DNA of 58,932 nucleotides from Acidobacteriota bacterium (GTDB lineage Bacteria > Acidobacteriota > Terriglobia > Acidiferrales > UBA7541): NCBI GenBank assembly GCA_003223295.1, contig QHYM01000125.1, positions 1-58,932 on the forward strand, given 5' to 3'. The notes beneath the pieces were generated by a model, which was not told where the DNA came from, made no database searches, and saw only the letters and a list, made by a program, of their open reading frames with translations. Made by a program: the position numbers and the translations under genes. Shown piece by piece: positions 1 through 58,932 of this stretch (position 1 is the stretch's first letter; each line of letters starts with the position of its first letter).

Positions 1-72
1 GCCCAACAGCAACTGGCAGACGTCCTACTCCGGAGTATGATTCAGCAGTTGCAGATGGATGTGACCTTATAG
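1..72 (+). CDS. C-terminal end of an unknown protein (5' truncated)
   Basis: Frame 1 is open from the first base and stops at TAG 70-72, giving 23 residues rich in Gln and Leu (it reads AQQQLADVLL... and ends QMDVTL). Only the tail is present, so the family cannot be assigned. An amphipathic helical C-terminus is compatible with a small envelope lipoprotein such as LptE, but that is a guess. A hairpin about 50 bases downstream may end its transcript. Coding status is inferred only from the open frame reaching the window edge. Confidence 0.4.
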   Translation, partial: AQQQLADVLLRSMIQQLQMDVTL

Positions 73-120
73 CGCTCGCTTCCCATCGGGCCAAACGAAT
101 GCATTCACAGAAAAAGGGCA

Positions 121-165
121 GCCCACACCTGTCCTTGCTGACAGGTTGCGGGCAGGCACATTTTT
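121..165 (+). terminator. Hairpin with distal T-run, possible terminator of the upstream gene
   Basis: Perfect 7-bp arms ACCTGTC (127-133) and GACAGGT (140-146) with a 6-base loop can be extended by outer GCCC/GGGC pairing. A run of five T follows at 161-165, several bases beyond the stem, so it is a weak intrinsic terminator candidate. Confidence 0.35.
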
Positions 166-286
166 CGCTCATGCGTCAGCCGCTGGCCGGGCGCGCTTTA
201 CACTCGAAATGAACGAAGCGAAAAGGGCTGCACGCGCGGCCCCATCCTTCCAGGGCGCTCCCTGGAGAGCGTAGCGGAGGCGGAAA

Positions 287-676
287 ATGAAACGTACTAC
301 TTTATTTCTGACGATTTTCGTGCTGGCGCTCGTGGCGGTTCGCGGCGTGGCCGCTGCTCCGCAGCACCAGGGGTCAGCGACGCTGACGGGGGTCGTGCTC
401 GGTCCCGACGACAAGCCTGTGCCGCATGCGGCGGTCACTTATCAATCTTCGGGCGGGAACGCTCCCCATGCGGTCCATGCCGACGCGCATGGCCGTTTTA
501 CGATCTCCCAGCTCCGCGCAGACAACTACGATATGCGCGCTTCTGGAAAGGGTGTTTTTTCTGAGTGGGAGAAAAACATCACTGTGCGTAAAGGTCGGAC
601 AAAAAACGTGACCCTGCGTCTGATTTACGCGAAAGAAATCCCCAAGGCTTACGCGAAAGCCAAGCCGCAGCAGTAA
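287..676 (+). CDS. Secreted carboxypeptidase-regulatory-like domain protein
   Basis: 129 residues. Residues 1-23 form a signal peptide (basic MKRT start, hydrophobic core, AAA cleavage region). The mature part is a single beta-sandwich of the carboxypeptidase D regulatory-like type: GVVLGPDDKPVPHAAV, then DAHGRFTISQL, then a Lys-rich C-terminus. This fold is commonly fused to outer-membrane receptors in Acidobacteria; here it stands alone, so it is probably a small exported or periplasmic protein of unknown role. GGAGG sits about 6 bases before the ATG and fixes the start. It is convergent with the anti-sigma gene that follows. Confidence 0.8.
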   Translation: MKRTTLFLTIFVLALVAVRGVAAAPQHQGSATLTGVVLGPDDKPVPHAAVTYQSSGGNAPHAVHADAHGRFTISQLRADNYDMRASGKGVFSEWEKNITVRKGRTKNVTLRLIYAKEIPKAYAKAKPQQ

Positions 677-701
677 TTCCTCATCTCGAATAGAAAATTA
701 T

Positions 702-1469
702 CTACTGGTAAATGAGCTGAGCGAGCTCGTGCAGGTCAGCAACCGAGACGTCCGAGACGGCGCAGTACTCCATCCCTTGACGACGCCAGTGCAGCCACTG
801 ATAGCCCTGCCGCAATCCGGGCGGATGAATGGGCGTGTCCGGCTCTTTCGTGGGCAACACAAATACGTTGATGAAGTGCTTGCGGCGCGCATAAACGAGC
901 ACAGCGACGTTCCGCCCGCCCAAAACGTCCAGGCGTCCGCCAATCAAGGAAAAACCGTCATCGGCAAAATCTTTGACCGGAGGAGCGAAGTCGAGCTTGC
1001 CATTGAACCACGGCTTTACCGTGTGCTGGTCCGTCGAAGCAACGTCGGTGAGATGGCCGGGTTGCAGCGAACGGATATGGGCGTCGATGAGTTCGGCAGC
1101 CGTAAAGGGTGGAGAAGCGGGATTCTGCGTTCCGAGTGTTCCGCCGCGCGGCCAGGCATACCAGGAGATCGAGGCCACCAGGAGGATCGAAGCGGCCAGC
1201 GCGACCCATCGCCACGCAGGAATTCGGGGCGCGACCGGAGCCGCGGTCGCGGCGTCCAGTTCCATGCGAATCTTCTTGCGCAGCCCAACGGGAGCCCGTT
1301 CGTAAAGGCCGTTGCGCTGGAGCCCCGAGCGCAACGATTCCTCCGTCTCCAGAGCCTTGGCGCATTCCCGGCAAGCTTCGAGATGGCGTTCGAATTCGGC
1401 GGAACGCGAGGCGTCCAGTTCGCCATCGACGTACCCATGCAGCGCCGTGCGCGTGAAATCACAACTCAC
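702..1469 (-). CDS. Transmembrane anti-sigma factor (zinc-finger type)
   Basis: 255 residues. The N-terminus carries an anti-sigma zinc-binding motif (HLEACRECAK, H-x3-C-x2-C, residues about 29-38), followed by a cytoplasmic linker, one membrane helix near residues 88-108 (WVALAASILLVASI) and a periplasmic domain of about 145 residues. It overlaps the end of the ECF sigma gene by 11 bases, the usual arrangement of a sigma factor and its inhibitor. Family knowledge: such proteins hold the sigma factor at the membrane until an envelope signal releases it. The signal sensed here is not evident. Confidence 0.88.
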   Translation of the reverse strand: MSCDFTRTALHGYVDGELDASRSAEFERHLEACRECAKALETEESLRSGLQRNGLYERAPVGLRKKIRMELDAATAAPVAPRIPAWRWVALAASILLVASISWYAWPRGGTLGTQNPASPPFTAAELIDAHIRSLQPGHLTDVASTDQHTVKPWFNGKLDFAPPVKDFADDGFSLIGGRLDVLGGRNVAVLVYARRKHFINVFVLPTKEPDTPIHPPGLRQGYQWLHWRRQGMEYCAVSDVSVADLHELAQLIYQ

Positions 1470-2025
1470 GATTGGCCTCCTGCACCGGAGGTTGCGTAAG
1501 GGCGCGCTGCAGCCGCTGGCGCGCGCGGGCCAGCGCGGACATCACCGTACCGATGGGAATGGCGGTAATGGTGGCGATTTCCTTATACGAACAACCTTCC
1601 AGCTCGCGGAGCACCAGCACTTCGCGGAAGCGGGGCGGCAGCGTTTCCAGGGCCCGCCCCAGGCGTTCCCGGTTGTCTCCGGCAATAGCCAATGCCTCCG
1701 GGGAGACACTAGGCTGCGGATGTAATTCCTCGTCGAATTCGGTCATCAGTTCCACAGGGCGATTCTTCTCCAACCATGTATAGCAGGTATTCCGCACAAT
1801 TTGTAACAGCCAGGCACGCGCGTCTCCTCCATGGAATCCGCGGAAAAACCGGTACGCGCGGAGCATGGCCTCTTGCGTAACATCTTCTGAGTCCTCGCGA
1901 CTCCTCAAAATCCAGCGCGCGAGGTTAAAGGCGGCATCGAGGTGGGGCAATACGAGCTGCTCGAAGCGCGCCCGCTCATGCACATCCAACACGTCCGAGC
2001 CTCTCCCCTGGTCAAACCCGCTCAT
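1459..2025 (-). CDS. ECF-type RNA polymerase sigma factor
   Basis: 188 residues from ATG 2025 (an in-frame GTG lies two codons upstream). AAGGCGG is about 9 bases before this ATG and only 3 before the GTG, which favours the ATG. Region 2 is clear (residues about 18-85, with SREDSEDVTQEAMLRAY and WLLQIVRN), and region 4 is at the C-terminus (LPPRFREVLVLRELEG, then YKEIA and an IPIGTVMSALARAR helix-turn-helix). There is no C-terminal extension. It is co-transcribed with the overlapping anti-sigma gene and divergent from the metallophosphoesterase operon at 2293, which is therefore a possible target. That link is inference. Confidence 0.93.
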   Translation of the reverse strand: MSGFDQGRGSDVLDVHERARFEQLVLPHLDAAFNLARWILRSREDSEDVTQEAMLRAYRFFRGFHGGDARAWLLQIVRNTCYTWLEKNRPVELMTEFDEELHPQPSVSPEALAIAGDNRERLGRALETLPPRFREVLVLRELEGCSYKEIATITAIPIGTVMSALARARQRLQRALTQPPVQEANREL

Positions 2026-2292
2026 GGGCACAAACCGCCTTTAGAAGCATTTTATTCCCTTATCGCCCCTTTAGAGTGACGAATCTTACAACCGGTTGGT
2101 GAGCACCAAAACTGGGAAGCCGGGCCGGGAATAACTGGGGTCCCCCGGCGGTCTGCACAAACGAAACACGTCCCATACGCGGCGCGGGCTCCCTGGACTC
2201 TCTCACCCGCGCCGCCCTCCAAGAACATTGGCGGGGAACGGCGACGAAGAATAGCACTGGCACTTGGTGTGCCCAAAATGCAAGGAGAACCG

Positions 2293-3276
2293 ATGTCCCG
2301 AAAGACGATGCCCCCAAAGATACAAGATGAGCTCTTGCACGACCACAACCACGATGGCGTTGACCGCCGCGGTTTCCTCAAGTGCATGGCTTGGGCCGGC
2401 ACTGGGGCCTTCTGCGTAATCCGCGGTGGCGTCCTCCATTCCTACAGCCTGAGCCGCTTCGCTGAGCTGAGCCCCAAGGAAATGGCCGGCGAATTGAGCT
2501 TCGCGCAGATCAGCGACAGCCACATGGGCTTTAACAAGGCGGCGAACCCCGATGTTGCCGCGACGCTGAAGGCCGCAGTAGACAAGATTAACGGATTGAC
2601 GGTTGCGCCGGAGTTTCTCCTGCACACCGGAGACATCAGCCACCTGTCGAAGCCCGAAGAGTTCGATACCGTTGACCAAATTCTTAAGAGTGCGAAGCCG
2701 CAGGATGTCTTTTATGTTCCCGGCGAGCATGACGTACTGAATGACGACGGTAAACAGTTCCTGGAACGCTACGGAAAAGGCAGCAAGGGCTCGGGCTGGT
2801 ACAGTTTCGACAAGAAGGGCGTGCATTTCATCGGGTTGGTGAACGTAATGAACTTGAAGGCCGGCGGGCTGGGAACGCTGGGCCACGAGCAGCTGGAATG
2901 GCTCGAAGACGATGTGAAGCACTTGAAGCACAGCACCCCGCTCGTGGTGTTCGCGCACATTCCCTTGTGGTCCGTGTACCCCGAATGGGGATGGGGCACG
3001 GAGGACAGCGCGCAGGCTCTTTCCTACTTGAAAAAATTCGGCTCGGTGACGGTGTTGAACGGGCACATTCACCAAACCATGCAGAAGGTCGAAGGAAACG
3101 TCACTTTTCACACCGCGACATCGACAGCATTTCCGCAGCCCCAGCCGGGGAAAGCGGATTCGCCCGGGCCCATGAAAGTGCCGGCGGAGCAACTGAAAAG
3201 CGTCCTGGGAATTACGGACGTGAACGTCGTGAAGGGGCAGCAAGCGCTGGCGGTGGTCGATTCGAACCTGGAATGA
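2293..3276 (+). CDS. Tat-exported calcineurin-like metallophosphoesterase
   Basis: 327 residues. ATG 2293 is chosen over the upstream GTG 2269 because AAGGAGA lies 4-5 bases before it. Residues 24-30 read DRRGFLK, a twin-arginine motif, followed by a short hydrophobic segment, so export folded with metals bound is likely. Metal ligands follow the family order: D-x-H (ISDSHMG), GD (HTGDISH), a GEHD in place of the usual GNHD, H in FAHIPLW, and GHIH. The Asn-to-Glu change in the third motif is unusual. The substrate is unknown. It heads a small cluster with a cupredoxin and two membrane proteins. Confidence 0.85.
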   Translation: MSRKTMPPKIQDELLHDHNHDGVDRRGFLKCMAWAGTGAFCVIRGGVLHSYSLSRFAELSPKEMAGELSFAQISDSHMGFNKAANPDVAATLKAAVDKINGLTVAPEFLLHTGDISHLSKPEEFDTVDQILKSAKPQDVFYVPGEHDVLNDDGKQFLERYGKGSKGSGWYSFDKKGVHFIGLVNVMNLKAGGLGTLGHEQLEWLEDDVKHLKHSTPLVVFAHIPLWSVYPEWGWGTEDSAQALSYLKKFGSVTVLNGHIHQTMQKVEGNVTFHTATSTAFPQPQPGKADSPGPMKVPAEQLKSVLGITDVNVVKGQQALAVVDSNLE

Positions 3277-3340
3277 GCAGACGGCCGCACATTCCTAAAC
3301 CCAAACTTTTCGAAAACAAATAAGGAGAGGAAGAAAAATC

Positions 3341-3703
3341 ATGAGGAGAAGTGTGTCTCTTGCAGTTTTCATTGCGGTTGCAATTCTGGGAATCGGGGCA
3401 TTGGGCGCGGGCGCGAGGAACTCCAGCGTGGCCGCGCAACAGAAAGCAGAAACTACAGAAGTGAAGATCGATAATTTCAGCTTCGGTCCGGCAACTTTGA
3501 CCGTTTCCGTGGGAACCACAGTCACCTGGACGAACCGCGACGATATTCCTCACACCGTGGTCAGCGCAGATGATCCAAAAATATTTAAGTCGAAAGTTCT
3601 CGACACGGACGAGAAATTTTCTTTCACTTTCACCAGAGCCGGAACCTATCCGTACTTCTGCTCGATTCACCCAAAGATGACCGGCAAGGTCATAGTGCAA
3701 TGA
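3341..3703 (+). CDS. Cupredoxin (plastocyanin/amicyanin-like copper protein)
   Basis: 120 residues, preceded by AAGGAGAGG. Residues 1-30 are a signal peptide. The mature domain has the cupredoxin pattern: FGPATLTVSVGTTVTWTNRD, then the first copper ligand in IPHTV, and a C-terminal cluster YFCSIHPKM supplying Cys, His and Met. All four type-1 copper ligands are present, so it should be a periplasmic blue copper electron carrier. Its neighbours (metallophosphoesterase before, DUF2231 and DUF420-like membrane proteins after) suggest a small periplasmic or membrane redox module. Its last codons belong to a three-copy imperfect repeat. Confidence 0.88.
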   Translation: MRRSVSLAVFIAVAILGIGALGAGARNSSVAAQQKAETTEVKIDNFSFGPATLTVSVGTTVTWTNRDDIPHTVVSADDPKIFKSKVLDTDEKFSFTFTRAGTYPYFCSIHPKMTGKVIVQ

Positions 3704-3740
3704 CCAGTAAGGCCACAAGTGCGGTGACCGGTGAGGCCAC
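3678..3740 (+). repeat. Three imperfect tandem copies spanning the cupredoxin stop codon
   Basis: Copies begin TGACCGGCAAGGTCA (3678), TGACCAGTAAGGCCA (3701) and TGACCGGTGAGGCCA (3725), spaced 23 and 24 bases. Copy 1 encodes the end of the cupredoxin; copies 2 and 3 lie downstream of its stop and look like decayed duplications. Confidence 0.6.
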
Positions 3741-3785
3741 GCAGCAAACCACCGTTCGCGTCCCCTTGAAAACGAGCGCAAAAAT

Positions 3786-4238
3786 ATGCTGAATCCCTTC
3801 GATTTCAAATCTGCCATTTCTGCGAAGCATGCGCAGCACGTCGTGCTGATCCATTTTCCGATTGCGTTGTTCATCGCCGGCGTCGCCTTTGATTTTCTGG
3901 CGCATTGGACGAAACGGCAAAGCCTGGCCGCGGCCGCTTATTGGAATTTTGCGGTCGCGGCCGTGGCAAGCGTCCCCGCGATGATTACCGGGCTGCTCGC
4001 CTGGCAGTGGCAACTCGAGGGCCAGCCGCTGAAAGGCACGCTTCTCCTTCATCTGATATTCGGCGTTGCTTCGAGCACGTTGATCGGTGTGGTCTGGCTG
4101 ATTCACTGGACCGTAAAACGAAGTCAAAGCGAGACTCTGCATACCTTTTGCCTTCCGCTGGAAGCGCTGACTGCGGTGCTGCTTGCCCTGACCGGGCACC
4201 TCGGCGGATTCCTCAGCGGCGTCAACGTGCCGGGGTAA
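3786..4238 (+). CDS. DUF2231-type four-helix membrane protein
   Basis: 150 residues with about four membrane helices. The N-terminal region HVVLIHFPIALFIAGVAFDFLAHW matches the DUF2231 signature, in which a conserved His precedes FPIAL. Other conserved-looking residues are His in LLHLIFG and in LTGHLGG. Members of this family often sit beside respiratory or heme-copper genes; their biochemical role is not established. It lies 82 bases after the cupredoxin and 28 before the next membrane gene, so the three are probably co-transcribed. The ribosome-binding site is weak. Confidence 0.75.
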   Translation: MLNPFDFKSAISAKHAQHVVLIHFPIALFIAGVAFDFLAHWTKRQSLAAAAYWNFAVAAVASVPAMITGLLAWQWQLEGQPLKGTLLLHLIFGVASSTLIGVVWLIHWTVKRSQSETLHTFCLPLEALTAVLLALTGHLGGFLSGVNVPG

Positions 4239-4266
4239 ACCGGGACTTCCACCGGGAGGCTCCAGA

Positions 4267-4728
4267 ATGAGCGAAGGGTTTCTTGGGACCGCGGCCCCGC
4301 TGGCAGCCGACGTAGTTCTGCTGCTGGAAACTGGAATGGGTGTGACGTTGCTCGCCGGTGCATGGCTTGCGCGTACCAAACGTTTTCGGCTTCATGCGTG
4401 GTGCCAATCCGCGATCGTGTTTGTGAACCTCGTGGTGATTGCTCTCGAGATGCTTCCCTCCTTTCGCGTTCAAGTGCTTCCTCGCATTCCGCTGAAACTC
4501 GGGAAAAATTACGTGGCGCTGGCGGCAGCACACGCAACGCTCGGAGGTGTGGCGGAAATCCTGGCGGTATACATTTTGCTCGCGGCGGGCACGCGGCTCT
4601 TGCCGGAAAAGATGCGCATCGCGCGATACAAGGCTTGGATGCAATGCGTCCTCGCGCTATGGTGGCTGGCGCTGCTGCTGGGCCTCGCGACCTACATTCG
4701 CTGGTATGTGCTGCATTCGTTTCGTTGA
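4267..4728 (+). CDS. DUF420-like multi-helix membrane protein
   Basis: 153 residues, four to five hydrophobic helices. GGGAGG lies about 8 bases before the ATG. The order of features resembles DUF420 (CtaM-like) proteins linked to cytochrome oxidase maturation: a His after the first helix (RLHAWCQS), a second His in AAAHATLGG, and a terminal helix with RYKAWMQ followed by WWLALLLGLATYIRWY. Conservation is loose, so this is a probable rather than firm assignment. Together with the cupredoxin and DUF2231 protein it suggests a membrane redox or copper-handling unit. Confidence 0.6.
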   Translation: MSEGFLGTAAPLAADVVLLLETGMGVTLLAGAWLARTKRFRLHAWCQSAIVFVNLVVIALEMLPSFRVQVLPRIPLKLGKNYVALAAAHATLGGVAEILAVYILLAAGTRLLPEKMRIARYKAWMQCVLALWWLALLLGLATYIRWYVLHSFR

Positions 4729-4952
4729 GTTGCGAGTTGAGACCTTGAAGGCTTGGGGTAGTACTATCAACTTTCGCGGCGAGTCGCGACCGTTGAGAGT
4801 CTCTGTATCTCATTGATTGCAAGCATGTTAGTCGACCATACGGATTTCCCGCGCCATTGGGATGGGCGCTTTGTACTACAACCCGCGTACCCTGTCCTCT
4901 GGCTCTGGCGAACCATTGAGCGGTGCAAAGCGTCCGCGTAACTTGCTAAGAA

Positions 4953-5015
4953 CGGGTTGGGGGCCGCGCGGGGACAGCGGCCCCGCAAGGGGTCGTGTGC
5001 GAGCTACCCAACCCG
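4953..5015 (+). other. Potential structured RNA element
   Basis: Outer arms CGGGTTGGG (4953-4961) and CCCAACCCG (5007-5015) are perfectly complementary. Inside, GGGGCCGC (4960-4967) can pair with GCGGCCCC (4977-4984), or CCCC (4981-4984) can instead pair with GGGG (4989-4992) around a GCAA tetraloop of the GNRA class. These inner structures are mutually exclusive. No known RNA family was recognised, and there is no poly-T tract. Orientation is unknown; plus is given because the GNRA loop reads on that strand. Confidence 0.35.
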
Positions 5016-5026
5016 CCAAGTTTCCG

Positions 5027-5065
5027 CTTCCCTCTCTCTGTACAAGATCACTTCCCTCTCTCTGT
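5027..5065. repeat. Two direct copies of a pyrimidine-rich 15-mer
   Basis: CTTCCCTCTCTCTGT occurs at 5027-5041 and identically at 5051-5065, a 24-base period. Function unknown. Confidence 0.7.
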
Positions 5066-5112
5066 CGTTTTCGTCCTCCAGGCTGAAATCTGCTTTCCTC
5101 TCCGCCCTGCGA

Positions 5113-5137
5113 GGATTCGACCGAGTTGGTCGAATCC
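5113..5137. repeat. Perfect 10-bp inverted repeat
   Basis: GGATTCGACC (5113-5122) and GGTCGAATCC (5128-5137) flank a GAGTT loop. The right arm resembles a tRNA T-arm (GGTTCGAATCC with one base missing), but no tRNA can be folded around it. It lies about 70 bases before the next gene, so an operator or RNA hairpin is possible. Confidence 0.55.
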
Positions 5138-5205
5138 GACGCCAGGGTGTGTTTGCGCTCCCGCCAGTTCCTAACCTAGGTGCGCGGCGTGCAACCTGAA
5201 GTGCC

Positions 5206-6168
5206 GTGGCCAAGGGACGGGGCCTAGAAACGCCGCCAAATCAGTGCGTTAAGGATAAGCCGCGGGTGCACAATGACAGGATAGTGCGACAGGTGAAAGG
5301 TGTGCGCGACAGATTGGCTGTGATTCGCGTAATCCTGCTGGCGGCGGTGACGCTGTATCCGGCCGTCGCGGACTTCGCGCAAGGCGCGGAGCCTGAACCG
5401 GCCAAGTTGCACGCCAACACGCTGGAAGCGTTCGACCGTTACGTGAAGCTGACGGAAGCGCGCAACCACGACGAGCTGAAGCGGGGAACGAATCTGCTGT
5501 GGATCGACCAACTGCCCGCGGCGCAGCGCACCGAAGCCTACGCGGCGCTGAAGCGCGGCGAAGTGAAGATGAAGAAGCTCGAGATGCTCGACGGCGGCAA
5601 GCCCATCGCCTGCCCCGGCGGCATCATCCATCACTGGACGGGCGTGGTGTTCATCCCTGGCGCCAAACTCGAAGATGTGCTGGCGATGCTCGAAGATTAC
5701 GACAAGCACTCCGTCTACTACGCTCCAGATGTGGAACGCTCGAAGATCGAATCCAGGAACAGGGACCACTTCCGCGTGTTCCTGCGTTTCCGCCGGCACA
5801 AGGTGATCACCGTGGTGCTGAACACTGAGCATGACATTGAGTATTTCCACGACGGGCCGGGGCGCGCCCATAGCCGAAGCTCCGCCGTGCGCATCGCGGA
5901 AGTGGAAAACGCGGGCAAGAGCGACGAGCGCGAAAAACCGCCGGGCGATGACGGCGGATTCCTGTGGCGCATGGAAACGTGGTGGCGGATGGAAGAGCGC
6001 GACGGCGGCGTATACCTGCAGAGCGAAGTCGTTTCTTTGACGCGGGACATTCCCGTGCTGCTGAGCTGGATGATCAAACCGTTTGTCACGAGTATCCCGA
6101 AAGAGACGTTGACGGCGACGCTCGCAGCGACCCGCAAAGGCGTGCAAGCCCGCATGCCGAAGCTTTGA
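5206..6168 (+). CDS. START/SRPBCC-like lipid-binding-fold protein, probably exported
   Basis: Up to 320 residues from GTG 5206. The start is uncertain: GTG 5302 would place the hydrophobic stretch VIRVILLAAVTLYPAVADF near the N-terminus as a signal peptide and is biologically attractive. The mature part has a helical N-terminal region followed by a SRPBCC-type domain (HHWTGVVFIPGAKLEDVLAM, LEDYDKHSVYYAPDV, a long beta region, and a C-terminal helix ending KETLTATLAATRKGV). This fold binds hydrophobic ligands in a cavity; the ligand is unknown. It stands alone and converges with the porin gene. Confidence 0.72.
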   Translation: MAKGRGLETPPNQCVKDKPRVHNDRIVRQVKGVRDRLAVIRVILLAAVTLYPAVADFAQGAEPEPAKLHANTLEAFDRYVKLTEARNHDELKRGTNLLWIDQLPAAQRTEAYAALKRGEVKMKKLEMLDGGKPIACPGGIIHHWTGVVFIPGAKLEDVLAMLEDYDKHSVYYAPDVERSKIESRNRDHFRVFLRFRRHKVITVVLNTEHDIEYFHDGPGRAHSRSSAVRIAEVENAGKSDEREKPPGDDGGFLWRMETWWRMEERDGGVYLQSEVVSLTRDIPVLLSWMIKPFVTSIPKETLTATLAATRKGVQARMPKL

Positions 6169-6264
6169 AGCTGGCCCACGTCCAAGGTGCCCAACGTAAA
6201 AGACTCGCCAAAGCGTGAGCGACAGCGCACGCTTCGACGAGTCCATGCATTCTCGCGCCAGCGT

Positions 6265-8152
6265 CTAGAAAGTGAAGATGGTGCCGCCTTCGCTGCGGAG
6301 ATCGCGCCAAGTGCGAGAAGGATTGCCACGGAAAAGCGGCAGAGCCCCCGTGGCACTGGGCAAAGCATCGGTCTCGTAGAGCCCCTGTTCAAAGGCGAAG
6401 GTGACCCAATTGTTCAGTTTGTAATACAAGGTGCCGGCGTAGAGTGAACTCTTGTGCCGTGCGCCTGCGGTATTGAAGCGCTGCACATCGCGTGCTTTGG
6501 CGAAGTCCGAGCCGTAGTGCACATACAGCGACCAGCCCATATTGCGGCCTTGCGGGTCGGCGCCAAAGATGCGCGAGAGCGGTAGACCCAGGTTGATCAA
6601 TCCGCCCGCCGCCCGGACGGGACGCTGAGGGGACCACCGCGACACCGCTGGCGTCGGTGCCAAAGACAACCGTGGAGGCGCCGTCGATTGAGGGCACTGC
6701 GGCGGTACCGGTGAGGCCCGCCGTGTCGTTGTAGTTGGAGAAAAACTGGCCACCAAAAAACCAGCGCAGGTCGCTTCCGGTGTAGTACTTACCGATCAAC
6801 GTAAAATAGCGCGTAGGCAGTTGAAATTCGCCGGTCCAGCCGTTGGTTGTGCTGGTTACGGTAGCGCCCTGCGGGAAAGCGCTTTGGAATGCCGCGGGGA
6901 CTCCTGCGGCGGTCACGATCGCCTTGCGCTCGCCCTGCTCGCCGCTGAAGATAATCTGCGCGGGAGCCACGCCCGGAGCGTGATCGAGCTGAAATTGCGC
7001 CACGACGCGGGCCTCGACGGACGGATGCGCAGAATCAGGCCCCTGGCGCTCGCCGTAACCGAGTTGGTTGGCAAGATTGGCAGAGCCGGGCTGGTCGCCC
7101 GAAGCGGGCAGCACGGCGGCGACCTCGGGCATCAGCTTGAAGCTGCCGAAGTCGTGGGTCCATCCGAAGCGCATCTGCGGCTGACGTTCCCAAAGAGTGC
7201 CAAAGCCGCCCCCCGAGAGCATGGATTCTACGAAGGTGGGCAGCGTGGAAGAAGCAAACGGGGTCCAGTCCTGGCCGAACAGCGCTGAGAGCTCGTCTTT
7301 TTCACCCACCTTGTAGTCCAGCCGGGCATAGGCCAAACGGATCGAGGGCATACTCGAGCGGATCGAGGAAAGGTTCCTATTGTTGACGCGGGTGAAGTCT
7401 CCCTCGAAGTCGAACTCAATCTTTCCGGTGATGGTGAGATTGGGAGAGGGATCGAGCCACTCGAAGTTGGCACCGAGACGCGAGGAACGCGCCTTGATGT
7501 GAAACTCCGGGGCGCCTTCGGGACCAGTATCCGTTGAGAATCCCGGAAGCGGGAAATCGTCGCCGCCCGGCGAAGAGCTATCCCGGACGAACGTGGCCTT
7601 GATGAGACCGTAAGGCGTAACATGCAAGTTTCCAATGCTAAATGCGGGCTTGAGGCCCTCGCGCGGGAGGCCGCCGACGGGAAGGTTGCGGGTTGGCGTG
7701 ATGGCAGGTATGACTGCCGATGCGTCCGCAGGATGGGACGGCAAAGCCGACCCTGAGGTTGCAAGGTTGGCTGTAGGCGCGCTGACGTCTGGTGCAGTCG
7801 ACGGTAGGTGATAGACAGCGGGAATGACCATGGCGTTTTTTGCGCCCGGCGCTGAAGCATTCGAGATCACGGCTCCGCCAAAGGCGTGGTCGTAGTCGGA
7901 CTGCGAGATAACACCCTTGCTGATGAGGAGGCTTCCGAGCCTTTTGTCCACATCGACAGGAGAGGAGCCCTGGTTGATGTGCGCCGCTTCCTCTTCGGTC
8001 AGAACACCCTTGGATAGAAGCAGGCTAACGAGAGGACTCATGGCTGGCGAGTTCTGCGACTGCTGTTGGGCGAGGCCGCGTTGACACCATACAAACGTTG
8101 AGAGCAGACATGCTGCCAGTGACAGCACGATCGGAAATGGTTTTAACGTCAT
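6265..8152 (-). pseudogene. Outer-membrane porin, interrupted by a single-base frameshift
   Basis: Reading from ATG 8152 there is a signal peptide (MTLKPFPIVLSLAACLLS...), two short helical repeats (LLLSKGVLTEEEAA and LLISKGVISQSDYD), then a beta-barrel with alternating aromatic strands like DcaP or phosphate-selective porins. The frame runs into out-of-frame sequence (ending at 6389) after about residue 510. The true C-terminal strands (GLINLGLPLSRIFGAD ... GTIFTF, ending in Phe) continue in another frame to 6265. The junction lies in a G/C-rich run at about 6600-6630 (CGGGCGGCGGGCGG on the coding strand). Restored length is about 628 residues. It may be a real mutation or a sequencing or assembly error. 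Confidence 0.82.
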
Positions 8153-8222
8153 TTGAACAACCCCCTGAGATTCGCGATGGGGAGCGAATCGTGTTCCGAA
8201 GTGTGAAGGGCCGACGAACCTT

Positions 8223-8254
8223 CTTTACATATCCATGGTTGTAAAGGTTGTCAA
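8223..8254 (-). promoter_or_regulatory. Consensus sigma-70 promoter with overlapping palindrome, driving the frameshifted porin
   Basis: On the minus strand, TTGACA (8254-8249) and TATGTA (8231-8226) are separated by 17 bases. A perfect inverted repeat, CTTTACA (8223-8229) and TGTAAAG (8240-8246), occupies the spacer and the -10 box, the classic place for a repressor. The ATG follows about 75 bases downstream. Confidence 0.7.
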
Positions 8255-8420
8255 GAAAAGGCTCGATGGAATTTGTAGATGCAATGGATGGGAAGAAATT
8301 GTCGATGTATTTGTGGGGGGCAGATCTAAAAACAGGGAGGGCCACGAGCGCCATCTTGCGCCACGCCGACTGAAGAAGGCCCTATCTGGTTTGCTGCCTT
8401 GGAGAGACTTATATCAAGAA

Positions 8421-8458
8421 AGAAAAAACAAAAAGGGCAGCTCGTTGAGGAGCTGCCC
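8421..8458 (-). terminator. Intrinsic terminator of the second porin gene
   Basis: Perfect 9-bp arms GGGCAGCTC (8435-8443) and GAGCTGCCC (8450-8458) with a 6-base loop. On the minus strand the stem is followed by TTTTTGTTTTTT. It lies 58 bases past the stop codon at 8516. Confidence 0.9.
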
Positions 8459-8515
8459 TTTGTCCGTCCCCAGGGGAGGGACGGCCGCAAATTGCCTGTC
8501 TCTAATCCAAGGGGA

Positions 8516-10579
8516 CTAAGGCAGGTAATAGCGGAAAGAAGTCAACACCATGTTCTCAACGGCCTTCGGTTGAATGCCAATCGCCGCGGGATTGTTGTTG
8601 TTCCCGGACCATCCGATCTTGGTTAGGTAAGAGTACTGGATGCCCCAGCGAACGCCGCCGTGCGGGCCCTGGTAGATCTTGTGCCAGAAGCCGACGCTGC
8701 CCTCAAGAATATTGCGGATGTCGCCGGCACAAGTCCCTCCCGTTCCAGGCGTGGAACTCCCCGTCGGTGACGTTTCCGCGGAGCAACCGCTGTTATTGGC
8801 AAAGGGCGAGCCATAGCCGCCGATCCTCGTGTTGGAGGTGTTATGGGTCGTAATCGTTTGAAGGGCAAAGCCTTGGGGACAGGTGACGGGATCGACCGTG
8901 CAGGAAACTACGATCTGTGAAGTCGCCACTGTGTCTGTGCTATATCCCGTGTAGGCGGCTCGCCAGGCGTACTCGTTGCCTCCGTAGATGTAGAGGTCCA
9001 GCTTCGGCGTGGGATGCACTTCAATCCTGGCCAGAGCCTGTTCGCCGCGTATCAGGGCAAGCGTGCCATCCGGCCGGAATGTGGCATCCGCAAGCTGTGC
9101 GGAACCATAGCGTCCGATCCCGTCGCCGACAACGGCCTTCACACCGAAATCAACCTTCTTGGAAAAGAGCGGCACATTGAAGCTCGCGCCTCCCCCTCCG
9201 CCGGTACGCGTATCGTTGAAAGCGCTAACCGCGGAAGGCGAAGTGTTGGCGCAAGTGACACCCGGGCTGGTCCCGGTCAACGCTGGGCCGTTTAGAACGA
9301 CTGTGCCGGTGCCGTTAGTGGCTGCGGGGCTAACAACCGCGCAAGGATACACGCGGTTGCGGAACGTGCTCACGATACCGAAGACCTCGTAGTGGCCAAA
9401 GCCGGGATCGAGCGCCACTTTGAAAATGACATCGGGCGCCTTGTTGGTCGTGTATCCCGTGGCGTCAAACGCATTAAACAGTCCGCCGCCGGCGCCGGGG
9501 GCGTTGATGAAGAAGTTCTGCGACGGATTTCCGGTCGCGGGCGTGAAGGTCGAGAACCCCCGTCCGCCGAATGTGGTCTGCGGCGCTTCCACGGCAAACG
9601 CCACGGCAACTTTGTCCTTGGCAAAACTCTTTACCGCGCGGAAACCATACTGCCGCGCCCAAGTCCAGCCGACCACGTATTGAGGGTCCTCTACCAGCGG
9701 CGGAATTTCACTGCGGTTCACAATTCCCTTCTTGTCTTCTGCCACCAGGCTCCACATCTGGCCGGCCGACAAGCTCAAGCCATTGTCGAACGCCACCTGC
9801 GCGAACGCCTGGCGCTGCCGGAGCACATAGCTGTTGCTTTGCCGGTTGTTGGAGGTCGTCCCGGCGCCCAGGAAATCCGCTTCGTAATACCCGCCGATCT
9901 TGGCGCTGGCCAGTTTTCCTTCTACCAGCAGGCTCACGCGGCTGTGCCGTCCCGAGAAATTCAGCTCCGAAACTTTACTGAGGGAGTTCCCCGGATAGGG
10001 AATGCCCGTCAGCGGCGTGTTGATGTCGGCGCTGGTCGCGCGGCTGCGGAAGACTCCCGCCGCATCCAGGAAGCCTCCGGGCGTGATATTGATGCCCTTG
10101 TACTTGATCGTACTCGGCCCTTCTTCCGCGGCTTTCTGCGCCTGGGCTTGTTCTTTGGCCACCGTCGTCTTGAGCACCTCATTGCTGGCCTTCAAGTCGC
10201 TGACCGTGGAATTCAGCGTCGCTGCCGTGGTTTTGACTTCCGTCGACGAATTGACGGCCTCGCTGGCCTTGGTGCCGGCTTCGGCCGCGCGGGCGTTGGC
10301 GGCGGCAGCGGCCTCACGGGCCCCGTCGATCTGCCGGTCGCGCTTGGCAAGCTCTTCCTTCAACAGTTGAAGCTGTTCCTGCTGGGACTGCAGAGCCTGC
10401 CGGAGCTCTTCGATCTCGGCCGCAATGGCCGAGTCGGATTTCTCGGCTTTCTTCGCCGCTTTGGGCTTGGCCGGCTCCGCCGCCTTGGCAGGTTTCGTGT
10501 CGGCGTCTTTCGGTGAATCAGCGAGCGCCGTTCCCGCAGTGAGGAACAGCGACAAAGTGAGTGCAGCTAATTTTTTCAT
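8516..10579 (-). CDS. Coiled-coil-anchored outer-membrane porin
   Basis: 687 residues from ATG 10579, preceded by an AGAGAGAG purine tract; the frame is open for 50 more codons upstream without coding character. Residues 1-20 are a signal peptide. Next comes an Ala/Lys-rich linker, then a long coiled coil (about residues 50-150, with IEELRQALQSQQEQLQLLKEELAKRD), then a beta-barrel starting near GINITPGGFLDAAGVF, a signature of acidobacterial porins. The chain ends FRYYLP rather than in Phe. The N-terminal coil probably trimerises or contacts peptidoglycan. Pho-type sites upstream and the phoURB genes nearby make anion or phosphate uptake a reasonable but unproven guess. Confidence 0.85.
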   Translation of the reverse strand: MKKLAALTLSLFLTAGTALADSPKDADTKPAKAAEPAKPKAAKKAEKSDSAIAAEIEELRQALQSQQEQLQLLKEELAKRDRQIDGAREAAAAANARAAEAGTKASEAVNSSTEVKTTAATLNSTVSDLKASNEVLKTTVAKEQAQAQKAAEEGPSTIKYKGINITPGGFLDAAGVFRSRATSADINTPLTGIPYPGNSLSKVSELNFSGRHSRVSLLVEGKLASAKIGGYYEADFLGAGTTSNNRQSNSYVLRQRQAFAQVAFDNGLSLSAGQMWSLVAEDKKGIVNRSEIPPLVEDPQYVVGWTWARQYGFRAVKSFAKDKVAVAFAVEAPQTTFGGRGFSTFTPATGNPSQNFFINAPGAGGGLFNAFDATGYTTNKAPDVIFKVALDPGFGHYEVFGIVSTFRNRVYPCAVVSPAATNGTGTVVLNGPALTGTSPGVTCANTSPSAVSAFNDTRTGGGGGASFNVPLFSKKVDFGVKAVVGDGIGRYGSAQLADATFRPDGTLALIRGEQALARIEVHPTPKLDLYIYGGNEYAWRAAYTGYSTDTVATSQIVVSCTVDPVTCPQGFALQTITTHNTSNTRIGGYGSPFANNSGCSAETSPTGSSTPGTGGTCAGDIRNILEGSVGFWHKIYQGPHGGVRWGIQYSYLTKIGWSGNNNNPAAIGIQPKAVENMVLTSFRYYLP

Positions 10580-10644
10580 TTTCTCTCTCTTTGGAACAAA
10601 AGTCGACGTGCGGCCGAAATCTTGCGAACTACCCAGCGGCAAAC

Positions 10645-10684
10645 GATAAAGAGCCCGTCTTACAATTGCGTCAACTAATTGTAA
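10645..10684 (-). promoter_or_regulatory. Probable porin promoter overlapped by a palindrome
   Basis: TTACAATT (10660-10667) and AATTGTAA (10677-10684) are perfect inverted arms with a 9-base spacer. On the minus strand the spacer contains TTGACG (10674-10669). A weak -10 (CTTTAT or TTTATC) follows after 17-18 bases at 10645-10651. The palindrome straddling the -35 suggests an operator. Confidence 0.5.
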
Positions 10685-10696
10685 ATATCCTGTAAC
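10679..10696 (+). promoter_or_regulatory. Pho-box-like direct repeat upstream of the porin
   Basis: TTGTAAA-TATC-CTGTAAC has the 7+4+7 layout of a PhoB box (consensus CTGTCAT-N4-CTGTCAC). It reads on the plus strand, opposite to the porin gene, which weakens the case for direct activation. Confidence 0.4.
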
Positions 10697-10901
10697 AAAG
10701 GAAAGGAATTCACAGCAATTCATTGACACCTAAGAAGTTGCGAATTGTTAGGGGATCAACAACAACACGCGGGGACCGAAACAAGCGGAAGCAATGCAGT
10801 CCGGGAAAAGTTTCGGCCGTGCGTCAGTTGTAGGAAGAACCGAGCCCTCCGCAACTCCCAAAGACGACGACGTACCTTTGTTCCGCAAGGGGTAAGGGCT
10901 T

Positions 10902-11147
10902 TTACTTCGGCGCTAAAATCGTAAAGGCAAGGACCATTTCGGTCAAACGATATTCGCAGGCAGCGTTGGTGTCGGCGACCCCCACGGTCGCGCGGTGACT
11001 TGCCAGGTGACAAACTTCCAGGCCGTTTCCGGAGCGTGGCGTGGCGAAGAAAGGGTTGTAGAGCAGAAGAGCCACGAGGACAAGACAAACCCAGCGGTAC
11101 TGCCTTAAAGCGAGAATTGTCCCTGGAGAATGAGAAGAATTGTTCAT
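10902..11147 (-). CDS. Small single-span membrane protein of unknown function
   Basis: 81 residues. A polar N-terminus (MNNSSHSPGTILALRQYRW) precedes one membrane helix (VCLVLVALLLYNPFFA), then a short soluble tail with PRSGNGLEVCHLASHRATVG. The helix and the following motif resemble small acidobacterial proteins recalled from other genomes, which supports a real gene. No function is known. The start has no strong ribosome-binding site. It lies between phoU and the porin on the same strand. The gap from 10580 to 10901 holds only the porin regulatory sites. Confidence 0.5.
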   Translation of the reverse strand: MNNSSHSPGTILALRQYRWVCLVLVALLLYNPFFATPRSGNGLEVCHLASHRATVGVADTNAACEYRLTEMVLAFTILAPK

Positions 11148-11236
11148 CCTGAACTCATTTAGAACAATAGCTAGGACTCTCAGGCCGGGTCAAGAGGTTG
11201 CCAGGATGCAGTTTCATACTGTTGGAGGGAGGAGAA

Positions 11237-11267
11237 GGGGACCGGAGCCAGGGGTGCACCGGTCCCC
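11237..11267 (-). terminator. GC-rich hairpin just downstream of phoU
   Basis: GGGGACCGG (11237-11245) pairs perfectly with CCGGTCCCC (11259-11267) around a 13-base loop, starting 12 bases past the phoU stop. There is only a TTCTCC tract after it on the minus strand, so it is a transcript-end hairpin without a good U-tract. Confidence 0.45.
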
Positions 11268-11278
11268 GAGGTAGGACA

Positions 11279-12082
11279 CTACGTGAAGATCACGATGTCA
11301 GTATTTCCGGCCGGAGTCACGTTGGGATGACTGGCCTGTGAATTCTGTGTGATGTTCGCCTCTGCGGTGGTAATGGGGACGGCCTGCTCCGGGCGAAGGC
11401 CGCCAAGGCGACCGTGGCGAACATCCAGGCCGCGAACCCAGAAAATAATGTCTTCGGCAATGTTGGTGGCGTGATCGGCGATGCGTTCGAGATGACGCGT
11501 GGCCAGGACAAACTGCAGGCCGGGACTGACTGCGTCCGGCTCCTTGGTCATGCGCCGAAGCTGGGCCTCAAAGATGCGGTCGCGGTATTGGTCGACGACG
11601 TCGTCGCTTTCCAAGACCGTGGTGGCCATCTCAACGTTCCGGAAAATGAGCGCGCCGAGGCTCTGGCTGACCATGGCGCGTACGGCAGAAGCCATGGGGG
11701 CAAGCTCTTCGGGCATTTGCGCGCCCGGCATTTCGCGAAGGGAGACCACTCTCTCTGCCAGGTTGACGGCAAGGTCTCCGATGCGCTCGAGATCGTTGTT
11801 CAGCTTGAGCGCAGCGACAATCAGTCGCAATTCATCTTCGGGAAACGAGCCCTGGCGCAGCAGGCGGATGGCGTGTTCATCAATGACGATTTCCATTTCG
11901 TTGATGCGCGGCTCGAGGAGAAACACTTCACCAGGGAGAGCGGCACTGCGGGGATTGTCGAGGCTGACGATAGCATCGAGCGCGCGGTTCATGGCGCTCT
12001 CGACGGTGCGCGCCATGGAGACGAGATAGTTCATGAGCGTGTCGAGCAGGATGGATTCGTTGAGTCGCCCGGTTGTAGCCAT
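11279..12082 (-). CDS. phoU: Phosphate signalling protein PhoU
   Basis: 267 residues. Two PhoU helical repeats: residues about 10-110 (IDEHAIRLLRQG ... LRLIVAALKLNNDLERIGDLAVNLAERV) and about 120-225 (ATRHLERIADHATNIAEDIIFWVRG), each with the E/DxxxD-type metal-binding motif in the ERIGD and ERIAD helices. PhoU links the PstSCAB phosphate transporter to the PhoR kinase and suppresses PhoR when phosphate is plentiful. A glycine- and proline-containing tail of about 40 residues follows the second repeat. It lies downstream of phoR on the same strand, with its own 171-base leader containing a Pho-box-like site. No pst genes are in the window. Confidence 0.93.
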   Translation of the reverse strand: MATTGRLNESILLDTLMNYLVSMARTVESAMNRALDAIVSLDNPRSAALPGEVFLLEPRINEMEIVIDEHAIRLLRQGSFPEDELRLIVAALKLNNDLERIGDLAVNLAERVVSLREMPGAQMPEELAPMASAVRAMVSQSLGALIFRNVEMATTVLESDDVVDQYRDRIFEAQLRRMTKEPDAVSPGLQFVLATRHLERIADHATNIAEDIIFWVRGLDVRHGRLGGLRPEQAVPITTAEANITQNSQASHPNVTPAGNTDIVIFT

Positions 12083-12149
12083 CGCGCTCCTTTGTACGGG
12101 CGTGCACTTTCACACTCCCGATCTCAAGCAATACTCTGACGGCGAGATG

Positions 12150-12167
12150 GTTACAGTTCGATGACGT
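12150..12167 (-). promoter_or_regulatory. Pho-box-like site upstream of phoU
   Basis: In the gene's orientation it reads ACGTCAT-CGAA-CTGTAAC, two heptamers 11 bases apart that match the PhoB consensus CTGTCA(T/C) at 5 and 6 of 7 positions. It lies 68 bases before the phoU start. The left half overlaps a perfect palindrome ATGACGTCAT (12161-12170). Confidence 0.5.
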
Positions 12168-12253
12168 CATTGTAAAAAGCGAGGTAAAAGGCGGGGGCGA
12201 GACGCGCGTCTTGGTCGTCGTATTTGTGTATTTGTTCTGGTCCTGGGGTTCAA

Positions 12254-14083
12254 CTAGCGGACGCTGCGCGACGCGGCATGCTGCGGTTGGAACACGGGGA
12301 CGGTGAAATGGAACTTCGAACCTTGCCCCACTTCGCTCTCGACCCAGATGCGGCCGCCATGAGCTTCAACGAGATGCTTGGCGATGGAAAGGCCCAGGCC
12401 AGTACCGCCGACTTCGCGCGAACGTGCAACATCGACGCGGTAGAAGCGCTCAAAGATGCGAGGCTGGTCCGTCCGGGGAATGCCGATTCCGGTGTCAGAA
12501 ACGGTGAAAGTAACCTGGTCTCCGTCTGAGGATGCCGAAACCACGATCTGGCCTCCGGAAGGCGTGTACTGAATGGCGTTGTCCAGCAGGTTCTGCAACA
12601 CCTCGGCGAGACGGCGGCGGTCGGCGGCGATATCCGGAAGAGACCCCTTCAGATTGGCGGAAACGCGCAGGTTTTTTTCGGTGGCGGGGCGTTGTGCGGT
12701 CTCCAGGCAGCTTTGCACAAATTGCGAGACGCTGAGGCGGTCCAACTCCAGGTCAAGACGATCGGCATCCATCTTGGAGAGTTCAAGGAGATCGTCGGTG
12801 AGCCGCGCGAGGCGCCGCGAATGCTCGAGAATGATCTGCAGAAAACGGATGCGATTCCGAGGATCGTCCATCGCGCCGGCGAGCAGCGTCTCGGCAAAGC
12901 CTTGAATCGCGGTAAGCGGCGTTTTGAATTCGTGCGATACGTTGGCGACAAAATCGCGGCGAACGCGTTCGAGCCTGCGCAGATCAGTGATGTCGTGCAA
13001 CACAATGACCGCGCCGGAAGTTTCCATGGGGCTAACGGAAGCCACGGTGACCGCGAAAAAACGCTGGCGAAGCGTTCCGGTAACGATTTCGGCCTCCACG
13101 CGCGGCTCACCCTTCAATACCGCGCGCACGGCTTCGAGAAGTTCCGTTTGCCGCACGACCTCGACAAGCGACCTTCCAGATTGCGGTGGACTGTCGAGCT
13201 CAAGAATCTCCGCGAAGCCTTGATTGGCAAAAAGAAGGCGCTCGCCGGAATTGACCACGGCGACGCCCTCGACCATGCTGCCCAAGATCGCCGACGAGAG
13301 GTTGCGCTCTTCGGTGAGTGTGCGAATGGCGCCGTCAAGGCGGGCAGCCGTGTCATTCAGCGAAACGGCCAGCACCTCAAGGGCATCGCCGGAACGATCC
13401 GCGTCGATGGGGCGAAAATCCCCTTCCGCCACGCGTCGAGAGAACGATTGCAGGCGTTCCACGCGGCTCGAAAAGGAACGGGAGATCACCAGGGAGACCA
13501 TTCCCGTTACCAGGAGCATGACCAGAGAAGAAAGCCAAAGCCTGCGGCGGAAGGCCCACACTTCGTTGTCCACCGTCCCCAGAGGCATCGCAAAGCGCAA
13601 GACTACGGGAGGGGCGCTGGGCGCGGAAAAGCGCGCCGCGTAATACAGCAGATCGCGATTGATCGTCACGCTATGCCGAACGGAAAGCCCGTCACCCTTG
13701 GCCAGGGCGTCGCGAATCTCCGGGCGCCCCGCGTGATTTTCCATGGTTTGCGGATCGGACTGGGAGTCGGCTAGGACCACACCATCGGCGGTAATTACCG
13801 TAACACGCACGCCGCTTGCGGCCATTCTCGTGACCCATTCGGCAAGGGCAGGGGAGGCAGTGTGAGAAGTTGTGGAGAGTGAAGAAGCAGGAGGAGGAGT
13901 AGCGAGCGCGATGCGCGCGATCGCGGAGAGCTGATCGAAGCCTGCGCGTTCGTAATCGCTCCGCAGAGTGCGCTCGGCGTAGTAATCCACAGGCAGCAAG
14001 ACTGCAATCAGCAGCGCGAAGAAAGCAAAGCCGAGTTTCCAGAAAAGGTTAAGCCGCACGTGTCTCGAAAAGATACCCGGCAC
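12254..14083 (-). CDS. phoR: PhoR-type membrane sensor histidine kinase
   Basis: 609 residues. Membrane helix 1 at about 12-30, a periplasmic domain of about 130 residues, helix 2 at about 170-188, HAMP (about 190-245), PAS (about 255-360, with [20 protein letters not shown]), HisKA with phospho-acceptor His384 in [10 protein letters not shown], and HATPase with N box ([13 protein letters not shown]), G1 (DTGIGIP) and G2 ([19 protein letters not shown]). The PAS plus HisKA arrangement and the adjacent phoB and phoU identify it as PhoR. Its periplasmic domain is larger than in enterobacterial PhoR. Its start overlaps the end of phoB by 35 bases, implying translational coupling. Confidence 0.92.
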
Positions 14084-14744
14084 CGCGCACGGTTTTCAAG
14101 TGGGTGGGGTTTTCGGGATCGCATTCGATTTTTTCGCGGAGCCTGCGCACGTAGACGTCCACACTGCGCGGTGTGACAAAGCGATCCGTGCCCCATACGG
14201 CGTCCAGCAACTGATCGCGAGTGAAAACACGATTAGGGCGCGAAGCGAGGTAATAGAGCAGGCGGAATTCCAGCGTGCTGAGTAGCACGGGTTTGCCGGA
14301 ATGGCAGACCCGGTAGGAAGCCGGATCGATAGTAAGTTTGCCGATTTCGACCGCGTGCGGGATGTCAGTCGGAAGTTCGGCGCGGCGCAGCAAGGCTTTA
14401 ACGCGGGCGATCAGTTCGCGCGGGCTGAAGGGCTTGGTGACGTAATCGTCGGCGCCCATTTCCAAGCCGACTACGCGGTCCGCTTCCTCGCCTCGGGCGG
14501 TGAGCATGAGGATGGGCAAGCGATTGAGCGTTTCGTCGCGGCGAATCTCGCGGCAAATCTCCAAGCCGGAGAGTTTGGGAAGCATAAGGTCAAGAAGCAG
14601 GATATCCGGTGGCGTTTTCTTCAGCGTGGCAAGGCCGGTGGCGCCGTCGTGGGCAGCCGTGACCTGAAAACCTTCATTGGCAAGGTTATAGCGCACCAAT
14701 TCGACGATGTCGCGATCGTCTTCGATGATGAATACGCGCTTCAT
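14049..14744 (-). CDS. phoB: Phosphate regulon response regulator PhoB
   Basis: 231 residues from ATG 14744. The frame is open 53 codons upstream, but the family begins at [10 protein letters not shown]. The receiver domain (1-120) has acidic pocket EDD, phospho-acceptor Asp in LLLDLMLP, Thr in MLTARGEE and Lys in [11 protein letters not shown]. The C-terminal OmpR-type winged helix has [29 protein letters not shown] and [15 protein letters not shown], close to PhoB. It activates phosphate-starvation genes through Pho boxes. It is first in the phoB-phoR-phoU order; an 18-base Pho-like site at 14893-14910 may allow autoregulation. Confidence 0.93.
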
Positions 14745-14892
14745 GCCAATTGAGCGCCTGCCGCGCCAACCTGCAGAAAGTGTACCGTAGCCCGGCGAAT
14801 GGCGATAGGAAGTGGAATAGTTCGGCTCACTCGAGGTTTTTTGCTGCACACCTGATTGTGGCAGAAGCTGCTGCTTCCCTGATAACGCGGTG

Positions 14893-14910
14893 TTTACATT
14901 CATGTGAATG
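14893..14910 (-). promoter_or_regulatory. Weak Pho-box-like site upstream of phoB
   Basis: In gene orientation CATTCAC-ATGA-ATGTAAA, each half matching 5 of 7 consensus positions. The same bases form an inverted repeat CATTCA-N2-TGAATG (14897-14910). Lower confidence than the phoU site. Confidence 0.3.
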
Positions 14911-14928
14911 GAGTGTTAAAGCGCGTGC

Positions 14929-17502
14929 CTAATTGTTGCTCGCCGTTGTAAATGCCAGAGCAAGAAGCGTTTTCTGTTCAAGCTCATGGGCTTTGGCGGA
15001 GCCCGTAGCGGGGCTGGCGCTGGGGGAGCGCTTGACGGAGCGCAAGACAAGGCCTGCGGCTTTGGCAATCCGTTCGAGCCGTGGGAGCACGAAACCGGCT
15101 GCGCCCATGTTGCCCGGCTCCTCCTGCACCCAAACAATCTCACGGGCATGCGGATGCTCCGCGATGGCGGCGGAGATTTCTGTGCGGGGCATGGGATAGA
15201 GCTGGTCGAGAAAGAAGATGGCGGTGCTCGTATCCTTACGGCGCCGGCGCTCGGCGCGCAATTCGTGGCCGACCTTGCCGCTGGCGATCAGGATGCGTTT
15301 GGCGTCTCGTACTTCGCGGTCAGGAACCAAGGAGAGGAAGCGTGCTTGTGTGAATTCTTCGATGCCGGAGCTTGCGTCGGGATGGCGCAGCATGCTTTTT
15401 GGCGTAAAGACAATGAGCGGCTTGCGCCAGCGGCGACGCGCCTGGCGGCGCAGCATATGAAAATACTGCGCGGCCGTCGATGGCTGGCAGATTTGCATGT
15501 TGTCTTCGGCCGCGAGCTGCAGAAAACGTTCGAGGCGCGCGCTGGAATGCTCCGGCCCCTGGCCTTCATAGCCGTGAGGAAGAAGCATCACGATGCCCGC
15601 GGGAAGATTCCATTTATCTTCGCCCGCGCTGATGAATTGGTCGATGATCACCTGAGCGCCGTTAGCGAAATCACCGAACTGCGCTTCCCAGAGAACGAGG
15701 GCTTCCGGATAGTCGCGGCTGAAGCCGTACTCGAAACCGAGACAACCCGCTTCGGAGAGCGAGGAATTGTAGATTTCGCAGAAAGCCTGATTGGGCGAAA
15801 GGTGGCAGAGAGGGAGATAGTCCCGCTCTGTTTCCGTGTCGATCAGCACGGCATGGCGTTGGTTGAACGTGGCGCGCTGGGAGTCCTGGCCAGTGAGCCG
15901 GACGGGCGTTCCCTCGAGAAGTAATGACCCAAAGGCGAGGGCTTCGGCAAAACCGTAGTCGACAGCGCGCTTGCCATGGCCCATTTCGGCGCGTTGCCCG
16001 AGCAATTTCACAATTTTTGGGTGAACGTGAAAACCATCCGGCACGCGGACGAGGCCGGCGGTAATTTCCGCTAGTTTTTCGCGGCTCAGTCCCGTGTCAA
16101 CCTCATATTCCGGTTTGTAGCGGCCATGAGAGTACGGCGCCCAATACTCCGGCAGTTTGCGGAGATGCGGAATCTTTTTCAGCGCCCGAGCTTTCGCTTG
16201 CTCCTCTTCGTACTCCTTGCGGACAGTTTCGGCAATTCCGGCCGCGTCCATGCCGCTGGTTTCCGCATAAATCTTCCAAAGCTGCGGATGCTCTTTGATG
16301 CGTTCGTAGAGCTTGGGCTGCGTGATCGTGGGGTCGTCCACTTCGCTGTGGCCGTGACGGCGGTAGCCGATGATGTCCACGACCACGTCGCTGCCGAACG
16401 TGGCGCGGTATTCCGTGGCGATTTTGCCTATGCGCACGACGGCATCAGGGTCTTCCCCGTTCAGGTGAAAAATGGGCACGGACTGACGCTTGGCGATGTC
16501 CGAAGCAAAGCGCGCGGAATGTTCCTGGCGCGGCGGCGTGGTGAAGCCGATCAGATTGTTCACGATGATGTGAATTGTCCCGCCGATCGTGTACGCGCGC
16601 AGATCAGCCAAGTTCAGGGTTTCCGCCCAGATGCCCTGCCCGGCGAAAGCGGCGTCACCATGCATGACGATGGGAACGACTTTATTGAGAGTCTCCTGCG
16701 AGCGGTCGACGTACGGGCCGCGCAAGCCGTAGCGCGTCTGCTTGGCGCGAGACCGGCCAACGGCGACGGGGTCGACAGCTTCGAGGTGGCTGGGATTCGA
16801 AACAAGGTGGATGCCGATTTCTTTGCCCGCGGAGGTGACATATGTGCCCGTCGCGCCGATGTGATATTTCACGTCCCCCGCGCCAAGCACGCTGCGCGGA
16901 TCCACGTCTTCGAATCCCGCGACTACCTCGTGCGGCGTCTTGCAGGCGGCGTGCACCATCACGTTCAAGCGGCCGCGGTGGCTCATGGCCACGATGGAAG
17001 ACTCCGCGCCGTGTTCTGCCGCAGCCTCCAGGATCGAGTCGAGCAAGGGAATCAGCGCCGTGACGCCTTCCAGAGAGAACCGCTTCGAGCCGAGATAGCG
17101 CGCCTGCAAGACCTGTTCGAAGAGGTCGGCGCGAATCAGCCGCTCGAGAATTTTGTGTTGGTCAACTTCGTCGGCGGGAGCTTCGAGACGCTCGATGATC
17201 CACTGCCGCCTGTCCGGTTCCGGCAAGTGCATGAAGTCCGCGCCCACGGTGCCACAGTAGATGCGGCGGGCGTCTTCGGCAACTTCGCCGGATAATCCGT
17301 CAAGGTCAGGATGCTTCAGCGGCTGCAGCATTCCTAGCGGGTCGAGGTTAGCTTCCAAGTAGCCCCAACGGCGAAAAGCGTCGAAAATGCGCTCCCGCTC
17401 TTGACTGTCAGCCGTCTTCACGGCCGCGCCCGCGGAGGGTTTCTTGACCCCTTTCGGCGCCTTGGCGGGCTGTTCTTGCGTCAGTGTCGTACGGTGTGCC
17501 AT
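14929..17502 (-). CDS. sucA: 2-oxoglutarate dehydrogenase E1 component
   Basis: 857 residues, a little shorter than the roughly 930 of the E. coli enzyme, mostly at the N-terminus. A Lys/Ala-rich leader is followed by the E1 fold: HRGRLNVM, GDAAFAGQGIWAETLNL, the thiamine-diphosphate region with NNLIGFTTPP, YRRHGHSEVDDPTITQP, and in the C-terminal half GTPVRLTGQDSQRATFNQRH, LPHGYEGQGPEHSSAR and WVQEEPGNMGA. It decarboxylates 2-oxoglutarate and loads succinyl onto the E2 lipoyl domain in the TCA cycle. No sucB or lpd follows; lipA, which makes the lipoyl cofactor, is about 7 kb further on. Upstream of phoB on the same strand but probably a separate unit. Confidence 0.95.
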   Translation of the reverse strand: MAHRTTLTQEQPAKAPKGVKKPSAGAAVKTADSQERERIFDAFRRWGYLEANLDPLGMLQPLKHPDLDGLSGEVAEDARRIYCGTVGADFMHLPEPDRRQWIIERLEAPADEVDQHKILERLIRADLFEQVLQARYLGSKRFSLEGVTALIPLLDSILEAAAEHGAESSIVAMSHRGRLNVMVHAACKTPHEVVAGFEDVDPRSVLGAGDVKYHIGATGTYVTSAGKEIGIHLVSNPSHLEAVDPVAVGRSRAKQTRYGLRGPYVDRSQETLNKVVPIVMHGDAAFAGQGIWAETLNLADLRAYTIGGTIHIIVNNLIGFTTPPRQEHSARFASDIAKRQSVPIFHLNGEDPDAVVRIGKIATEYRATFGSDVVVDIIGYRRHGHSEVDDPTITQPKLYERIKEHPQLWKIYAETSGMDAAGIAETVRKEYEEEQAKARALKKIPHLRKLPEYWAPYSHGRYKPEYEVDTGLSREKLAEITAGLVRVPDGFHVHPKIVKLLGQRAEMGHGKRAVDYGFAEALAFGSLLLEGTPVRLTGQDSQRATFNQRHAVLIDTETERDYLPLCHLSPNQAFCEIYNSSLSEAGCLGFEYGFSRDYPEALVLWEAQFGDFANGAQVIIDQFISAGEDKWNLPAGIVMLLPHGYEGQGPEHSSARLERFLQLAAEDNMQICQPSTAAQYFHMLRRQARRRWRKPLIVFTPKSMLRHPDASSGIEEFTQARFLSLVPDREVRDAKRILIASGKVGHELRAERRRRKDTSTAIFFLDQLYPMPRTEISAAIAEHPHAREIVWVQEEPGNMGAAGFVLPRLERIAKAAGLVLRSVKRSPSASPATGSAKAHELEQKTLLALAFTTASNN

Positions 17503-17650
17503 GTCTTTAAAGCCAGCGAGCCTTTATTTTGCCACAGAACGCTTCGCCGGGTCGGCTTGTGAACATTCCGGGCCTTCGCCTGGATGAAGAAGCACTCGAC
17601 GCGTGGCCGTTTGTTTCGGCAGAATGGACAGACTAGCCGGAGGAGGGGTG

Positions 17651-18868
17651 ATGGCAGAGAAGCGTGGCGCCACGCTACGATATAGAACAGTTCTGGGCTT
17701 GTGCGCGACGCTCGTGTGCTTTGGCTGCAACGGGAGTTCGATGTCCCCTCCGCCGCCTCCTCCCCCGCCCACGTTGCAGGTCGAACTGGTTTCCGTGGCC
17801 AGTGGTTTTGCGAACCCGCTCGATATCCAACCGGCTGGTGACGGCTCCGGACGCCTCTTTGTGGTTGAACAGGGCGGACGGATCAAGATCATCCAAAATG
17901 GCGGCGTTCTCGGCACGCCCTACCTCGATGTTTCAGCACTGATTGTCTCCGGAGGAGAACAGGGACTGCTGGGGCTCGCTTTTCATCCAAATTACAGTTC
18001 GAACGGCTGCTTTTATGTCAATTACACCACAACGCGCCTGAATGGCGCTCTTCAGACCGCAATATCGGAATTTCGCGCGGCCCCGGGCGCGAACACGGTG
18101 AACACTACCAGCGAGAATGTTCTTTTCACCGTGGATCAGCCGGAATCAAATCACAACGGAGGCGGGCTGGCGTTTGGCAACGACGGCTTCCTGTACATCG
18201 GTCTAGGCGACGGTGGAGGCGCGGGCGACCAGCATGGCACGATTGGAAATGGACAGGACACTACCACGCGGCTGGGCAAAATCCTGCGTATCCGAGTGGA
18301 CTGCAACGGGACGTACAGCATCCCGACAGATAATCCATTCGTCGCGCAGGCAGCTGCCGCCAAAGAGATTTGGTTGCGTGGGCTGCGCAATCCCTTTCGA
18401 TTCTCCATCGATCATGCAACAGGAAATTTGTGGATTGGCGACGTGGGCCAGAATTCGTTCGAAGAAGTGGATCGGCTCACGCCGCAGCAGGGAGGCGCAA
18501 ATCTCGGCTGGCGATGCAAAGAGGGCACTCACAATTTCAATTTTACCTCCAATTGCCAGACGGCGACCTTGCTCGATCCGATCTTCGACTACGACCATTC
18601 GCAGGGTGACGACACCGTGATCGGAGGCTACGTTTATCACGGAGCAAACATGTCGGGGCTCACTGGCAACTACATTTTCGGGGATTTTATCAGCGGGCGC
18701 ATCTGGTCGCTGGCGCAAAACACTCAAGGCCAGTGGGTGCGAACTTTCCTGGTGAATGGCGGTGGCGGGGACCTCGCAGGTTTTGGCCAGGATGCAAGTG
18801 GTGAGCTATACGTGGCTCGGTATTCAAGCGGGGCTGTCGCGCGGCTCCACCAGGTCGGGACACCGTAA
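17651..18868 (+). CDS. PQQ-dependent glucose/sorbosone dehydrogenase-like protein
   Basis: 405 residues from ATG 17651, chosen because GGAGGAGG lies just before it (an upstream GTG at 17603 is unlikely). The N-terminus is a signal peptide ending in LVCFGC, a loose lipobox, followed by Cys-Asn-Gly and a run of eight prolines. The rest is a six-bladed beta-propeller of the GSDH family: GFANPLDIQPAGDGSGRLFVVEQGG, EQGLLGLAFHPNY, NHNGGGLAFGNDGFLYIGLGDGG, LRGLRNPFRFSID and WIGDVGQNSFEEVD. The family oxidises aldoses with PQQ; some members have other substrates. Likely periplasmic and membrane-tethered. Convergent with the acyl synthetase gene. Confidence 0.88.
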   Translation: MAEKRGATLRYRTVLGLCATLVCFGCNGSSMSPPPPPPPPTLQVELVSVASGFANPLDIQPAGDGSGRLFVVEQGGRIKIIQNGGVLGTPYLDVSALIVSGGEQGLLGLAFHPNYSSNGCFYVNYTTTRLNGALQTAISEFRAAPGANTVNTTSENVLFTVDQPESNHNGGGLAFGNDGFLYIGLGDGGGAGDQHGTIGNGQDTTTRLGKILRIRVDCNGTYSIPTDNPFVAQAAAAKEIWLRGLRNPFRFSIDHATGNLWIGDVGQNSFEEVDRLTPQQGGANLGWRCKEGTHNFNFTSNCQTATLLDPIFDYDHSQGDDTVIGGYVYHGANMSGLTGNYIFGDFISGRIWSLAQNTQGQWVRTFLVNGGGGDLAGFGQDASGELYVARYSSGAVARLHQVGTP

Positions 18869-18963
18869 GGCTACTCACACACATTTCGCGGTAGGGATTC
18901 TCTTTCTGAAGAACGCACAGTAGAGACGTCCTGCTTAAACAGCATGGAGTTTTCGGGTTTGCT

Positions 18964-21507
18964 CTAGAGGCTTTGGACTAGGGATTCAAGCTGGCGAGCG
19001 AGTTCCTCGGGGGGAGTGCCCGGAGCGAAGGTGACGGGCGCGCCGATTCGAACGGTAATTTCGCCAAGGTGAGCGAGCCGGCGGTGTTCGCGCTTCATTT
19101 GCCAGACGCCATCGAGACGCATGGGGACGATGGGAATGCGGAGATTCTCGGCGAGCAATCCGATGCCGGATTGAAAGGTCGCCGTGCGGCCGTCTTCGGA
19201 GTCGTTCACTTCACCTTCGGGAAAAATGAGCAGACTATAGCCGCGATCAACCGATTCGCCGGCGAAGCGGAAGCTTTCCCGAAATCCGGAGAATTGCGGG
19301 AGCGGAAAAACGTTGAAGAGGGCGGTGACTAACCAGTAGCCAAGTTGGTATGCGCAGCGCTTTGCGAAAAACCAGTCGCGCGGCGGGCGAAGCATCCTTT
19401 GCAGGCTTTCACCGCCCATCGCTGCGGCGAGGCAGTGGCGGAATCGCAGCGGGAGCGCGGCGAGGATTAACCCGATATCGGCGCGGCGCGTGATGTGGTT
19501 GGACACCACAAGGACAGGGCCGCGAAGACCGCGCAGATTCTCGCGGCCCACAATTTTCGGATGCGCCAGAATCTGCGTGGCGGGCCAGACCAGAGCGTAG
19601 TAGACCGCCAACCGGAACCACCGAACGGGCTCCCTTTGGGCCCAACGCGGATAGACATACTCGGCGCGGCGTGCGGAGGGTTGCTGCAGGAGGCGCTCGA
19701 CGTCGGCCGCAGTTTTGGCCTCGGCAAAGGCGGTTTCATTTAGTTCCACGTGGAACGTTTCTTCCAGGGCGCTCATTAGCTCGACGCGATCGAGAGAAGA
19801 GAGACTCAGATCGTTTTCGAGATGATTGGAAGCGGGGCCAGAGTGAGTGAATTTGGCCAGTACTTCGCCGAACGTGCTCAGATTTGCCCTTGGTGCGGTT
19901 GCGGCGTGACGTGCTCCAAAGATTTCCGCAGCGCGAGCGGCGATGGCCGGCAGGCGCGGCTTACCCGTGGACGTCCGAGGAAAATCCAGCTCTGGCCACA
20001 GGAACCACTGCTGAATGCGCTGGTATTCGGCCAGCGAGGTATTGGCCCCATCAATGGCCGCACGCGCAGCAGACTGGTTCGAATCCTGCATCAGAAGAAC
20101 GGCGCACGGTTCGGCGTTGCCCGCGCGTTCGCATGGAATGATTACGCAATCGCGTACACCGTGCTGTTTGCGCACGGCGGCTTCGAGATCCTCGGGATAG
20201 ATGTTCAAGCCCGCCGGCGTGACGATGACATTTTTTTTGCGCCCCCGAAAGCGCAGATTGCCTTCGGCGTCCAATTCCCCCAGGTCGCCGGTGTGCAGCC
20301 AACCCTCTTTGCTGGACGGCTGGAGAGCGCCACTTTTCCAGTAGCCTGCTGTGACGTTTTCTCCGCGCACGAGGATTTCTCCGTCCTCCGCAAGCTTGCA
20401 CTCACGGTCTGGAAGAACCTTGCCGAGGGAGCCTTCAGTGGCGCGAAAGGGATGATTCAGGCTGATGAGCGAGGCGGTTTCGGTCATGCCGTATCCCTGA
20501 ACTACCGCGTAGCCCATGCGCTTGAAAAAATTCTCCGTGTCGTTTGAGAGCGCGGCACCGCCGGAGATGAAGGCCCAGAATTTCCAGCCAAAGCCGCGAT
20601 GAATGCCGCGGAACATCCACGCGCGCCGAAGGAATTTTCGCCCGTTTGCCCGTTCGAGCGTGCGACGCAACCACTGCGATTTGCGGCACGCTTCCTGTTC
20701 GCGCTCCAGCCCTGCTTTTAAGAGATCGAGCATCCGCGGTACGGCGATGAGCGCGGTGGCGCACTCGCGCTTCACGTTTCGAATGATTTCCTTGGGATTC
20801 GTGGAGGGCTCGAAAACAATGGTTGCGCCAAGCAGGGGCGGAACAAACAGCGCCATGAATTGACCGAAGACGTGACTCAAAGGAACGAGCGTTGCGAAAC
20901 GCAAGGGGTGAAGCCAGCGCTCATATTTTCGATATTCCTCGATGCCGCGCTCGAGCGGCTCGAGGTTCGCGAGGAAATTTCCGTGCGTCAGAACAACGCC
21001 CCGTGGCTCGGCCGTGGTTCCGGAGGTGTAAAGAATCTCAGCAATCGTGTCTCGCGAAGAAGCTTCGCCGGGATCAACTGCCGTACTTGTTTTAGGCTCC
21101 GGCATCGCAGAAACATCTTTGAGATCGTTGATCACCAGCGAAGGAGGGCTACCGGGAGGCGCAGTGAGCTGGCGGTCGCGCAGGATCAGCTTTACACCTG
21201 CATCCTTGATGGCCCGCTGAACGAAATCGGGAGATGCTGCAGAGTCGATCGGAACAACGACTGCGCCGCGCAAAAGAAGGCCCCAGAAGCACACAACCCA
21301 CTCGGCGGAGTTAGGGCCCCACAGAAGGGCGCGATCTCCGGGCCCAATTCCGCGGGCGGCGAGCGCGTGACTCCAAAACATGGCGTTAGCGGACAAATCC
21401 GCATACGTCAGCTTTTCGCTGCGGTACCCGCGTGTTTGGACGACGGCGACATCACCGGCGAAGCGGGCAAAATCATCGAAGAGAGTGAGCAGATTTCGTC
21501 GGGGCAT
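18964..21507 (-). CDS. Fused acyl-ACP synthetase, acyl carrier protein and acyltransferase
   Basis: About 847 residues from ATG 21507; the frame is open to 21612, but the family starts near NLLTLFDDFA. Domain 1 (about 1-510) is an AMP-forming synthetase with ILYTSGTTAEPRGVVLTHGN, QGYGMTETASL and WLHTGDLGELD. Domain 2 (about 555-625) is an acyl carrier protein with the phosphopantetheine Ser in LSSLDRVELM. Domain 3 (about 670-847) is a PlsC-type acyltransferase with IFPEGEVND. Its first motif reads NHITRRAD, spacing His and Asp by five residues instead of four. Such fusions activate an acyl group, hold it on the ACP and transfer it to a lysophospholipid or related acceptor. Confidence 0.88.
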   Translation of the reverse strand: MPRRNLLTLFDDFARFAGDVAVVQTRGYRSEKLTYADLSANAMFWSHALAARGIGPGDRALLWGPNSAEWVVCFWGLLLRGAVVVPIDSAASPDFVQRAIKDAGVKLILRDRQLTAPPGSPPSLVINDLKDVSAMPEPKTSTAVDPGEASSRDTIAEILYTSGTTAEPRGVVLTHGNFLANLEPLERGIEEYRKYERWLHPLRFATLVPLSHVFGQFMALFVPPLLGATIVFEPSTNPKEIIRNVKRECATALIAVPRMLDLLKAGLEREQEACRKSQWLRRTLERANGRKFLRRAWMFRGIHRGFGWKFWAFISGGAALSNDTENFFKRMGYAVVQGYGMTETASLISLNHPFRATEGSLGKVLPDRECKLAEDGEILVRGENVTAGYWKSGALQPSSKEGWLHTGDLGELDAEGNLRFRGRKKNVIVTPAGLNIYPEDLEAAVRKQHGVRDCVIIPCERAGNAEPCAVLLMQDSNQSAARAAIDGANTSLAEYQRIQQWFLWPELDFPRTSTGKPRLPAIAARAAEIFGARHAATAPRANLSTFGEVLAKFTHSGPASNHLENDLSLSSLDRVELMSALEETFHVELNETAFAEAKTAADVERLLQQPSARRAEYVYPRWAQREPVRWFRLAVYYALVWPATQILAHPKIVGRENLRGLRGPVLVVSNHITRRADIGLILAALPLRFRHCLAAAMGGESLQRMLRPPRDWFFAKRCAYQLGYWLVTALFNVFPLPQFSGFRESFRFAGESVDRGYSLLIFPEGEVNDSEDGRTATFQSGIGLLAENLRIPIVPMRLDGVWQMKREHRRLAHLGEITVRIGAPVTFAPGTPPEELARQLESLVQSL

Positions 21508-21787
21508 AAACGCCTTAGTTTCTTTGCTTTGGCCAGGCGTTGATTCTAACTCCGAAGTTCGTCGAGAGACGCGCGGCGGCGTCAGACATTCCATTTCAAT
21601 GATTGGTGGCATCTTAGTGAAAGGTGCATTTCCCGTGCCAGTTCTGGGAGCAATTGCACAAAGTTACCGAAAGGAAGCGCGTGGATTTCTCGGGTTCTCG
21701 GGTACAATAGAATTACAGTCTCAGGTGTTCGATGAGACTCTGGGGCCTCGGTGTACCCCTATCCAAATTTGTAATTAAGTGAGGAAA

Positions 21788-22915
21788 ATGCCGGTACCAG
21801 TTTCACAAATGTGGACGGTTGCGACCTACGTCCTGAAGCAAAAGCTGCAAGGACGCAAGCGCTATCCCTTCGTGCTGATGCTCGAACCCTTGTTCCGCTG
21901 CAATCTGGCTTGCGCGGGCTGTGGAAAGATTCAGTATCCCGCGCACATCCTGAAAAAGGAATTGTCGCCCGAGGAATGCTTCAAAGCCGTGGACGAGTGC
22001 GGCACGCCGATGGTTTCGATCCCCGGCGGCGAACCGCTGATGCATTCTGAAATCGAGAAGATTGTGGAAGGGCTGGTGCTCCGGAAAAAGTACATTTACC
22101 TCTGCACCAATGCCCTGCTGCTGAAAGAAAAACTGCATCTCTTCAAGCCGAGCAAGTACCTGACATTTTCTGTGCATGTGGATGGTCAGAAAGAGCACCA
22201 CGATTTTTCAGTGTGCCGCGAAGGGGGCTACGACTTGGCCCTGGACGGCGTCAAGGATGCACTGAAACGCGGCTTCCGCGTCACCACCAACACCACGCTC
22301 TTCGATGGGGCCGATCCCAAGAGCGTCCGCGCCTTCTTCGACGAAATGATGGAGATTGGCGTCGAGGGCATGATGCTTTCGCCGGGGTACTCCTACGATA
22401 AAGCTCCGGATCAAAAGCACTTCCTGGGGCGCGCGCGCACGCGGCGGTTGTTCCGCGCGATCCTGGCGAACCGCAAGAAGAGCTGGAAATTCAACCAGTC
22501 GCCTCTCTTCCTAGAATTCCTGATGGGCAAGCGCAACTATGCCTGCACGCCATGGGGCATGCCCACGTACAACGTCTTCGGCTGGCAGAAACCTTGCTAT
22601 CTACTGCAGGACGGCTATACCGATACGTTTCAAGAGCTGCTGGACTCCACGGAATGGGAGAACTATGGCACGGAGTCTGGTAATCCCAAGTGCGCCAACT
22701 GCATGGTGCACAGCGGTTACGAGGCTTCCGCGGTCGACTACACGTTCAGTGGCTGGCGCGGCATTTGGGCTACCGTGAAAGCAAGCTTATCGACGACGTA
22801 CTCCGATCCGGACGCTTTTGCCATGTTGGATGAGCCGGTGAAACCCGTGCATTCCTACAATCCGCTGGTGCAAATCGAAACCGGCAAGGGCCAGTTTGAG
22901 GAGACCCATGTATGA
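21788..22915 (+). CDS. hpnH: Adenosyl-hopene transferase HpnH (radical SAM)
   Basis: 375 residues from ATG 21788. The upstream GTG 21779 overlaps the GAGG ribosome-binding sequence, and family members begin near this Met. The radical-SAM cluster motif CNLACAGC (C-x3-C-x2-C) lies at residues about 37-44, followed by GKIQYPAH, SIPGGEPLMH and CTNALLL, all typical of HpnH. A Cys-rich C-terminal region (YACTPWGMPTYN, PKCANCMVHSGYE) matches the family. HpnH joins 5'-deoxyadenosine to squalene-derived hopene, the first step of C35 bacteriohopanepolyol synthesis, so the organism makes extended hopanoids. A possible -10 box TACAAT lies at 21703-21708. It overlaps the next gene by 4 bases. Confidence 0.95.
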   Translation: MPVPVSQMWTVATYVLKQKLQGRKRYPFVLMLEPLFRCNLACAGCGKIQYPAHILKKELSPEECFKAVDECGTPMVSIPGGEPLMHSEIEKIVEGLVLRKKYIYLCTNALLLKEKLHLFKPSKYLTFSVHVDGQKEHHDFSVCREGGYDLALDGVKDALKRGFRVTTNTTLFDGADPKSVRAFFDEMMEIGVEGMMLSPGYSYDKAPDQKHFLGRARTRRLFRAILANRKKSWKFNQSPLFLEFLMGKRNYACTPWGMPTYNVFGWQKPCYLLQDGYTDTFQELLDSTEWENYGTESGNPKCANCMVHSGYEASAVDYTFSGWRGIWATVKASLSTTYSDPDAFAMLDEPVKPVHSYNPLVQIETGKGQFEETHV

Positions 22916-23361
22916 GTGGTCCCCGGCACGCAGACCGTCCTAGCCACACCGAAGGGTCTCCGCTGGATCCGGATCACCTGGAGGTGGCCCCAGGAACGGC
23001 ACATGAAACGGTGCAGGGCTGGGTTCCGCAGCTTGCTAGTGAAGATGAATTGCGCATTGCCTTGGAAAAAGCGTTCGATTATCGAGGCGATGTGACGCTG
23101 ACGCTCAAAGATAATTCAAAAATCGAGGGTTACGTCTTTGATCGCGTTGCAGGGGATTCTCTTACCAGCAGTTTCGTCCGCGTGATGCCCAAGGATGCTA
23201 GTCAAAAACTGAAGGTGGCATACGCCAATATTGCGGCACTTGCCTTTACAGGAAGAGACACTGCGGTGGGCAAGGGCTGGGAAGCCTGGGTTCGCAAGTA
23301 TTGGCAAAAAAAGGCCTCGGGTGAGGGGGATTTGAGCCTCGAACCCGAATCCCTCGAATAG
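22912..23361 (+). CDS. Conserved-type hypothetical protein co-translated with hpnH
   Basis: 149 residues; its ATG overlaps the hpnH stop (ATGA), so translation is coupled. The first 40 residues are polar and Pro-rich. Residues about 45-135 form a compact domain: a helix (DELRIALEKAFDY), then a beta-rich region DVTLTLKDNSKIEGYVFDR ... SFVRVMPKD ... LKVAYANIAALAFTGRDTA, ending in WEAWVRKYWQKK. The beta pattern loosely recalls a small SH3- or Sm-like barrel, but no family is recognised. No signal peptide or membrane span. The operon position suggests a role in hopanoid synthesis or its control, which is inference only. Confidence 0.75.
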   Translation: MSGPRHADRPSHTEGSPLDPDHLEVAPGTAHETVQGWVPQLASEDELRIALEKAFDYRGDVTLTLKDNSKIEGYVFDRVAGDSLTSSFVRVMPKDASQKLKVAYANIAALAFTGRDTAVGKGWEAWVRKYWQKKASGEGDLSLEPESLE

Positions 23362-23399
23362 GGCCTTGATAGTCATCGTTCTGCGCCCTTCAGACCTGC

Positions 23400-23580
23400 A
23401 AGCACCGCTTAAGCCTTTTATTTTTAATAAGTTAGAATATATCCCCAATGGTCCCCTGTGTGTGGTTCTGCGTGGACAAACCCTCCGTTTTATGGTAGTT
23501 TATTACTAGCGTTTGTTGCTCTTGTATTACCTTTTGACTCGTTCGAGGGGCTGCAAGGACAAACTTTGCGGCCTTTTTTT
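23400..23580 (+). ncRNA. Candidate small RNA or leader ending at an intrinsic terminator
   Basis: The 450-base gap after the hpnH operon contains an AT-rich stretch at about 23410-23446 with a possible -10 box (TAGAAT in TTAGAATATAT). About 100-130 bases later there is a strong terminator (23549-23580). No open reading frame with a ribosome-binding site lies between them. It could be a stable small RNA, or only the read-through end of the hpnH transcript. No known RNA family was recognised. From 23581 to 23812 nothing else is seen. Confidence 0.35.
23549..23580 (+). terminator. Strong intrinsic terminator
   Basis: A 10-bp stem, GGCTGCAAGG (23549-23558) with CTTTGCGGCC (23564-23573), including two G-U pairs, has a 5-base loop and is followed by seven T (23574-23580). 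It lies 188 bases after the gene co-translated with hpnH. Confidence 0.9.
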
Positions 23581-23812
23581 ACGGGCGGGAGGCAGTCGCG
23601 GCGTGACTGCCGCCGGAGTACCAAGCAGACGGACCAAGAGAGGCAAAGCAATTCTCATTGACAAGGTAGTGTAAGTGAAGGAACAAGGCACGGTGAAGCA
23701 GGCAGAGAACGTCGTAAGCCTCTAGCCTGTTTTGGCGGCCCTGGTCGCGGCCAGGGCTTCACTCCAAGATTCGAATCGCGATTTTAGACCGAGCGTGGTC
23801 AAGGAGGACGTT

Positions 23813-24064
23813 GTGCAAGTAATGCAGGAAGGTCAGACCATCAAACATGAAGTGTACGGCTTGGGAATCGTCACCGCTTCCGACCTGGAGCGCACTTCCG
23901 TGGATTTTGACGACCATGGTCCCAAGCTGTTTGTTACCAGCATCATGACTGCCGAACTGATCGGCGAAGCTCCGGCCACTCCGCCAAAGACCAAGCGCCG
24001 TCGCAAAGCTTCCGCAGCAGCCAAGGCTGCCAAGAAAGCGGCAGCAGCTGCCAGCCGTTCCTGA
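23813..24064 (+). CDS. Small tudor/SH3-like protein with histone-H1-like basic tail
   Basis: 83 residues from GTG 23813, chosen because AAGGAGG (23801-23807) is 5 bases before it; the next ATG (23822) is too far. Residues 5-50 (GQTIKHEVYGLGIVTASDLERTSVDFDDHGPKLF in outline: G-x-x-V/I-x-H...G-x-G-x-V...V-x-F...G-x-K-x-F) follow the pattern of the small beta-barrel at the C-terminus of UvrD/PcrA helicases that binds RNA polymerase. Residues 58-83 form a Lys/Ala/Arg tail (KTKRRRKASAAAKAAKKAAAA) like histone H1 or bacterial HctB. A nucleoid- or transcription-associated protein is inferred. Confidence 0.72.
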   Translation: MQVMQEGQTIKHEVYGLGIVTASDLERTSVDFDDHGPKLFVTSIMTAELIGEAPATPPKTKRRRKASAAAKAAKKAAAAASRS

Positions 24065-24181
24065 GCCTCAAAGCCTCATTCTGATTCACCGTAGACACTT
24101 CTTTGCGCCGATTTGGCGCAGGGGTGTGTTTGCAGTCGTTTTGTCCACAAACTCGCGGGACTGTGGTAGCTTTGGAGCCGC

Positions 24182-24406
24182 ATGAGGCGCTTCGTCATCA
24201 TTCTCGGCATCGTCCTTTTGGTTGCCGGCGTTGCGGGGCTGGTGCATCCCAACTTTAGCTATCACAAGCAGGAAGAAGTGGCGAAGATTGGACCGATCAA
24301 AGCCACTATGGATGAAGAGAAGACCGCGCAAATTCCTGCCGCAGTCTCCATCGTGCTGCTTGTCTCTGGAATCGGCCTGGTTTTGCTTGGTCCGCGCATC
24401 AAGTAG
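24182..24406 (+). CDS. Small two-helix membrane protein (DUF3185-like)
   Basis: 74 residues. Helix 1 at residues 3-22 (FVIILGIVLLVAGVAGLV), a short charged loop with SYHKQEEVAKIGPIKA and MDEEKTAQIP, helix 2 at about 53-70 (AVSIVLLVSGIGLVLLG). The arrangement, with a Lys/Glu loop carrying IGPIKAT, resembles small inner-membrane proteins of the DUF3185 kind. Function unknown. The start follows GGAGCCGC. A TGCGCC/GGCGCA hairpin (24104-24120) separates it from the previous gene. It converges with lipA across a 213-base gap in which nothing is recognised. Confidence 0.72.
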   Translation: MRRFVIILGIVLLVAGVAGLVHPNFSYHKQEEVAKIGPIKATMDEEKTAQIPAAVSIVLLVSGIGLVLLGPRIK

Positions 24407-24619
24407 TTCTTCGTTCTGTGTTTACCGAGGCCCTGGATTATCCAGCCTCCTCTCTTGGCTCTTGCTGCTTCGAACTCAAATTGAATTATTTCGTCGAAAG
24501 AGCACAAGGGTTTTGACAACGTCATTCCGACGGTTGTGCGCGACGGCCGCGCCGAAATAAGAGAAGGAATCAACGCAGTTTTTTGGCCGGCTGTTGGAAA
24601 GAGAGCTGAGGGGGCGAGT

Positions 24620-25540
24620 CTATCTGCTGGCAGATTCGCTTTGGTCGAAGGCGTGATAGGAAGAACGGACCAGCGGACCAGATTCCACGTGTTTGAAGCC
24701 CATGGCTTCGCCGAGAATTTTGTATTCCGCGAACTCATCGGGATGGACGTAGCGCACGATGGGAAGGTGCTCGCGCGTAGGCTGGAGGTATTGCCCGAGC
24801 GTCAGGATGTTGGTGCCCTGGGCGGCGAGTTCCTGCATCGTGGATAGTACTTCGTCTTTCTCTTCGCCGAGTCCCAGCATCATCCCGGTTTTCGTGGGCA
24901 CTTCGGGATGCGCTTCTTTCGCGCGCCGCAACAACTCGAGCGACCTTTCGTAAACCGCACCTTTGCGCACCTGGCGGTAAAGACGAGGCACCGTCTCCGT
25001 GTTGTGGTTAAGAACATCCGGCTGCGCCCCCAGCACGATATCTAGCGCCTTCCAATCGCCTCGGAAATCCGGGATCAGGACTTCCACTTTGCACCCCGGC
25101 ACGCGCCTGCGAATCTCTTCGATGGTGCGCGCGAAAATGTGCGCGCCGCCGTCAGGCTGGTCATCGCGATTCACACTGGTAACTACGGCATAGCGCAAGC
25201 CCATCTTTGCCACGGCGTCGGCCACGCGATGGGGCTCATCCTCGTCAGGAGGCCCCACGGGCTTGCCCGAGGGCACGGCGCAAAAACCGCACGCGCGTGT
25301 GCAAATGTCGCCCAAAACCATGAATGTGGCGGCGCCGTGTTCCCAGCATTCGCCCATGTTGGGGCAGCGCGCGCTTTCGCACACGGTGTGCAGGTCCAGG
25401 GTGCGCATCAGGCGCTTCAGGTCCTGGAAGCGCTCCCCTCCAAAAAACCTGACGCGCAGCCAATCGGGCCGCGGATGAGCGTCCGGCGGCGGCACCGGAG
25501 GAGCCGGTGAATTGGAGAGAATGTGAAAGGGCGAGGCCAT
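24620..25540 (-). CDS. lipA: Lipoyl synthase
   Basis: 306 residues. The auxiliary cluster Cys residues are in CESARCPNMGEC (C-x4-C-x5-C) and the radical-SAM cluster in CTRACGFC (C-x3-C-x2-C). Further family motifs are VTSVNRDDQPDGG, VLIPDFRGD, NHNTETVPRLY, TKTGMMLGLGE and LGQYLQPTREHLP, and the C-terminal RSSYHAFDQ is diagnostic. It inserts two sulfurs into protein-bound octanoate to make the lipoyl group used by 2-oxoglutarate and pyruvate dehydrogenases, linking it functionally to sucA in this window. Full length. No lipB is adjacent. Confidence 0.96.
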   Translation of the reverse strand: MASPFHILSNSPAPPVPPPDAHPRPDWLRVRFFGGERFQDLKRLMRTLDLHTVCESARCPNMGECWEHGAATFMVLGDICTRACGFCAVPSGKPVGPPDEDEPHRVADAVAKMGLRYAVVTSVNRDDQPDGGAHIFARTIEEIRRRVPGCKVEVLIPDFRGDWKALDIVLGAQPDVLNHNTETVPRLYRQVRKGAVYERSLELLRRAKEAHPEVPTKTGMMLGLGEEKDEVLSTMQELAAQGTNILTLGQYLQPTREHLPIVRYVHPDEFAEYKILGEAMGFKHVESGPLVRSSYHAFDQSESASR

Positions 25541-25607
25541 GGCGTGTGCGCGAAACTCTTATTTTACGCGGTTCCAAGGCAGGCTACAAACCGTAGTGCG
25601 AAGCGCG

Positions 25608-26156
25608 CTATGGTCGTTTCGTTACGTCCAGAGAATCACCCGTTTGGTGATCGGAAATCTGGAAGCGCAGGAACACATGCACGGCGCTCAGCGCTTGGGG
25701 GTCTTTCGTCGTAATGCGGATTCGCGCTCCCCGCCCCGTATTCTCGACTTCGTATTGAATGGATTCGCGCAACTTCCGCATCTCCTCTGTGCCTGGCGGA
25801 TTCTGCGCATGAATCAGCATCGGTGCTGAGAAGTTTCCGGCTGCGAACATCGCGACAATGTGCTCGAGATGCGAGCGGATTTCGTCCCGGCTAGCAGTGT
25901 CCTGCGCGTCGTTGGCCTCCACCTCGATGGCTCCGCCATCCGCATAGAGCCTGAAATGATGTGTGGTTTTCTCATGGGAAAAGCCCATCACCTCATCCCC
26001 GCGCTGCTCCACCCCCTCATGGTGTTGGTCTCGGGATGACGGCTTCTGTTGGTAGTGGGCCGGGCACATCGGACTTGCTTGTGCTGCGGGCTTTTCCTGA
26101 GCAAGCGAGCTGAATACGCCAAAGGCCAGAATCACGGCTAGTGAGAAAACTTTCAT
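25608..26156 (-). CDS. Secreted hypothetical protein
   Basis: 182 residues. Residues 1-19 are a signal peptide (MKVFSLAVILAFGVFSSLAQ). A low-complexity His/Gln-rich stretch follows, then a compact domain from about residue 58: MGFSHEKTTHHFRLYADGGAIEVEAND, SRDEIRSHLEHIVAMFAAGNFSAPMLIH, RIRITTKDPQALSAVHVFLRFQISDHQTGD. The multiple His residues near the domain start could bind metal. I recall similar unannotated proteins in acidobacteria and proteobacteria but no defined function. It is between lipA and the MBL hydrolase on the same strand. Confidence 0.75.
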   Translation of the reverse strand: MKVFSLAVILAFGVFSSLAQEKPAAQASPMCPAHYQQKPSSRDQHHEGVEQRGDEVMGFSHEKTTHHFRLYADGGAIEVEANDAQDTASRDEIRSHLEHIVAMFAAGNFSAPMLIHAQNPPGTEEMRKLRESIQYEVENTGRGARIRITTKDPQALSAVHVFLRFQISDHQTGDSLDVTKRP

Positions 26157-26225
26157 TTCTTTGAACCTCTTAGCCCTTTGGACCCGTTAAGGGCTTAGAC
26201 GAACCAGGAGACAAAAGGGTATTCG

Positions 26226-27056
26226 CTATTTAATCTTGGCGATGCGGCCCTGGGTGGGAAACTTTTGAAATTGCAGCATGTCGTGGCCGGGAACGACGCG
26301 GTCGGCGGAGCCCGCCAACTCGATCATGCGGGCCTGATTCGTGATATTCGCGGACTGATCAACTTCAGAGAATGTTGCGCTGGCTTTGCGCTCCGCGAGG
26401 TTGCGATAGAGGTAGCAGTTGTCGGAAGCCAGCACAAACGAAGGGTTCCCTTCTACACGAATGTACTGCGACGCAAAGGTGTGGCGCGCGCCGGTGTACA
26501 CCCGAATCCCGGGAAGGATCTCCACATCGTCTCCATCAACCAAACGCAGCCGTCCTTCCGTGTTCAGCTTGACAAGTTGCAGCACATCATCAGGATCAAT
26601 GCCGCCGTGTTTTCCGCCGGGTTGCCACGCCTCCCCGGTGTAATATCGAAACTCTTCTTTCTGAATCCACACCGTCGCCTTGGGAAACAGATCGATGCCA
26701 CCCAGGTGGTCCCAGTGGGCGTGGCTGATCACCACGTCGGTCACATCTTCGGGCTTCACTCCGGCAAGTTTCACCGCTTCGTCGGGCCGCAGGAAATCGG
26801 TGACGGGAAAATATTTGGTCCACTTTTCGCGATGAAATCCGCTGTCGAAAAGGATGTTGTGGCCGCCGCCGCGAATCAGCCAAACTACGAAGGCGATGTC
26901 CACCTTCTCGTCTTTCGGTGCGCCAATGACGAGTTCGTTGGCAGGGAAGCCCGGCGAATTCCCGTAGCGAATCGCCTGAATGGAGTATTCCGGTGCCATG
27001 GCTGCAGAGAACACCGCGGCTACGAGCATCAGGAATGCGAACAGCAATCTGTTCAT
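26226..27056 (-). CDS. Secreted N-acyl-homoserine-lactonase-like metallo-beta-lactamase-fold hydrolase
   Basis: 276 residues with a signal peptide (1-20). The metal-binding motif is H-x-H-x-D-H (SHAHWDHLGG, residues about 111-120). Further ligands are the His in GARHTFASQY, Asp in LASDNCYLY and the His in VPGHDML. The overall order resembles lactonases of the AiiA/AttM type, so hydrolysis of acyl-homoserine lactones or related lactones is possible. Export is unusual for AiiA, which is cytosolic, and many MBL proteins have other substrates. The gene is 69 bases upstream of the secreted hypothetical protein and may share its transcript. Confidence 0.8.
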   Translation of the reverse strand: MNRLLFAFLMLVAAVFSAAMAPEYSIQAIRYGNSPGFPANELVIGAPKDEKVDIAFVVWLIRGGGHNILFDSGFHREKWTKYFPVTDFLRPDEAVKLAGVKPEDVTDVVISHAHWDHLGGIDLFPKATVWIQKEEFRYYTGEAWQPGGKHGGIDPDDVLQLVKLNTEGRLRLVDGDDVEILPGIRVYTGARHTFASQYIRVEGNPSFVLASDNCYLYRNLAERKASATFSEVDQSANITNQARMIELAGSADRVVPGHDMLQFQKFPTQGRIAKIK

Positions 27057-27154
27057 TGCACAGCTCCAGAGAAAGAGCCGCTATTCTAGTCCTCTCAGCG
27101 CCGGAAGTTCAGGCAAAAAAGTCGGAAAAAGGAGGAAATGTGGAGAGGAAAAAC

Positions 27155-27451
27155 CTACAGCGGGCGCCGCGATGAGCGTACAAAATCACGCAGCACGGTG
27201 ACGTTGGGGCCGTATGTGCCGATTCGTCCCGCGTCCACGGGAAGCCCTAGCCACTCGGCGAGCTCCAAGTTCACGCCCGCGTCATCGAGTTCAGAAAGGC
27301 TGAACCCCTGGGCGGGTAGCACGCGATTCAGGCCCGTCGGATATACCGGCCGAGGTGGACGGTGACGCCGCCACGGGCGGCGCGCCACGTCGTAGAATTG
27401 CTTCCAATCACGTTTGTTCCAGGTCGTCACGTTATTCCGTATTTGTCTCAC
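27155..27451 (-). CDS. Small basic protein with ribosomal-protein-L13e-like segment
   Basis: 98 residues from GTG 27451 (GTG 27430 is an alternative; neither has a strong ribosome-binding site). The N-terminal half is basic (WNKRDWKQFYDVARRPWRRHRPP). The second half, GFSLSELDDAGVNLELAEWLGLPVDAGR, matches the pattern of eukaryotic and archaeal L13e (GFSLEEL...AGI...A...GI.VD.RR), ending with YGPNVTVLRDFV. Such bacterial L13e-like proteins are recalled in acidobacteria. A nucleic-acid or ribosome-associated role is inferred. It lies about 390 bases downstream of the RRM protein gene on the same strand. Confidence 0.62.
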   Translation of the reverse strand: MRQIRNNVTTWNKRDWKQFYDVARRPWRRHRPPRPVYPTGLNRVLPAQGFSLSELDDAGVNLELAEWLGLPVDAGRIGTYGPNVTVLRDFVRSSRRPL

Positions 27452-27837
27452 TCACGCCATTTGATGCTGGCGGCGTCCGGAAGGTTCACCGGAGGTTCTT
27501 TTTGCGCCTCGTTCCAGGACGCCGTTCCAATGCCCGAGCTATTCATATACATCAGCGATTCCTCGCTGAGGCATTTTCCTTTCCCGTTGTATCAAACCCG
27601 TTACGGGGAGATTTGTTTCGAGAGAGGATCCTTGGAGACGGGCAGGTAACTCCTGGCTCAAGAAGCGGGCGTGTGTGCCCTCTCATCTCATTCGAACTGT
27701 GGGTTTACATTAGCGCGCAGAACAGCGCGGGATGGAAAATCTGCAATTGGCGCAGACTTACCGCTTACGATTTTCTGAAGGGGAATGAAGGGCCGACTGG
27801 GTGGAAGCCCTGTTCTTTCAGACTCGAACTGTTTTGC
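27452..27837. other. Gap with no recognisable gene
   Basis: About 386 bases between the RRM gene and the L13e-like gene. Open frames in it are antisense shadows or lack ribosome-binding sites. I see no clear terminator, repeat or RNA signature. Confidence 0.5.
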
Positions 27838-28221
27838 TCACCAACGATTGCCGCGATCACCGCGGTCGCCGCGATCTCCGCCGCGCCCGCCGCCATGGCC
27901 GCCACGTCCGCCGCCACCGCCGCCGCGCCCGCCGCCGTATCCGCCGCCGCGCCCGCCGCCACCGCTGCGCTCCGCCTGAGGACGTGCTTCGTTGACCACC
28001 AGGTTTCGCCCGCCGAAATTCTGGCCGTTCAAGGAATTAATCGCGCGGTCTGCATCTTCGTCGCTATTAATCTCAACGAACGCGAAGCCGCGAGATTGGC
28101 CCGTAAAACGGTCACGAATGAGATTGACACCCGAAGGGGAGACTCCTACCTGAGAAAACCACTCTTGAAGCTGATCTTCCGTCGCCGAAAACGGAAGATT
28201 ACCGATGTAGAGCTTCTTCAC
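27838..28221 (-). CDS. RRM-type RNA-binding protein with glycine-rich RGG tail
   Basis: 127 residues. One RNA-recognition motif (1-80) with RNP2 LYIGNL (residues 4-9) and RNP1 RGFAFVEI (about 44-51), plus GQNFGGRNLVVNEARP at the end of the domain. The tail (about 88-127) is almost entirely Gly/Arg with repeated GGRGG and GDRGDRG units. Bacterial proteins of this design are best known from cyanobacteria, where many are cold-induced and bind RNA. Chaperone or RNA-localisation roles are plausible here. A 268-base divergent region separates it from the acyl-CoA ligase gene. Confidence 0.93.
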   Translation of the reverse strand: MKKLYIGNLPFSATEDQLQEWFSQVGVSPSGVNLIRDRFTGQSRGFAFVEINSDEDADRAINSLNGQNFGGRNLVVNEARPQAERSGGGGRGGGYGGGRGGGGGGRGGHGGGRGGDRGDRGDRGNRW

Positions 28222-28489
28222 CTCTAACTCCTTCTGTCCGGAACCTGACTTGCGAGTCGCGGAGCGCGCCGAAGATACAGCTTTCGTTCACCGGGGAGGC
28301 GAATCCGCGCTGCCGCCGAGGGAGCGAGACCGAACTTCAGCGGTCTGCTGCATGGTCTCGGAATTTACCCTCATTTGCAACTAAATAAAATGCCCGGATC
28401 GTCCCCTGTTCATGGGCACGCCCATAGCCTCCCGCCGGCCAAGAATTCGTGTTAGCATGCGGCCCGTTCGTCCCCGTACGAGAGGGTCC

Positions 28490-30106
28490 ATGCGCGGTAC
28501 GATGATGGATTTTCCTTTGACGCTCCCGACCATTCTGGAGCGTTCGGGGAAGATTTTCCCCCGGGTCGAAATTGTTTCGCGAAAGCCGGACAAGTCCATT
28601 ATTCGCAGCTGTTACGGAGAATTCTACGGCCGGGCGCGCAGTCTCGCGGCCGCTCTCACAAAACTCGGCCTGAAGCCTGGCGACCGCGTTGCTTCCATGA
28701 TGTGGAATCATGCGGGCCATTTGGAGGCATTCTTCGGAGTTCCCTGTGCCGGTGGCATCTTGCACACGCTGAACCTGCGCCTTCACCCCCATGAAATCGC
28801 CGGCATCGCCAAACATGCCGGCGACCGCTTTCTCCTCATTGACGACGTGCTGTATCCCATCTATGAGAAGTTCCGCGAAGACGTGTCTTTCGAACGCGTG
28901 GTTGTCGTGCCCTATGGTTTCAACACCGTTCCGGAAGGTTTTTTGAATTACGAAGGGCTCCTGGCGGCTTCTGATAGCGACTTCCAGTATCCGGCAATCG
29001 ATGAAAACGACGGCGCGGCCATGTGCTTTACCTCTGGGACCACTGGCTTCTCAAAGGGCGTCGTCTATTCCCACAGGGCCCTCGTGCTGCATTCGTTTTG
29101 TTGTGGCCTGGTCGAAGTGTTTGGCATGAGCCAGGCCGACACCGTCCTTCCTGTTGCGCCAATGTTTCACGCCAATGCCTGGGGCATTCCGTTTGCTGCA
29201 ACTATGCTTGGTGCGCGTCTGGTGCTTCCTGGGCCGCATGTCGATCCGGAAAGCATTCTGGATCTGATGGTCCGTGAGCGGGTCACCATCGCCTGCGGCG
29301 TCCCTACCGTGTGGATCGCCGTTCTCGACGCTCTTGAAAAAAGTCCGAGCAAATGGAAGTTTGACTCGCCCATCCGTGTCGTTTGTGGTGGCACGGCGCC
29401 TCCCGTCGAACTCATCCGGCGCCTTGACCGCTTCGGCCTGCAAATCAAGCATTTGTGGGGCATGACAGAGACCACTCCGGTTGGCACTTCTGGGGGCCTT
29501 CGCGCGCACATGGGCGGCTGGCCGGATGACAAAAAATACGATGTCCGCTCCAAGCAGGGCTGGCCCGCCCCCTTTGTGGAGATTCGTCTGATGCGGCCTG
29601 AGGGTGAGGCGCCTTGGGATGGGGTTACCTCCGGCGAAATCGAGATTCGCGGTCCGTGGGTGGCCGCGAGTTATTACGAATCCCCGGACCAGGCCCACCG
29701 CTGGACTGAAGATGGCTGGTTTCGCACCGGTGATGTCGCCACCGTGGACGAAGACGGCTACGTCAAGATCGTTGACCGCGCCAAAGATCTTGTGAAATCC
29801 GGCGGCGAATGGATTAGTTCCGTTGATCTTGAAAACGCTCTAATGGGTCATCCCGCGGTAAAAGAAGCCTGCGTCGTCGGTATCCCTCATCCGAAATGGC
29901 AGGAACGCCCGCTAGCCGCCGTTGTTCTGAAGGATGGTGCCCGCGCCACTCCCGAAGAGTTGCGCGCTTTTCTCGCCGAATCTTTTGCTAAGTGGCAACT
30001 TCCCGATGCTTTTGTCTTCCTCGAAGCTATTCCTCGTACTTCCGTGGGCAAGTTCAAGAAAATCGCCCTCCGCGAACAATTCGCCAACTGGAAGTGGGAA
30101 TCGTAG
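28490..30106 (+). CDS. Acyl-CoA synthetase (long-chain fatty acid-CoA ligase type)
   Basis: 538 residues from ATG 28490, with AGAGGG 4 bases before it and the typical family beginning MRGTMMDFPLT; the frame is open to 28412. AMP-binding motifs: FTSGTTGFSKGVVYSHRA (Phe-Ser replaces the usual Pro), FHANAWG, WGMTETTP, GWFRTGDVATVDEDGY, and the C-terminal catalytic Lys in SVGKFKK. It forms acyl-AMP and then acyl-CoA from a medium- or long-chain fatty acid. It stands alone, divergent from the RRM gene. Confidence 0.9.
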   Translation: MRGTMMDFPLTLPTILERSGKIFPRVEIVSRKPDKSIIRSCYGEFYGRARSLAAALTKLGLKPGDRVASMMWNHAGHLEAFFGVPCAGGILHTLNLRLHPHEIAGIAKHAGDRFLLIDDVLYPIYEKFREDVSFERVVVVPYGFNTVPEGFLNYEGLLAASDSDFQYPAIDENDGAAMCFTSGTTGFSKGVVYSHRALVLHSFCCGLVEVFGMSQADTVLPVAPMFHANAWGIPFAATMLGARLVLPGPHVDPESILDLMVRERVTIACGVPTVWIAVLDALEKSPSKWKFDSPIRVVCGGTAPPVELIRRLDRFGLQIKHLWGMTETTPVGTSGGLRAHMGGWPDDKKYDVRSKQGWPAPFVEIRLMRPEGEAPWDGVTSGEIEIRGPWVAASYYESPDQAHRWTEDGWFRTGDVATVDEDGYVKIVDRAKDLVKSGGEWISSVDLENALMGHPAVKEACVVGIPHPKWQERPLAAVVLKDGARATPEELRAFLAESFAKWQLPDAFVFLEAIPRTSVGKFKKIALREQFANWKWES

Positions 30107-30310
30107 CCGCACACGCCATGGTGGATTGCAGGGAAGCCCAATCCCCCGGAGTGGCTTTCTAGGACTCAAAATTGAGGCTTTTACCCGAGCGCATTGGTAT
30201 TTCGAGCCATTTACTATGAGCAGGCTCTGTAGTTGACCTGCTTTAGCAATTGGGGTTGTTGGTCTGATTCGAATCTTGCTTTGGTCCGGCTTGTCCGGTG
30301 GGGAACCTCT

Positions 30311-31561
30311 GTGGTGCACTACGGCCGTGTTTTGACCTCGGTCCATGAAATTCTTGATGTCACCTCTTCTGAAGCTCTGATTGGCGGCATAGGAATCATC
30401 CAATCAATAGAGGATGATTGGCGGCAACTTTGTGAAGAAACGAATTGCGACCCCTTCTTCAGGCCAGAATGGATTGGCACCTACATTCATGCCTTCGAAC
30501 GGGAGAACGAAGTGGTACTGTTGACGACCCGCGTTGACAATCGCCTCACTGCCGTCCTTCCACTGATCCGCAAGAGGGCGCTGTTCGCTGGAATGCCAGT
30601 CCTCAAGCTCGTGGGGGCAGCTAACCTCCATTCAGTTCGATTCGACATTCTCCGTGCCCCTGGTCCCGCAGGCGATGCTGCAGTTGAAGCGATTTGGAGT
30701 CTCCTCAAGCGTACGCCACACTGGCACTTGCTGGAAATCCCCATGTTTCCCGCAGAGGGTTCCTGCCAACAGTTGCTTTCCTTTGCCGACCGGGACGGGT
30801 ATGGGACGAGAACGCGTCTCGATTGCGAAAGCCCATATATGCGCATCAAGGTGGACGGCTTCGGACGAGCGGATTGGCTAGGGGAGACGACGCGTCATTT
30901 TCGCCACGAGCTCCGCAGGTTTGCCCGCGTGCTGGAAAGTGAAACTGGAGGACCACCTCGATTAGTCCGCAGCGATAAGGCCGACCTCGAATTACTCCGC
31001 AAATTCTTCGAACTGGAAGCTTCTGGATGGAAAGGGCGGGAGGGCTCAGCGATCCAATGCAGCCAAGAGACACTCGCCTTCTATGAGGAGATCGCGCGAT
31101 TTGCAGCCGGCGCCGGACAATTCTGCCTGCATTCGCTTGAGGCGGGCGGCCAGATGGTAGCCGCTGCTTTCAGTTTGGTAACGGATGATTGCTTCTATCC
31201 CGTCAAGATTGCCTATAACGAGTCGCTGCGCCGCGCGGGCCCTGGCCATCTGCTCATAAATGCAATTCTTGAAGAATGTGCCGAGAGACGCATTCGGGAG
31301 CTCGATTTTGGGGGCAGCAAAGACCGTTTCAAGACGTTGTGGACTTCCGCGGCGCGCCAACACTTCACCGGCATCGTGTTTAACGATGATTTCTACCCGT
31401 CTCTTCTTTACCAGCTGAGGGCGAACCTGTTGCCAGCGCTGAAGCAAAAATATAGCTCGTTTGTCAACCGATTCCGGGTCAGGGGCCGAGAGGGCGCCAC
31501 AGTCAGATTGCGTGGGCGCGTGCCCGCCGCCAAGGTCTCGGTCGGCTCGAATCATGGGTGA
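30311..31561 (+). CDS. CelD/BcsL-type GNAT acetyltransferase family protein
   Basis: About 416 residues from GTG 30311; a TTG at 30233 opens the frame further but is improbable, so the start is uncertain. Two GNAT-like halves: DPFFRPEWIGTYIHAF ... VLPLIRKRALFAGMPVLKLVG in the first, and an acetyltransferase_6 domain in the second (KFFELEASGWKGREG, FYEEIARFAAGAGQFCLHSLEAGGQMVAAAF, YPVKIAYNESLRRAGPGHLLINAILEECAERRIRELDFGGSKDRFKTLW as successive blocks). Relatives act in exopolysaccharide or cellulose production. The downstream glycosyltransferase remnant agrees with a former polysaccharide locus. Confidence 0.8.
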   Translation: MVHYGRVLTSVHEILDVTSSEALIGGIGIIQSIEDDWRQLCEETNCDPFFRPEWIGTYIHAFERENEVVLLTTRVDNRLTAVLPLIRKRALFAGMPVLKLVGAANLHSVRFDILRAPGPAGDAAVEAIWSLLKRTPHWHLLEIPMFPAEGSCQQLLSFADRDGYGTRTRLDCESPYMRIKVDGFGRADWLGETTRHFRHELRRFARVLESETGGPPRLVRSDKADLELLRKFFELEASGWKGREGSAIQCSQETLAFYEEIARFAAGAGQFCLHSLEAGGQMVAAAFSLVTDDCFYPVKIAYNESLRRAGPGHLLINAILEECAERRIRELDFGGSKDRFKTLWTSAARQHFTGIVFNDDFYPSLLYQLRANLLPALKQKYSSFVNRFRVRGREGATVRLRGRVPAAKVSVGSNHG

Positions 31562-31600
31562 AGCTGTGAAACGTTCTCCGTATTTTGTACGCGGAACGCC

Positions 31601-31852
31601 GGAATCCCCGATCATCTCGGAGAATGCGCGGTTTGGAGTGAAGAGCAAAACCCAAAGCAATTGGCCGAGTGCATCCTGGAACTCCTAAACAATAATTCAT
31701 GGAGACGCGAAATCGGCGCAAAGCTGCGAAAAAGAGCCGAGCTTTACCTCAATTGGGAGGCCATTGCCGATCGAACGCTCGCGGTGTACGCAGATGCCTT
31801 AAAGCATAAGCCAAATGAAAATGAAATGGTGGCGCTTCCTCAGGTCCGGTAG
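31601..31852 (+). pseudogene. C-terminal remnant of a group 1 glycosyltransferase
   Basis: In the frame following the acetyltransferase stop, the translation reads GIPDHLGECAVW, then EEQNPKQLAECILELL, REIGAKLRKRAELYLNWEAIADRTLAVYADAL. That is the conserved C-terminus of GT4-family glycosyltransferases (the stretch after the nucleotide-sugar site). There is no start codon with a ribosome-binding site and the first roughly 300 residues are missing, so a deletion has joined the 3' end to the preceding gene. It overlaps the argJ 3' end by 13 bases. The upstream 40 bases (31562-31600) show no similarity. Confidence 0.72.
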
Positions 31853-33054
31853 GAGGCATTAATGCGCACATACTCTGCCGTGAAATCGCAGGTCCAGTAG
31901 CGCGCCCGCGCGTCGCCCGCGTGCAAATCCACGATCAGCGGAACGTGCTCGGCTAGAAGTTTGTTGCTGGCGGTGCGCTCGTTGAAATCCAGCGGTTGGC
32001 CTCGACGCAGCACGGGAATGCCGGCCATTTGGATGTCCACCAAAGCCGTGTCGAACTTCACTCCAGAACGGCCTGCAGCGGCGAAAATACGCCCCCAGTT
32101 GGGGTCTCCGCCGGCAAACGCGGTCTTCACCAAGGGCGAAGTCGCGATTGTTTCAGCGATGCGGCGCGCCGCCGCTTCATTCTTAGCGTGCCGCACTTCG
32201 ATTTCGATCACTCGCTGGGCGCCTTCACCGTCAGCCACGATTTGCAGCGCGAGCGACCGGCAAACTTCTTCGAGCGCCCCTGTGAACGCGCGATGCGCCT
32301 TGCTGCCCTTCTTAATCAAGGGCCCGCCAGCTTCGCCGTTCGCCAATACCAGCAAGGTGTCATTTGTCGAAGTATCCCCATCCACGCTGATGGCGTTGAA
32401 TGTTCTGCGCGTGACGTCATTGAGGGTCTTTTGCAACAGCACCGGCGAGATAGCCGCGTCGGTTGCCACAAACGCCAGCATCGTGGCCATATTCGGATGA
32501 ATCATTCCCGCGCCTTTGGCGCAGCCCACCAGATGGATGCGCTTTCCCGCCATTTTGAACGAAGCCGCCGCGGTTTTCGGGCGTGTGTCCGTGGTACAAA
32601 TCGCCAGTGACAATTCGGCAAACGAGCGCGCGGACGAGCGGCGGTTGCGCGAAAGCGAGGGCAAAGCGCGAAGGATTTTCTCCACCGGCAATTGCACGCC
32701 AATCACTCCTGTGGAACACACAAAAACTTCCTGGGGCTGCACGCGCAGATGCCGTGCGGTTTCTTCCACGGTGCGCCGCGATGCCGCCTCACCCTGTTCA
32801 CCAGTAGCGCAATTAGCGTTCCCAGCGTTCACCACGACGGCGCGCATAGTTCCGCTGGAAAGTTGCAGATGCTTTTTCGAAAGAGTGACCGGGGCGGCTA
32901 CCACAAGGTTTTGTGTGAATACCGCCGCTGCAGAGGCGGGAACGTCGCTCGAGAAAATCGCCAGATCGAGCGCGCCGGTTTTCTTTAAGCCGCAGGCGGT
33001 GGCGGCGAAGCGGAATCCGTGCGGCAGAGCGGCCTCGGAGGGGGCTTGGTTCAT
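31840..33054 (-). CDS. argJ: Bifunctional glutamate N-acetyltransferase / amino-acid acetyltransferase
   Basis: 404 residues, normal length. The self-cleavage site is in KGAGMIHPNMATML, where the Thr becomes the nucleophile of the beta chain. Other motifs: GNANCATGEQGE, VCSTGVIGVQLP, SVDGDTSTNDT and GGDPNWGR. It transfers acetyl from N-acetylornithine to glutamate (and may also use acetyl-CoA), recycling the acetyl group in arginine synthesis. Last gene of the arg cluster, 99 bases after argH. Confidence 0.95.
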   Translation of the reverse strand: MNQAPSEAALPHGFRFAATACGLKKTGALDLAIFSSDVPASAAAVFTQNLVVAAPVTLSKKHLQLSSGTMRAVVVNAGNANCATGEQGEAASRRTVEETARHLRVQPQEVFVCSTGVIGVQLPVEKILRALPSLSRNRRSSARSFAELSLAICTTDTRPKTAAASFKMAGKRIHLVGCAKGAGMIHPNMATMLAFVATDAAISPVLLQKTLNDVTRRTFNAISVDGDTSTNDTLLVLANGEAGGPLIKKGSKAHRAFTGALEEVCRSLALQIVADGEGAQRVIEIEVRHAKNEAAARRIAETIATSPLVKTAFAGGDPNWGRIFAAAGRSGVKFDTALVDIQMAGIPVLRRGQPLDFNERTASNKLLAEHVPLIVDLHAGDARARYWTCDFTAEYVRINASYRT

Positions 33055-33153
33055 TCTTGGGGTTTCCGGGAAGCTAGCGCGCCGCCCCCGGAAGGGACCT
33101 CCGATCCTCCGCAGCGAGTGCGAGAGTTTCTAGTTGACCTGCGGTCTGCAGAC

Positions 33154-34578
33154 TCATGGTTTTGCTCCTGTCGTGGCTTTCTTGTTGAGACGAGCTTCCA
33201 AATCAGCGATCGCGGCGCGAACGGCATCCGGCGCAGTGCCGCCTCGGACTTTTTTCGCGGCCAGGGCCGCATCCACGCTAAAACTCTTGGCAAAATCGGC
33301 TTCAAATGCGGGCGAAATTGTTTTCAATATGTCGAGAGGCAGCGCGGTCCACGCAACGTTTTGTTTCTCGGCCTCGCGTAGAACTTTTCCGACGATGTCA
33401 TGTGCCTGGCGAAACGGAATGCCTTTGCGCACAAGGTAATCCGCTGCTTCCGTGGCCAGCAGGGCGGGATTGGACGCGGCAGTGCACAGGCGATCGGCGT
33501 TGAACTTTGTTGCGGCAATGGCACCGGCGGCAACCGAGAGCATGTCCGCAATCTGATCGTGCGCGGTGAAGAGCCCTTCTTTGTCCTCTTGCAGGTCGCG
33601 CTGATAGCTAGTCGGCAAACCTTTAAGAGTGGTCAGCAGGCCCACGAGCGCGCCGGTGATGCGACCGGTCTTCCCGCGAATCAGCTCCCAGGCATCCGGA
33701 TTTTTCTTTTGCGGCATCAGGCTGCTGCCGGTGGAAAATGCGTCGGGAAGAGTCACGTAAGAAAACTCCTGCGACGCGAAAATCACGAAATCTTCGGCGA
33801 GTCGCGAGAGATGCGTGGCAATTCCCGCCAGGGCAAAAAGATAATCGAGCGCGAAATCGCGATCGCTCACGGCGTCCAGGCTGTTCGCGGTGACGCGGGA
33901 GAAGCCTAGTTCACGCGCAATTGCATCCCGGTCGATGGCGAAGGAATTCCCCGCGAGCGCGCCCGAACCCATGGGGCATGCGTCGGCGCTCAGCGCGGCA
34001 CGCTCCAATCGAGCGATGTCGCGAATGAAGGCTTCCGCGTGCGCAAGCAGAAAATGCGAAAGCAGAATTGGCTGTGCGTGCTGCATGTGGGTCATGCCAG
34101 CCATCGGCACGCCAAGATTTGTCTTTGCCTGCAACAAGAGGGCGCGCAGCAGCCCGCCGAGGAGGTATTGCATTGACGAAACGGCGTCGATAACGAACAG
34201 GCGGAAATCGGTGGCGACGAGCTCGTTGCGGCTGCGGCCGGTGTGCAATTTCCAGCCGAGCGGGCCTAGCTCTTCAGTCAGAGCTTTTTCCACAAAGTGG
34301 TGCACGTCTTCAGCTCCGGCGGCCAGCTTTTCGAACCAAGCCGTATCTGTTTGTGCTCGCTTTAAAATCTTCTTGAGTGCCGTGAGCGTTTGCTGCACTT
34401 CTTCTGTTGAGAGAATTCCGATGGGTTCCAGAGCTTTCGCCCACGCCTGGTCCACCTTGATTTCATAGCTCAGCAAGAGGCGGTCGAAGGCAAACGAGCG
34501 CTGGAACGCGTCGAACTGAGCATTGGGCTCACCTTCGAAGCGCCCTCCCCATAATCGGTCATCTTTGCGTTCTGTCAT
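33154..34578 (-). CDS. argH: Argininosuccinate lyase
   Basis: 474 residues, usual size. Fumarase/aspartase superfamily signature GSSLMPQKKNPD with the catalytic Ser loop, the N-terminal LWGGRFEG, the HTGRSRNEL substrate loop, and TSYQRDLQEDKEG. It splits argininosuccinate into arginine and fumarate, the final step. It lies 81 bases after argG and 99 before argJ on the same strand, consistent with one arg transcript. The C-terminus ends in Lys-rich KKATTGAKP. Confidence 0.96.
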   Translation of the reverse strand: MTERKDDRLWGGRFEGEPNAQFDAFQRSFAFDRLLLSYEIKVDQAWAKALEPIGILSTEEVQQTLTALKKILKRAQTDTAWFEKLAAGAEDVHHFVEKALTEELGPLGWKLHTGRSRNELVATDFRLFVIDAVSSMQYLLGGLLRALLLQAKTNLGVPMAGMTHMQHAQPILLSHFLLAHAEAFIRDIARLERAALSADACPMGSGALAGNSFAIDRDAIARELGFSRVTANSLDAVSDRDFALDYLFALAGIATHLSRLAEDFVIFASQEFSYVTLPDAFSTGSSLMPQKKNPDAWELIRGKTGRITGALVGLLTTLKGLPTSYQRDLQEDKEGLFTAHDQIADMLSVAAGAIAATKFNADRLCTAASNPALLATEAADYLVRKGIPFRQAHDIVGKVLREAEKQNVAWTALPLDILKTISPAFEADFAKSFSVDAALAAKKVRGGTAPDAVRAAIADLEARLNKKATTGAKP

Positions 34579-34659
34579 TCGCTGCTCGTGAGACAGGCAT
34601 TCTTGCCTGTCCTGCCTTTTTCGCCGTGTTCAAACAACGGACCGACAAGAATCTCTGTG

Positions 34660-35880
34660 CTATTTGTTTCCTTCGGCCTTCGCTTTCGGCCGCACCGTCA
34701 CTGGCAATGCGAACAAATTGATGAAGCCCTCCGCATCCTTCGGGTTGTAGCGGCCCATGGTGAAGCTGGCGAGGTCCGCGCGGTAAAGCGAGAAAGGCGA
34801 AACGCGCTTGGTGACGTTGAGTGTGCCCTTCCACAGCTTCAGGCCGACGGCGCCAGTGACGCGCTGCTGCGCCAAGGTGAAAAACCCGTCGAGCGCTTCA
34901 CGCAATGGCGAAAACCACAGCCCGTAGTAAACCAGTTCAGCGTAGCGATTGGAAAGCGCCTGCTGAAAATGAGCGGTCTCGCGATCGACGGTGAGCCGCT
35001 CCAACTCCTGGTGCGCTTTGACGAGCAACGTCCCGCCGGGAGTTTCGTAGGCGCCGCGGGACTTCATGCCGACTAGGCGGTTCTCGACGAGGTCGGTGCG
35101 CCCGATGCCATGCTTCGCGGCGATTTCGTTGAGGTTGTTGAGAAGATCGACCGGATCGAGTTTCGAACCGTTGACGGAAACGGGAGTTCCCGATTCAAAA
35201 CCGATCTCCACTTCTTCGGCCTTGTCCGGAGCTTTCTCTGGCGAAACAACCCATTGCCACATGGCTTCGTTTGGTGCGTTGGCGGGATCCTCGAGCTCGC
35301 CACCTTCGTGGCTGAGGTGCCAGATGTTGCGGTCGCGGCTATAAATGTTTTTCTTGCTCTGCTCGACTGGGACGTTGTGTTTCTGCGCGTAAGCGATGGC
35401 GTCTTCGCGTGAATCGATGTCCCACTCGCGCCATGGCGCAATGATCTGGACATTCGGCGCGATGGCCTTGTACGCCAATTCGAATCGCACTTGATCATTG
35501 CCCTTCCCGGTGCAACCGTGCGACAGGCCGTCGGCCCCGACCTTCAAGGCGACTTCCGCCTGGCGCTTGGCAATGACTGGACGCGCCATAGACGTGCCGA
35601 GCAAATACGTGTGCTCGTAAATAGCTCCAGCACGGAGCGTGGGCCAGATGTAATCACGAACAAATTCTTCCCGCAGATCCTCCACATGCGCGGACGATGC
35701 GCCCGTGGCGAGCGCTTTCTTGCGCGCAGCTTCCAGGTCTTCCTGCTGGCCGACGTCCCCGATGACGGCGATGACTTGGCAGCCGTAGTTTTCCTTGAGC
35801 CAGGGAATGATGATGGAGGTGTCGAGACCTCCGGAATACGCGAGTACCACTTTCTTTGGTTTGTTCTGTTGAGTTTTCAC
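34660..35880 (-). CDS. argG: Argininosuccinate synthase
   Basis: 406 residues, usual length. The ATP-pyrophosphatase P-loop is [10 protein letters not shown] near the N-terminus; others are [38 protein letters not shown] and [17 protein letters not shown]. It condenses citrulline and aspartate with ATP. Preceded by argF with a 135-base gap (35881-36015) and followed by argH. No frame defect is seen. Confidence 0.97.
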
Positions 35881-36015
35881 GATTCCTCTTTTGACGAAAA
35901 GTTCAAAAGTTTGAGGTTCAAGAGCCCAAAGTCGCAGGACTAGGTTTCAGCAAGCCCTGGCTTTGCTTTGTTGCCGGATGCAAATGAAAGCAATGCGATG
36001 GCATGTATGAGTGAA

Positions 36016-36966
36016 TCAAAACAAAGTGTGCAGAATAGCTTTCTGCACATACATGCGATTCTCGGATTGGTCCAGGACCACCGATTGCGGGCCATCCAGC
36101 ACTTCCGGAGTAACTTCGAGGCCGCGATGCGCCGGAAGGCAGTGCATGAACACGGCGTCCGGGGCGGCAAGCGACATCAATTCGGTGTTGACCTGGTAAG
36201 GTTGAAAAACCTTTGCACGTACGTCCTCTTCGGCCTCAAAGCCCATGCTGGTCCACGAATCGGTGTATACGCCCATCGCGCCGGTGACCGCCTCGCGCGG
36301 ATCGTCGAGGAGCTCGATTTTCGCTTTTGTCTCGCGAGCCACGCGCTTGCTGTCTGCAACCACTTCCGGCTCAGGCGAATAGTTTGGCGGCGTGGCAACG
36401 CGCAAATGAACGCCAAGCCGCGCTGCAAGATACATCAGCGAATGGCACACGTTGTTGCCGTCGCCGACATAGGCAAGCTTGAAGCCACGCAAAGCGCCGA
36501 ACCGTTCTTCGAGCGTGAAGAAATCCGCCAAAGCCTGGCACGGATGAAATTTGTCGGAAAGCGCGTTGATCACCGGAATGCTGGCGTTCGCGGCCATTTC
36601 CTCAAGCACCCGCTGGGAGTAAACGCGCGCGACGATGCCGTGCACCCAGCGCTCCAGATTGCGCGCGACATCGGCAATCGATTCGCGCTTGCCCAGGGAG
36701 GCGGACGCTTGCGTGTGATCGAGGAACACCACGGCCCCGCCCATGCTTTGGATGCCGACGTCGAATGTAACCCGCGTGCGCAGGGAGGGCTTCTCAAAAA
36801 TCAGGGCGATGAATTTGCCGTGCAGTGTTGACGCGTAGCGAATGGGGCGCGCCTTGATGTCCGCGGCGAGGTGAAGGAGTTCACGCGTGTGCGCGGGACT
36901 CCACTCCGCCCCCGTGAGGAGGTCATTTGACAACGAAATCGGAGCCACGAGAGTCGTTGCAGTCAT
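36016..36966 (-). CDS. argF: Ornithine carbamoyltransferase
   Basis: 316 residues. The carbamoyl-phosphate site is KPSLRTRVTFD, the ornithine and catalytic motifs are FHPCQALADF, DSWTSMG and HCLPAHRG. In the LGKRESIAD segment an Arg replaces the Gly usually seen before Glu-Ser. It makes citrulline in the sixth arginine step. Its start lies 5 bases after the argD stop, so it is co-translated with argD, and argG follows after 135 bases. Confidence 0.95.
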   Translation of the reverse strand: MTATTLVAPISLSNDLLTGAEWSPAHTRELLHLAADIKARPIRYASTLHGKFIALIFEKPSLRTRVTFDVGIQSMGGAVVFLDHTQASASLGKRESIADVARNLERWVHGIVARVYSQRVLEEMAANASIPVINALSDKFHPCQALADFFTLEERFGALRGFKLAYVGDGNNVCHSLMYLAARLGVHLRVATPPNYSPEPEVVADSKRVARETKAKIELLDDPREAVTGAMGVYTDSWTSMGFEAEEDVRAKVFQPYQVNTELMSLAAPDAVFMHCLPAHRGLEVTPEVLDGPQSVVLDQSENRMYVQKAILHTLF

Positions 36967-36971
36967 TCGGC

Positions 36972-38249
36972 TTATCCCCTTCCTACGGCTTGGGCGACGC
37001 GCTCCGGACCGGCGGAGGTGCCGGAAGCCGAAGCGGACGCCTGCTTGGAAGTTTTCGTGAGAACCGTTTCGAAAAGCTTGATGAATTCGCGGACCTGCGC
37101 GCGCGTGATGATAAACGGCGGCAGGAGGCGAAGAGTAAAGTCGTGCGTGCAGTTGATCAGCAGGCCGCGCTCCATGGCTTCGGCGACAAAGGGCGCGCCT
37201 TCGATAGAAAGTTCAATGCCGATCATCAGCCCTTCGGCGCGGATTTCCCGGATGAAATCGAATTGCAAAGCAAGCTTCTTAAGGCCTTCGCATAGCTCCG
37301 CCCCACGAGCGCGGGTATTCTCGAGAAGCTTTTCTTCCTCGACAATGCTGAGAAATTCGAGCGCGGCCGCGCAAGCCAGCGGCCCGCCGCCAAAGGTCGT
37401 GCCATGCATCCCGGGAGACACTCGGGAGGCAACGCCCTCAGTCGTAAGAATGGCGCCTAGAGGGAGACCGGCCGCGAGCGGCTTGGCAACTAACGCGATG
37501 TCCGGCTTGGAAGAGAATTTCTGATAGGCAAAGTAGCGCCCCGTGCGGCCGAGCCCGCATTGAATCTCGTCGGCAATCAGCAGCGCGCTGTGTTGCGTGG
37601 CAAGAGAACGGGCGCGGTTCCAGAAAGCTTCGCTGACGGGATAGATACCGCCCTCTCCCTGAACAGTTTCGAGAAGGATGGCGCAAACCGTATCGTCGAA
37701 CTTTGCTTCAAGATCGGCGATATCGTTGAAACGCGTGCGTCCATGAAACGAATTCTCCAGGGCAAGGAAACGGTGTTTCTTCGCAGGCGCGCCGACCGGC
37801 TCCTCGGGTGTGCGGCCGTAGAGCCGCCCCAGCTTCATCGCGCCGTCAATCGCTTCGGTGCCACTGTTAGCGAAGAACACGCGGTCGAGGCCGGACCATT
37901 CCACAAGCTTGTGGGCAAGCGGGCCCTGAAATGCGTTGTGATAGAGGTTGGAAAGATGAATGGCGCGCACGGCCTCGCGGCGAATCACTTTGACAATGCG
38001 AGGATGCGCATGGCCGAGGGCATTGACGGCGATGCCGCCAAGAAAATCGAGATATTTCTTGCCCGTAGAGTCAAAAACATAGGCCCCGCGGCCATGGGTC
38101 ATGATCACGGGCTGCCGCTTGTAGGTGGGCAAGAGAAACTTTTCGGCATCCGCCAGACGCACGTCCGGTCTGGAAGCCGGCGCCGGCAATTTCTTGGTTT
38201 TCTGTGCCGGCGGAACTTTCGAGCTTTTCTTGGATGATTTGCGCATCAT
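36972..38249 (-). CDS. argD: Acetylornithine aminotransferase with an apparent internal deletion
   Basis: 425 residues including a Lys/Pro-rich N-terminal extension of about 30. Class III aminotransferase motifs: FFANSGTEAIDGAMKLGR, ENSFHGRT, ETVQGEGGIYPVSE, IADEIQCGLGRTGR, the PLP Lys in LVAKPLAAGLPLGA, and HGTTFGGGPLAC. After ENSFHGRT the protein passes directly to RFNDIADL, whereas family members recalled have about 25 further residues there (the G-x(n)-KY-x-x-PF-x-P block). The frame is kept. It overlaps argB by 4 bases. It exchanges the 5-semialdehyde oxo group for an amino group; activity after this loss is doubtful. Confidence 0.9.
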   Translation of the reverse strand: MMRKSSKKSSKVPPAQKTKKLPAPASRPDVRLADAEKFLLPTYKRQPVIMTHGRGAYVFDSTGKKYLDFLGGIAVNALGHAHPRIVKVIRREAVRAIHLSNLYHNAFQGPLAHKLVEWSGLDRVFFANSGTEAIDGAMKLGRLYGRTPEEPVGAPAKKHRFLALENSFHGRTRFNDIADLEAKFDDTVCAILLETVQGEGGIYPVSEAFWNRARSLATQHSALLIADEIQCGLGRTGRYFAYQKFSSKPDIALVAKPLAAGLPLGAILTTEGVASRVSPGMHGTTFGGGPLACAAALEFLSIVEEEKLLENTRARGAELCEGLKKLALQFDFIREIRAEGLMIGIELSIEGAPFVAEAMERGLLINCTHDFTLRLLPPFIITRAQVREFIKLFETVLTKTSKQASASASGTSAGPERVAQAVGRG

Positions 38250-39079
38250 GCCGCCGTGAAAGCCGTCTCGACGGCTGACTCCGAGTGCCGCAAGACGCGT
38301 GTGCCGGGAACGCAGGCAACTTCTTCAGCGTGCGAGGCGAGCAATAACGCTTCCGGGGTAGTGCCCCCCACGATGCGGACCTGCCGGACGCCGCCTTCGA
38401 TGGCTCTCTTGGCGGCTTCGAGCTTCAAGACCATGCCCCCGGAAACGACGCGAGATTGCACCAGCCGCTCGATTTCCTGGCAAGCAACGGCGGAGAGAAC
38501 CCTCTCGCCATCCAGCACGCCCGCGACATCGGTGAGATAAATCAGCTGGTCCGCGCTGAGGAATTCCGCGCACGCCGCCGCCATGTGATCCGCATTGATG
38601 TTATAGAGTTCGTTGTCCGAGCCGATGCCCAGGCAAGGCGCCACGGGCAACAGCCCTTCGCGCCAGAGCGACTCGATGAATGGCAGATTCAGGCCTGTGA
38701 GATAACCGACAAAGCCCAGGCCGCCTTCCACCTCGTTGTGAACCATGGGTTCCGCGAGGAAGCAACGCGAATCCGCCGCGGAGATTCCGATGGCGGGCTG
38801 GCCTTCTGCCGAAATCGCGGCTGCCAGTTTCTTGTTGAGCAGGCCCGCGAAGACCATAATGGCGGCGTCTCGTGTCTCGCGGTCGGTGACGCGCAGGCCG
38901 CCAATAAACTTGCTCTCGATGGCCATGCGCTTGAGTGTGGCGGTAAACAGCTTGCCGCCACCGTGTACCACGAGGATCTCGTGCCCCTCCTGCGCCAGCG
39001 CTGCGACCTGGCGCGCCAGATCGCGCACCGTGGCGTCGTCTTCCAGCAATGCTCCCGCGAATTTGATGACGGTTCTCAT
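38246..39079 (-). CDS. argB: Acetylglutamate kinase
   Basis: 277 residues from ATG 39079, which overlaps the argC stop as ATGA; the frame is open 65 codons more but that part is argC shadow. Amino-acid-kinase features: VIKFAGALL at the start, VVHGGGK, GLRVTDRET, INADHMAAACAEFLSADQLIYLTDVAGVLDG, and GGMVLKLEAAKRAIEGGV. The first Gly-rich loop is KFAGALLED rather than the usual KxGG. It phosphorylates N-acetylglutamate. It overlaps argD by 4 bases. Confidence 0.94.
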   Translation of the reverse strand: MRTVIKFAGALLEDDATVRDLARQVAALAQEGHEILVVHGGGKLFTATLKRMAIESKFIGGLRVTDRETRDAAIMVFAGLLNKKLAAAISAEGQPAIGISAADSRCFLAEPMVHNEVEGGLGFVGYLTGLNLPFIESLWREGLLPVAPCLGIGSDNELYNINADHMAAACAEFLSADQLIYLTDVAGVLDGERVLSAVACQEIERLVQSRVVSGGMVLKLEAAKRAIEGGVRQVRIVGGTTPEALLLASHAEEVACVPGTRVLRHSESAVETAFTAA

Positions 39080-40107
39080 TGAAGTGAGGTCTGCTCCTCG
39101 ATACCCAGCATATGGTTCAAATTCTGGACCGCCTGGCCGGCAGCGCCTTTCCCCAGATTGTCGAGACAGGAGATGAGGACAAGGCGGCGGCCAGAGGAAT
39201 CCAGGGCAAAGCCGATGTCGCAAAAATTCGTATGCGTGACGTGTTGCAGCTCCGGCAGCGTGCCGGCGGGCCACATGCGTACCATGGGCCGCCCGGCGTA
39301 AAACTGTCGAAAGAGAGTCTCGACTTCGGAGGCAGTTCGCGGCTGATCGAGCGTCACGTAGATGGTGGAGAGAATCCCCCGCGCGAGCGGCAAAAGGTGC
39401 GTGGAGAAGACGACCTGAGATTCGCTCAAGCCGGTATGCTCGAGAATCTCGGGCGTATGCCGATGGGTGAACAGGCCGTAGGCTTTGAAGTTCTCATCCA
39501 CCTCGACGAAGTGCAAATCGCGCCGGGGATCCTTGCCCGCGCCGCTGGCTCCGGACTTGCAATCGCAGACAACTGAAGTATGAGGCGCGATCCAGCCGGA
39601 CTCGGTGAGAGGCCGGAGCGCCAGGATCACACTCGTCGCATAGCAGCCTGGATTGGCAACCAGCCGAGCCTTGGCAATTTTCTTGGAATAGAGCTCCGGG
39701 ATGCCATAAGCGGCTTCGCTCAGCCATTCCGCGTGTGGTGCAGGCAGTTTATACCAGGATGTGAACGTCTCCGCGCCGCGAAAACGGAACGCCCCGCTCA
39801 AATCCACCACGCGCAACCCCGCCTGCAGGAAAGCCGGCCCCAATTCCGCCGAAACCTCATGCGGAGTAGCAAGAAACACGGTGCCGGCATTACTCGAGAT
39901 GATGGCTTCGGTTGAAAGCGACCGTAGGGGCGCTTCCCCCCAGCCGCGAAACTGCGGGAAGCGCTCGGACAGACATTTCGTTCCATTGGCATCCCGAACG
40001 TAGAAAACAGGCGTCTGGAGCGCAGGATGGCGCAGCAGGATGCGCGCCAATTCCAGGCCACTATAGCCCGTGACGCCTACAACCGCGATTTGTCGGGGGT
40101 CCCTCAT
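39076..40107 (-). CDS. argC: N-acetyl-gamma-glutamyl-phosphate reductase
   Basis: 343 residues. The NADP-binding GVTGYSGLELARILLRHP opens the protein and the catalytic Cys is in VANPGCYATSVILAL. Additional family segments are LATPHEVSAELGPA, VDLSGAFRF and HRHTPEI. It reduces acetylglutamyl-phosphate to the semialdehyde. It overlaps argR upstream by 4 bases and argB downstream by 4, so argR, argC, argB and argD are translationally chained. Confidence 0.96.
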   Translation of the reverse strand: MRDPRQIAVVGVTGYSGLELARILLRHPALQTPVFYVRDANGTKCLSERFPQFRGWGEAPLRSLSTEAIISSNAGTVFLATPHEVSAELGPAFLQAGLRVVDLSGAFRFRGAETFTSWYKLPAPHAEWLSEAAYGIPELYSKKIAKARLVANPGCYATSVILALRPLTESGWIAPHTSVVCDCKSGASGAGKDPRRDLHFVEVDENFKAYGLFTHRHTPEILEHTGLSESQVVFSTHLLPLARGILSTIYVTLDQPRTASEVETLFRQFYAGRPMVRMWPAGTLPELQHVTHTNFCDIGFALDSSGRRLVLISCLDNLGKGAAGQAVQNLNHMLGIEEQTSLQ

Positions 40108-40553
40108 TTCACCAGGGTTTCCATCTTCTTTTGGAGGGACTCGCGGGTTTTCTTGCTGGGAGTGATGATCAAGACGGTGTCATCACCGGCGATGGTTCCG
40201 GCAATTTCCGTGAATTTCGCGGCATCGACGGCCGCGGCCAGGGGTTGCGCGCCGCTGGGCGGAGTTTTCAGCACCAGAAGATTCTCCGCGGGGCGAATGT
40301 CGAGCAGAAATTCGGCCAGTGCGCGTGCCAGCGGGGGCAATGGCGTGGACTCTTCGGGGAGAGCCGCGGCCTGTTTGTATCCCTCTTGCGTCTTTACGAG
40401 CCGAAGCTCCTGCAGGTCGCGGGAAAGCGTGGCCTGCGTGACCCGCATTTTCTGTGCGGCCAGGCGGCGGCGCAGTTCTTCCTGATTGGCGATGCGCTGA
40501 TCAGTCACCAACCGGAGGATTTGTCCATGCCGAAATGTTTTTCCTGCGCCCAT
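40104..40553 (-). CDS. argR: Arginine repressor
   Basis: 149 residues from ATG 40553. The N-terminal winged helix (MRVTQATLSRDLQELRLVKT, with the recognition helix TQATLSRDL) and the C-terminal oligomerisation and arginine-binding domain (LAAAVDAAKFTEIAGTIAGDDTVLIIT) match ArgR. Arginine-loaded hexamers bind ARG boxes and repress synthesis genes. It is the first gene of the arg operon and its own promoter carries a good ARG box, so it is probably autoregulated along with the pathway. Confidence 0.95.
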   Translation of the reverse strand: MGAGKTFRHGQILRLVTDQRIANQEELRRRLAAQKMRVTQATLSRDLQELRLVKTQEGYKQAAALPEESTPLPPLARALAEFLLDIRPAENLLVLKTPPSGAQPLAAAVDAAKFTEIAGTIAGDDTVLIITPSKKTRESLQKKMETLVK

Positions 40554-40572
40554 ACTCGAGCTTTGTTCAGCC

Positions 40573-40610
40573 TCTGAATATTTATACAGAGCGATGCATA
40601 CTCTTGTCAA
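40573..40610 (-). promoter_or_regulatory. Sigma-70 promoter with overlapping ARG box for the arg operon
   Basis: On the minus strand, TTGACA (40610-40605) and TATAAA (40586-40581) are 18 bases apart. An 18-base near-palindrome, TCTGAATATTTATACAGA on the plus strand (40573-40590), has seven of nine pairs symmetric and matches the ARG-box pattern TNTGAATWWWWATTCANW. It covers the -10 box and the predicted start point about 25 bases before the argR ATG. Confidence 0.85.
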
Positions 40611-40747
40611 CACAAGTTTGAAGGCGGGACTGAAAAAAGTGCCAGAAGCGTCGCTGGCCCAGCTATGTAAGATTCAGCGCATCTGGCCCGATGGCCACTG
40701 GATTTTCGGCGCGGGGAATGTTACTTATCGTGCTGCGCCTCGGGCCC

Positions 40748-41095
40748 ATGGGAACTAGTTGCCAAATCGCGGGATGCAAGAACGACTCGCCCCCGGCACT
40801 TGCCGAACAGCGGTTGTGCGTTCTGCATTTCACCCTGGCCCTGGAAACGAACTGCGGGGAGATGCGCCGGGAGACCGCCCTGGGCAATACCACCCAAGAG
40901 CGCCAGCGCGAAATCATGCGCTTCATCACCGAGCACGGCGAGCGCCTGGCCCGCGTGGCGACCAGCGGACTGCACCTGACCGATGACCTGAAGGCGCGAA
41001 TCCTAAGCACTTTTCTGACCTTGATGAACCTGCGCGAAAACCTGGATCGCTCGAGCATGCGAAGCTCGTTCGGGCGCTCCGGGCATCCTCGCTGA
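40748..41095 (+). CDS. Small hypothetical protein with Cys/His N-terminal motif
   Basis: 115 residues from ATG 40748; an upstream in-frame ATG at 40691 is possible. The N-terminal TSCQIAGCKNDSP ... LCVLHF places Cys, Cys, Cys and His in a potential small zinc-binding arrangement. The rest is helical (LETNCGEMRRETALGNTTQERQREI in part, FITEHGERLARVA, LKARILSTFLTLMNLRENLDRS). Similar Cys-x4-Cys starts are recalled in acidobacterial hypothetical proteins. No function is known. No clear ribosome-binding site. It lies divergent from argR and converges with the ThiF-like gene. Confidence 0.6.
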   Translation: MGTSCQIAGCKNDSPPALAEQRLCVLHFTLALETNCGEMRRETALGNTTQERQREIMRFITEHGERLARVATSGLHLTDDLKARILSTFLTLMNLRENLDRSSMRSSFGRSGHPR

Positions 41096-41126
41096 ATCCG
41101 CAACGCAAACGAAGACGAGAGAAGGA

Positions 41127-42155
41127 TTAAGCTCCTAGATAGCGTGCATAGAGCGAGCGCGCCACCGCAGGGTCTTTGGTGCCCTTCAGGATGGCCCGCC
41201 CGTCGGCGAAAACGGTCATTTCGTAAGGCGCGACGCGAAAGCGAATGAGGAAGTCGTTCTGCCGAACGTCCTCAACGACCGGCTGCAGGCGGCGGGCGAG
41301 CGCCGCGAGGTCGAGCGCCCGGCTGCGTTCGTGGATTTGCACCGAATCACGGCCACAGAGCGTGATGTGCGGCTGAGCCTCCCCATCGAGATATGAGTAG
41401 TCGTGCTTTGCGCAGGCCCGGCATTCCGGATTGCGAGCCTGGCGAATGGACTGCATGCGGCCGCTCCAAACATCGCAGGAAAGCAACCGCTCATGGAGAG
41501 CCTCCAGGTGGCCAGCCAGTATCTTTAGTGCCTCCGCGGCTTGCCAGGAGGCAATGAGATTCACGATCGGGCCCAGCACGCCGATGGTGTCGCAGGTTTC
41601 CTCGAGCGCATGAGACGAGTCTCCGGACTCCAGAAGGCAGGCGAGGCACGGCGTGAGTCCCGGACGGATCGTCATCGTCAGTCCATAGCTGGCCACCCCG
41701 GCTGCGTAAATCCAGGGCCGCCCGGACTTCACGGCAAAATCATTGAGCAGGAAGCGCGTTTCAAAATTGTCGGTGCCATCGAGGATAAGGTCGCAACCGG
41801 AAAGAAGTTCCGCGGCATTTTGGGGCCCAAGATCGGCCACAACACCCTTCACCTCGACGCCGGAATTGATCGAGCGCAGCTTCTGTTCGGCGGCAACGGC
41901 TTTGGGCAGGGCATTGCGGGCGTCGGTCTCGTCGAACAGCATCTGGCGCTGGAGATTGGAGGGTTCGACGAAGTCCCGGTCAATGATCTTGACGGAGCCC
42001 ACTCCCGCGCGAACCAGCAGATTGCCGGTGGCTGCCCCAATGGCTCCGCAGCCGACAATCGCCGCCCGTGATTCGAGCAGACGCCGCTGCCCTGCGGTGC
42101 CAATCCCCGCGAAGAGCATCTGGCGCGAGTATTTTTCCAGGAAAGAATCGCTCAC
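41127..42155 (-). CDS. ThiF/MoeB-type adenylyltransferase (E1-like)
   Basis: 342 residues from GTG 42155, an uncertain start (TTG 42197 opens the frame). Features: KYSRQMLFAGIGTAGQ, the nucleotide-binding GCGAIGAATGN, IDRDFVEPSNLQRQ with the catalytic Asp/Arg residues, DGTDNFETRFLLND, and zinc Cys pairs in PCLAC and CRAC. The family adenylates the C-terminal Gly-Gly of a sulfur carrier (MoaD or ThiS). A C-terminal region of about 85 residues (ITLCGRDSVQIHER ... GTKDPAVARSLYARYLG) resembles a degenerate extension seen in such proteins. It cannot be assigned to molybdopterin or thiamine synthesis from context. Confidence 0.85.
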   Translation of the reverse strand: MSDSFLEKYSRQMLFAGIGTAGQRRLLESRAAIVGCGAIGAATGNLLVRAGVGSVKIIDRDFVEPSNLQRQMLFDETDARNALPKAVAAEQKLRSINSGVEVKGVVADLGPQNAAELLSGCDLILDGTDNFETRFLLNDFAVKSGRPWIYAAGVASYGLTMTIRPGLTPCLACLLESGDSSHALEETCDTIGVLGPIVNLIASWQAAEALKILAGHLEALHERLLSCDVWSGRMQSIRQARNPECRACAKHDYSYLDGEAQPHITLCGRDSVQIHERSRALDLAALARRLQPVVEDVRQNDFLIRFRVAPYEMTVFADGRAILKGTKDPAVARSLYARYLGA

Positions 42156-42270
42156 GGAAGGTGCGGTCCCGGCTGGCCAAGCAGACAGGCCTGCCAAGTA
42201 ACATCATACCGCCAAAGTGCAGAGGGGAGGCAACGCCCCTGTGCTACGCTTCGTCTGAGCGAAGGAAAGC

Positions 42271-45200
42271 ATGAGCTTGGGCTGGGCTATGAGGATGCGA
42301 GGGATTATCGCGCTCGCGCTCCTGTCAGGAGCGGTACCAACGCATTCGCAAGCACCTGCGCTTCAGGCGGCTCTTTCCGACAAAGCGGGCGCCGAAGCGG
42401 TGGTAACCGCTGTCCGCATCGTTCGCGAGGATGGCCGCGTCTTGGCGGAATCACCCTCGGGCATAACCGTGGAAACCGGGAAGCCGATCGATCGAGAAAA
42501 AGTCGCCGAAAGCCTGCGTGCGCTTTATCGAACCGGAGATTACGCGGACCTGAGGGCCGTGGTGACGCCCGCGACCGATGGCGTGCGGCTGGATTTCGTG
42601 GCGCGGGAGAATTTGTTCTTCAACCAGGTGCGCCTGGAAGGACTGCAGGCGCCACCCAGCGAGGCTTCCGCTGCAGCCGCAATGCAGATTGGGTTGGGGC
42701 AAGCCTACCGAAAACAGGTTGTCGACGAAGCGCTCGAGCGGCTGCGCGAAACCCTTCGGGAGGAGGGCTTGTACCAGGCGGAGGTTTCCGCGGAAACGGT
42801 GCCTCACCCCGACACGCACCAGAAGGACATTGTCGTTCACGTGAAGCCGGGCCCGCGGGCGCACGTTGCCGGCATCCAATTAAAGAATGACACCGCGTAC
42901 AAGGATGCCGGCCTTCTGTCGCGGTTCAAAATGAAGGTAGGCCAGGCCATCACCTCGGCGCGATTGCGGCGCGGGACGGAACGTGTCAGGAAGTTTCTTG
43001 CGAAGAAGGGTCACCTCAGTGCGCGTGTGACCGTACGGAGGGGAGATTTCAATGCCGCAAAGAACTCCGCCCCGGTTTTCCTTGAAGTAACGCAAGGGCC
43101 GCGTGTGGAAGTATCCGTGACTGGCGCGAAGTTCTCCGACAGAGAGCTCAAAAGACTGATACCCATTTACCAGGAAGGGGCCGTCGATCCTGACCTCCTC
43201 GAAGAAGGGAAACGGAACATTCGTGAGCGTCTGGAGCGCGAAGGATACTTCGACGCCGACGTGAGCTACAAAATCGAAATGCACGATATCAAAACCAGCG
43301 CCTGGCAGGGGACCCAGGAAGTGATCACTTACACAGTCGAACGAGGCGACAAGCACAAGCTTGTGGGAATCGCGATTTCCGGGAACAAGTACTTCGACAC
43401 CGAATTGCTGGAGGGCCGGCTGCAGGTTTTCCGGGGCGCCTTTGGTTCGCCGGGGAGATTCAGCCGGCGGCTGGTGGATACAGATGCGCAATCAATGCAA
43501 ACTCTGTATCAGGCAAACGGCTTTCTGGATGGCAAAGTCACGCCGCACGTGGAAGATAATTACAAAGGCAAAGAAGGAGATTTGTTCATCAGCTTCGCAG
43601 TGGAGGAAGGCAAGCAAACACGAGTCGCTTCTTTGGCCATTGAGGGAATTCATGCTTTTAAGGAGGACGAGTTGTTGGGAGTCGTGGGATCGACTCCCGG
43701 CCAGCCCTACTCCGACTTTGGCGTGACTGCCGACCGCGACAATATTCTCGCTCTCTATTTCAACGAGGGGTTTCCCGAGGCTACTTTTTCGTCGACTGCA
43801 GAGCGCGTTCCACCGAACACTGCGGAGCAAGGAACCTCCTCCCTTTCTCATAACGGTTCGGCCTTGGCAAACGGAAGAAAGGAAGGACCAGAGAAAGAAT
43901 CAAAGCCTGCGGTTGAGCAAGCCGACGCCGTGCGGCTGGTCTACCGGATTCAGGAAGGTCCGCAGACGCGCGTTCGCACCGTTTTCGTCAGTGGGTATGA
44001 GCACACCCGGCCCGGGGTGATCCGCCGGGAAGTGCATATCAAAGTGCAGGAGCCATTGCGTGAGGGCGACGTCGTCGAATCCCAGCGCCGCCTTTACAAC
44101 CTCGGGATTTTCAATCGCGTTACGATTGGGCCACAGAACCCCACCGGTACCGATGTGGACAAGGACATCGCGGTTCTCGTCGAAGAGGCCAAGCGCTATA
44201 CGCTGGCCTATGGGGGCGGATTCGAAGTGCAGCGGTTGGCCAGCACGACCAATCCAACGAGCGGGCAGATCCAGGCTGCGCCCCGGGGCATTCTGGAAAT
44301 CAGCAAACTTAATTTGACCGGGCGGGCCGACACACTCTCCTTCAAGCTGCGGGGAAGCACGTTGCAGGGGCGCGCGTTGCTGGGATACTCCGCACCCAAT
44401 ACTTTTGGCGATCCACGGCTCAGTTTTCAAGCTACGGCTTTCGCGGAAAAGACTCGCGACATCAATACATTCACGGAACAACACTATGAGGGCTCGGTGC
44501 AGTTGACTAATCAGGTCACTGCGCTGACCACTTTTCTTTTTCGCTACTCTTTCCGTCAGGTGCGGGTCTCCGACCTGAAAATTCCCAGCGAGGAAATTCC
44601 ACTCTTTAACCAGCCCACGCTGGTCTCTCAGTTCAGTGTCACTTGGTTTCGCGACTCTCGCAACAACCCTGCGGACGCCACCAAGGGAAGTTTCAACAGC
44701 GCCGACTTTGGCGCCGCCGACACTTATTTTGGCTCCAGTGCGAGTTTTCTTAGGTTTTTCCTTCAAAACTCTACTTATCACCCCATCAAGCGCCGATTCA
44801 GTTTTGCCCGCTCCATCCGCTTTGGGATTCTTGCGCCCTACCGGGATACTGTTTCGCTCAGTTTTCCTGCCCCCACCACGCCGCCGCTGCCAACAGTCAT
44901 TCCGCTGCCCGAGCGTTTGTTTGCCGGAGGCGGAACGTCCTTGCGCGGGTTCGCGCTCAATCAGGCTGGGCCACGCGACTCCATCACCGGATTTCCCGTC
45001 GGCGGCCAAGCCATTCTGGTGCTCAACCAGGAGTTCCGCTTCCCCATGCGCCTGCCATTTTTGGGAACCTCCCTCGGCGGGGCTCTCTTCTATGACGGCG
45101 GCAACGTGTACAGCCGCCTGAGCCGTATCTCGTTTCGAACCAACCTGCCGAGGCCCACTCTTGCCCTGCAAAATCCGTCGCTCCCTCCAAGCTCCACAAA

Positions 45201-45453
45201 TGTGCCGATGTGCGTGACGAACTGTTCGAACGAGCTGAACTACTTTTCTCACACCGCGGGTCTTGGCTTCCGCTATAAAACGCCGGTCGGACCGATCCGC
45301 ATCGACCTCGGCTATCAACTCAACCGGCCTTTGTTCATCGTCCCTATTCCGTGCCCGTCGAATACGCCCTCTTGCGTGGCGGGTTCTCTTGGCCAGAAAA
45401 GCACGCGGCTGCCCGGATTTCAGATCTTTTTCAATCTGGGGTCCAGCTTCTAA
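42271..45453 (+). CDS. Omp85-family outer-membrane assembly protein (TamA/BamA-like)
   Basis: 1060 residues, GAAGGA 5 bases before ATG. Signal peptide (about 1-28). Several POTRA domains follow (about 35-640; for example VRLEGLQAPPSEAS, VAGIQLKNDTAYKDAG, VSVTGAKFSDRELKRL, LVGIAISGNKYFDTE, ASLAIEGIHAFKEDE, RTVFVSGYEHTRPG, at least five). A low-complexity insert sits at about 515-550. The Omp85 barrel begins near residue 640, with FAGGGTSLRGF (the RGF motif) and a terminal Phe. Its partner tamB lies two genes on, pointing to a TAM-like role in outer-membrane biogenesis rather than the essential BamA. It overlaps the next gene by one base. Confidence 0.9.
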   Translation: MSLGWAMRMRGIIALALLSGAVPTHSQAPALQAALSDKAGAEAVVTAVRIVREDGRVLAESPSGITVETGKPIDREKVAESLRALYRTGDYADLRAVVTPATDGVRLDFVARENLFFNQVRLEGLQAPPSEASAAAAMQIGLGQAYRKQVVDEALERLRETLREEGLYQAEVSAETVPHPDTHQKDIVVHVKPGPRAHVAGIQLKNDTAYKDAGLLSRFKMKVGQAITSARLRRGTERVRKFLAKKGHLSARVTVRRGDFNAAKNSAPVFLEVTQGPRVEVSVTGAKFSDRELKRLIPIYQEGAVDPDLLEEGKRNIRERLEREGYFDADVSYKIEMHDIKTSAWQGTQEVITYTVERGDKHKLVGIAISGNKYFDTELLEGRLQVFRGAFGSPGRFSRRLVDTDAQSMQTLYQANGFLDGKVTPHVEDNYKGKEGDLFISFAVEEGKQTRVASLAIEGIHAFKEDELLGVVGSTPGQPYSDFGVTADRDNILALYFNEGFPEATFSSTAERVPPNTAEQGTSSLSHNGSALANGRKEGPEKESKPAVEQADAVRLVYRIQEGPQTRVRTVFVSGYEHTRPGVIRREVHIKVQEPLREGDVVESQRRLYNLGIFNRVTIGPQNPTGTDVDKDIAVLVEEAKRYTLAYGGGFEVQRLASTTNPTSGQIQAAPRGILEISKLNLTGRADTLSFKLRGSTLQGRALLGYSAPNTFGDPRLSFQATAFAEKTRDINTFTEQHYEGSVQLTNQVTALTTFLFRYSFRQVRVSDLKIPSEEIPLFNQPTLVSQFSVTWFRDSRNNPADATKGSFNSADFGAADTYFGSSASFLRFFLQNSTYHPIKRRFSFARSIRFGILAPYRDTVSLSFPAPTTPPLPTVIPLPERLFAGGGTSLRGFALNQAGPRDSITGFPVGGQAILVLNQEFRFPMRLPFLGTSLGGALFYDGGNVYSRLSRISFRTNLPRPTLALQNPSLPPSSTNVPMCVTNCSNELNYFSHTAGLGFRYKTPVGPIRIDLGYQLNRPLFIVPIPCPSNTPSCVAGSLGQKSTRLPGFQIFFNLGSSF

Positions 45454-46103
45454 TGGGTGATCTTGCCATTCGCGGAATTCTCCTTGCGGCTGCCATGGCC
45501 ATTACGTCTGGATGCCTGGCGGCCCAGGGAGTCGTGGATCGCATCGCGGCCCGGGTCGAGAACGAGGTCATCCTGCTGAGCGACATCCGTGCGCTCAGCC
45601 GCTACCAGCAATTCCTCGACGGCAAGTCGGAAGACGATGCCCAGATTCTTGACCGCCTGATTGATCAATGGATCGTTCGCACGGAAGCGGACGCATCGCA
45701 CTTTCCGCACTCCTCGGAAGCGGACATCGACCGCTCTCTAAGCCGTCTTCGCAGCTCGTTCGCCTCCGAACAGGACTATGAGTCCAGAATGAGGCGTGCG
45801 GGACTCAACGAGCAGGACATCCGGGCAATGGTCTCCGCGCAGCTCTACCTCAGCAACTATCTGGATTCCCGCTTTCGCCCCGCCGTCCAGATTGCCCCCA
45901 AAGACGTCGAAGACTTTTATCAGACCGCGGTCGTGCCCCGCGCAAAGGCTCGCGGCCAGGAGCCGCCCGCCCTCGATGCCGCCCGCGATTCCATTCAAGA
46001 GGCGCTCATCCAGAATGGGATCAACCAGCAGGCCGAACAGTGGTTGAAGGAAAGCCGGCTCCGCCTGCACATCGAGAAGTTTTTGGAAGAGGGGGCGAAG
46101 TGA
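45453..46103 (+). CDS. Periplasmic SurA-N-terminal-like chaperone lacking a PPIase domain
   Basis: 216 residues from the ATG in TAATG that joins it to the previous gene. Signal peptide about 1-24. The start of the mature protein, VVDRIAARVENEVILLSDIRAL, is the classic SurA/PpiD N-terminal pattern, followed by a helical region (LDRLIDQWIVRTEAD, EADIDRSLSRLRSSF, EQDIRAMVSAQLYLSNYL, VEDFYQ). No rotamase (parvulin) domain is present, so it would be a chaperone-only version. Its place between a TamA-like and a TamB gene suggests it escorts outer-membrane proteins to this machine. The end overlaps tamB by 4 bases (GTGA). Confidence 0.82.
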   Translation: MGDLAIRGILLAAAMAITSGCLAAQGVVDRIAARVENEVILLSDIRALSRYQQFLDGKSEDDAQILDRLIDQWIVRTEADASHFPHSSEADIDRSLSRLRSSFASEQDYESRMRRAGLNEQDIRAMVSAQLYLSNYLDSRFRPAVQIAPKDVEDFYQTAVVPRAKARGQEPPALDAARDSIQEALIQNGINQQAEQWLKESRLRLHIEKFLEEGAK

Positions 46104-49100
46104 AGGGAAAAGGCCGCCACCCGATTTGGAGCTGGATCATCCATACGCCCTGGGTGTTGGCGGTGCTCTCGATTTTGGGGGTAATGATCTTTTTCGGCAG
46201 CGGTGCCGGAAACCCCTTGCTTCAACGGCTCATGATAAGCCGCCTCGAAAAAGCCACCGGTGGGAAAGTCGAGTTTCGAGGGATGTCGATTCGATGGCTG
46301 GCCATGCGCGTGACCATCCACAGCCTGGTGATCCATGGAAACGAGCTACCCGGCACCGAGCCCCTTTGTACGGCAGACGAAGTGCAGGCCGCGCTGCGGA
46401 TCGATTCCTTCTGGGCCAGGAGAGTGTCGCTGAATGAACTTCTGGTTCAGCAACCTCATGTTCACATCGTCGTCGGGAAGAACGGAGCCACCAATGTGCC
46501 CACGCCCGCGCGTCCTGCCGCGGCGAAGGGGCGATGGAATGACACGCTGTTCCAACTGCGCATTCATCGGCTTCTGCTGGCCGACGGATGGGTTCTCTTT
46601 AACGATGTGAAAACGCCGATCACAGTGCATGGCGGAGACTTGCGATTCTCATTGGACGCCGGTGGCACCGAGGATCGTCCGTTATATCTTGGCAATCTGG
46701 AATGGCAGAGGGTGGAATTCAATTCGAAACGCTATATGCCTTTGCCCGTGGGCTTGACCGCAAAATTCACGCTCGGGCGTGATGGTTTTGCGCTCGAACA
46801 GGGCGTGCTCCATGCCGGCCATTCCCGTGTCGATGCGCAGGCCGAGATGAATGGCTTTGCCGATCCGAAGTGGAATTACCGCTACCGCGGATGGGTCGAG
46901 CTCGCCGATATTCGCGACACCCTGCGTGATCCTTATGTCCCGGCGGGACGTGTCGATCTTCACGGCGAAGGTCAGGTCGCCAATGGCAAGTTCAAAGGCA
47001 CCGGAAATTATGCCTCGCAAGACATCGCCCTGCCCTACGAGATTTTTCACGCCAAAGGATTGACCAGCCGCGGCACCTACCACATGGACAACGCCGGTCT
47101 CGAAATCCCTGATTTCTTTGCCGGCGCCTTTGGTGGCAGCGTAACTGGACGTGTGATCATGCAGTGGGATGGCTTGAAATTCCGGGCGCAGACGCACGTC
47201 GAAGGTATGAAGTTGGCACCCGTCTTGCCTTGCATCGAACACCGTAATTTCCCGGTGGAGGAATTGCACTGGGACGCGCGCATCTCCGCCGACTCGGTGG
47301 AAACCTGGACCGGTCCCTTTCGACATTTTGAAATCGCCGCGAAAAGCGTTTGGGACAACCCGGAGCAGCTTGCCGAACACCATCAACCTGTCCGCGGAGC
47401 CTGGCAACTCCGCTATCGTTACGATCCCCGCACGCTCGCAATAGACGGGGGGCAATTCGAAACCCCGTCTTCCCATGGAACCGTCGACGGGCTCCTCGCT
47501 CCGCGAAATTCCGCTCTAAACGTTAAGTTTGAAACGCAGGCGCTGGAGACGTACAAGGATTTCATTAATGGCGTCCGGGATGTCGCTCCCGCCTCGCGGG
47601 AAGCCGCCGAACCCATTTCAGGCATTGTGAAGTGGGATGGCAAAATTACCGGGCCATCCTCAGGCTCTACCTTTCAAGGCCACGTGCGCGGAGAAAAAGC
47701 CCGCTACGACGGAGTTTTCGTCGATTTCCTGGAAGGCGATTTGACCTACTCGCCTGCGCAACTGGTTCTGGCGCATGCGACCGCGCGCCGCGGGGAGATG
47801 CAAGGCACCATCGAGGCAAACCTGTCCCTGACGAAATGGAATTTCCGCCCCAAAAACGCGTGGACCGCCGATGTGAGTTTCGAAAAAGTTCCCACGGAAA
47901 ACCTCCAGCAACTGCTGGGAATGTCATATCCCGTGAAGGGATTATTGACCGGCCAATTTCACGGCCGAGGCACGCGCGCGGAACCAACCGTCACGGGCTT
48001 GTTCGATCTCGCCGATGCCACGGTGTACGGACTTTCCTTCAACCGCCTCCGTGGCCAGCTCAACCTCGCCGGGGACGAAGCGCACATCGCCAATGCGGAA
48101 TTACGATTTTTCCGGCCCGGAAAAGAAAGCGGCCGGGGTGCCGGAATCATTACGGGTTCGGCAAACTATCGTTTTGCAGCGCAAACCTTTTCTGCGGAAC
48201 TCGTCGGTGCGGGTCTGCCGCTGGAAAATTTTGAAAAGCTGCAATCGCGTCGCTTGCCCGTGGGCGGCCAGTTGAGCTTCCGGATGAAGGCGGAAGGCTC
48301 GCTTCGCTCGCCCGCGGGCAAGGGAACTTTTCGCGTTGTTGATCTGCGCATCGGCCAGGCAGTCATTGGCAGTTTCGAAGGCGATCTGAAGTCAGATGCC
48401 GCCACCGCGCATCTCGAATTGAGCTCCGCCATGGCCAGCGGAGAAATATCTGGCGGTTGCACTTTGGCGCTTGCTCAGCCTTACAATTTGAACGGAAAAG
48501 TCTCCATCAAGAATATCGACTTGGATCCTCTCCTGCTCACGGCTCTGCATCTGGAGAAATTCAGCGGCCATGCGAACGCCGATGGCGATATTGCGGTGAA
48601 CGGCGCACTGCAACATCCGGAGAGCATTTCCGTGGACGCAAATTTCTCCCGCTTGACGATGAATTACGCCAATGTCCATCTGGAAAACACCGGGGTTGTT
48701 CATTTTCGCTCATCGCGTGACTCTCTGGAGATCGAACCAGTCACTTTTCGCGGCACGGACACGAATCTCCAGATTGCGGGGTCCGTCCAATTTGCCGGAC
48801 GCCGCACCTTGGCATTGCGTTTGAATGGCGGACTAGATCTCCGCCTCCTCAGCGGCTATGTCCCGGACCTGGACGCGCGCGGCCCCGCGCAGATCAACGC
48901 TTCCTTCGAAGGCACATTGGACCGCCCCCGCATCAACGGGCGTGTGCACATCGAAAACGCTTCCGCTCGCGCCGCGGATTTTCCCGCGGGGCTCAGCGCC
49001 GTACAGGGCGACTTGGTCTTCGACGCCACGCGTCTCTACTTTGAAAATGTGAGCGCCGAATCGGGCGGCGGGACGCTGCATCTATCCGGCAGCGTGAGTT

Positions 49101-50098
49101 ACGCGGAGAGCCCGCTCCGCTATGACATTAACGTTCGTTCCGACCGCGTCCGCATTCGTTATCCCGAGGGCATGAGCTGGCTCGCTGGCGGTACACTGCG
49201 CCTGACCGGCTCGCCCAGTGCCGCCGTCCTTTCGGGGCGCGTGATGATTGAGCGTGTCACTCTCACCCAAGGCCTCCAGGTGGCGGGAATGCTCGTGTCC
49301 GCAAAAGAAGGAATCACTGGCCCCTCGACGACCTCGCCTTTTTTGCGCAATTTGCAATTCGACGTCGAAGCGCTCTCCGCGCCCGACGCCCGCATGGAAT
49401 GGCCTGGTGCCGGCCTCCAGGCCGACGCCAATCTTCGTGTGCGCGGCACATGGGAACATCCCATCCTTCTCGGGCACATCCATATTCTTTCCGGCGATTT
49501 GAATTTTGCTGGCAACCGCTATCGTGTATCCCGGGGTGATTTGAATTTCGCGAATCCCTTTCGCCTCGATCCCGTCCTGAACGTTGAGGCCACCACAACC
49601 ATTCAACAATATGAGATCACTCTGAATTTCAACGGCCCTGCCAGTAAACTCACCCTGGCTTATCGTTCGGATCCTCCCTTGCCCGCGAACGACATCATTA
49701 CCTTGCTGGCCTTGGGACAGACCACTTCCGAGGCGACCGCGCGCAGCGGCGGCACCTCTTCAACCGGGACGGCTAATGCTTCGGCAATTCTTTCGGAGGC
49801 GATTTCCAGCCAGCTCGGCGGCCGGCTCGAGCGCCTGTTCGGCATCACTCGCTTCCGCGTCGACCCGGGCCTTGCGGAAGTCGGTTCCACGGGCTCGGAA
49901 CAAAACGCCGCGGCGCGCGTCACCGTCGAGCAGCAAATCGCCCGCAATCTCACCATCACGTATGTCTCCAACGTGAGTTCGACGCAGCAGCAGGTGATTC
50001 AGGTGGAGTACAACGTGGACCGAAATGTCTCCATCGTAGGCTTGCGCGATCAGAACGGCACCTTCGGCATCGACATAAAAATCAAAAAGCGCTTCTAG
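46100..50098 (+). CDS. tamB: TamB-type translocation/assembly module protein
   Basis: 1332 residues from GTG 46100 (GAGGGGG before it, 4-base overlap with the preceding stop); GTG 46040 is further upstream. An N-terminal membrane anchor (about 14-37, WVLAVLSILGVMIFFGSGAG) is followed by a very long beta-helical, AsmA/TamB-like repeat region. The C-terminus is the DUF490 domain, with NDIITLLALGQTTSEA, SQLGGRLERLFGITRFRVDP, VEQQIARNLTITYVSN, VQVEYNVDRNVSIVGLRDQNGTFGIDIK and final Arg-Phe. TamB spans the periplasm and partners with an Omp85 protein. The last codons form a terminator stem. Confidence 0.93.
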   Translation: MKGKGRHPIWSWIIHTPWVLAVLSILGVMIFFGSGAGNPLLQRLMISRLEKATGGKVEFRGMSIRWLAMRVTIHSLVIHGNELPGTEPLCTADEVQAALRIDSFWARRVSLNELLVQQPHVHIVVGKNGATNVPTPARPAAAKGRWNDTLFQLRIHRLLLADGWVLFNDVKTPITVHGGDLRFSLDAGGTEDRPLYLGNLEWQRVEFNSKRYMPLPVGLTAKFTLGRDGFALEQGVLHAGHSRVDAQAEMNGFADPKWNYRYRGWVELADIRDTLRDPYVPAGRVDLHGEGQVANGKFKGTGNYASQDIALPYEIFHAKGLTSRGTYHMDNAGLEIPDFFAGAFGGSVTGRVIMQWDGLKFRAQTHVEGMKLAPVLPCIEHRNFPVEELHWDARISADSVETWTGPFRHFEIAAKSVWDNPEQLAEHHQPVRGAWQLRYRYDPRTLAIDGGQFETPSSHGTVDGLLAPRNSALNVKFETQALETYKDFINGVRDVAPASREAAEPISGIVKWDGKITGPSSGSTFQGHVRGEKARYDGVFVDFLEGDLTYSPAQLVLAHATARRGEMQGTIEANLSLTKWNFRPKNAWTADVSFEKVPTENLQQLLGMSYPVKGLLTGQFHGRGTRAEPTVTGLFDLADATVYGLSFNRLRGQLNLAGDEAHIANAELRFFRPGKESGRGAGIITGSANYRFAAQTFSAELVGAGLPLENFEKLQSRRLPVGGQLSFRMKAEGSLRSPAGKGTFRVVDLRIGQAVIGSFEGDLKSDAATAHLELSSAMASGEISGGCTLALAQPYNLNGKVSIKNIDLDPLLLTALHLEKFSGHANADGDIAVNGALQHPESISVDANFSRLTMNYANVHLENTGVVHFRSSRDSLEIEPVTFRGTDTNLQIAGSVQFAGRRTLALRLNGGLDLRLLSGYVPDLDARGPAQINASFEGTLDRPRINGRVHIENASARAADFPAGLSAVQGDLVFDATRLYFENVSAESGGGTLHLSGSVSYAESPLRYDINVRSDRVRIRYPEGMSWLAGGTLRLTGSPSAAVLSGRVMIERVTLTQGLQVAGMLVSAKEGITGPSTTSPFLRNLQFDVEALSAPDARMEWPGAGLQADANLRVRGTWEHPILLGHIHILSGDLNFAGNRYRVSRGDLNFANPFRLDPVLNVEATTTIQQYEITLNFNGPASKLTLAYRSDPPLPANDIITLLALGQTTSEATARSGGTSSTGTANASAILSEAISSQLGGRLERLFGITRFRVDPGLAEVGSTGSEQNAAARVTVEQQIARNLTITYVSNVSSTQQQVIQVEYNVDRNVSIVGLRDQNGTFGIDIKIKKRF

Positions 50099-50113
50099 TC
50101 TTTAGAAGCGCTT
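50087..50113. terminator. Bidirectional-type terminator between convergent genes
   Basis: Perfect 11-bp arms AAGCGCTTCTA (50087-50097) and TAGAAGCGCTT (50103-50113), loop of 5. The left arm contains the tamB stop codon TAG. On the minus strand the stem is followed by TTTGATTTTTA, so it should end the DUF2059 gene transcript well. On the plus side no T-run follows. Confidence 0.85.
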
Positions 50114-50142
50114 CTCGCAGGGTCTCAAAAATACAAAACTTG

Positions 50143-50799
50143 TTAACGAGGAATTTGTTCCTGCTGCGCAGCTTGCAGTTGCGGCTTCTGCCCGCGCCGT
50201 TGCTGCAGGCGGCCCTGCCCCATGCCGAGTCGCGCCGATTGTCCGACTTCCGGATTCTGCTGCTTCACTTCCGCCAGCGCTTCCCGCGCCGCCTTGCCGC
50301 TCACCGAACGCACCGCCGCCTGTGCCTCTCGGTTAATTTTTGGCATCTCCGTGGCCACCTTCTGGCCTAGCGGCGATCCATAAAACTGCAAAAGCCCCTT
50401 GATTTCGTCCTCCGTGAAATGCTTGTCGTAAATTCCCACCAACTGCTCGCTAACCTGATCGGCGTCGAATTTCTTCTGATAGCTCACCGAAAAAGCATTC
50501 ACAAAAGCCTGGCCCTTGTCGTTGTTGGGTACCGTGGTGAGCAGCTTTTCGCGCGACTGCTCGATCCCATTGTTGGCGCCATCCTGCACCATATCGCGCG
50601 CTCCCACGAGTTCCATCAACGAGCGAATGTCCGCTTCCTTGACCCGATCGATGTTTGAATTCGAATGCGCCGACCCGGCGCTGTCCTGTGCGGAAGCCGA
50701 GCCTTGCCCCGCTGCTTGCGCGGAGTTTTGTGACGCTCCCTGGATGACCAGGAAAAACGTTCCGATGTAAATGAGGATCAGAGCAAGCAGGGCCTTCAT
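50143..50799 (-). CDS. DUF2059-type exported protein
   Basis: 218 residues. A signal peptide or anchor (1-20, MKALLALILIYIGTFFLVIQ), a Ser/Ala/Gln-rich linker, then the DUF2059 fold (about 52-165): KEADIRSLMELVGARDMV, SVSYQKKFDADQVSEQLVGIYDKHFTEDEIKGLLQFYGSPLGQKVATEMP in sequence. The C-terminus is a low-complexity Gln-rich tail ending QEQIPR. The function of DUF2059 is not known. Its gene ends in the shared terminator with tamB. Confidence 0.82.
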   Translation of the reverse strand: MKALLALILIYIGTFFLVIQGASQNSAQAAGQGSASAQDSAGSAHSNSNIDRVKEADIRSLMELVGARDMVQDGANNGIEQSREKLLTTVPNNDKGQAFVNAFSVSYQKKFDADQVSEQLVGIYDKHFTEDEIKGLLQFYGSPLGQKVATEMPKINREAQAAVRSVSGKAAREALAEVKQQNPEVGQSARLGMGQGRLQQRRGQKPQLQAAQQEQIPR

Positions 50800-50934
50800 G
50801 ACCGCCTCCGTGGCGCCGCCTTGGGACCCGCGCCACGCCTCTGATTTTAGAAAACGCGCAGGAACCCGCGCGAGCGCTTCGAAGGACAGTCTGTGCTCCG
50901 TCGTTCACTGTCCCTTTGTTCAGGCTTAAGAAGA

Positions 50935-50980
50935 GTGCCAGGTCAAAAAAAGTGCCGGGTCAAGAAAAGTGTCAGGTCAA
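50935..50980 (+). repeat. Three direct copies of a 12-mer at a 17-base period
   Basis: GTGCCAGGTCAA (50935), GTGCCGGGTCAA (50952) and GTGTCAGGTCAA (50969), each followed by an A-rich spacer. It lies 41 bases before the amino-acid permease ATG. Confidence 0.8.
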
Positions 50981-51020
50981 AAAGAGAAGACCATCCGGCT
51001 TTCTGTTACCATGCCTCGCC

Positions 51021-52445
51021 ATGAACGAACCTTCTCCCGATATCCCCGCAGCCACCGAAGCCAGCCGCTCAACCACCATCGTGGCGCGCGAGTCGGGTTT
51101 GCAGCGCAACCTCAGGCCCGCGCAGCTGGCCATGCTCGGCCTCGGAAGCACCATCGGTACCGGCCTGTTCCTGGGCAGCGCCATCGCCGTCAAGCTCGCG
51201 GGCCCCGCGGTGATCCTGAGTTTTGTCGCTGGAGCCTGCATCGCCTTGCCGATGATGTGGGCGCTCGCGGAAATGGCCGCTGCCCACCCCACCGCCGGTT
51301 CCTTCGGCTTGTACGCCGAGATGTATCTGCACCCCTGGGCGGGATTTGCCATTCGACTCACATATTGGCTATGCATGATGGTCGTGGTCGGTAGCGAAGT
51401 GGTTGCCGCATCCATCTACTGCAAGTTTTGGTTTCCTGGCACTCCTGCGTGGACTTGGATTGGCCTGTTCTCCCTGGTGATTCTCTACGTCAATACCATC
51501 AACATCGGCAATCTTGGAACCTTCGAATACTGGCTCTCCATGGTCAAGGTCATTACCATCTTGGCCTTTATCCTCTTAGGCTCAGCTTTGTTGTTTGGGG
51601 TCGGATTCCCGAAGGTGGGTCTCGCTCACTACACCGCCGATGGCGGATTTATTCCCAATGGATGGAAAGGCGTCGGCCTCGGTGTCATCCTGGGCCTTTT
51701 CAGCTTTTTCGGAATCGAAGTCGTGGGAAGCACCGCAGGCGAAGCTGCCGATCCCAAGGTGGCCGTGCCAAAAGCCCTGCGCAACACCGTCACGGCGTTA
51801 GTGCTTTTCTACGTCGCTGGACTTGCGTTGGTCGTTGGAATCGTCCCCTGGAAACAAATCGGCATGGGCGAAAGTCCTTTCGTCCGTGTGTTCCAAACAG
51901 TCGGCATTCCCGCCGCCAGCCACATCATGAACTTTGTCGTCCTGACCGCCGCCCTTTCCAGCGCCGTTGCCAACCTGTATTTCGCCGCCCGGCTGGCCTT
52001 CTCTTTGGCGCGTGGCGGCTATCTTCCTGCAAGCCTCGGCCGCCTAAGCAAGAAGGAAATGCCGATGACCGCAGTTTTGGCTTCGGGAGGCGGCATGGTC
52101 GCTGCTATGGTCTTGTCGAAGTACTTTCAGGATTCCTTGTTCGTCTTCATGATCGGGCTCAGCAGTTTTGGCGCGCTCTTCGCTTGGCTGATGACGCTGT
52201 TGACGCACCTCGCATTTCGTCGCCACCACCAGCGTCACGCGAAGCCCTACTTGCAGCTCGGCCCCGCGGGCCCTTGGGCGTCCCTCGCAGGGCTCGCCGC
52301 AGTCCTGGCCGTCATGCTCTCCACCTGGTGGGTCCCCGGTTTCCGCATCACCCTCTTGGCCGGCGTCCCCTGGCTCACTCTCCTCACGGTGTGTTACTTT
52401 GTGTGGAGAAGGAATTATCCCCGCACATCTGGCCCTGGAGAGTAG
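51021..52445 (+). CDS. APC-family amino-acid permease
   Basis: 474 residues from ATG 51021; the frame is open 35 codons upstream through the repeat. About 12 membrane helices. The family motif is at the first helix (NLRPAQLAMLGLGSTIGTGLFLGSAIAVKLAGPAVIL as blocks), then WALAEMAAAHPTAGSFGLYAE, FFGIEVVGSTAGEAADPKVAVPKALRNT and AARLAFSLARGGYLPASLGRLSK. It imports a neutral or aromatic amino acid by proton symport; substrate unknown. It is 4 bases upstream of the kynureninase-like gene, so the substrate may be a tryptophan derivative, which is inference. Confidence 0.9.
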   Translation: MNEPSPDIPAATEASRSTTIVARESGLQRNLRPAQLAMLGLGSTIGTGLFLGSAIAVKLAGPAVILSFVAGACIALPMMWALAEMAAAHPTAGSFGLYAEMYLHPWAGFAIRLTYWLCMMVVVGSEVVAASIYCKFWFPGTPAWTWIGLFSLVILYVNTINIGNLGTFEYWLSMVKVITILAFILLGSALLFGVGFPKVGLAHYTADGGFIPNGWKGVGLGVILGLFSFFGIEVVGSTAGEAADPKVAVPKALRNTVTALVLFYVAGLALVVGIVPWKQIGMGESPFVRVFQTVGIPAASHIMNFVVLTAALSSAVANLYFAARLAFSLARGGYLPASLGRLSKKEMPMTAVLASGGGMVAAMVLSKYFQDSLFVFMIGLSSFGALFAWLMTLLTHLAFRRHHQRHAKPYLQLGPAGPWASLAGLAAVLAVMLSTWWVPGFRITLLAGVPWLTLLTVCYFVWRRNYPRTSGPGE

Positions 52446-52449
52446 TCTC

Positions 52450-53634
52450 GTGGATGCACTTCTGAAATGGCGCGGTGAATTTCCGATTCTCGACCGCACC
52501 ACTTACATGATCAGCAATTCGCTGGGCGCCATGCCGCGAGGCGTCTACGACGCAATGCGCGCCTACGCCGATTCCTGGGCCGAGCGTGGCGTGCGCGCCT
52601 GGGAAGAAGGCTGGTGGGAGATGGCCGTCGGTGTGGGCGACCAAATCGCTCCCCTGATTGGCGCGAAGCCGGGCGAAATCTCCCTTCATCAGAACGTCAC
52701 GCTCACGCAAGCCATAATCTCATCCTGTTTTGATTTCCGCGGTCCACGCAACAAGATCGTCATGGTCGACCTGGAATTCCCCTCGATTCAGTACTTCTAT
52801 CACGAGCAACGCCGCCACGGTGCGCACGTAGAAGTCATTCCCGCCGAGGATTCCATCCGCTTCAATTTGGAAAAGTTCCTTGCGGCCATCGACGATACCA
52901 CTTTGCTTGTGCCCATATCTCTCGTACTCTTTCGCAGCTCCTACATCGTGAATGCCCGCGCCATCATCGAACGCGCTCACCGCGTGGGCGCTCATGTCAT
53001 TCTTGACGCCTTCCAGGCCGCAGGAACCATTCCCGTGGATGTGCGAAGCCTCGGCGCCGACTTCGCCGTAGGCGGCGTGCTCAAGTGGCTCTGCGGCGGG
53101 CCGGGAGTCGCTTATCTCTACGTCCGTGAAGATTTGCGCGCCAAGCTAAAGCCTTCCCTCACCGGCTGGATCGCGCATCGCCGCCCGTTTGCCTTCGAAA
53201 CGGGCGCCATCGAGCCGCGCGAGGATTCCTATCGCTATCTAAACGGCACGCCGCACATTCCCGCGCTCTTTGCGTGCAGGCCCGGCCTCGAGATTCTGAA
53301 TGAAATTGGAATCTCCGCAATTCGCGAAAAATCAATTCGCATGACCACGCGTCTCCTCGAGGGCGCAAAGTCTCGCGGTTGGAAAATCAACACGCCGGAA
53401 AATCCCGCGGAGCGCGCGGGAACCGTTTCCATCGAATGCCCACATGCCTATGAAGTTTGTCGTGAACTTCTGGCCCGCGAAATCCTTGTCGACTACCGGC
53501 CCAGAGCCGGCGTCCGCCTCTCCCCGCATTTTTACAATCGCGAGGACGAATGCGACTTTGCGCTCACGCAAATGGAAGAGATTCTCAAAGCCGGAGCATG
53601 GGAAAAGCACGCCGCGGCGGTTACGCATGCCTGA
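52450..53634 (+). CDS. Kynureninase-like PLP enzyme (class V aminotransferase family)
   Basis: 394 residues from GTG 52450, with GGAGA upstream; GTG 52399 inside the permease gene is less likely. The start MISNSLGAMPRGVYDAMRAYADSWAERG resembles kynureninase or cysteine-desulfurase-like enzymes. The PLP Asp is in HVILDAFQAAGTIPVDV and the Schiff-base Lys in GGVLKWLCGGPGVAYLYV. DYRPRAGVRLSPHFYN and GTPHIPALFA are also kynureninase-like. The reaction is uncertain (kynurenine hydrolysis, or another C-C or C-S lyase step). It lies 4 bases after the permease and overlaps pcm by 8. Confidence 0.8.
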   Translation: MDALLKWRGEFPILDRTTYMISNSLGAMPRGVYDAMRAYADSWAERGVRAWEEGWWEMAVGVGDQIAPLIGAKPGEISLHQNVTLTQAIISSCFDFRGPRNKIVMVDLEFPSIQYFYHEQRRHGAHVEVIPAEDSIRFNLEKFLAAIDDTTLLVPISLVLFRSSYIVNARAIIERAHRVGAHVILDAFQAAGTIPVDVRSLGADFAVGGVLKWLCGGPGVAYLYVREDLRAKLKPSLTGWIAHRRPFAFETGAIEPREDSYRYLNGTPHIPALFACRPGLEILNEIGISAIREKSIRMTTRLLEGAKSRGWKINTPENPAERAGTVSIECPHAYEVCRELLAREILVDYRPRAGVRLSPHFYNREDECDFALTQMEEILKAGAWEKHAAAVTHA

Positions 53635-54292
53635 AAGCAGTGAGTACGCGCCCCAGCGCGCGGAAATGGTCGAAAAGCAGTTGCGCCGCCGCGGTATCGA
53701 AGACAGCTGCGTCCTCGGCGCCATGCTGAAGCTCCCGCGCCACGAATTTGTGCCGGAGGAGTTCCGCGCGCGCGCCTACGAAGACGTGCCCTTGCCCATC
53801 GGCAGTGGTCAAACTATTTCGCAGCCTTACATTGTCGCTGCCATGACCGCGGCTTTGCGTCTCCTGCCAACCGACCGCGCGCTCGAAATCGGGGCGGGCT
53901 GCGGCTATCAGGCGGCCGTTCTTTCCCTTCTGGCCAAGGAGGTCTTCACCATTGAGCGGCGTCATGAGTTGGCTTCTGCGGCCTCCGAAAAACTGTCATC
54001 CCTGGGCTACCACAACGTCCACGTTCACTGCGGAGACGGCACGCTCGGCCTCCCCGAATTTGCGCCTTTCAACGCTATTCTCGTGGCGGCCGCGGCTCCG
54101 GCGGCTCCCCAACCGCTCCTCGCTCAACTGGCCGAAGGCGGCCGCATGATTATCCCCGTGGGAGACGCGGAGAATCAGGAATTACAGCTCATCGAGAAGC
54201 ACGACGGTAGGCTTTCCACAAGGATGATGGAAGGCTGCCGCTTTGTGCCTCTCGTCGGCCATCATGCCTGGCAGAAGCCTCCTGAACGATGA
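53627..54292 (+). CDS. pcm: Protein-L-isoaspartate O-methyltransferase
   Basis: 221 residues from ATG 53627, overlapping the previous stop by 8 bases. Family motifs: RRGIEDSCVLGAMLKLPRHEFVPEE, PLPIGSGQTISQPYIVAAMTAAL, SAM-binding ALEIGAGCGYQAAVLSLLAKEV, IERRHEL, CGDGTLGLPEFAPFNAILVAAAAP and GGRMIIPVGD. It methylates L-isoaspartyl residues with S-adenosylmethionine to start repair of aged proteins. Translationally coupled to the neighbours. Confidence 0.95.
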   Translation: MPESSEYAPQRAEMVEKQLRRRGIEDSCVLGAMLKLPRHEFVPEEFRARAYEDVPLPIGSGQTISQPYIVAAMTAALRLLPTDRALEIGAGCGYQAAVLSLLAKEVFTIERRHELASAASEKLSSLGYHNVHVHCGDGTLGLPEFAPFNAILVAAAAPAAPQPLLAQLAEGGRMIIPVGDAENQELQLIEKHDGRLSTRMMEGCRFVPLVGHHAWQKPPER

Positions 54293-55035
54293 GCCCATCC
54301 TCGCTCGGACTCTCCATTGTTATCCCCGCGTTCAACGAAGAATTGCGCCTCCCCGCAACTCTCGAGCGAATCGCTGCGTACTTGAAAACCTCCCGCCGGG
54401 ATGCGGAAGTCCTGGTGGTCGACGACGGTTCGAAAGATCGCACCGCCGCCGTCGCCGAATCTTTCCGTGACAAAATCCCCACCCTCCGCGTGGTTCCCAA
54501 CGGAGTCAATCGCGGCAAGGGCTACAGCGTGCGCCACGGCGTGCAGGAAGCGCGTGGCCAAATCGTGCTCTTCACCGATGCCGATCTTTCCGCTCCCATC
54601 GAGGAAGCTGACAAACTCATCGACGCTCTAAAGACACACAATTGCGCTGTCGCCATTGGTTCGCGTGCCGTGGATCGCAGCCTCATCACCGTACACGAGT
54701 CTCCCTTGCGTGAATTCGCTGGAATCATTTTCAACAAGCTCGTTCGCACCATCCTGTGGTTGCCGTTTGTCGACACCCAGTGCGGCTTCAAAGCCTTCAA
54801 CCGCGAGCGTTGCCGGATCATTTTCGAGCAGCAGACCATCGAGCGCTTCGGATTCGACCCCGAGTTACTCTATCTGGCGCGTCACCATGGCTTGCGCGCC
54901 GTGGAAATCCCCGTCCGCTGGGGCCATTCGCCCGCCACGAAGGTCAGCATGCTCCACGACAGCCTCCTGATGTTCCTCGACGTTTTCAAGATCCGCGGGA
55001 ACTCCCTCCTAGGCCGCTACGCCCGCAAAGCTTGA
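54289..55035 (+). CDS. ALG5/dolichyl-phosphate glucosyltransferase-like family 2 glycosyltransferase
   Basis: 248 residues; ATG overlaps the pcm stop by 4. GT2 motifs: LSIVIPAFNEELRL, VLVVDDGSKDRT, NGVNRGKGYSVRHGV, LFTDADLSAPIEEAD, and the acceptor-side VDTQCGFKAFNRERC and FGFDPELLYLAR. No C-terminal membrane helices of the DPM1-fusion type. Family knowledge: it transfers a hexose from UDP- or GDP-sugar to a polyprenyl phosphate for later use in glycan assembly. A Z-isoprenyl transferase, which makes such lipid carriers, lies about 1.3 kb downstream. Confidence 0.88.
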   Translation: MSPSSLGLSIVIPAFNEELRLPATLERIAAYLKTSRRDAEVLVVDDGSKDRTAAVAESFRDKIPTLRVVPNGVNRGKGYSVRHGVQEARGQIVLFTDADLSAPIEEADKLIDALKTHNCAVAIGSRAVDRSLITVHESPLREFAGIIFNKLVRTILWLPFVDTQCGFKAFNRERCRIIFEQQTIERFGFDPELLYLARHHGLRAVEIPVRWGHSPATKVSMLHDSLLMFLDVFKIRGNSLLGRYARKA

Positions 55036-55080
55036 ATCCTTTTGTCTAGGGGCGAGGATTGTAGCTTCTGCTTTATGACA

Positions 55081-55117
55081 CAAAGTACTTGACAAACGTA
55101 GACCTCTGTCCTATACT
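55081..55117 (+). promoter_or_regulatory. Consensus promoter with palindromic operator; predicted leaderless transcript
   Basis: TTGACA (55089-55094) and TATACT (55112-55117) are exactly 17 bases apart. The ATG at 55124 begins 7 bases after the -10 box, where transcription should start. The palindromic stretch CAAAGTACTTG (55081-55091) overlaps the -35. Confidence 0.8.
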
Positions 55118-55123
55118 CCTCCC

Positions 55124-55741
55124 ATGGCCACTACTCCGGGTCCGCTTCGCTCTTCCAGCCGCGAACCCATTCCCATTGATGCTCGCGCGGCCGACCATCT
55201 TCGCTACATCCGCGAAACCATGGCCAGCGCCGCGGAATTTACCGCTGTGCCCGGCTGGGGCGGCCTGGCTATGGGCATCACGGCGATGGTCGCGGCCTTC
55301 GTCGCTTCGCGCCAACCGACTCCGCGCGCTTGGCTTATCGTTTGGCTTGTCGAAGCGTTTATTGCAGTGGCCATTGCCGCGCCGGCTGCGGCCACCAAAG
55401 CGCATCGCGCTAATTCCCGGCTCTTCTCCGGGCCGGGCCGCAAATTCCTTTTGAGTTTTTCTCCGCCCATTGTGGTGGGCGCTCTTCTGACCTACACTCT
55501 TTTTCAAGCTGAAGCGCTCACTGCCCTCCCGGGAGTTTGGCTCCTGCTCTACGGAACGGCCATCGTCACCGGCGGAGCGTTTTCCGTGCGCGTTGTCCCC
55601 GTTATGGGCTTGTGCCTGATGCTGCTCGGCGCAGCGGCGCTTTTTGTTCCCGCGGGCTGGGGAGACGCCTTCATGGCTGCAGGTTTTGGGGTTGTACATG
55701 TCGGCTTCGGTTGGTGGATCGCCCGGCACTACGGAGGCTAA
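55124..55741 (+). CDS. Four-helix membrane protein paired with a winged-helix regulator
   Basis: 205 residues. A soluble N-terminus (residues 1-45, with ARAADHLRYIRETMASAAEFTAVPGWGGLAMG as blocks) precedes about four to five membrane helices (LAMGITAMVAAFVA, AWLIVWLVEAFIAVAIAA, FLLSFSPPIVVGALLTY, GVWLLLYGTAIVTGGAFSV, MGLCLMLLGAAALFV). The family is recalled from acidobacteria, always next to a winged-helix gene, with no known function. The N-terminal RYIRETM segment is conserved in them. It has no ribosome-binding site upstream, in agreement with a leaderless mRNA from the promoter at 55089-55117. The regulator follows 9 bases on. Confidence 0.8.
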   Translation: MATTPGPLRSSSREPIPIDARAADHLRYIRETMASAAEFTAVPGWGGLAMGITAMVAAFVASRQPTPRAWLIVWLVEAFIAVAIAAPAAATKAHRANSRLFSGPGRKFLLSFSPPIVVGALLTYTLFQAEALTALPGVWLLLYGTAIVTGGAFSVRVVPVMGLCLMLLGAAALFVPAGWGDAFMAAGFGVVHVGFGWWIARHYGG

Positions 55742-55750
55742 GGAGATCGT

Positions 55751-56143
55751 ATGGCAAAGTCATCCGCTGCGCGTCAAGAACGTGTGCAACGGTCCCGCGA
55801 CCGCGAAGCCATCCTGGAATCCGTGCGCAATCCCGCCCGCGAAGCGCCTCCCGCGGATCTGGACCGCCTGATTCACGAGCACGTCCGCCTTGGCATCGTC
55901 AGCGCCTTGGCCGTGAATCGCGCGCTCACGTTCAATGAGTTGAAGGCGCTGCTGAAAGCGTCGGACGGAAACCTGAGCGTCCACGCGCGAAAACTGGAAG
56001 AGGCCGACTATATCGTTTGCGCGAAGTCCTTCGACGGGCGCACGCCAAAAACCGAGTATCGCCTGACGGCTGCGGGACGCAAGGCGCTCGAGCGCTATCT
56101 CAATCACATGGAAGCATTGATTCGCGCCACCCGGGAGGGTTAG
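55751..56143 (+). CDS. Winged-helix transcriptional regulator (HTH_34-like)
   Basis: 130 residues; AAGGAG 6 bases before ATG. A basic, disordered N-terminus (about 1-38) and a winged helix (about 39-125): LDRLIHEHVRLGIVSALAV, FNELKALLKASDGNLSVHARKLEEADYI, and the wing KTEYRLTAAGRKALERYL. It resembles the HTH_34/PadR-like family. No ligand domain is seen. Co-transcribed with the membrane protein, so probably an autoregulator binding the ACTTTG-type palindromes at 55081 and 56166. The pairing suggests a sensor-regulator unit, which is inferred. Confidence 0.87.
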   Translation: MAKSSAARQERVQRSRDREAILESVRNPAREAPPADLDRLIHEHVRLGIVSALAVNRALTFNELKALLKASDGNLSVHARKLEEADYIVCAKSFDGRTPKTEYRLTAAGRKALERYLNHMEALIRATREG

Positions 56144-56165
56144 CGGCAAAATTTTTTGCCTATGC

Positions 56166-56182
56166 ACTTTGTATAGCAAAGT
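56166..56182. promoter_or_regulatory. Palindromic operator-like site upstream of the isoprenyl transferase
   Basis: ACTTTG (56166-56171) and CAAAGT (56177-56182) are perfect arms around TATAG. The same half-site words occur in the palindrome at 55081-55091, suggesting the winged-helix regulator binds both. Confidence 0.5.
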
Positions 56183-56313
56183 AGTTTGTAAGATAGTTCA
56201 CAGATTGCAGCAGCGGCCTGCTTAGCAGCAGCTTGCCTGCGGCAAGCAGGGCAAGCTTTACGCCGCTGTGGTTTCGTAGATTCGTTTCTCCGCGGCGGAG
56301 ACTGGATACTCTC

Positions 56314-57150
56314 ATGGCTTCATCTTCTGCACCTGAAAGCAAATCTTCGATCTCGACCACTTCGCACGTGGTGCCCATGCACCCTTCGCGTCCACCGGCA
56401 CCGGCTTCTTCGCAGCATGCGGAGTTTGTCGGCTCCCCGAACGCGGGTTTGCACGTGGCCATCATTACCGACGGCAACGGCCGATGGGCCACTTCGCGCG
56501 GGCTGCCGCGTTCCGCCGGCCACCGTGCCGGAGCGGAATCCGCGCGCCACATTATCGAAGCGGCGCCACGGCTCGGCATTCACACGCTGACGCTCTTCGC
56601 GCTCTCGTCCGCGAACTGGAAGCGGCCGGCGGCCGAAGTGAACGCCATCCTGCGGCTGCTCCACGAATACCTGCTCACGGAAACGGCGCACTGCATCGAG
56701 GAAGGCGTGCGGCTCAGCATCATCGGCCGCCGGGACCGCGTGCCCGCCGCGCTGCGCCAGGCGATCGCCGATTCGGAAGCCGCGACCGCCAACGGAACGC
56801 GCCTGCATCTCCGGCTGGCCATTGACTACTCCGCGCGCGAGGCCATCTTTCACGCCGCCTGCCGCTTCTACAAAGTCACGGAGCTTTCGCCGGAATCGTT
56901 CAGCCGCGTTCTTGCGGAAGTTCTTCGCGGCGGCTCGACGGAAGTGGATCTGCTGATTCGCACCGGCGGCGAGCAGCGCCTATCCGATTTTCTGCTGTGG
57001 GAATGCGCGTTCGCGGAATTCGTGTTCGTGCGCAAAGCCTGGCCGGACTTTACCGTCGCGGACCTCGAAGCGGCGCTCGAAGAGTTTGGCCATCGCGAAC
57101 GCACGCGCGGGGCGCTGCCGGATGCGTTGCCGGACGCCATCGCCGGTTAG
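56314..57150 (+). CDS. Divergent Z-isoprenyl (undecaprenyl diphosphate-like) transferase
   Basis: 278 residues from ATG 56314; ATG 56233-frame extension is possible. After a Ser-rich N-terminus the UppS motifs appear: HVAIITDGNGRWA with the catalytic Asp, AGHRAGAE, SSANWKRPAAEV, RTGGEQRLSDFLLWECAFAEFVF. Typical motifs are IMDGNGRW, SSENWxRP and RISNFLLWQ, so Met-to-Thr, Glu-to-Ala and Asn-to-Asp changes are seen. Family members chain isopentenyl units in cis onto an allylic diphosphate. This divergent copy is likely a second enzyme with another product or role. Confidence 0.85.
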   Translation: MASSSAPESKSSISTTSHVVPMHPSRPPAPASSQHAEFVGSPNAGLHVAIITDGNGRWATSRGLPRSAGHRAGAESARHIIEAAPRLGIHTLTLFALSSANWKRPAAEVNAILRLLHEYLLTETAHCIEEGVRLSIIGRRDRVPAALRQAIADSEAATANGTRLHLRLAIDYSAREAIFHAACRFYKVTELSPESFSRVLAEVLRGGSTEVDLLIRTGGEQRLSDFLLWECAFAEFVFVRKAWPDFTVADLEAALEEFGHRERTRGALPDALPDAIAG

Positions 57151-57304
57151 TCCGGCAGAATCTTCTGAAAGAGTCACTGACATCAAAACTTTCCCTCGGT
57201 TCTCGGACGATGTTTCAGCTGTACTGGGATTTGCCCTGTTGGAGAATTTCGCCCCACGCGCAAGCGCGCGGTAGTCGCAGTCCAGGCAAAAAAGGGGGAA
57301 AGAA

Positions 57305-58015
57305 ATGTCCGTGTTCATGCCGCACTTGGCTCCGATCGTGGTGCTGCTTTTTCTGGGCACCGTTTTCGTGCTGGGAATCAGCCTGCTCGTTTTGTTTTAT
57401 GGGGCGGCGCGGCGCTCGGCTTTTTTCGCGAAGCTGGGCGCCGGAGCGGCGGCCACGATTGCGGCCAGCTATTTGCTCTTGCTTGGCGGCGTTTCGCTCG
57501 CCAGCAGCGAGCAAACTCTGCCGCCGGACGGCTGGAAATATTTTTGCGAGCTTGATTGCCATCTCGGGTACTCGTTGCCCAGCGCCGAAACCGCGGCGAC
57601 ACTCGGGCCGGAGCTGCAGCAAATTTCGGCGCATGGGAAATTCGTGGTGCTGCGCGTGAAGACCTGGTTCGACGAGCGCACGATTTCCGAGCGTCGCGGG
57701 AATGGCCCCCTCACGCCGAACCGCCGCAAGGCGCTGCTGGTGGACGATACGGGGCGGAGCTATGAGCCTTCACCGGAAGGGCAGTTCGCTCCCGCGCGAA
57801 GCGGAACCCGTTCGACGGCAATGGCGCAACCGTTGCAGCCGGGCGAGTCGTACACCACGGATCTGGTGTTCGACGTGCCGAAGCAGGCGCGCGGACTCCG
57901 CCTGCTGCTCTTGGAAGACGACCCGGAAACGCGCTTCGTCATCGGCCACGAGAACAGCCTCCTGCACAAGAAGATCTACTTTGACGTGGAAGCCCTGGAG
58001 CGGATGGGCAAGTGA
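57305..58015 (+). CDS. Membrane-anchored DUF4352-like protein
   Basis: 236 residues, AAAAGGGGG before ATG. Two membrane helices at about 8-31 (IVVLLFLGTVFVLGISLLVLFY) and 43-63 (AAATIAASYLLLLGGVSLA). An extracytoplasmic beta-sandwich follows: KYFCELDCHLGYSL with two Cys, FVVLRVKTWFDERTI, RRKALLVDDTGRSYEPSPEGQ, LQPGESYTTDLVFDVPKQARGLRLLL. The late part matches the DUF4352 immunoglobulin-like pattern (PGE-x(n)-V/L-x-FDVP). No function is known. It follows the isoprenyl transferase by 154 bases in which no feature is recognised. Confidence 0.75.
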   Translation: MSVFMPHLAPIVVLLFLGTVFVLGISLLVLFYGAARRSAFFAKLGAGAAATIAASYLLLLGGVSLASSEQTLPPDGWKYFCELDCHLGYSLPSAETAATLGPELQQISAHGKFVVLRVKTWFDERTISERRGNGPLTPNRRKALLVDDTGRSYEPSPEGQFAPARSGTRSTAMAQPLQPGESYTTDLVFDVPKQARGLRLLLLEDDPETRFVIGHENSLLHKKIYFDVEALERMGK

Positions 58016-58645
58016 GTAGAGAGGGCCCCCCTCCCCTGTTTTTCCTAACTGCGCATTCTAAAGGGTTAGGGTGCGAAATCGCGTAACTGCACATTCCAAA
58101 GGATTTAAAGTGGCCGTCTTTTCAATGAGTCGCGGATGGCTTGTAAGGGCGGATTCTAAAGGAGTTAGAGTAGAGCCGGAAATGAGAAGGTGTCTAGCTG
58201 GTGGGGCGATTGCCAGCGGTACGCCCTCGTGGTTTGAGACCCAAATACTGATGAATATATGATCGATGTAGAGCTTCTCCGCCTTCCTTTCAGGCAAGTC
58301 CGCGATCTTGTCCAAATCGTCGAGCCTAATAAAACCGTGTCTCTCCAGAATGTCAAATGGTTCGTACATCTTCTTGTCTCGGATCTGTGAGGCTAGCCCT
58401 ACACACTTCATTCGATCCGCGGTTGGTCCAGACACGGCAAAAAATAATCCAGAGAAGAATCAGCCAGGCGCGTATCCTTCATCGGAGAAAACTGGAAAGC
58501 TAGAAATTCGAAACCAGAGAACTGGCGAGAGCGGCGCCCATGTCGTTAGAGATGTTTCTTGACGGCGACCGGTGATGAGGGGATAAGAGTGGCTAAGACC
58601 GGTGGCCATTGAGAAGGCAGGTCCACGCGAGGATCGAGGTGCATT
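58016..58645. other. Gap with repeats and a doubtful minus-strand open frame
   Basis: 630 bases. The left part carries three copies of a TTCTAAAGG repeat. A minus-strand frame from 58435 (MSGPTADRMKCVGLASQIRDKK..., 125 residues) reads partly through those repeats; only its first half (ILERHGFIRLDDLDKIADLPERKAEKLYID) looks protein-like, so it may be a decayed gene fragment. The right part shows nothing. Confidence 0.45.
58046..58171 (+). repeat. Three dispersed copies of an ATTCTAAAGG-type repeat
   Basis: ATTCTAAAGGGTTAGGGT (58055), ATTCCAAAGGATTTAAAGT (58093) and ATTCTAAAGGAGTTAGAGT (58153); the first two share TAACTGCRC immediately before. Spacings are 38 and 60 bases. Confidence 0.75.
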
Positions 58646-58932
58646 ATGGAGGAAGGGCATAATCGGGGCTTCACCATGACCGACAGTTGGAGCTTTAAGA
58701 GGAAAATATTCGCCATCACATTTGCCTCGTTTCTCCTGGTGGCGGCCATTGTTCCGCTTGCGGGGCAAAGTCCGGACCGACTCGCAGGGAAAAACGTATC
58801 GATCACGCAGACCAATTATAAAGGCCGGAGCGCGATCCAGGTGATCGCTAACCCGGAGGCCGCAAACGCCACGTCGTATGCCTTAGTCAAGGACGTCTCT
58901 TTTCGTGACGGCGTGATCGAAGTCGATTTGGC
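58646..58932 (+). CDS. Secreted protein, N-terminal part (3' truncated by window end)
   Basis: The frame is open from ATG 58646 to the last base (95 codons); ATG 58676 is the alternative start. Cytosolic start MTDSWSFKRK (from 58676), hydrophobic core IFAITFASFLLVAAIVPLAG, then a mature start GQSPDRLAGKNVSI. The following part ends LVKDVSFRDGVIEVDLA, a phrase like the first strands of LamG or DUF1080 (glycoside-hydrolase-like) beta-sandwiches. A GAGG lies 7-10 bases before ATG 58646. The family is provisional as most of the protein is missing. Confidence 0.65.
   Translation, partial: MEEGHNRGFTMTDSWSFKRKIFAITFASFLLVAAIVPLAGQSPDRLAGKNVSITQTNYKGRSAIQVIANPEAANATSYALVKDVSFRDGVIEVDL

Follow-up and report, generated by a model that had tools for sequence, protein, structure and literature searches.

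The C-terminal Tudor domain of PcrA/UvrD (PF21196; PDB 5DMA, 6YI2, 7EGS, 7EGT and 9DQS) binds a site on RNA polymerase (RNAP) that, as PMC8318588 sets out, is central to the debates on transcription-coupled repair and R-loops; the partner motif given there is [VIL]DxxTGE[VIL][VILT], the 'helicase interaction motif'. According to PMC5397179, RNAP binding by the isolated PcrA domain drops severely with any one of the substitutions H681A, W684A, K712A and L714A, and CarD and Mfd have their docking sites at other places on the β subunit. DUF3553 (PF12073) is a UvrD-like Tudor domain, as is the one described here; in DinX it forms the C-terminal tail of a polymerase, unlike our stand-alone protein (PMC6511836). 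The CarD/Mfd RID (PF02559) and the RapA Tudor domain (PF18339) are likewise Tudor-like RNAP binders, with weak Pfam matches to the family described below.

Here we describe an 83-aa protein, hereafter the Tudor protein, encoded within a 58,932-nt stretch of DNA from an Acidobacteriota genome (hereafter 'the window'; the source genome comprises 6.03 Mb in 481 contigs). It is like the PcrA/UvrD Tudor domain in predicted fold, sequence profile and counterparts of RNAP-binding residues. Unlike that domain, it is free-standing with no helicase, has one loop trimmed by about four residues and continues into a basic tail, scores below the Pfam cut-offs, and in some branches has relaxed the His and Lys of the putative docking face. 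A picocyanobacterial Tudor-domain protein reportedly has an RNA-binding function, going by the title of Bauer et al. 2019, and may be comparable with the Tudor protein. Among papers retrieved on UvrD/PcrA Tudor domains, the helicase interaction motif, DUF3553, cold-shock proteins, and stand-alone and picocyanobacterial Tudor proteins, no title or abstract opening described this family. The domain type is known; what is new, as far as this literature shows, is its free-standing, basic-tailed form and the linkage of that form with cold-shock (csp) and RRM genes, hinting at a small factor in transcription or RNA biology.

A conserved gene under purifying selection

The gene occupies positions 23813–24064 on the + strand, and its product combines an N-terminal G-x(4)-H-x-x-Y-G-x-G pattern with a K/R/A tail. 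We assign the start to the GTG at 23813, given that a ribosome-binding site, AAGGAGG (23801–23807, +), lies five bases 5′ of it and is retained in relatives, that an alternative ATG at 23822 reads CTG in two related loci (L003 and L032), and that a more distant locus (L049) has ATG at the position of the GTG. The gene is retained by 35 of 36 same-genus genomes, that of the window included, at 76–98% identity, which argues for a gene over a chance ORF. Comparison of 30 same-genus sequences, taken over every pair, gave a pN/pS of 0.09 in the barrel (47 codons) and of 0.036 in the tail (its first 15 codons); pS is near saturation, such that these values are approximate. We conclude that 23813–24064 is a genuine gene on which purifying selection acts strongly.

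The predicted barrel is related to the Tudor domain of PcrA/UvrD

The initial annotation had likened the N-terminal part to the UvrD/PcrA barrel, and had made this proposal depend on an SH3-like fold and on conservation in relatives. AlphaFold2, run with 20 sequences, predicted a Tudor/SH3-like barrel in residues 1–48 (23813–23956, +), with four strands at residues 9–12, 16–23, 27–32 and 36–41. Block pLDDT was 82–88 over residues 1–40 and under 50 in the tail, for a mean of 66.3 and a pTM of 0.42. A Foldseek search with the predicted model returned UvrD/PcrA C-terminal domains in all four top rows, with weak E-values (0.065–0.34) and probabilities of 0.97–1.00. VIA-align Z scores were 6.8 for 7egt_B and 7egs_B, 6.3 for 9dqs_B, 6.2 for 5dma and 6.0 for CarD and RapA; with values this moderate and this close together, the fold does not by itself point to UvrD.

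Sequence profiles of the family favour UvrD over CarD and RapA. A profile built from 35 members (A1) matched 7egt_B in the PDB with an E-value of 2.7e-6, followed by 7egs_B (9.5e-5), 6yi2_A (1.1e-4) and 9dqs_A (5.9e-4). A profile of close relatives alone (A2) gave weaker matches, the best being 9dqs_A at 0.044. When 31 UvrD tails of the phylum were compared with A1 using hhalign, the probability was 98.6% (E 5e-16, 49 columns). At E-values up to 1, PF21196 weakly matched 19 of the 35 members, as did DUF3553 (best E 3.1e-4), while CarD_TRCF_RID (PF02559) matched 11 and the RapA Tudor domain (PF18339) six. Among ten members scanned singly, the best scores fell short of the gathering cut-offs, at 19.8 bits for PF21196 (cut-off 23.9) and 16.2 for DUF3553 (cut-off 20.3). 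The window protein matched neither of these, nor by itself any other Pfam or NCBIfam family, and a PF21196 search of its own genome found the UvrD tail and missed the Tudor gene. Given profile homology with sub-cut-off scores, the Tudor protein is a PF21196 homolog, yet no member by Pfam's threshold.

The Tudor gene carries no fused SF1 helicase: the 83-aa frame has its own start and stop, and the helicase, an intact UvrD with its own tail, is encoded elsewhere in the same genome. In a tree of 56 columns, which comes with a long-branch warning, the 35 stand-alone rows fell on one side and the 31 UvrD tails on the other, with support of 87/93. The Tudor protein is best read as a free-standing relative of the C-terminal PcrA/UvrD Tudor domain, with a predicted barrel; the resemblance noticed initially thus holds in the PDB profile search, the fold search, the profile–profile comparison and the counterparts of the RNAP-binding residues.

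Putative docking residues and a basic tail

Judged by pattern and spacing, PcrA residues H681, W684, F705, K712 and L714 probably correspond to H12, Y15, F32, K38 and F40 of the window protein, which we treat as putative dock residues. Counterparts of these residues are also found in the UvrD tail of the same genome. Across the 35 rows of A1, the first position is H in 21, Q in 12 and E in two; the second Y in 30 and F in five; the third F in 34 and W in one; the fourth K in 19 and R in 16; and the fifth F in all 35. In the 31 UvrD tails of the phylum, H, F and K are invariant at the first, third and fourth positions, the second is Y in 16 and F in 15, and the fifth is L in 23, F in six and M in two. 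The aromatic and L-to-F differences between the window protein and PcrA are as in UvrD tails. The window clade has the full UvrD-like residue set; in other branches the His is relaxed and the Lys replaced by Arg.

The RpoB and UvrB encoded by the window genome contain near-forms of the helicase interaction motif, NRQTGEVLL and IDPLTGEVR, with one departure each. We searched 30 partner genomes for RpoB, of which 26 had an rpoB match and 24 had a locus covering the region; all 24 readable sequences contain [VILA][DN]xxTGE. Because bacterial RpoB commonly carries TGE, finding the motif permits docking and does not discriminate.

Residues 54–83 (23972–24061, +) form a Lys/Arg/Ala tail, predicted by AlphaFold2 to be disordered; its 30 residues are 33% K/R and 40% A and carry a net charge of +10. 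Tails are basic in all 35 members (+4 to +26; K/R 25–45%), while their sequence is variable, their length ranges from 14 to 73 residues and their Ala content from 6 to 46%. Net charge of the barrel part is −6 in the window protein, −5 or −6 within its clade and −3 to +2 elsewhere. Bacterial H1-like proteins have Lys/Ala-rich tails. The initial annotation had called the tail histone-H1-like; the Lys/Ala basic tract is real and its charge conserved, and the likeness to H1 holds for composition, nothing in our tests showing homology or a nucleoid role.

Distribution of the stand-alone gene

We detected the Tudor gene in 50 of 61 relatives. Searching with a single sequence recovered it from 33 of 297 genomes sampled over the phylum. 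The A1 profile matched 207 of 396 genomes, 38 of them strongly (E 3e-17 or better). Most of the remaining matches (E 1e-10 and above) sit in frames of 700–1000 aa or more, in keeping with most of these being tails of UvrD-type helicases. We saw no stand-alone gene in a large family (f11) of the same class as the window genome. The stand-alone gene is therefore widespread across the phylum yet patchy; the conservation in relatives on which the proposal had depended is seen within the genus (35/36). In a search for close relatives, 18 of 19 loci came from MAGs titled Acidobacteria-type or Terriglobia; the other (L047) is titled Betaproteobacteria and is perhaps a mislabelled MAG. A plasmid cargo search with the family gave no match, and PHROGs gave marginal matches only, for two and one of the 35 members.

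Seven same-genus genomes carry a second Tudor-tail copy, about 50% identical. Of the second copies at L141–L146, four (L142–L145) follow an RRM gene and two (L141 and L146) a csp gene.

The Tudor gene is linked with csp and RRM genes

Within the genus, 28 of 30 loci have a csp gene as the immediate upstream neighbour of the Tudor gene, the exceptions being the window genome and L011; among the close named loci L031–L048, 17 of 18 have csp directly upstream. In more distant branches, the upstream gene often encodes an RRM protein. We counted neighbours by hand for 63 stand-alone genes in 57 genomes: the same-strand upstream neighbour within 500 nt matched the Pfam family RRM_1 in 18 loci and CSD in 14, for a total of 32/63. 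With 5.9 such genes per genome, 0.023 of the 63 loci would be expected by chance, although the loci are related by descent, such that a binomial comparison overstates the linkage. The link recurs in ten families (csp in f1, f2, f4, f6 and f90; RRM in f1, f25, f34, f56, f75 and f94). In one genome (G318) the Tudor gene is directly followed by an RRM gene, and in two (G258 and G047) an RRM gene adjoins it on the opposite strand. The other 31 loci have no csp or RRM gene upstream within 500 nt; for 17 of these we read the surroundings as a mechanical ORF list and saw no common partner. To our knowledge, DUF3553 has no link with csp or RRM genes. The gene neighbourhood points to RNA chaperones rather than chromatin.

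In the window, the upstream csp gene is reduced to a remnant of 16 codons (23675–23725, +), the first eight codons being joined in frame to the last eight; relatives have 67 codons, and 153 bases are missing in frame relative to L032. This is either a real deletion or an assembly fault. The genome contains five other CSD genes. A GC-rich hairpin (23737–23758, +) lies between the csp remnant and the Tudor gene. Its sequence differs among loci and the hairpin persists; no T-run follows it here, and one does in L136 and L141. Given this hairpin, co-transcription of csp and the Tudor gene is uncertain: the two may share a transcript that reads through a leaky terminator, or be expressed separately.

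Upstream of csp, alignment and folding identified a conserved leader (23511–23585, +) with a hairpin (23545–23577) running into a T-run. The hairpin has a folding energy of −18.8 kcal/mol (z −5.5), and the leader, strongly conserved in 25 aligned loci, is possibly an attenuator of the csp gene. Covariation in the hairpin is weak, with one of eight pairs changed on both sides (RNAalifold; the stem is shifted in some alignment rows). A promoter and terminator scan listed no promoter; it gave 2 terminators, close to the 1.1 obtained from shuffled sequence, and the leader hairpin was not among them; an Rfam search over the whole window, leader included, gave nothing at the gathering threshold. Two other readings of this region were set aside: a bglG-cis-reg match in the upstream gap is far below gathering and was taken as chance, and the upstream 67-aa ORFs, clustering on both strands, were rejected as a conserved non-coding stretch since their translations are csp genes.

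Possible functions of the Tudor protein

Docking, nucleic-acid binding and any cold-shock or RNA-chaperone role of the Tudor protein are inferred. In the model that we favour, to which we give a little less than an even chance, the Tudor protein works alongside RNA chaperones, bound by its barrel to the TGE motif of RNAP β and by its tail to RNA or DNA. The barrel would sit on the TGE β-hairpin, or helicase interaction motif, of the β subunit, the same site as that used by PcrA, and the flexible basic tail would hold nearby RNA (or DNA). The Tudor protein would in this way bring nucleic-acid binding to the transcribing polymerase, with CspA or RRM chaperones encoded alongside in about half of the loci, and it might compete with UvrD for the dock. 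However, His is replaced by Gln or Glu in 14/35 members and Lys by Arg in 16/35, at positions where alanine substitution is reported to abolish PcrA binding (PMC5397179); moreover, TGE is widespread in RpoB of bacteria, and the Z scores are middling with CarD and RapA nearly tied. The combination of docking with a chaperone role also has to accommodate the 31/63 loci without an upstream csp or RRM gene, a window genome that lost its csp partner and kept the Tudor gene, and an intergenic hairpin that leaves csp co-transcription uncertain. Extending the model to a class of small, RNAP-tethered cofactors of RNA chaperones found across the phylum, in which a detached UvrD-type Tudor domain would dock on the helicase site of RNAP, hold nascent RNA with its basic tail, work with CspA/RRM partners and gate the access of UvrD, is in our judgement unlikely.

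Other explanations share part of this evidence. The Tudor protein might be an RNA- or DNA-binding chaperone with barrel and tail both on nucleic acid and no polymerase docking, and the csp/RRM neighbours and the basic tail would fit this. The UvrD C-terminal domain (CTD) itself weakly binds DNA according to PMC7585439, and a picocyanobacterial Tudor protein is linked with RNA binding by the title of its paper. However, PMC7585439 describes the DNA-binding face of that domain as positive, whereas the barrel has a net charge of −6 in the window clade; furthermore, the protein-docking residues are retained, and the isolated PcrA CTD bound no DNA in the work described in PMC5397179. We consider this explanation somewhat unlikely. 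The closest fold match, 7egt_B, is the Thermus UvrD CTD crystallised with UvrB, PcrA is described as using one surface for both partners (PMC8318588), and the UvrB of the window genome has IDPLTGEVR, all of which would suit an accessory nucleotide excision repair factor whose dock is the UvrB TGE motif instead of RNAP; nevertheless, we recognised no repair gene among the recurrent neighbours, the linked genes being csp and RRM, and regard this role as quite improbable. The initial annotation had suggested a nucleoid or transcription-coupled factor. A histone-H1-like, DNA-compacting nucleoid protein, with the barrel as a protein contact, would account for the Lys/Ala-rich tail, but the likeness is compositional only, the linkage is to RNA-binding genes, and many members have tails that are short (14–25 residues), with several Ala-poor. 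A nucleoid role is thus the less likely part of that suggestion, and we give it a low probability; a transcription-linked role is plausible. Small size and the absence of a Pfam or NCBIfam match for the window protein alone are what a non-functional sequence might display, be it a chance ORF or a detached UvrD relic. A spurious ORF is ruled out by conservation and selection, and a split or relic UvrD tail by the genome's complete, tail-bearing UvrD and by the separation in the tree; with purifying selection, a conserved start and ribosome-binding site, and phylum-wide homologs, we give lack of function a negligible probability.

If the favoured model of docking on RNAP β is correct, a separate small protein that uses this dock would naturally compete for the PcrA/UvrD site or serve it as an adaptor, and the csp/RRM linkage would tie this site to RNA chaperones. 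It would also provide a testable function for a conserved soil-bacterial protein that scores below Pfam cut-offs.

Other small genes near the Tudor gene

The window encodes a glycine-rich RRM protein of 127 aa on the − strand (27838–28221), 3.8 kb from the Tudor gene, which is on the other strand. Right after hpnH (21779–22915) there is a 149-aa ORF (22912–23361, +) with a short, beta-rich look ('TLTLKDNSKIEGYVFD'); it has no Pfam or NCBIfam match, and a related stretch lies upstream of the Tudor gene in L036. Finally, five distant loci (L114, L118, L120, L123 and L125) share a small basic ORF of about 70 aa ('RPTQNKRARERARLEKRQQKEARR') in the vicinity of the Tudor gene.
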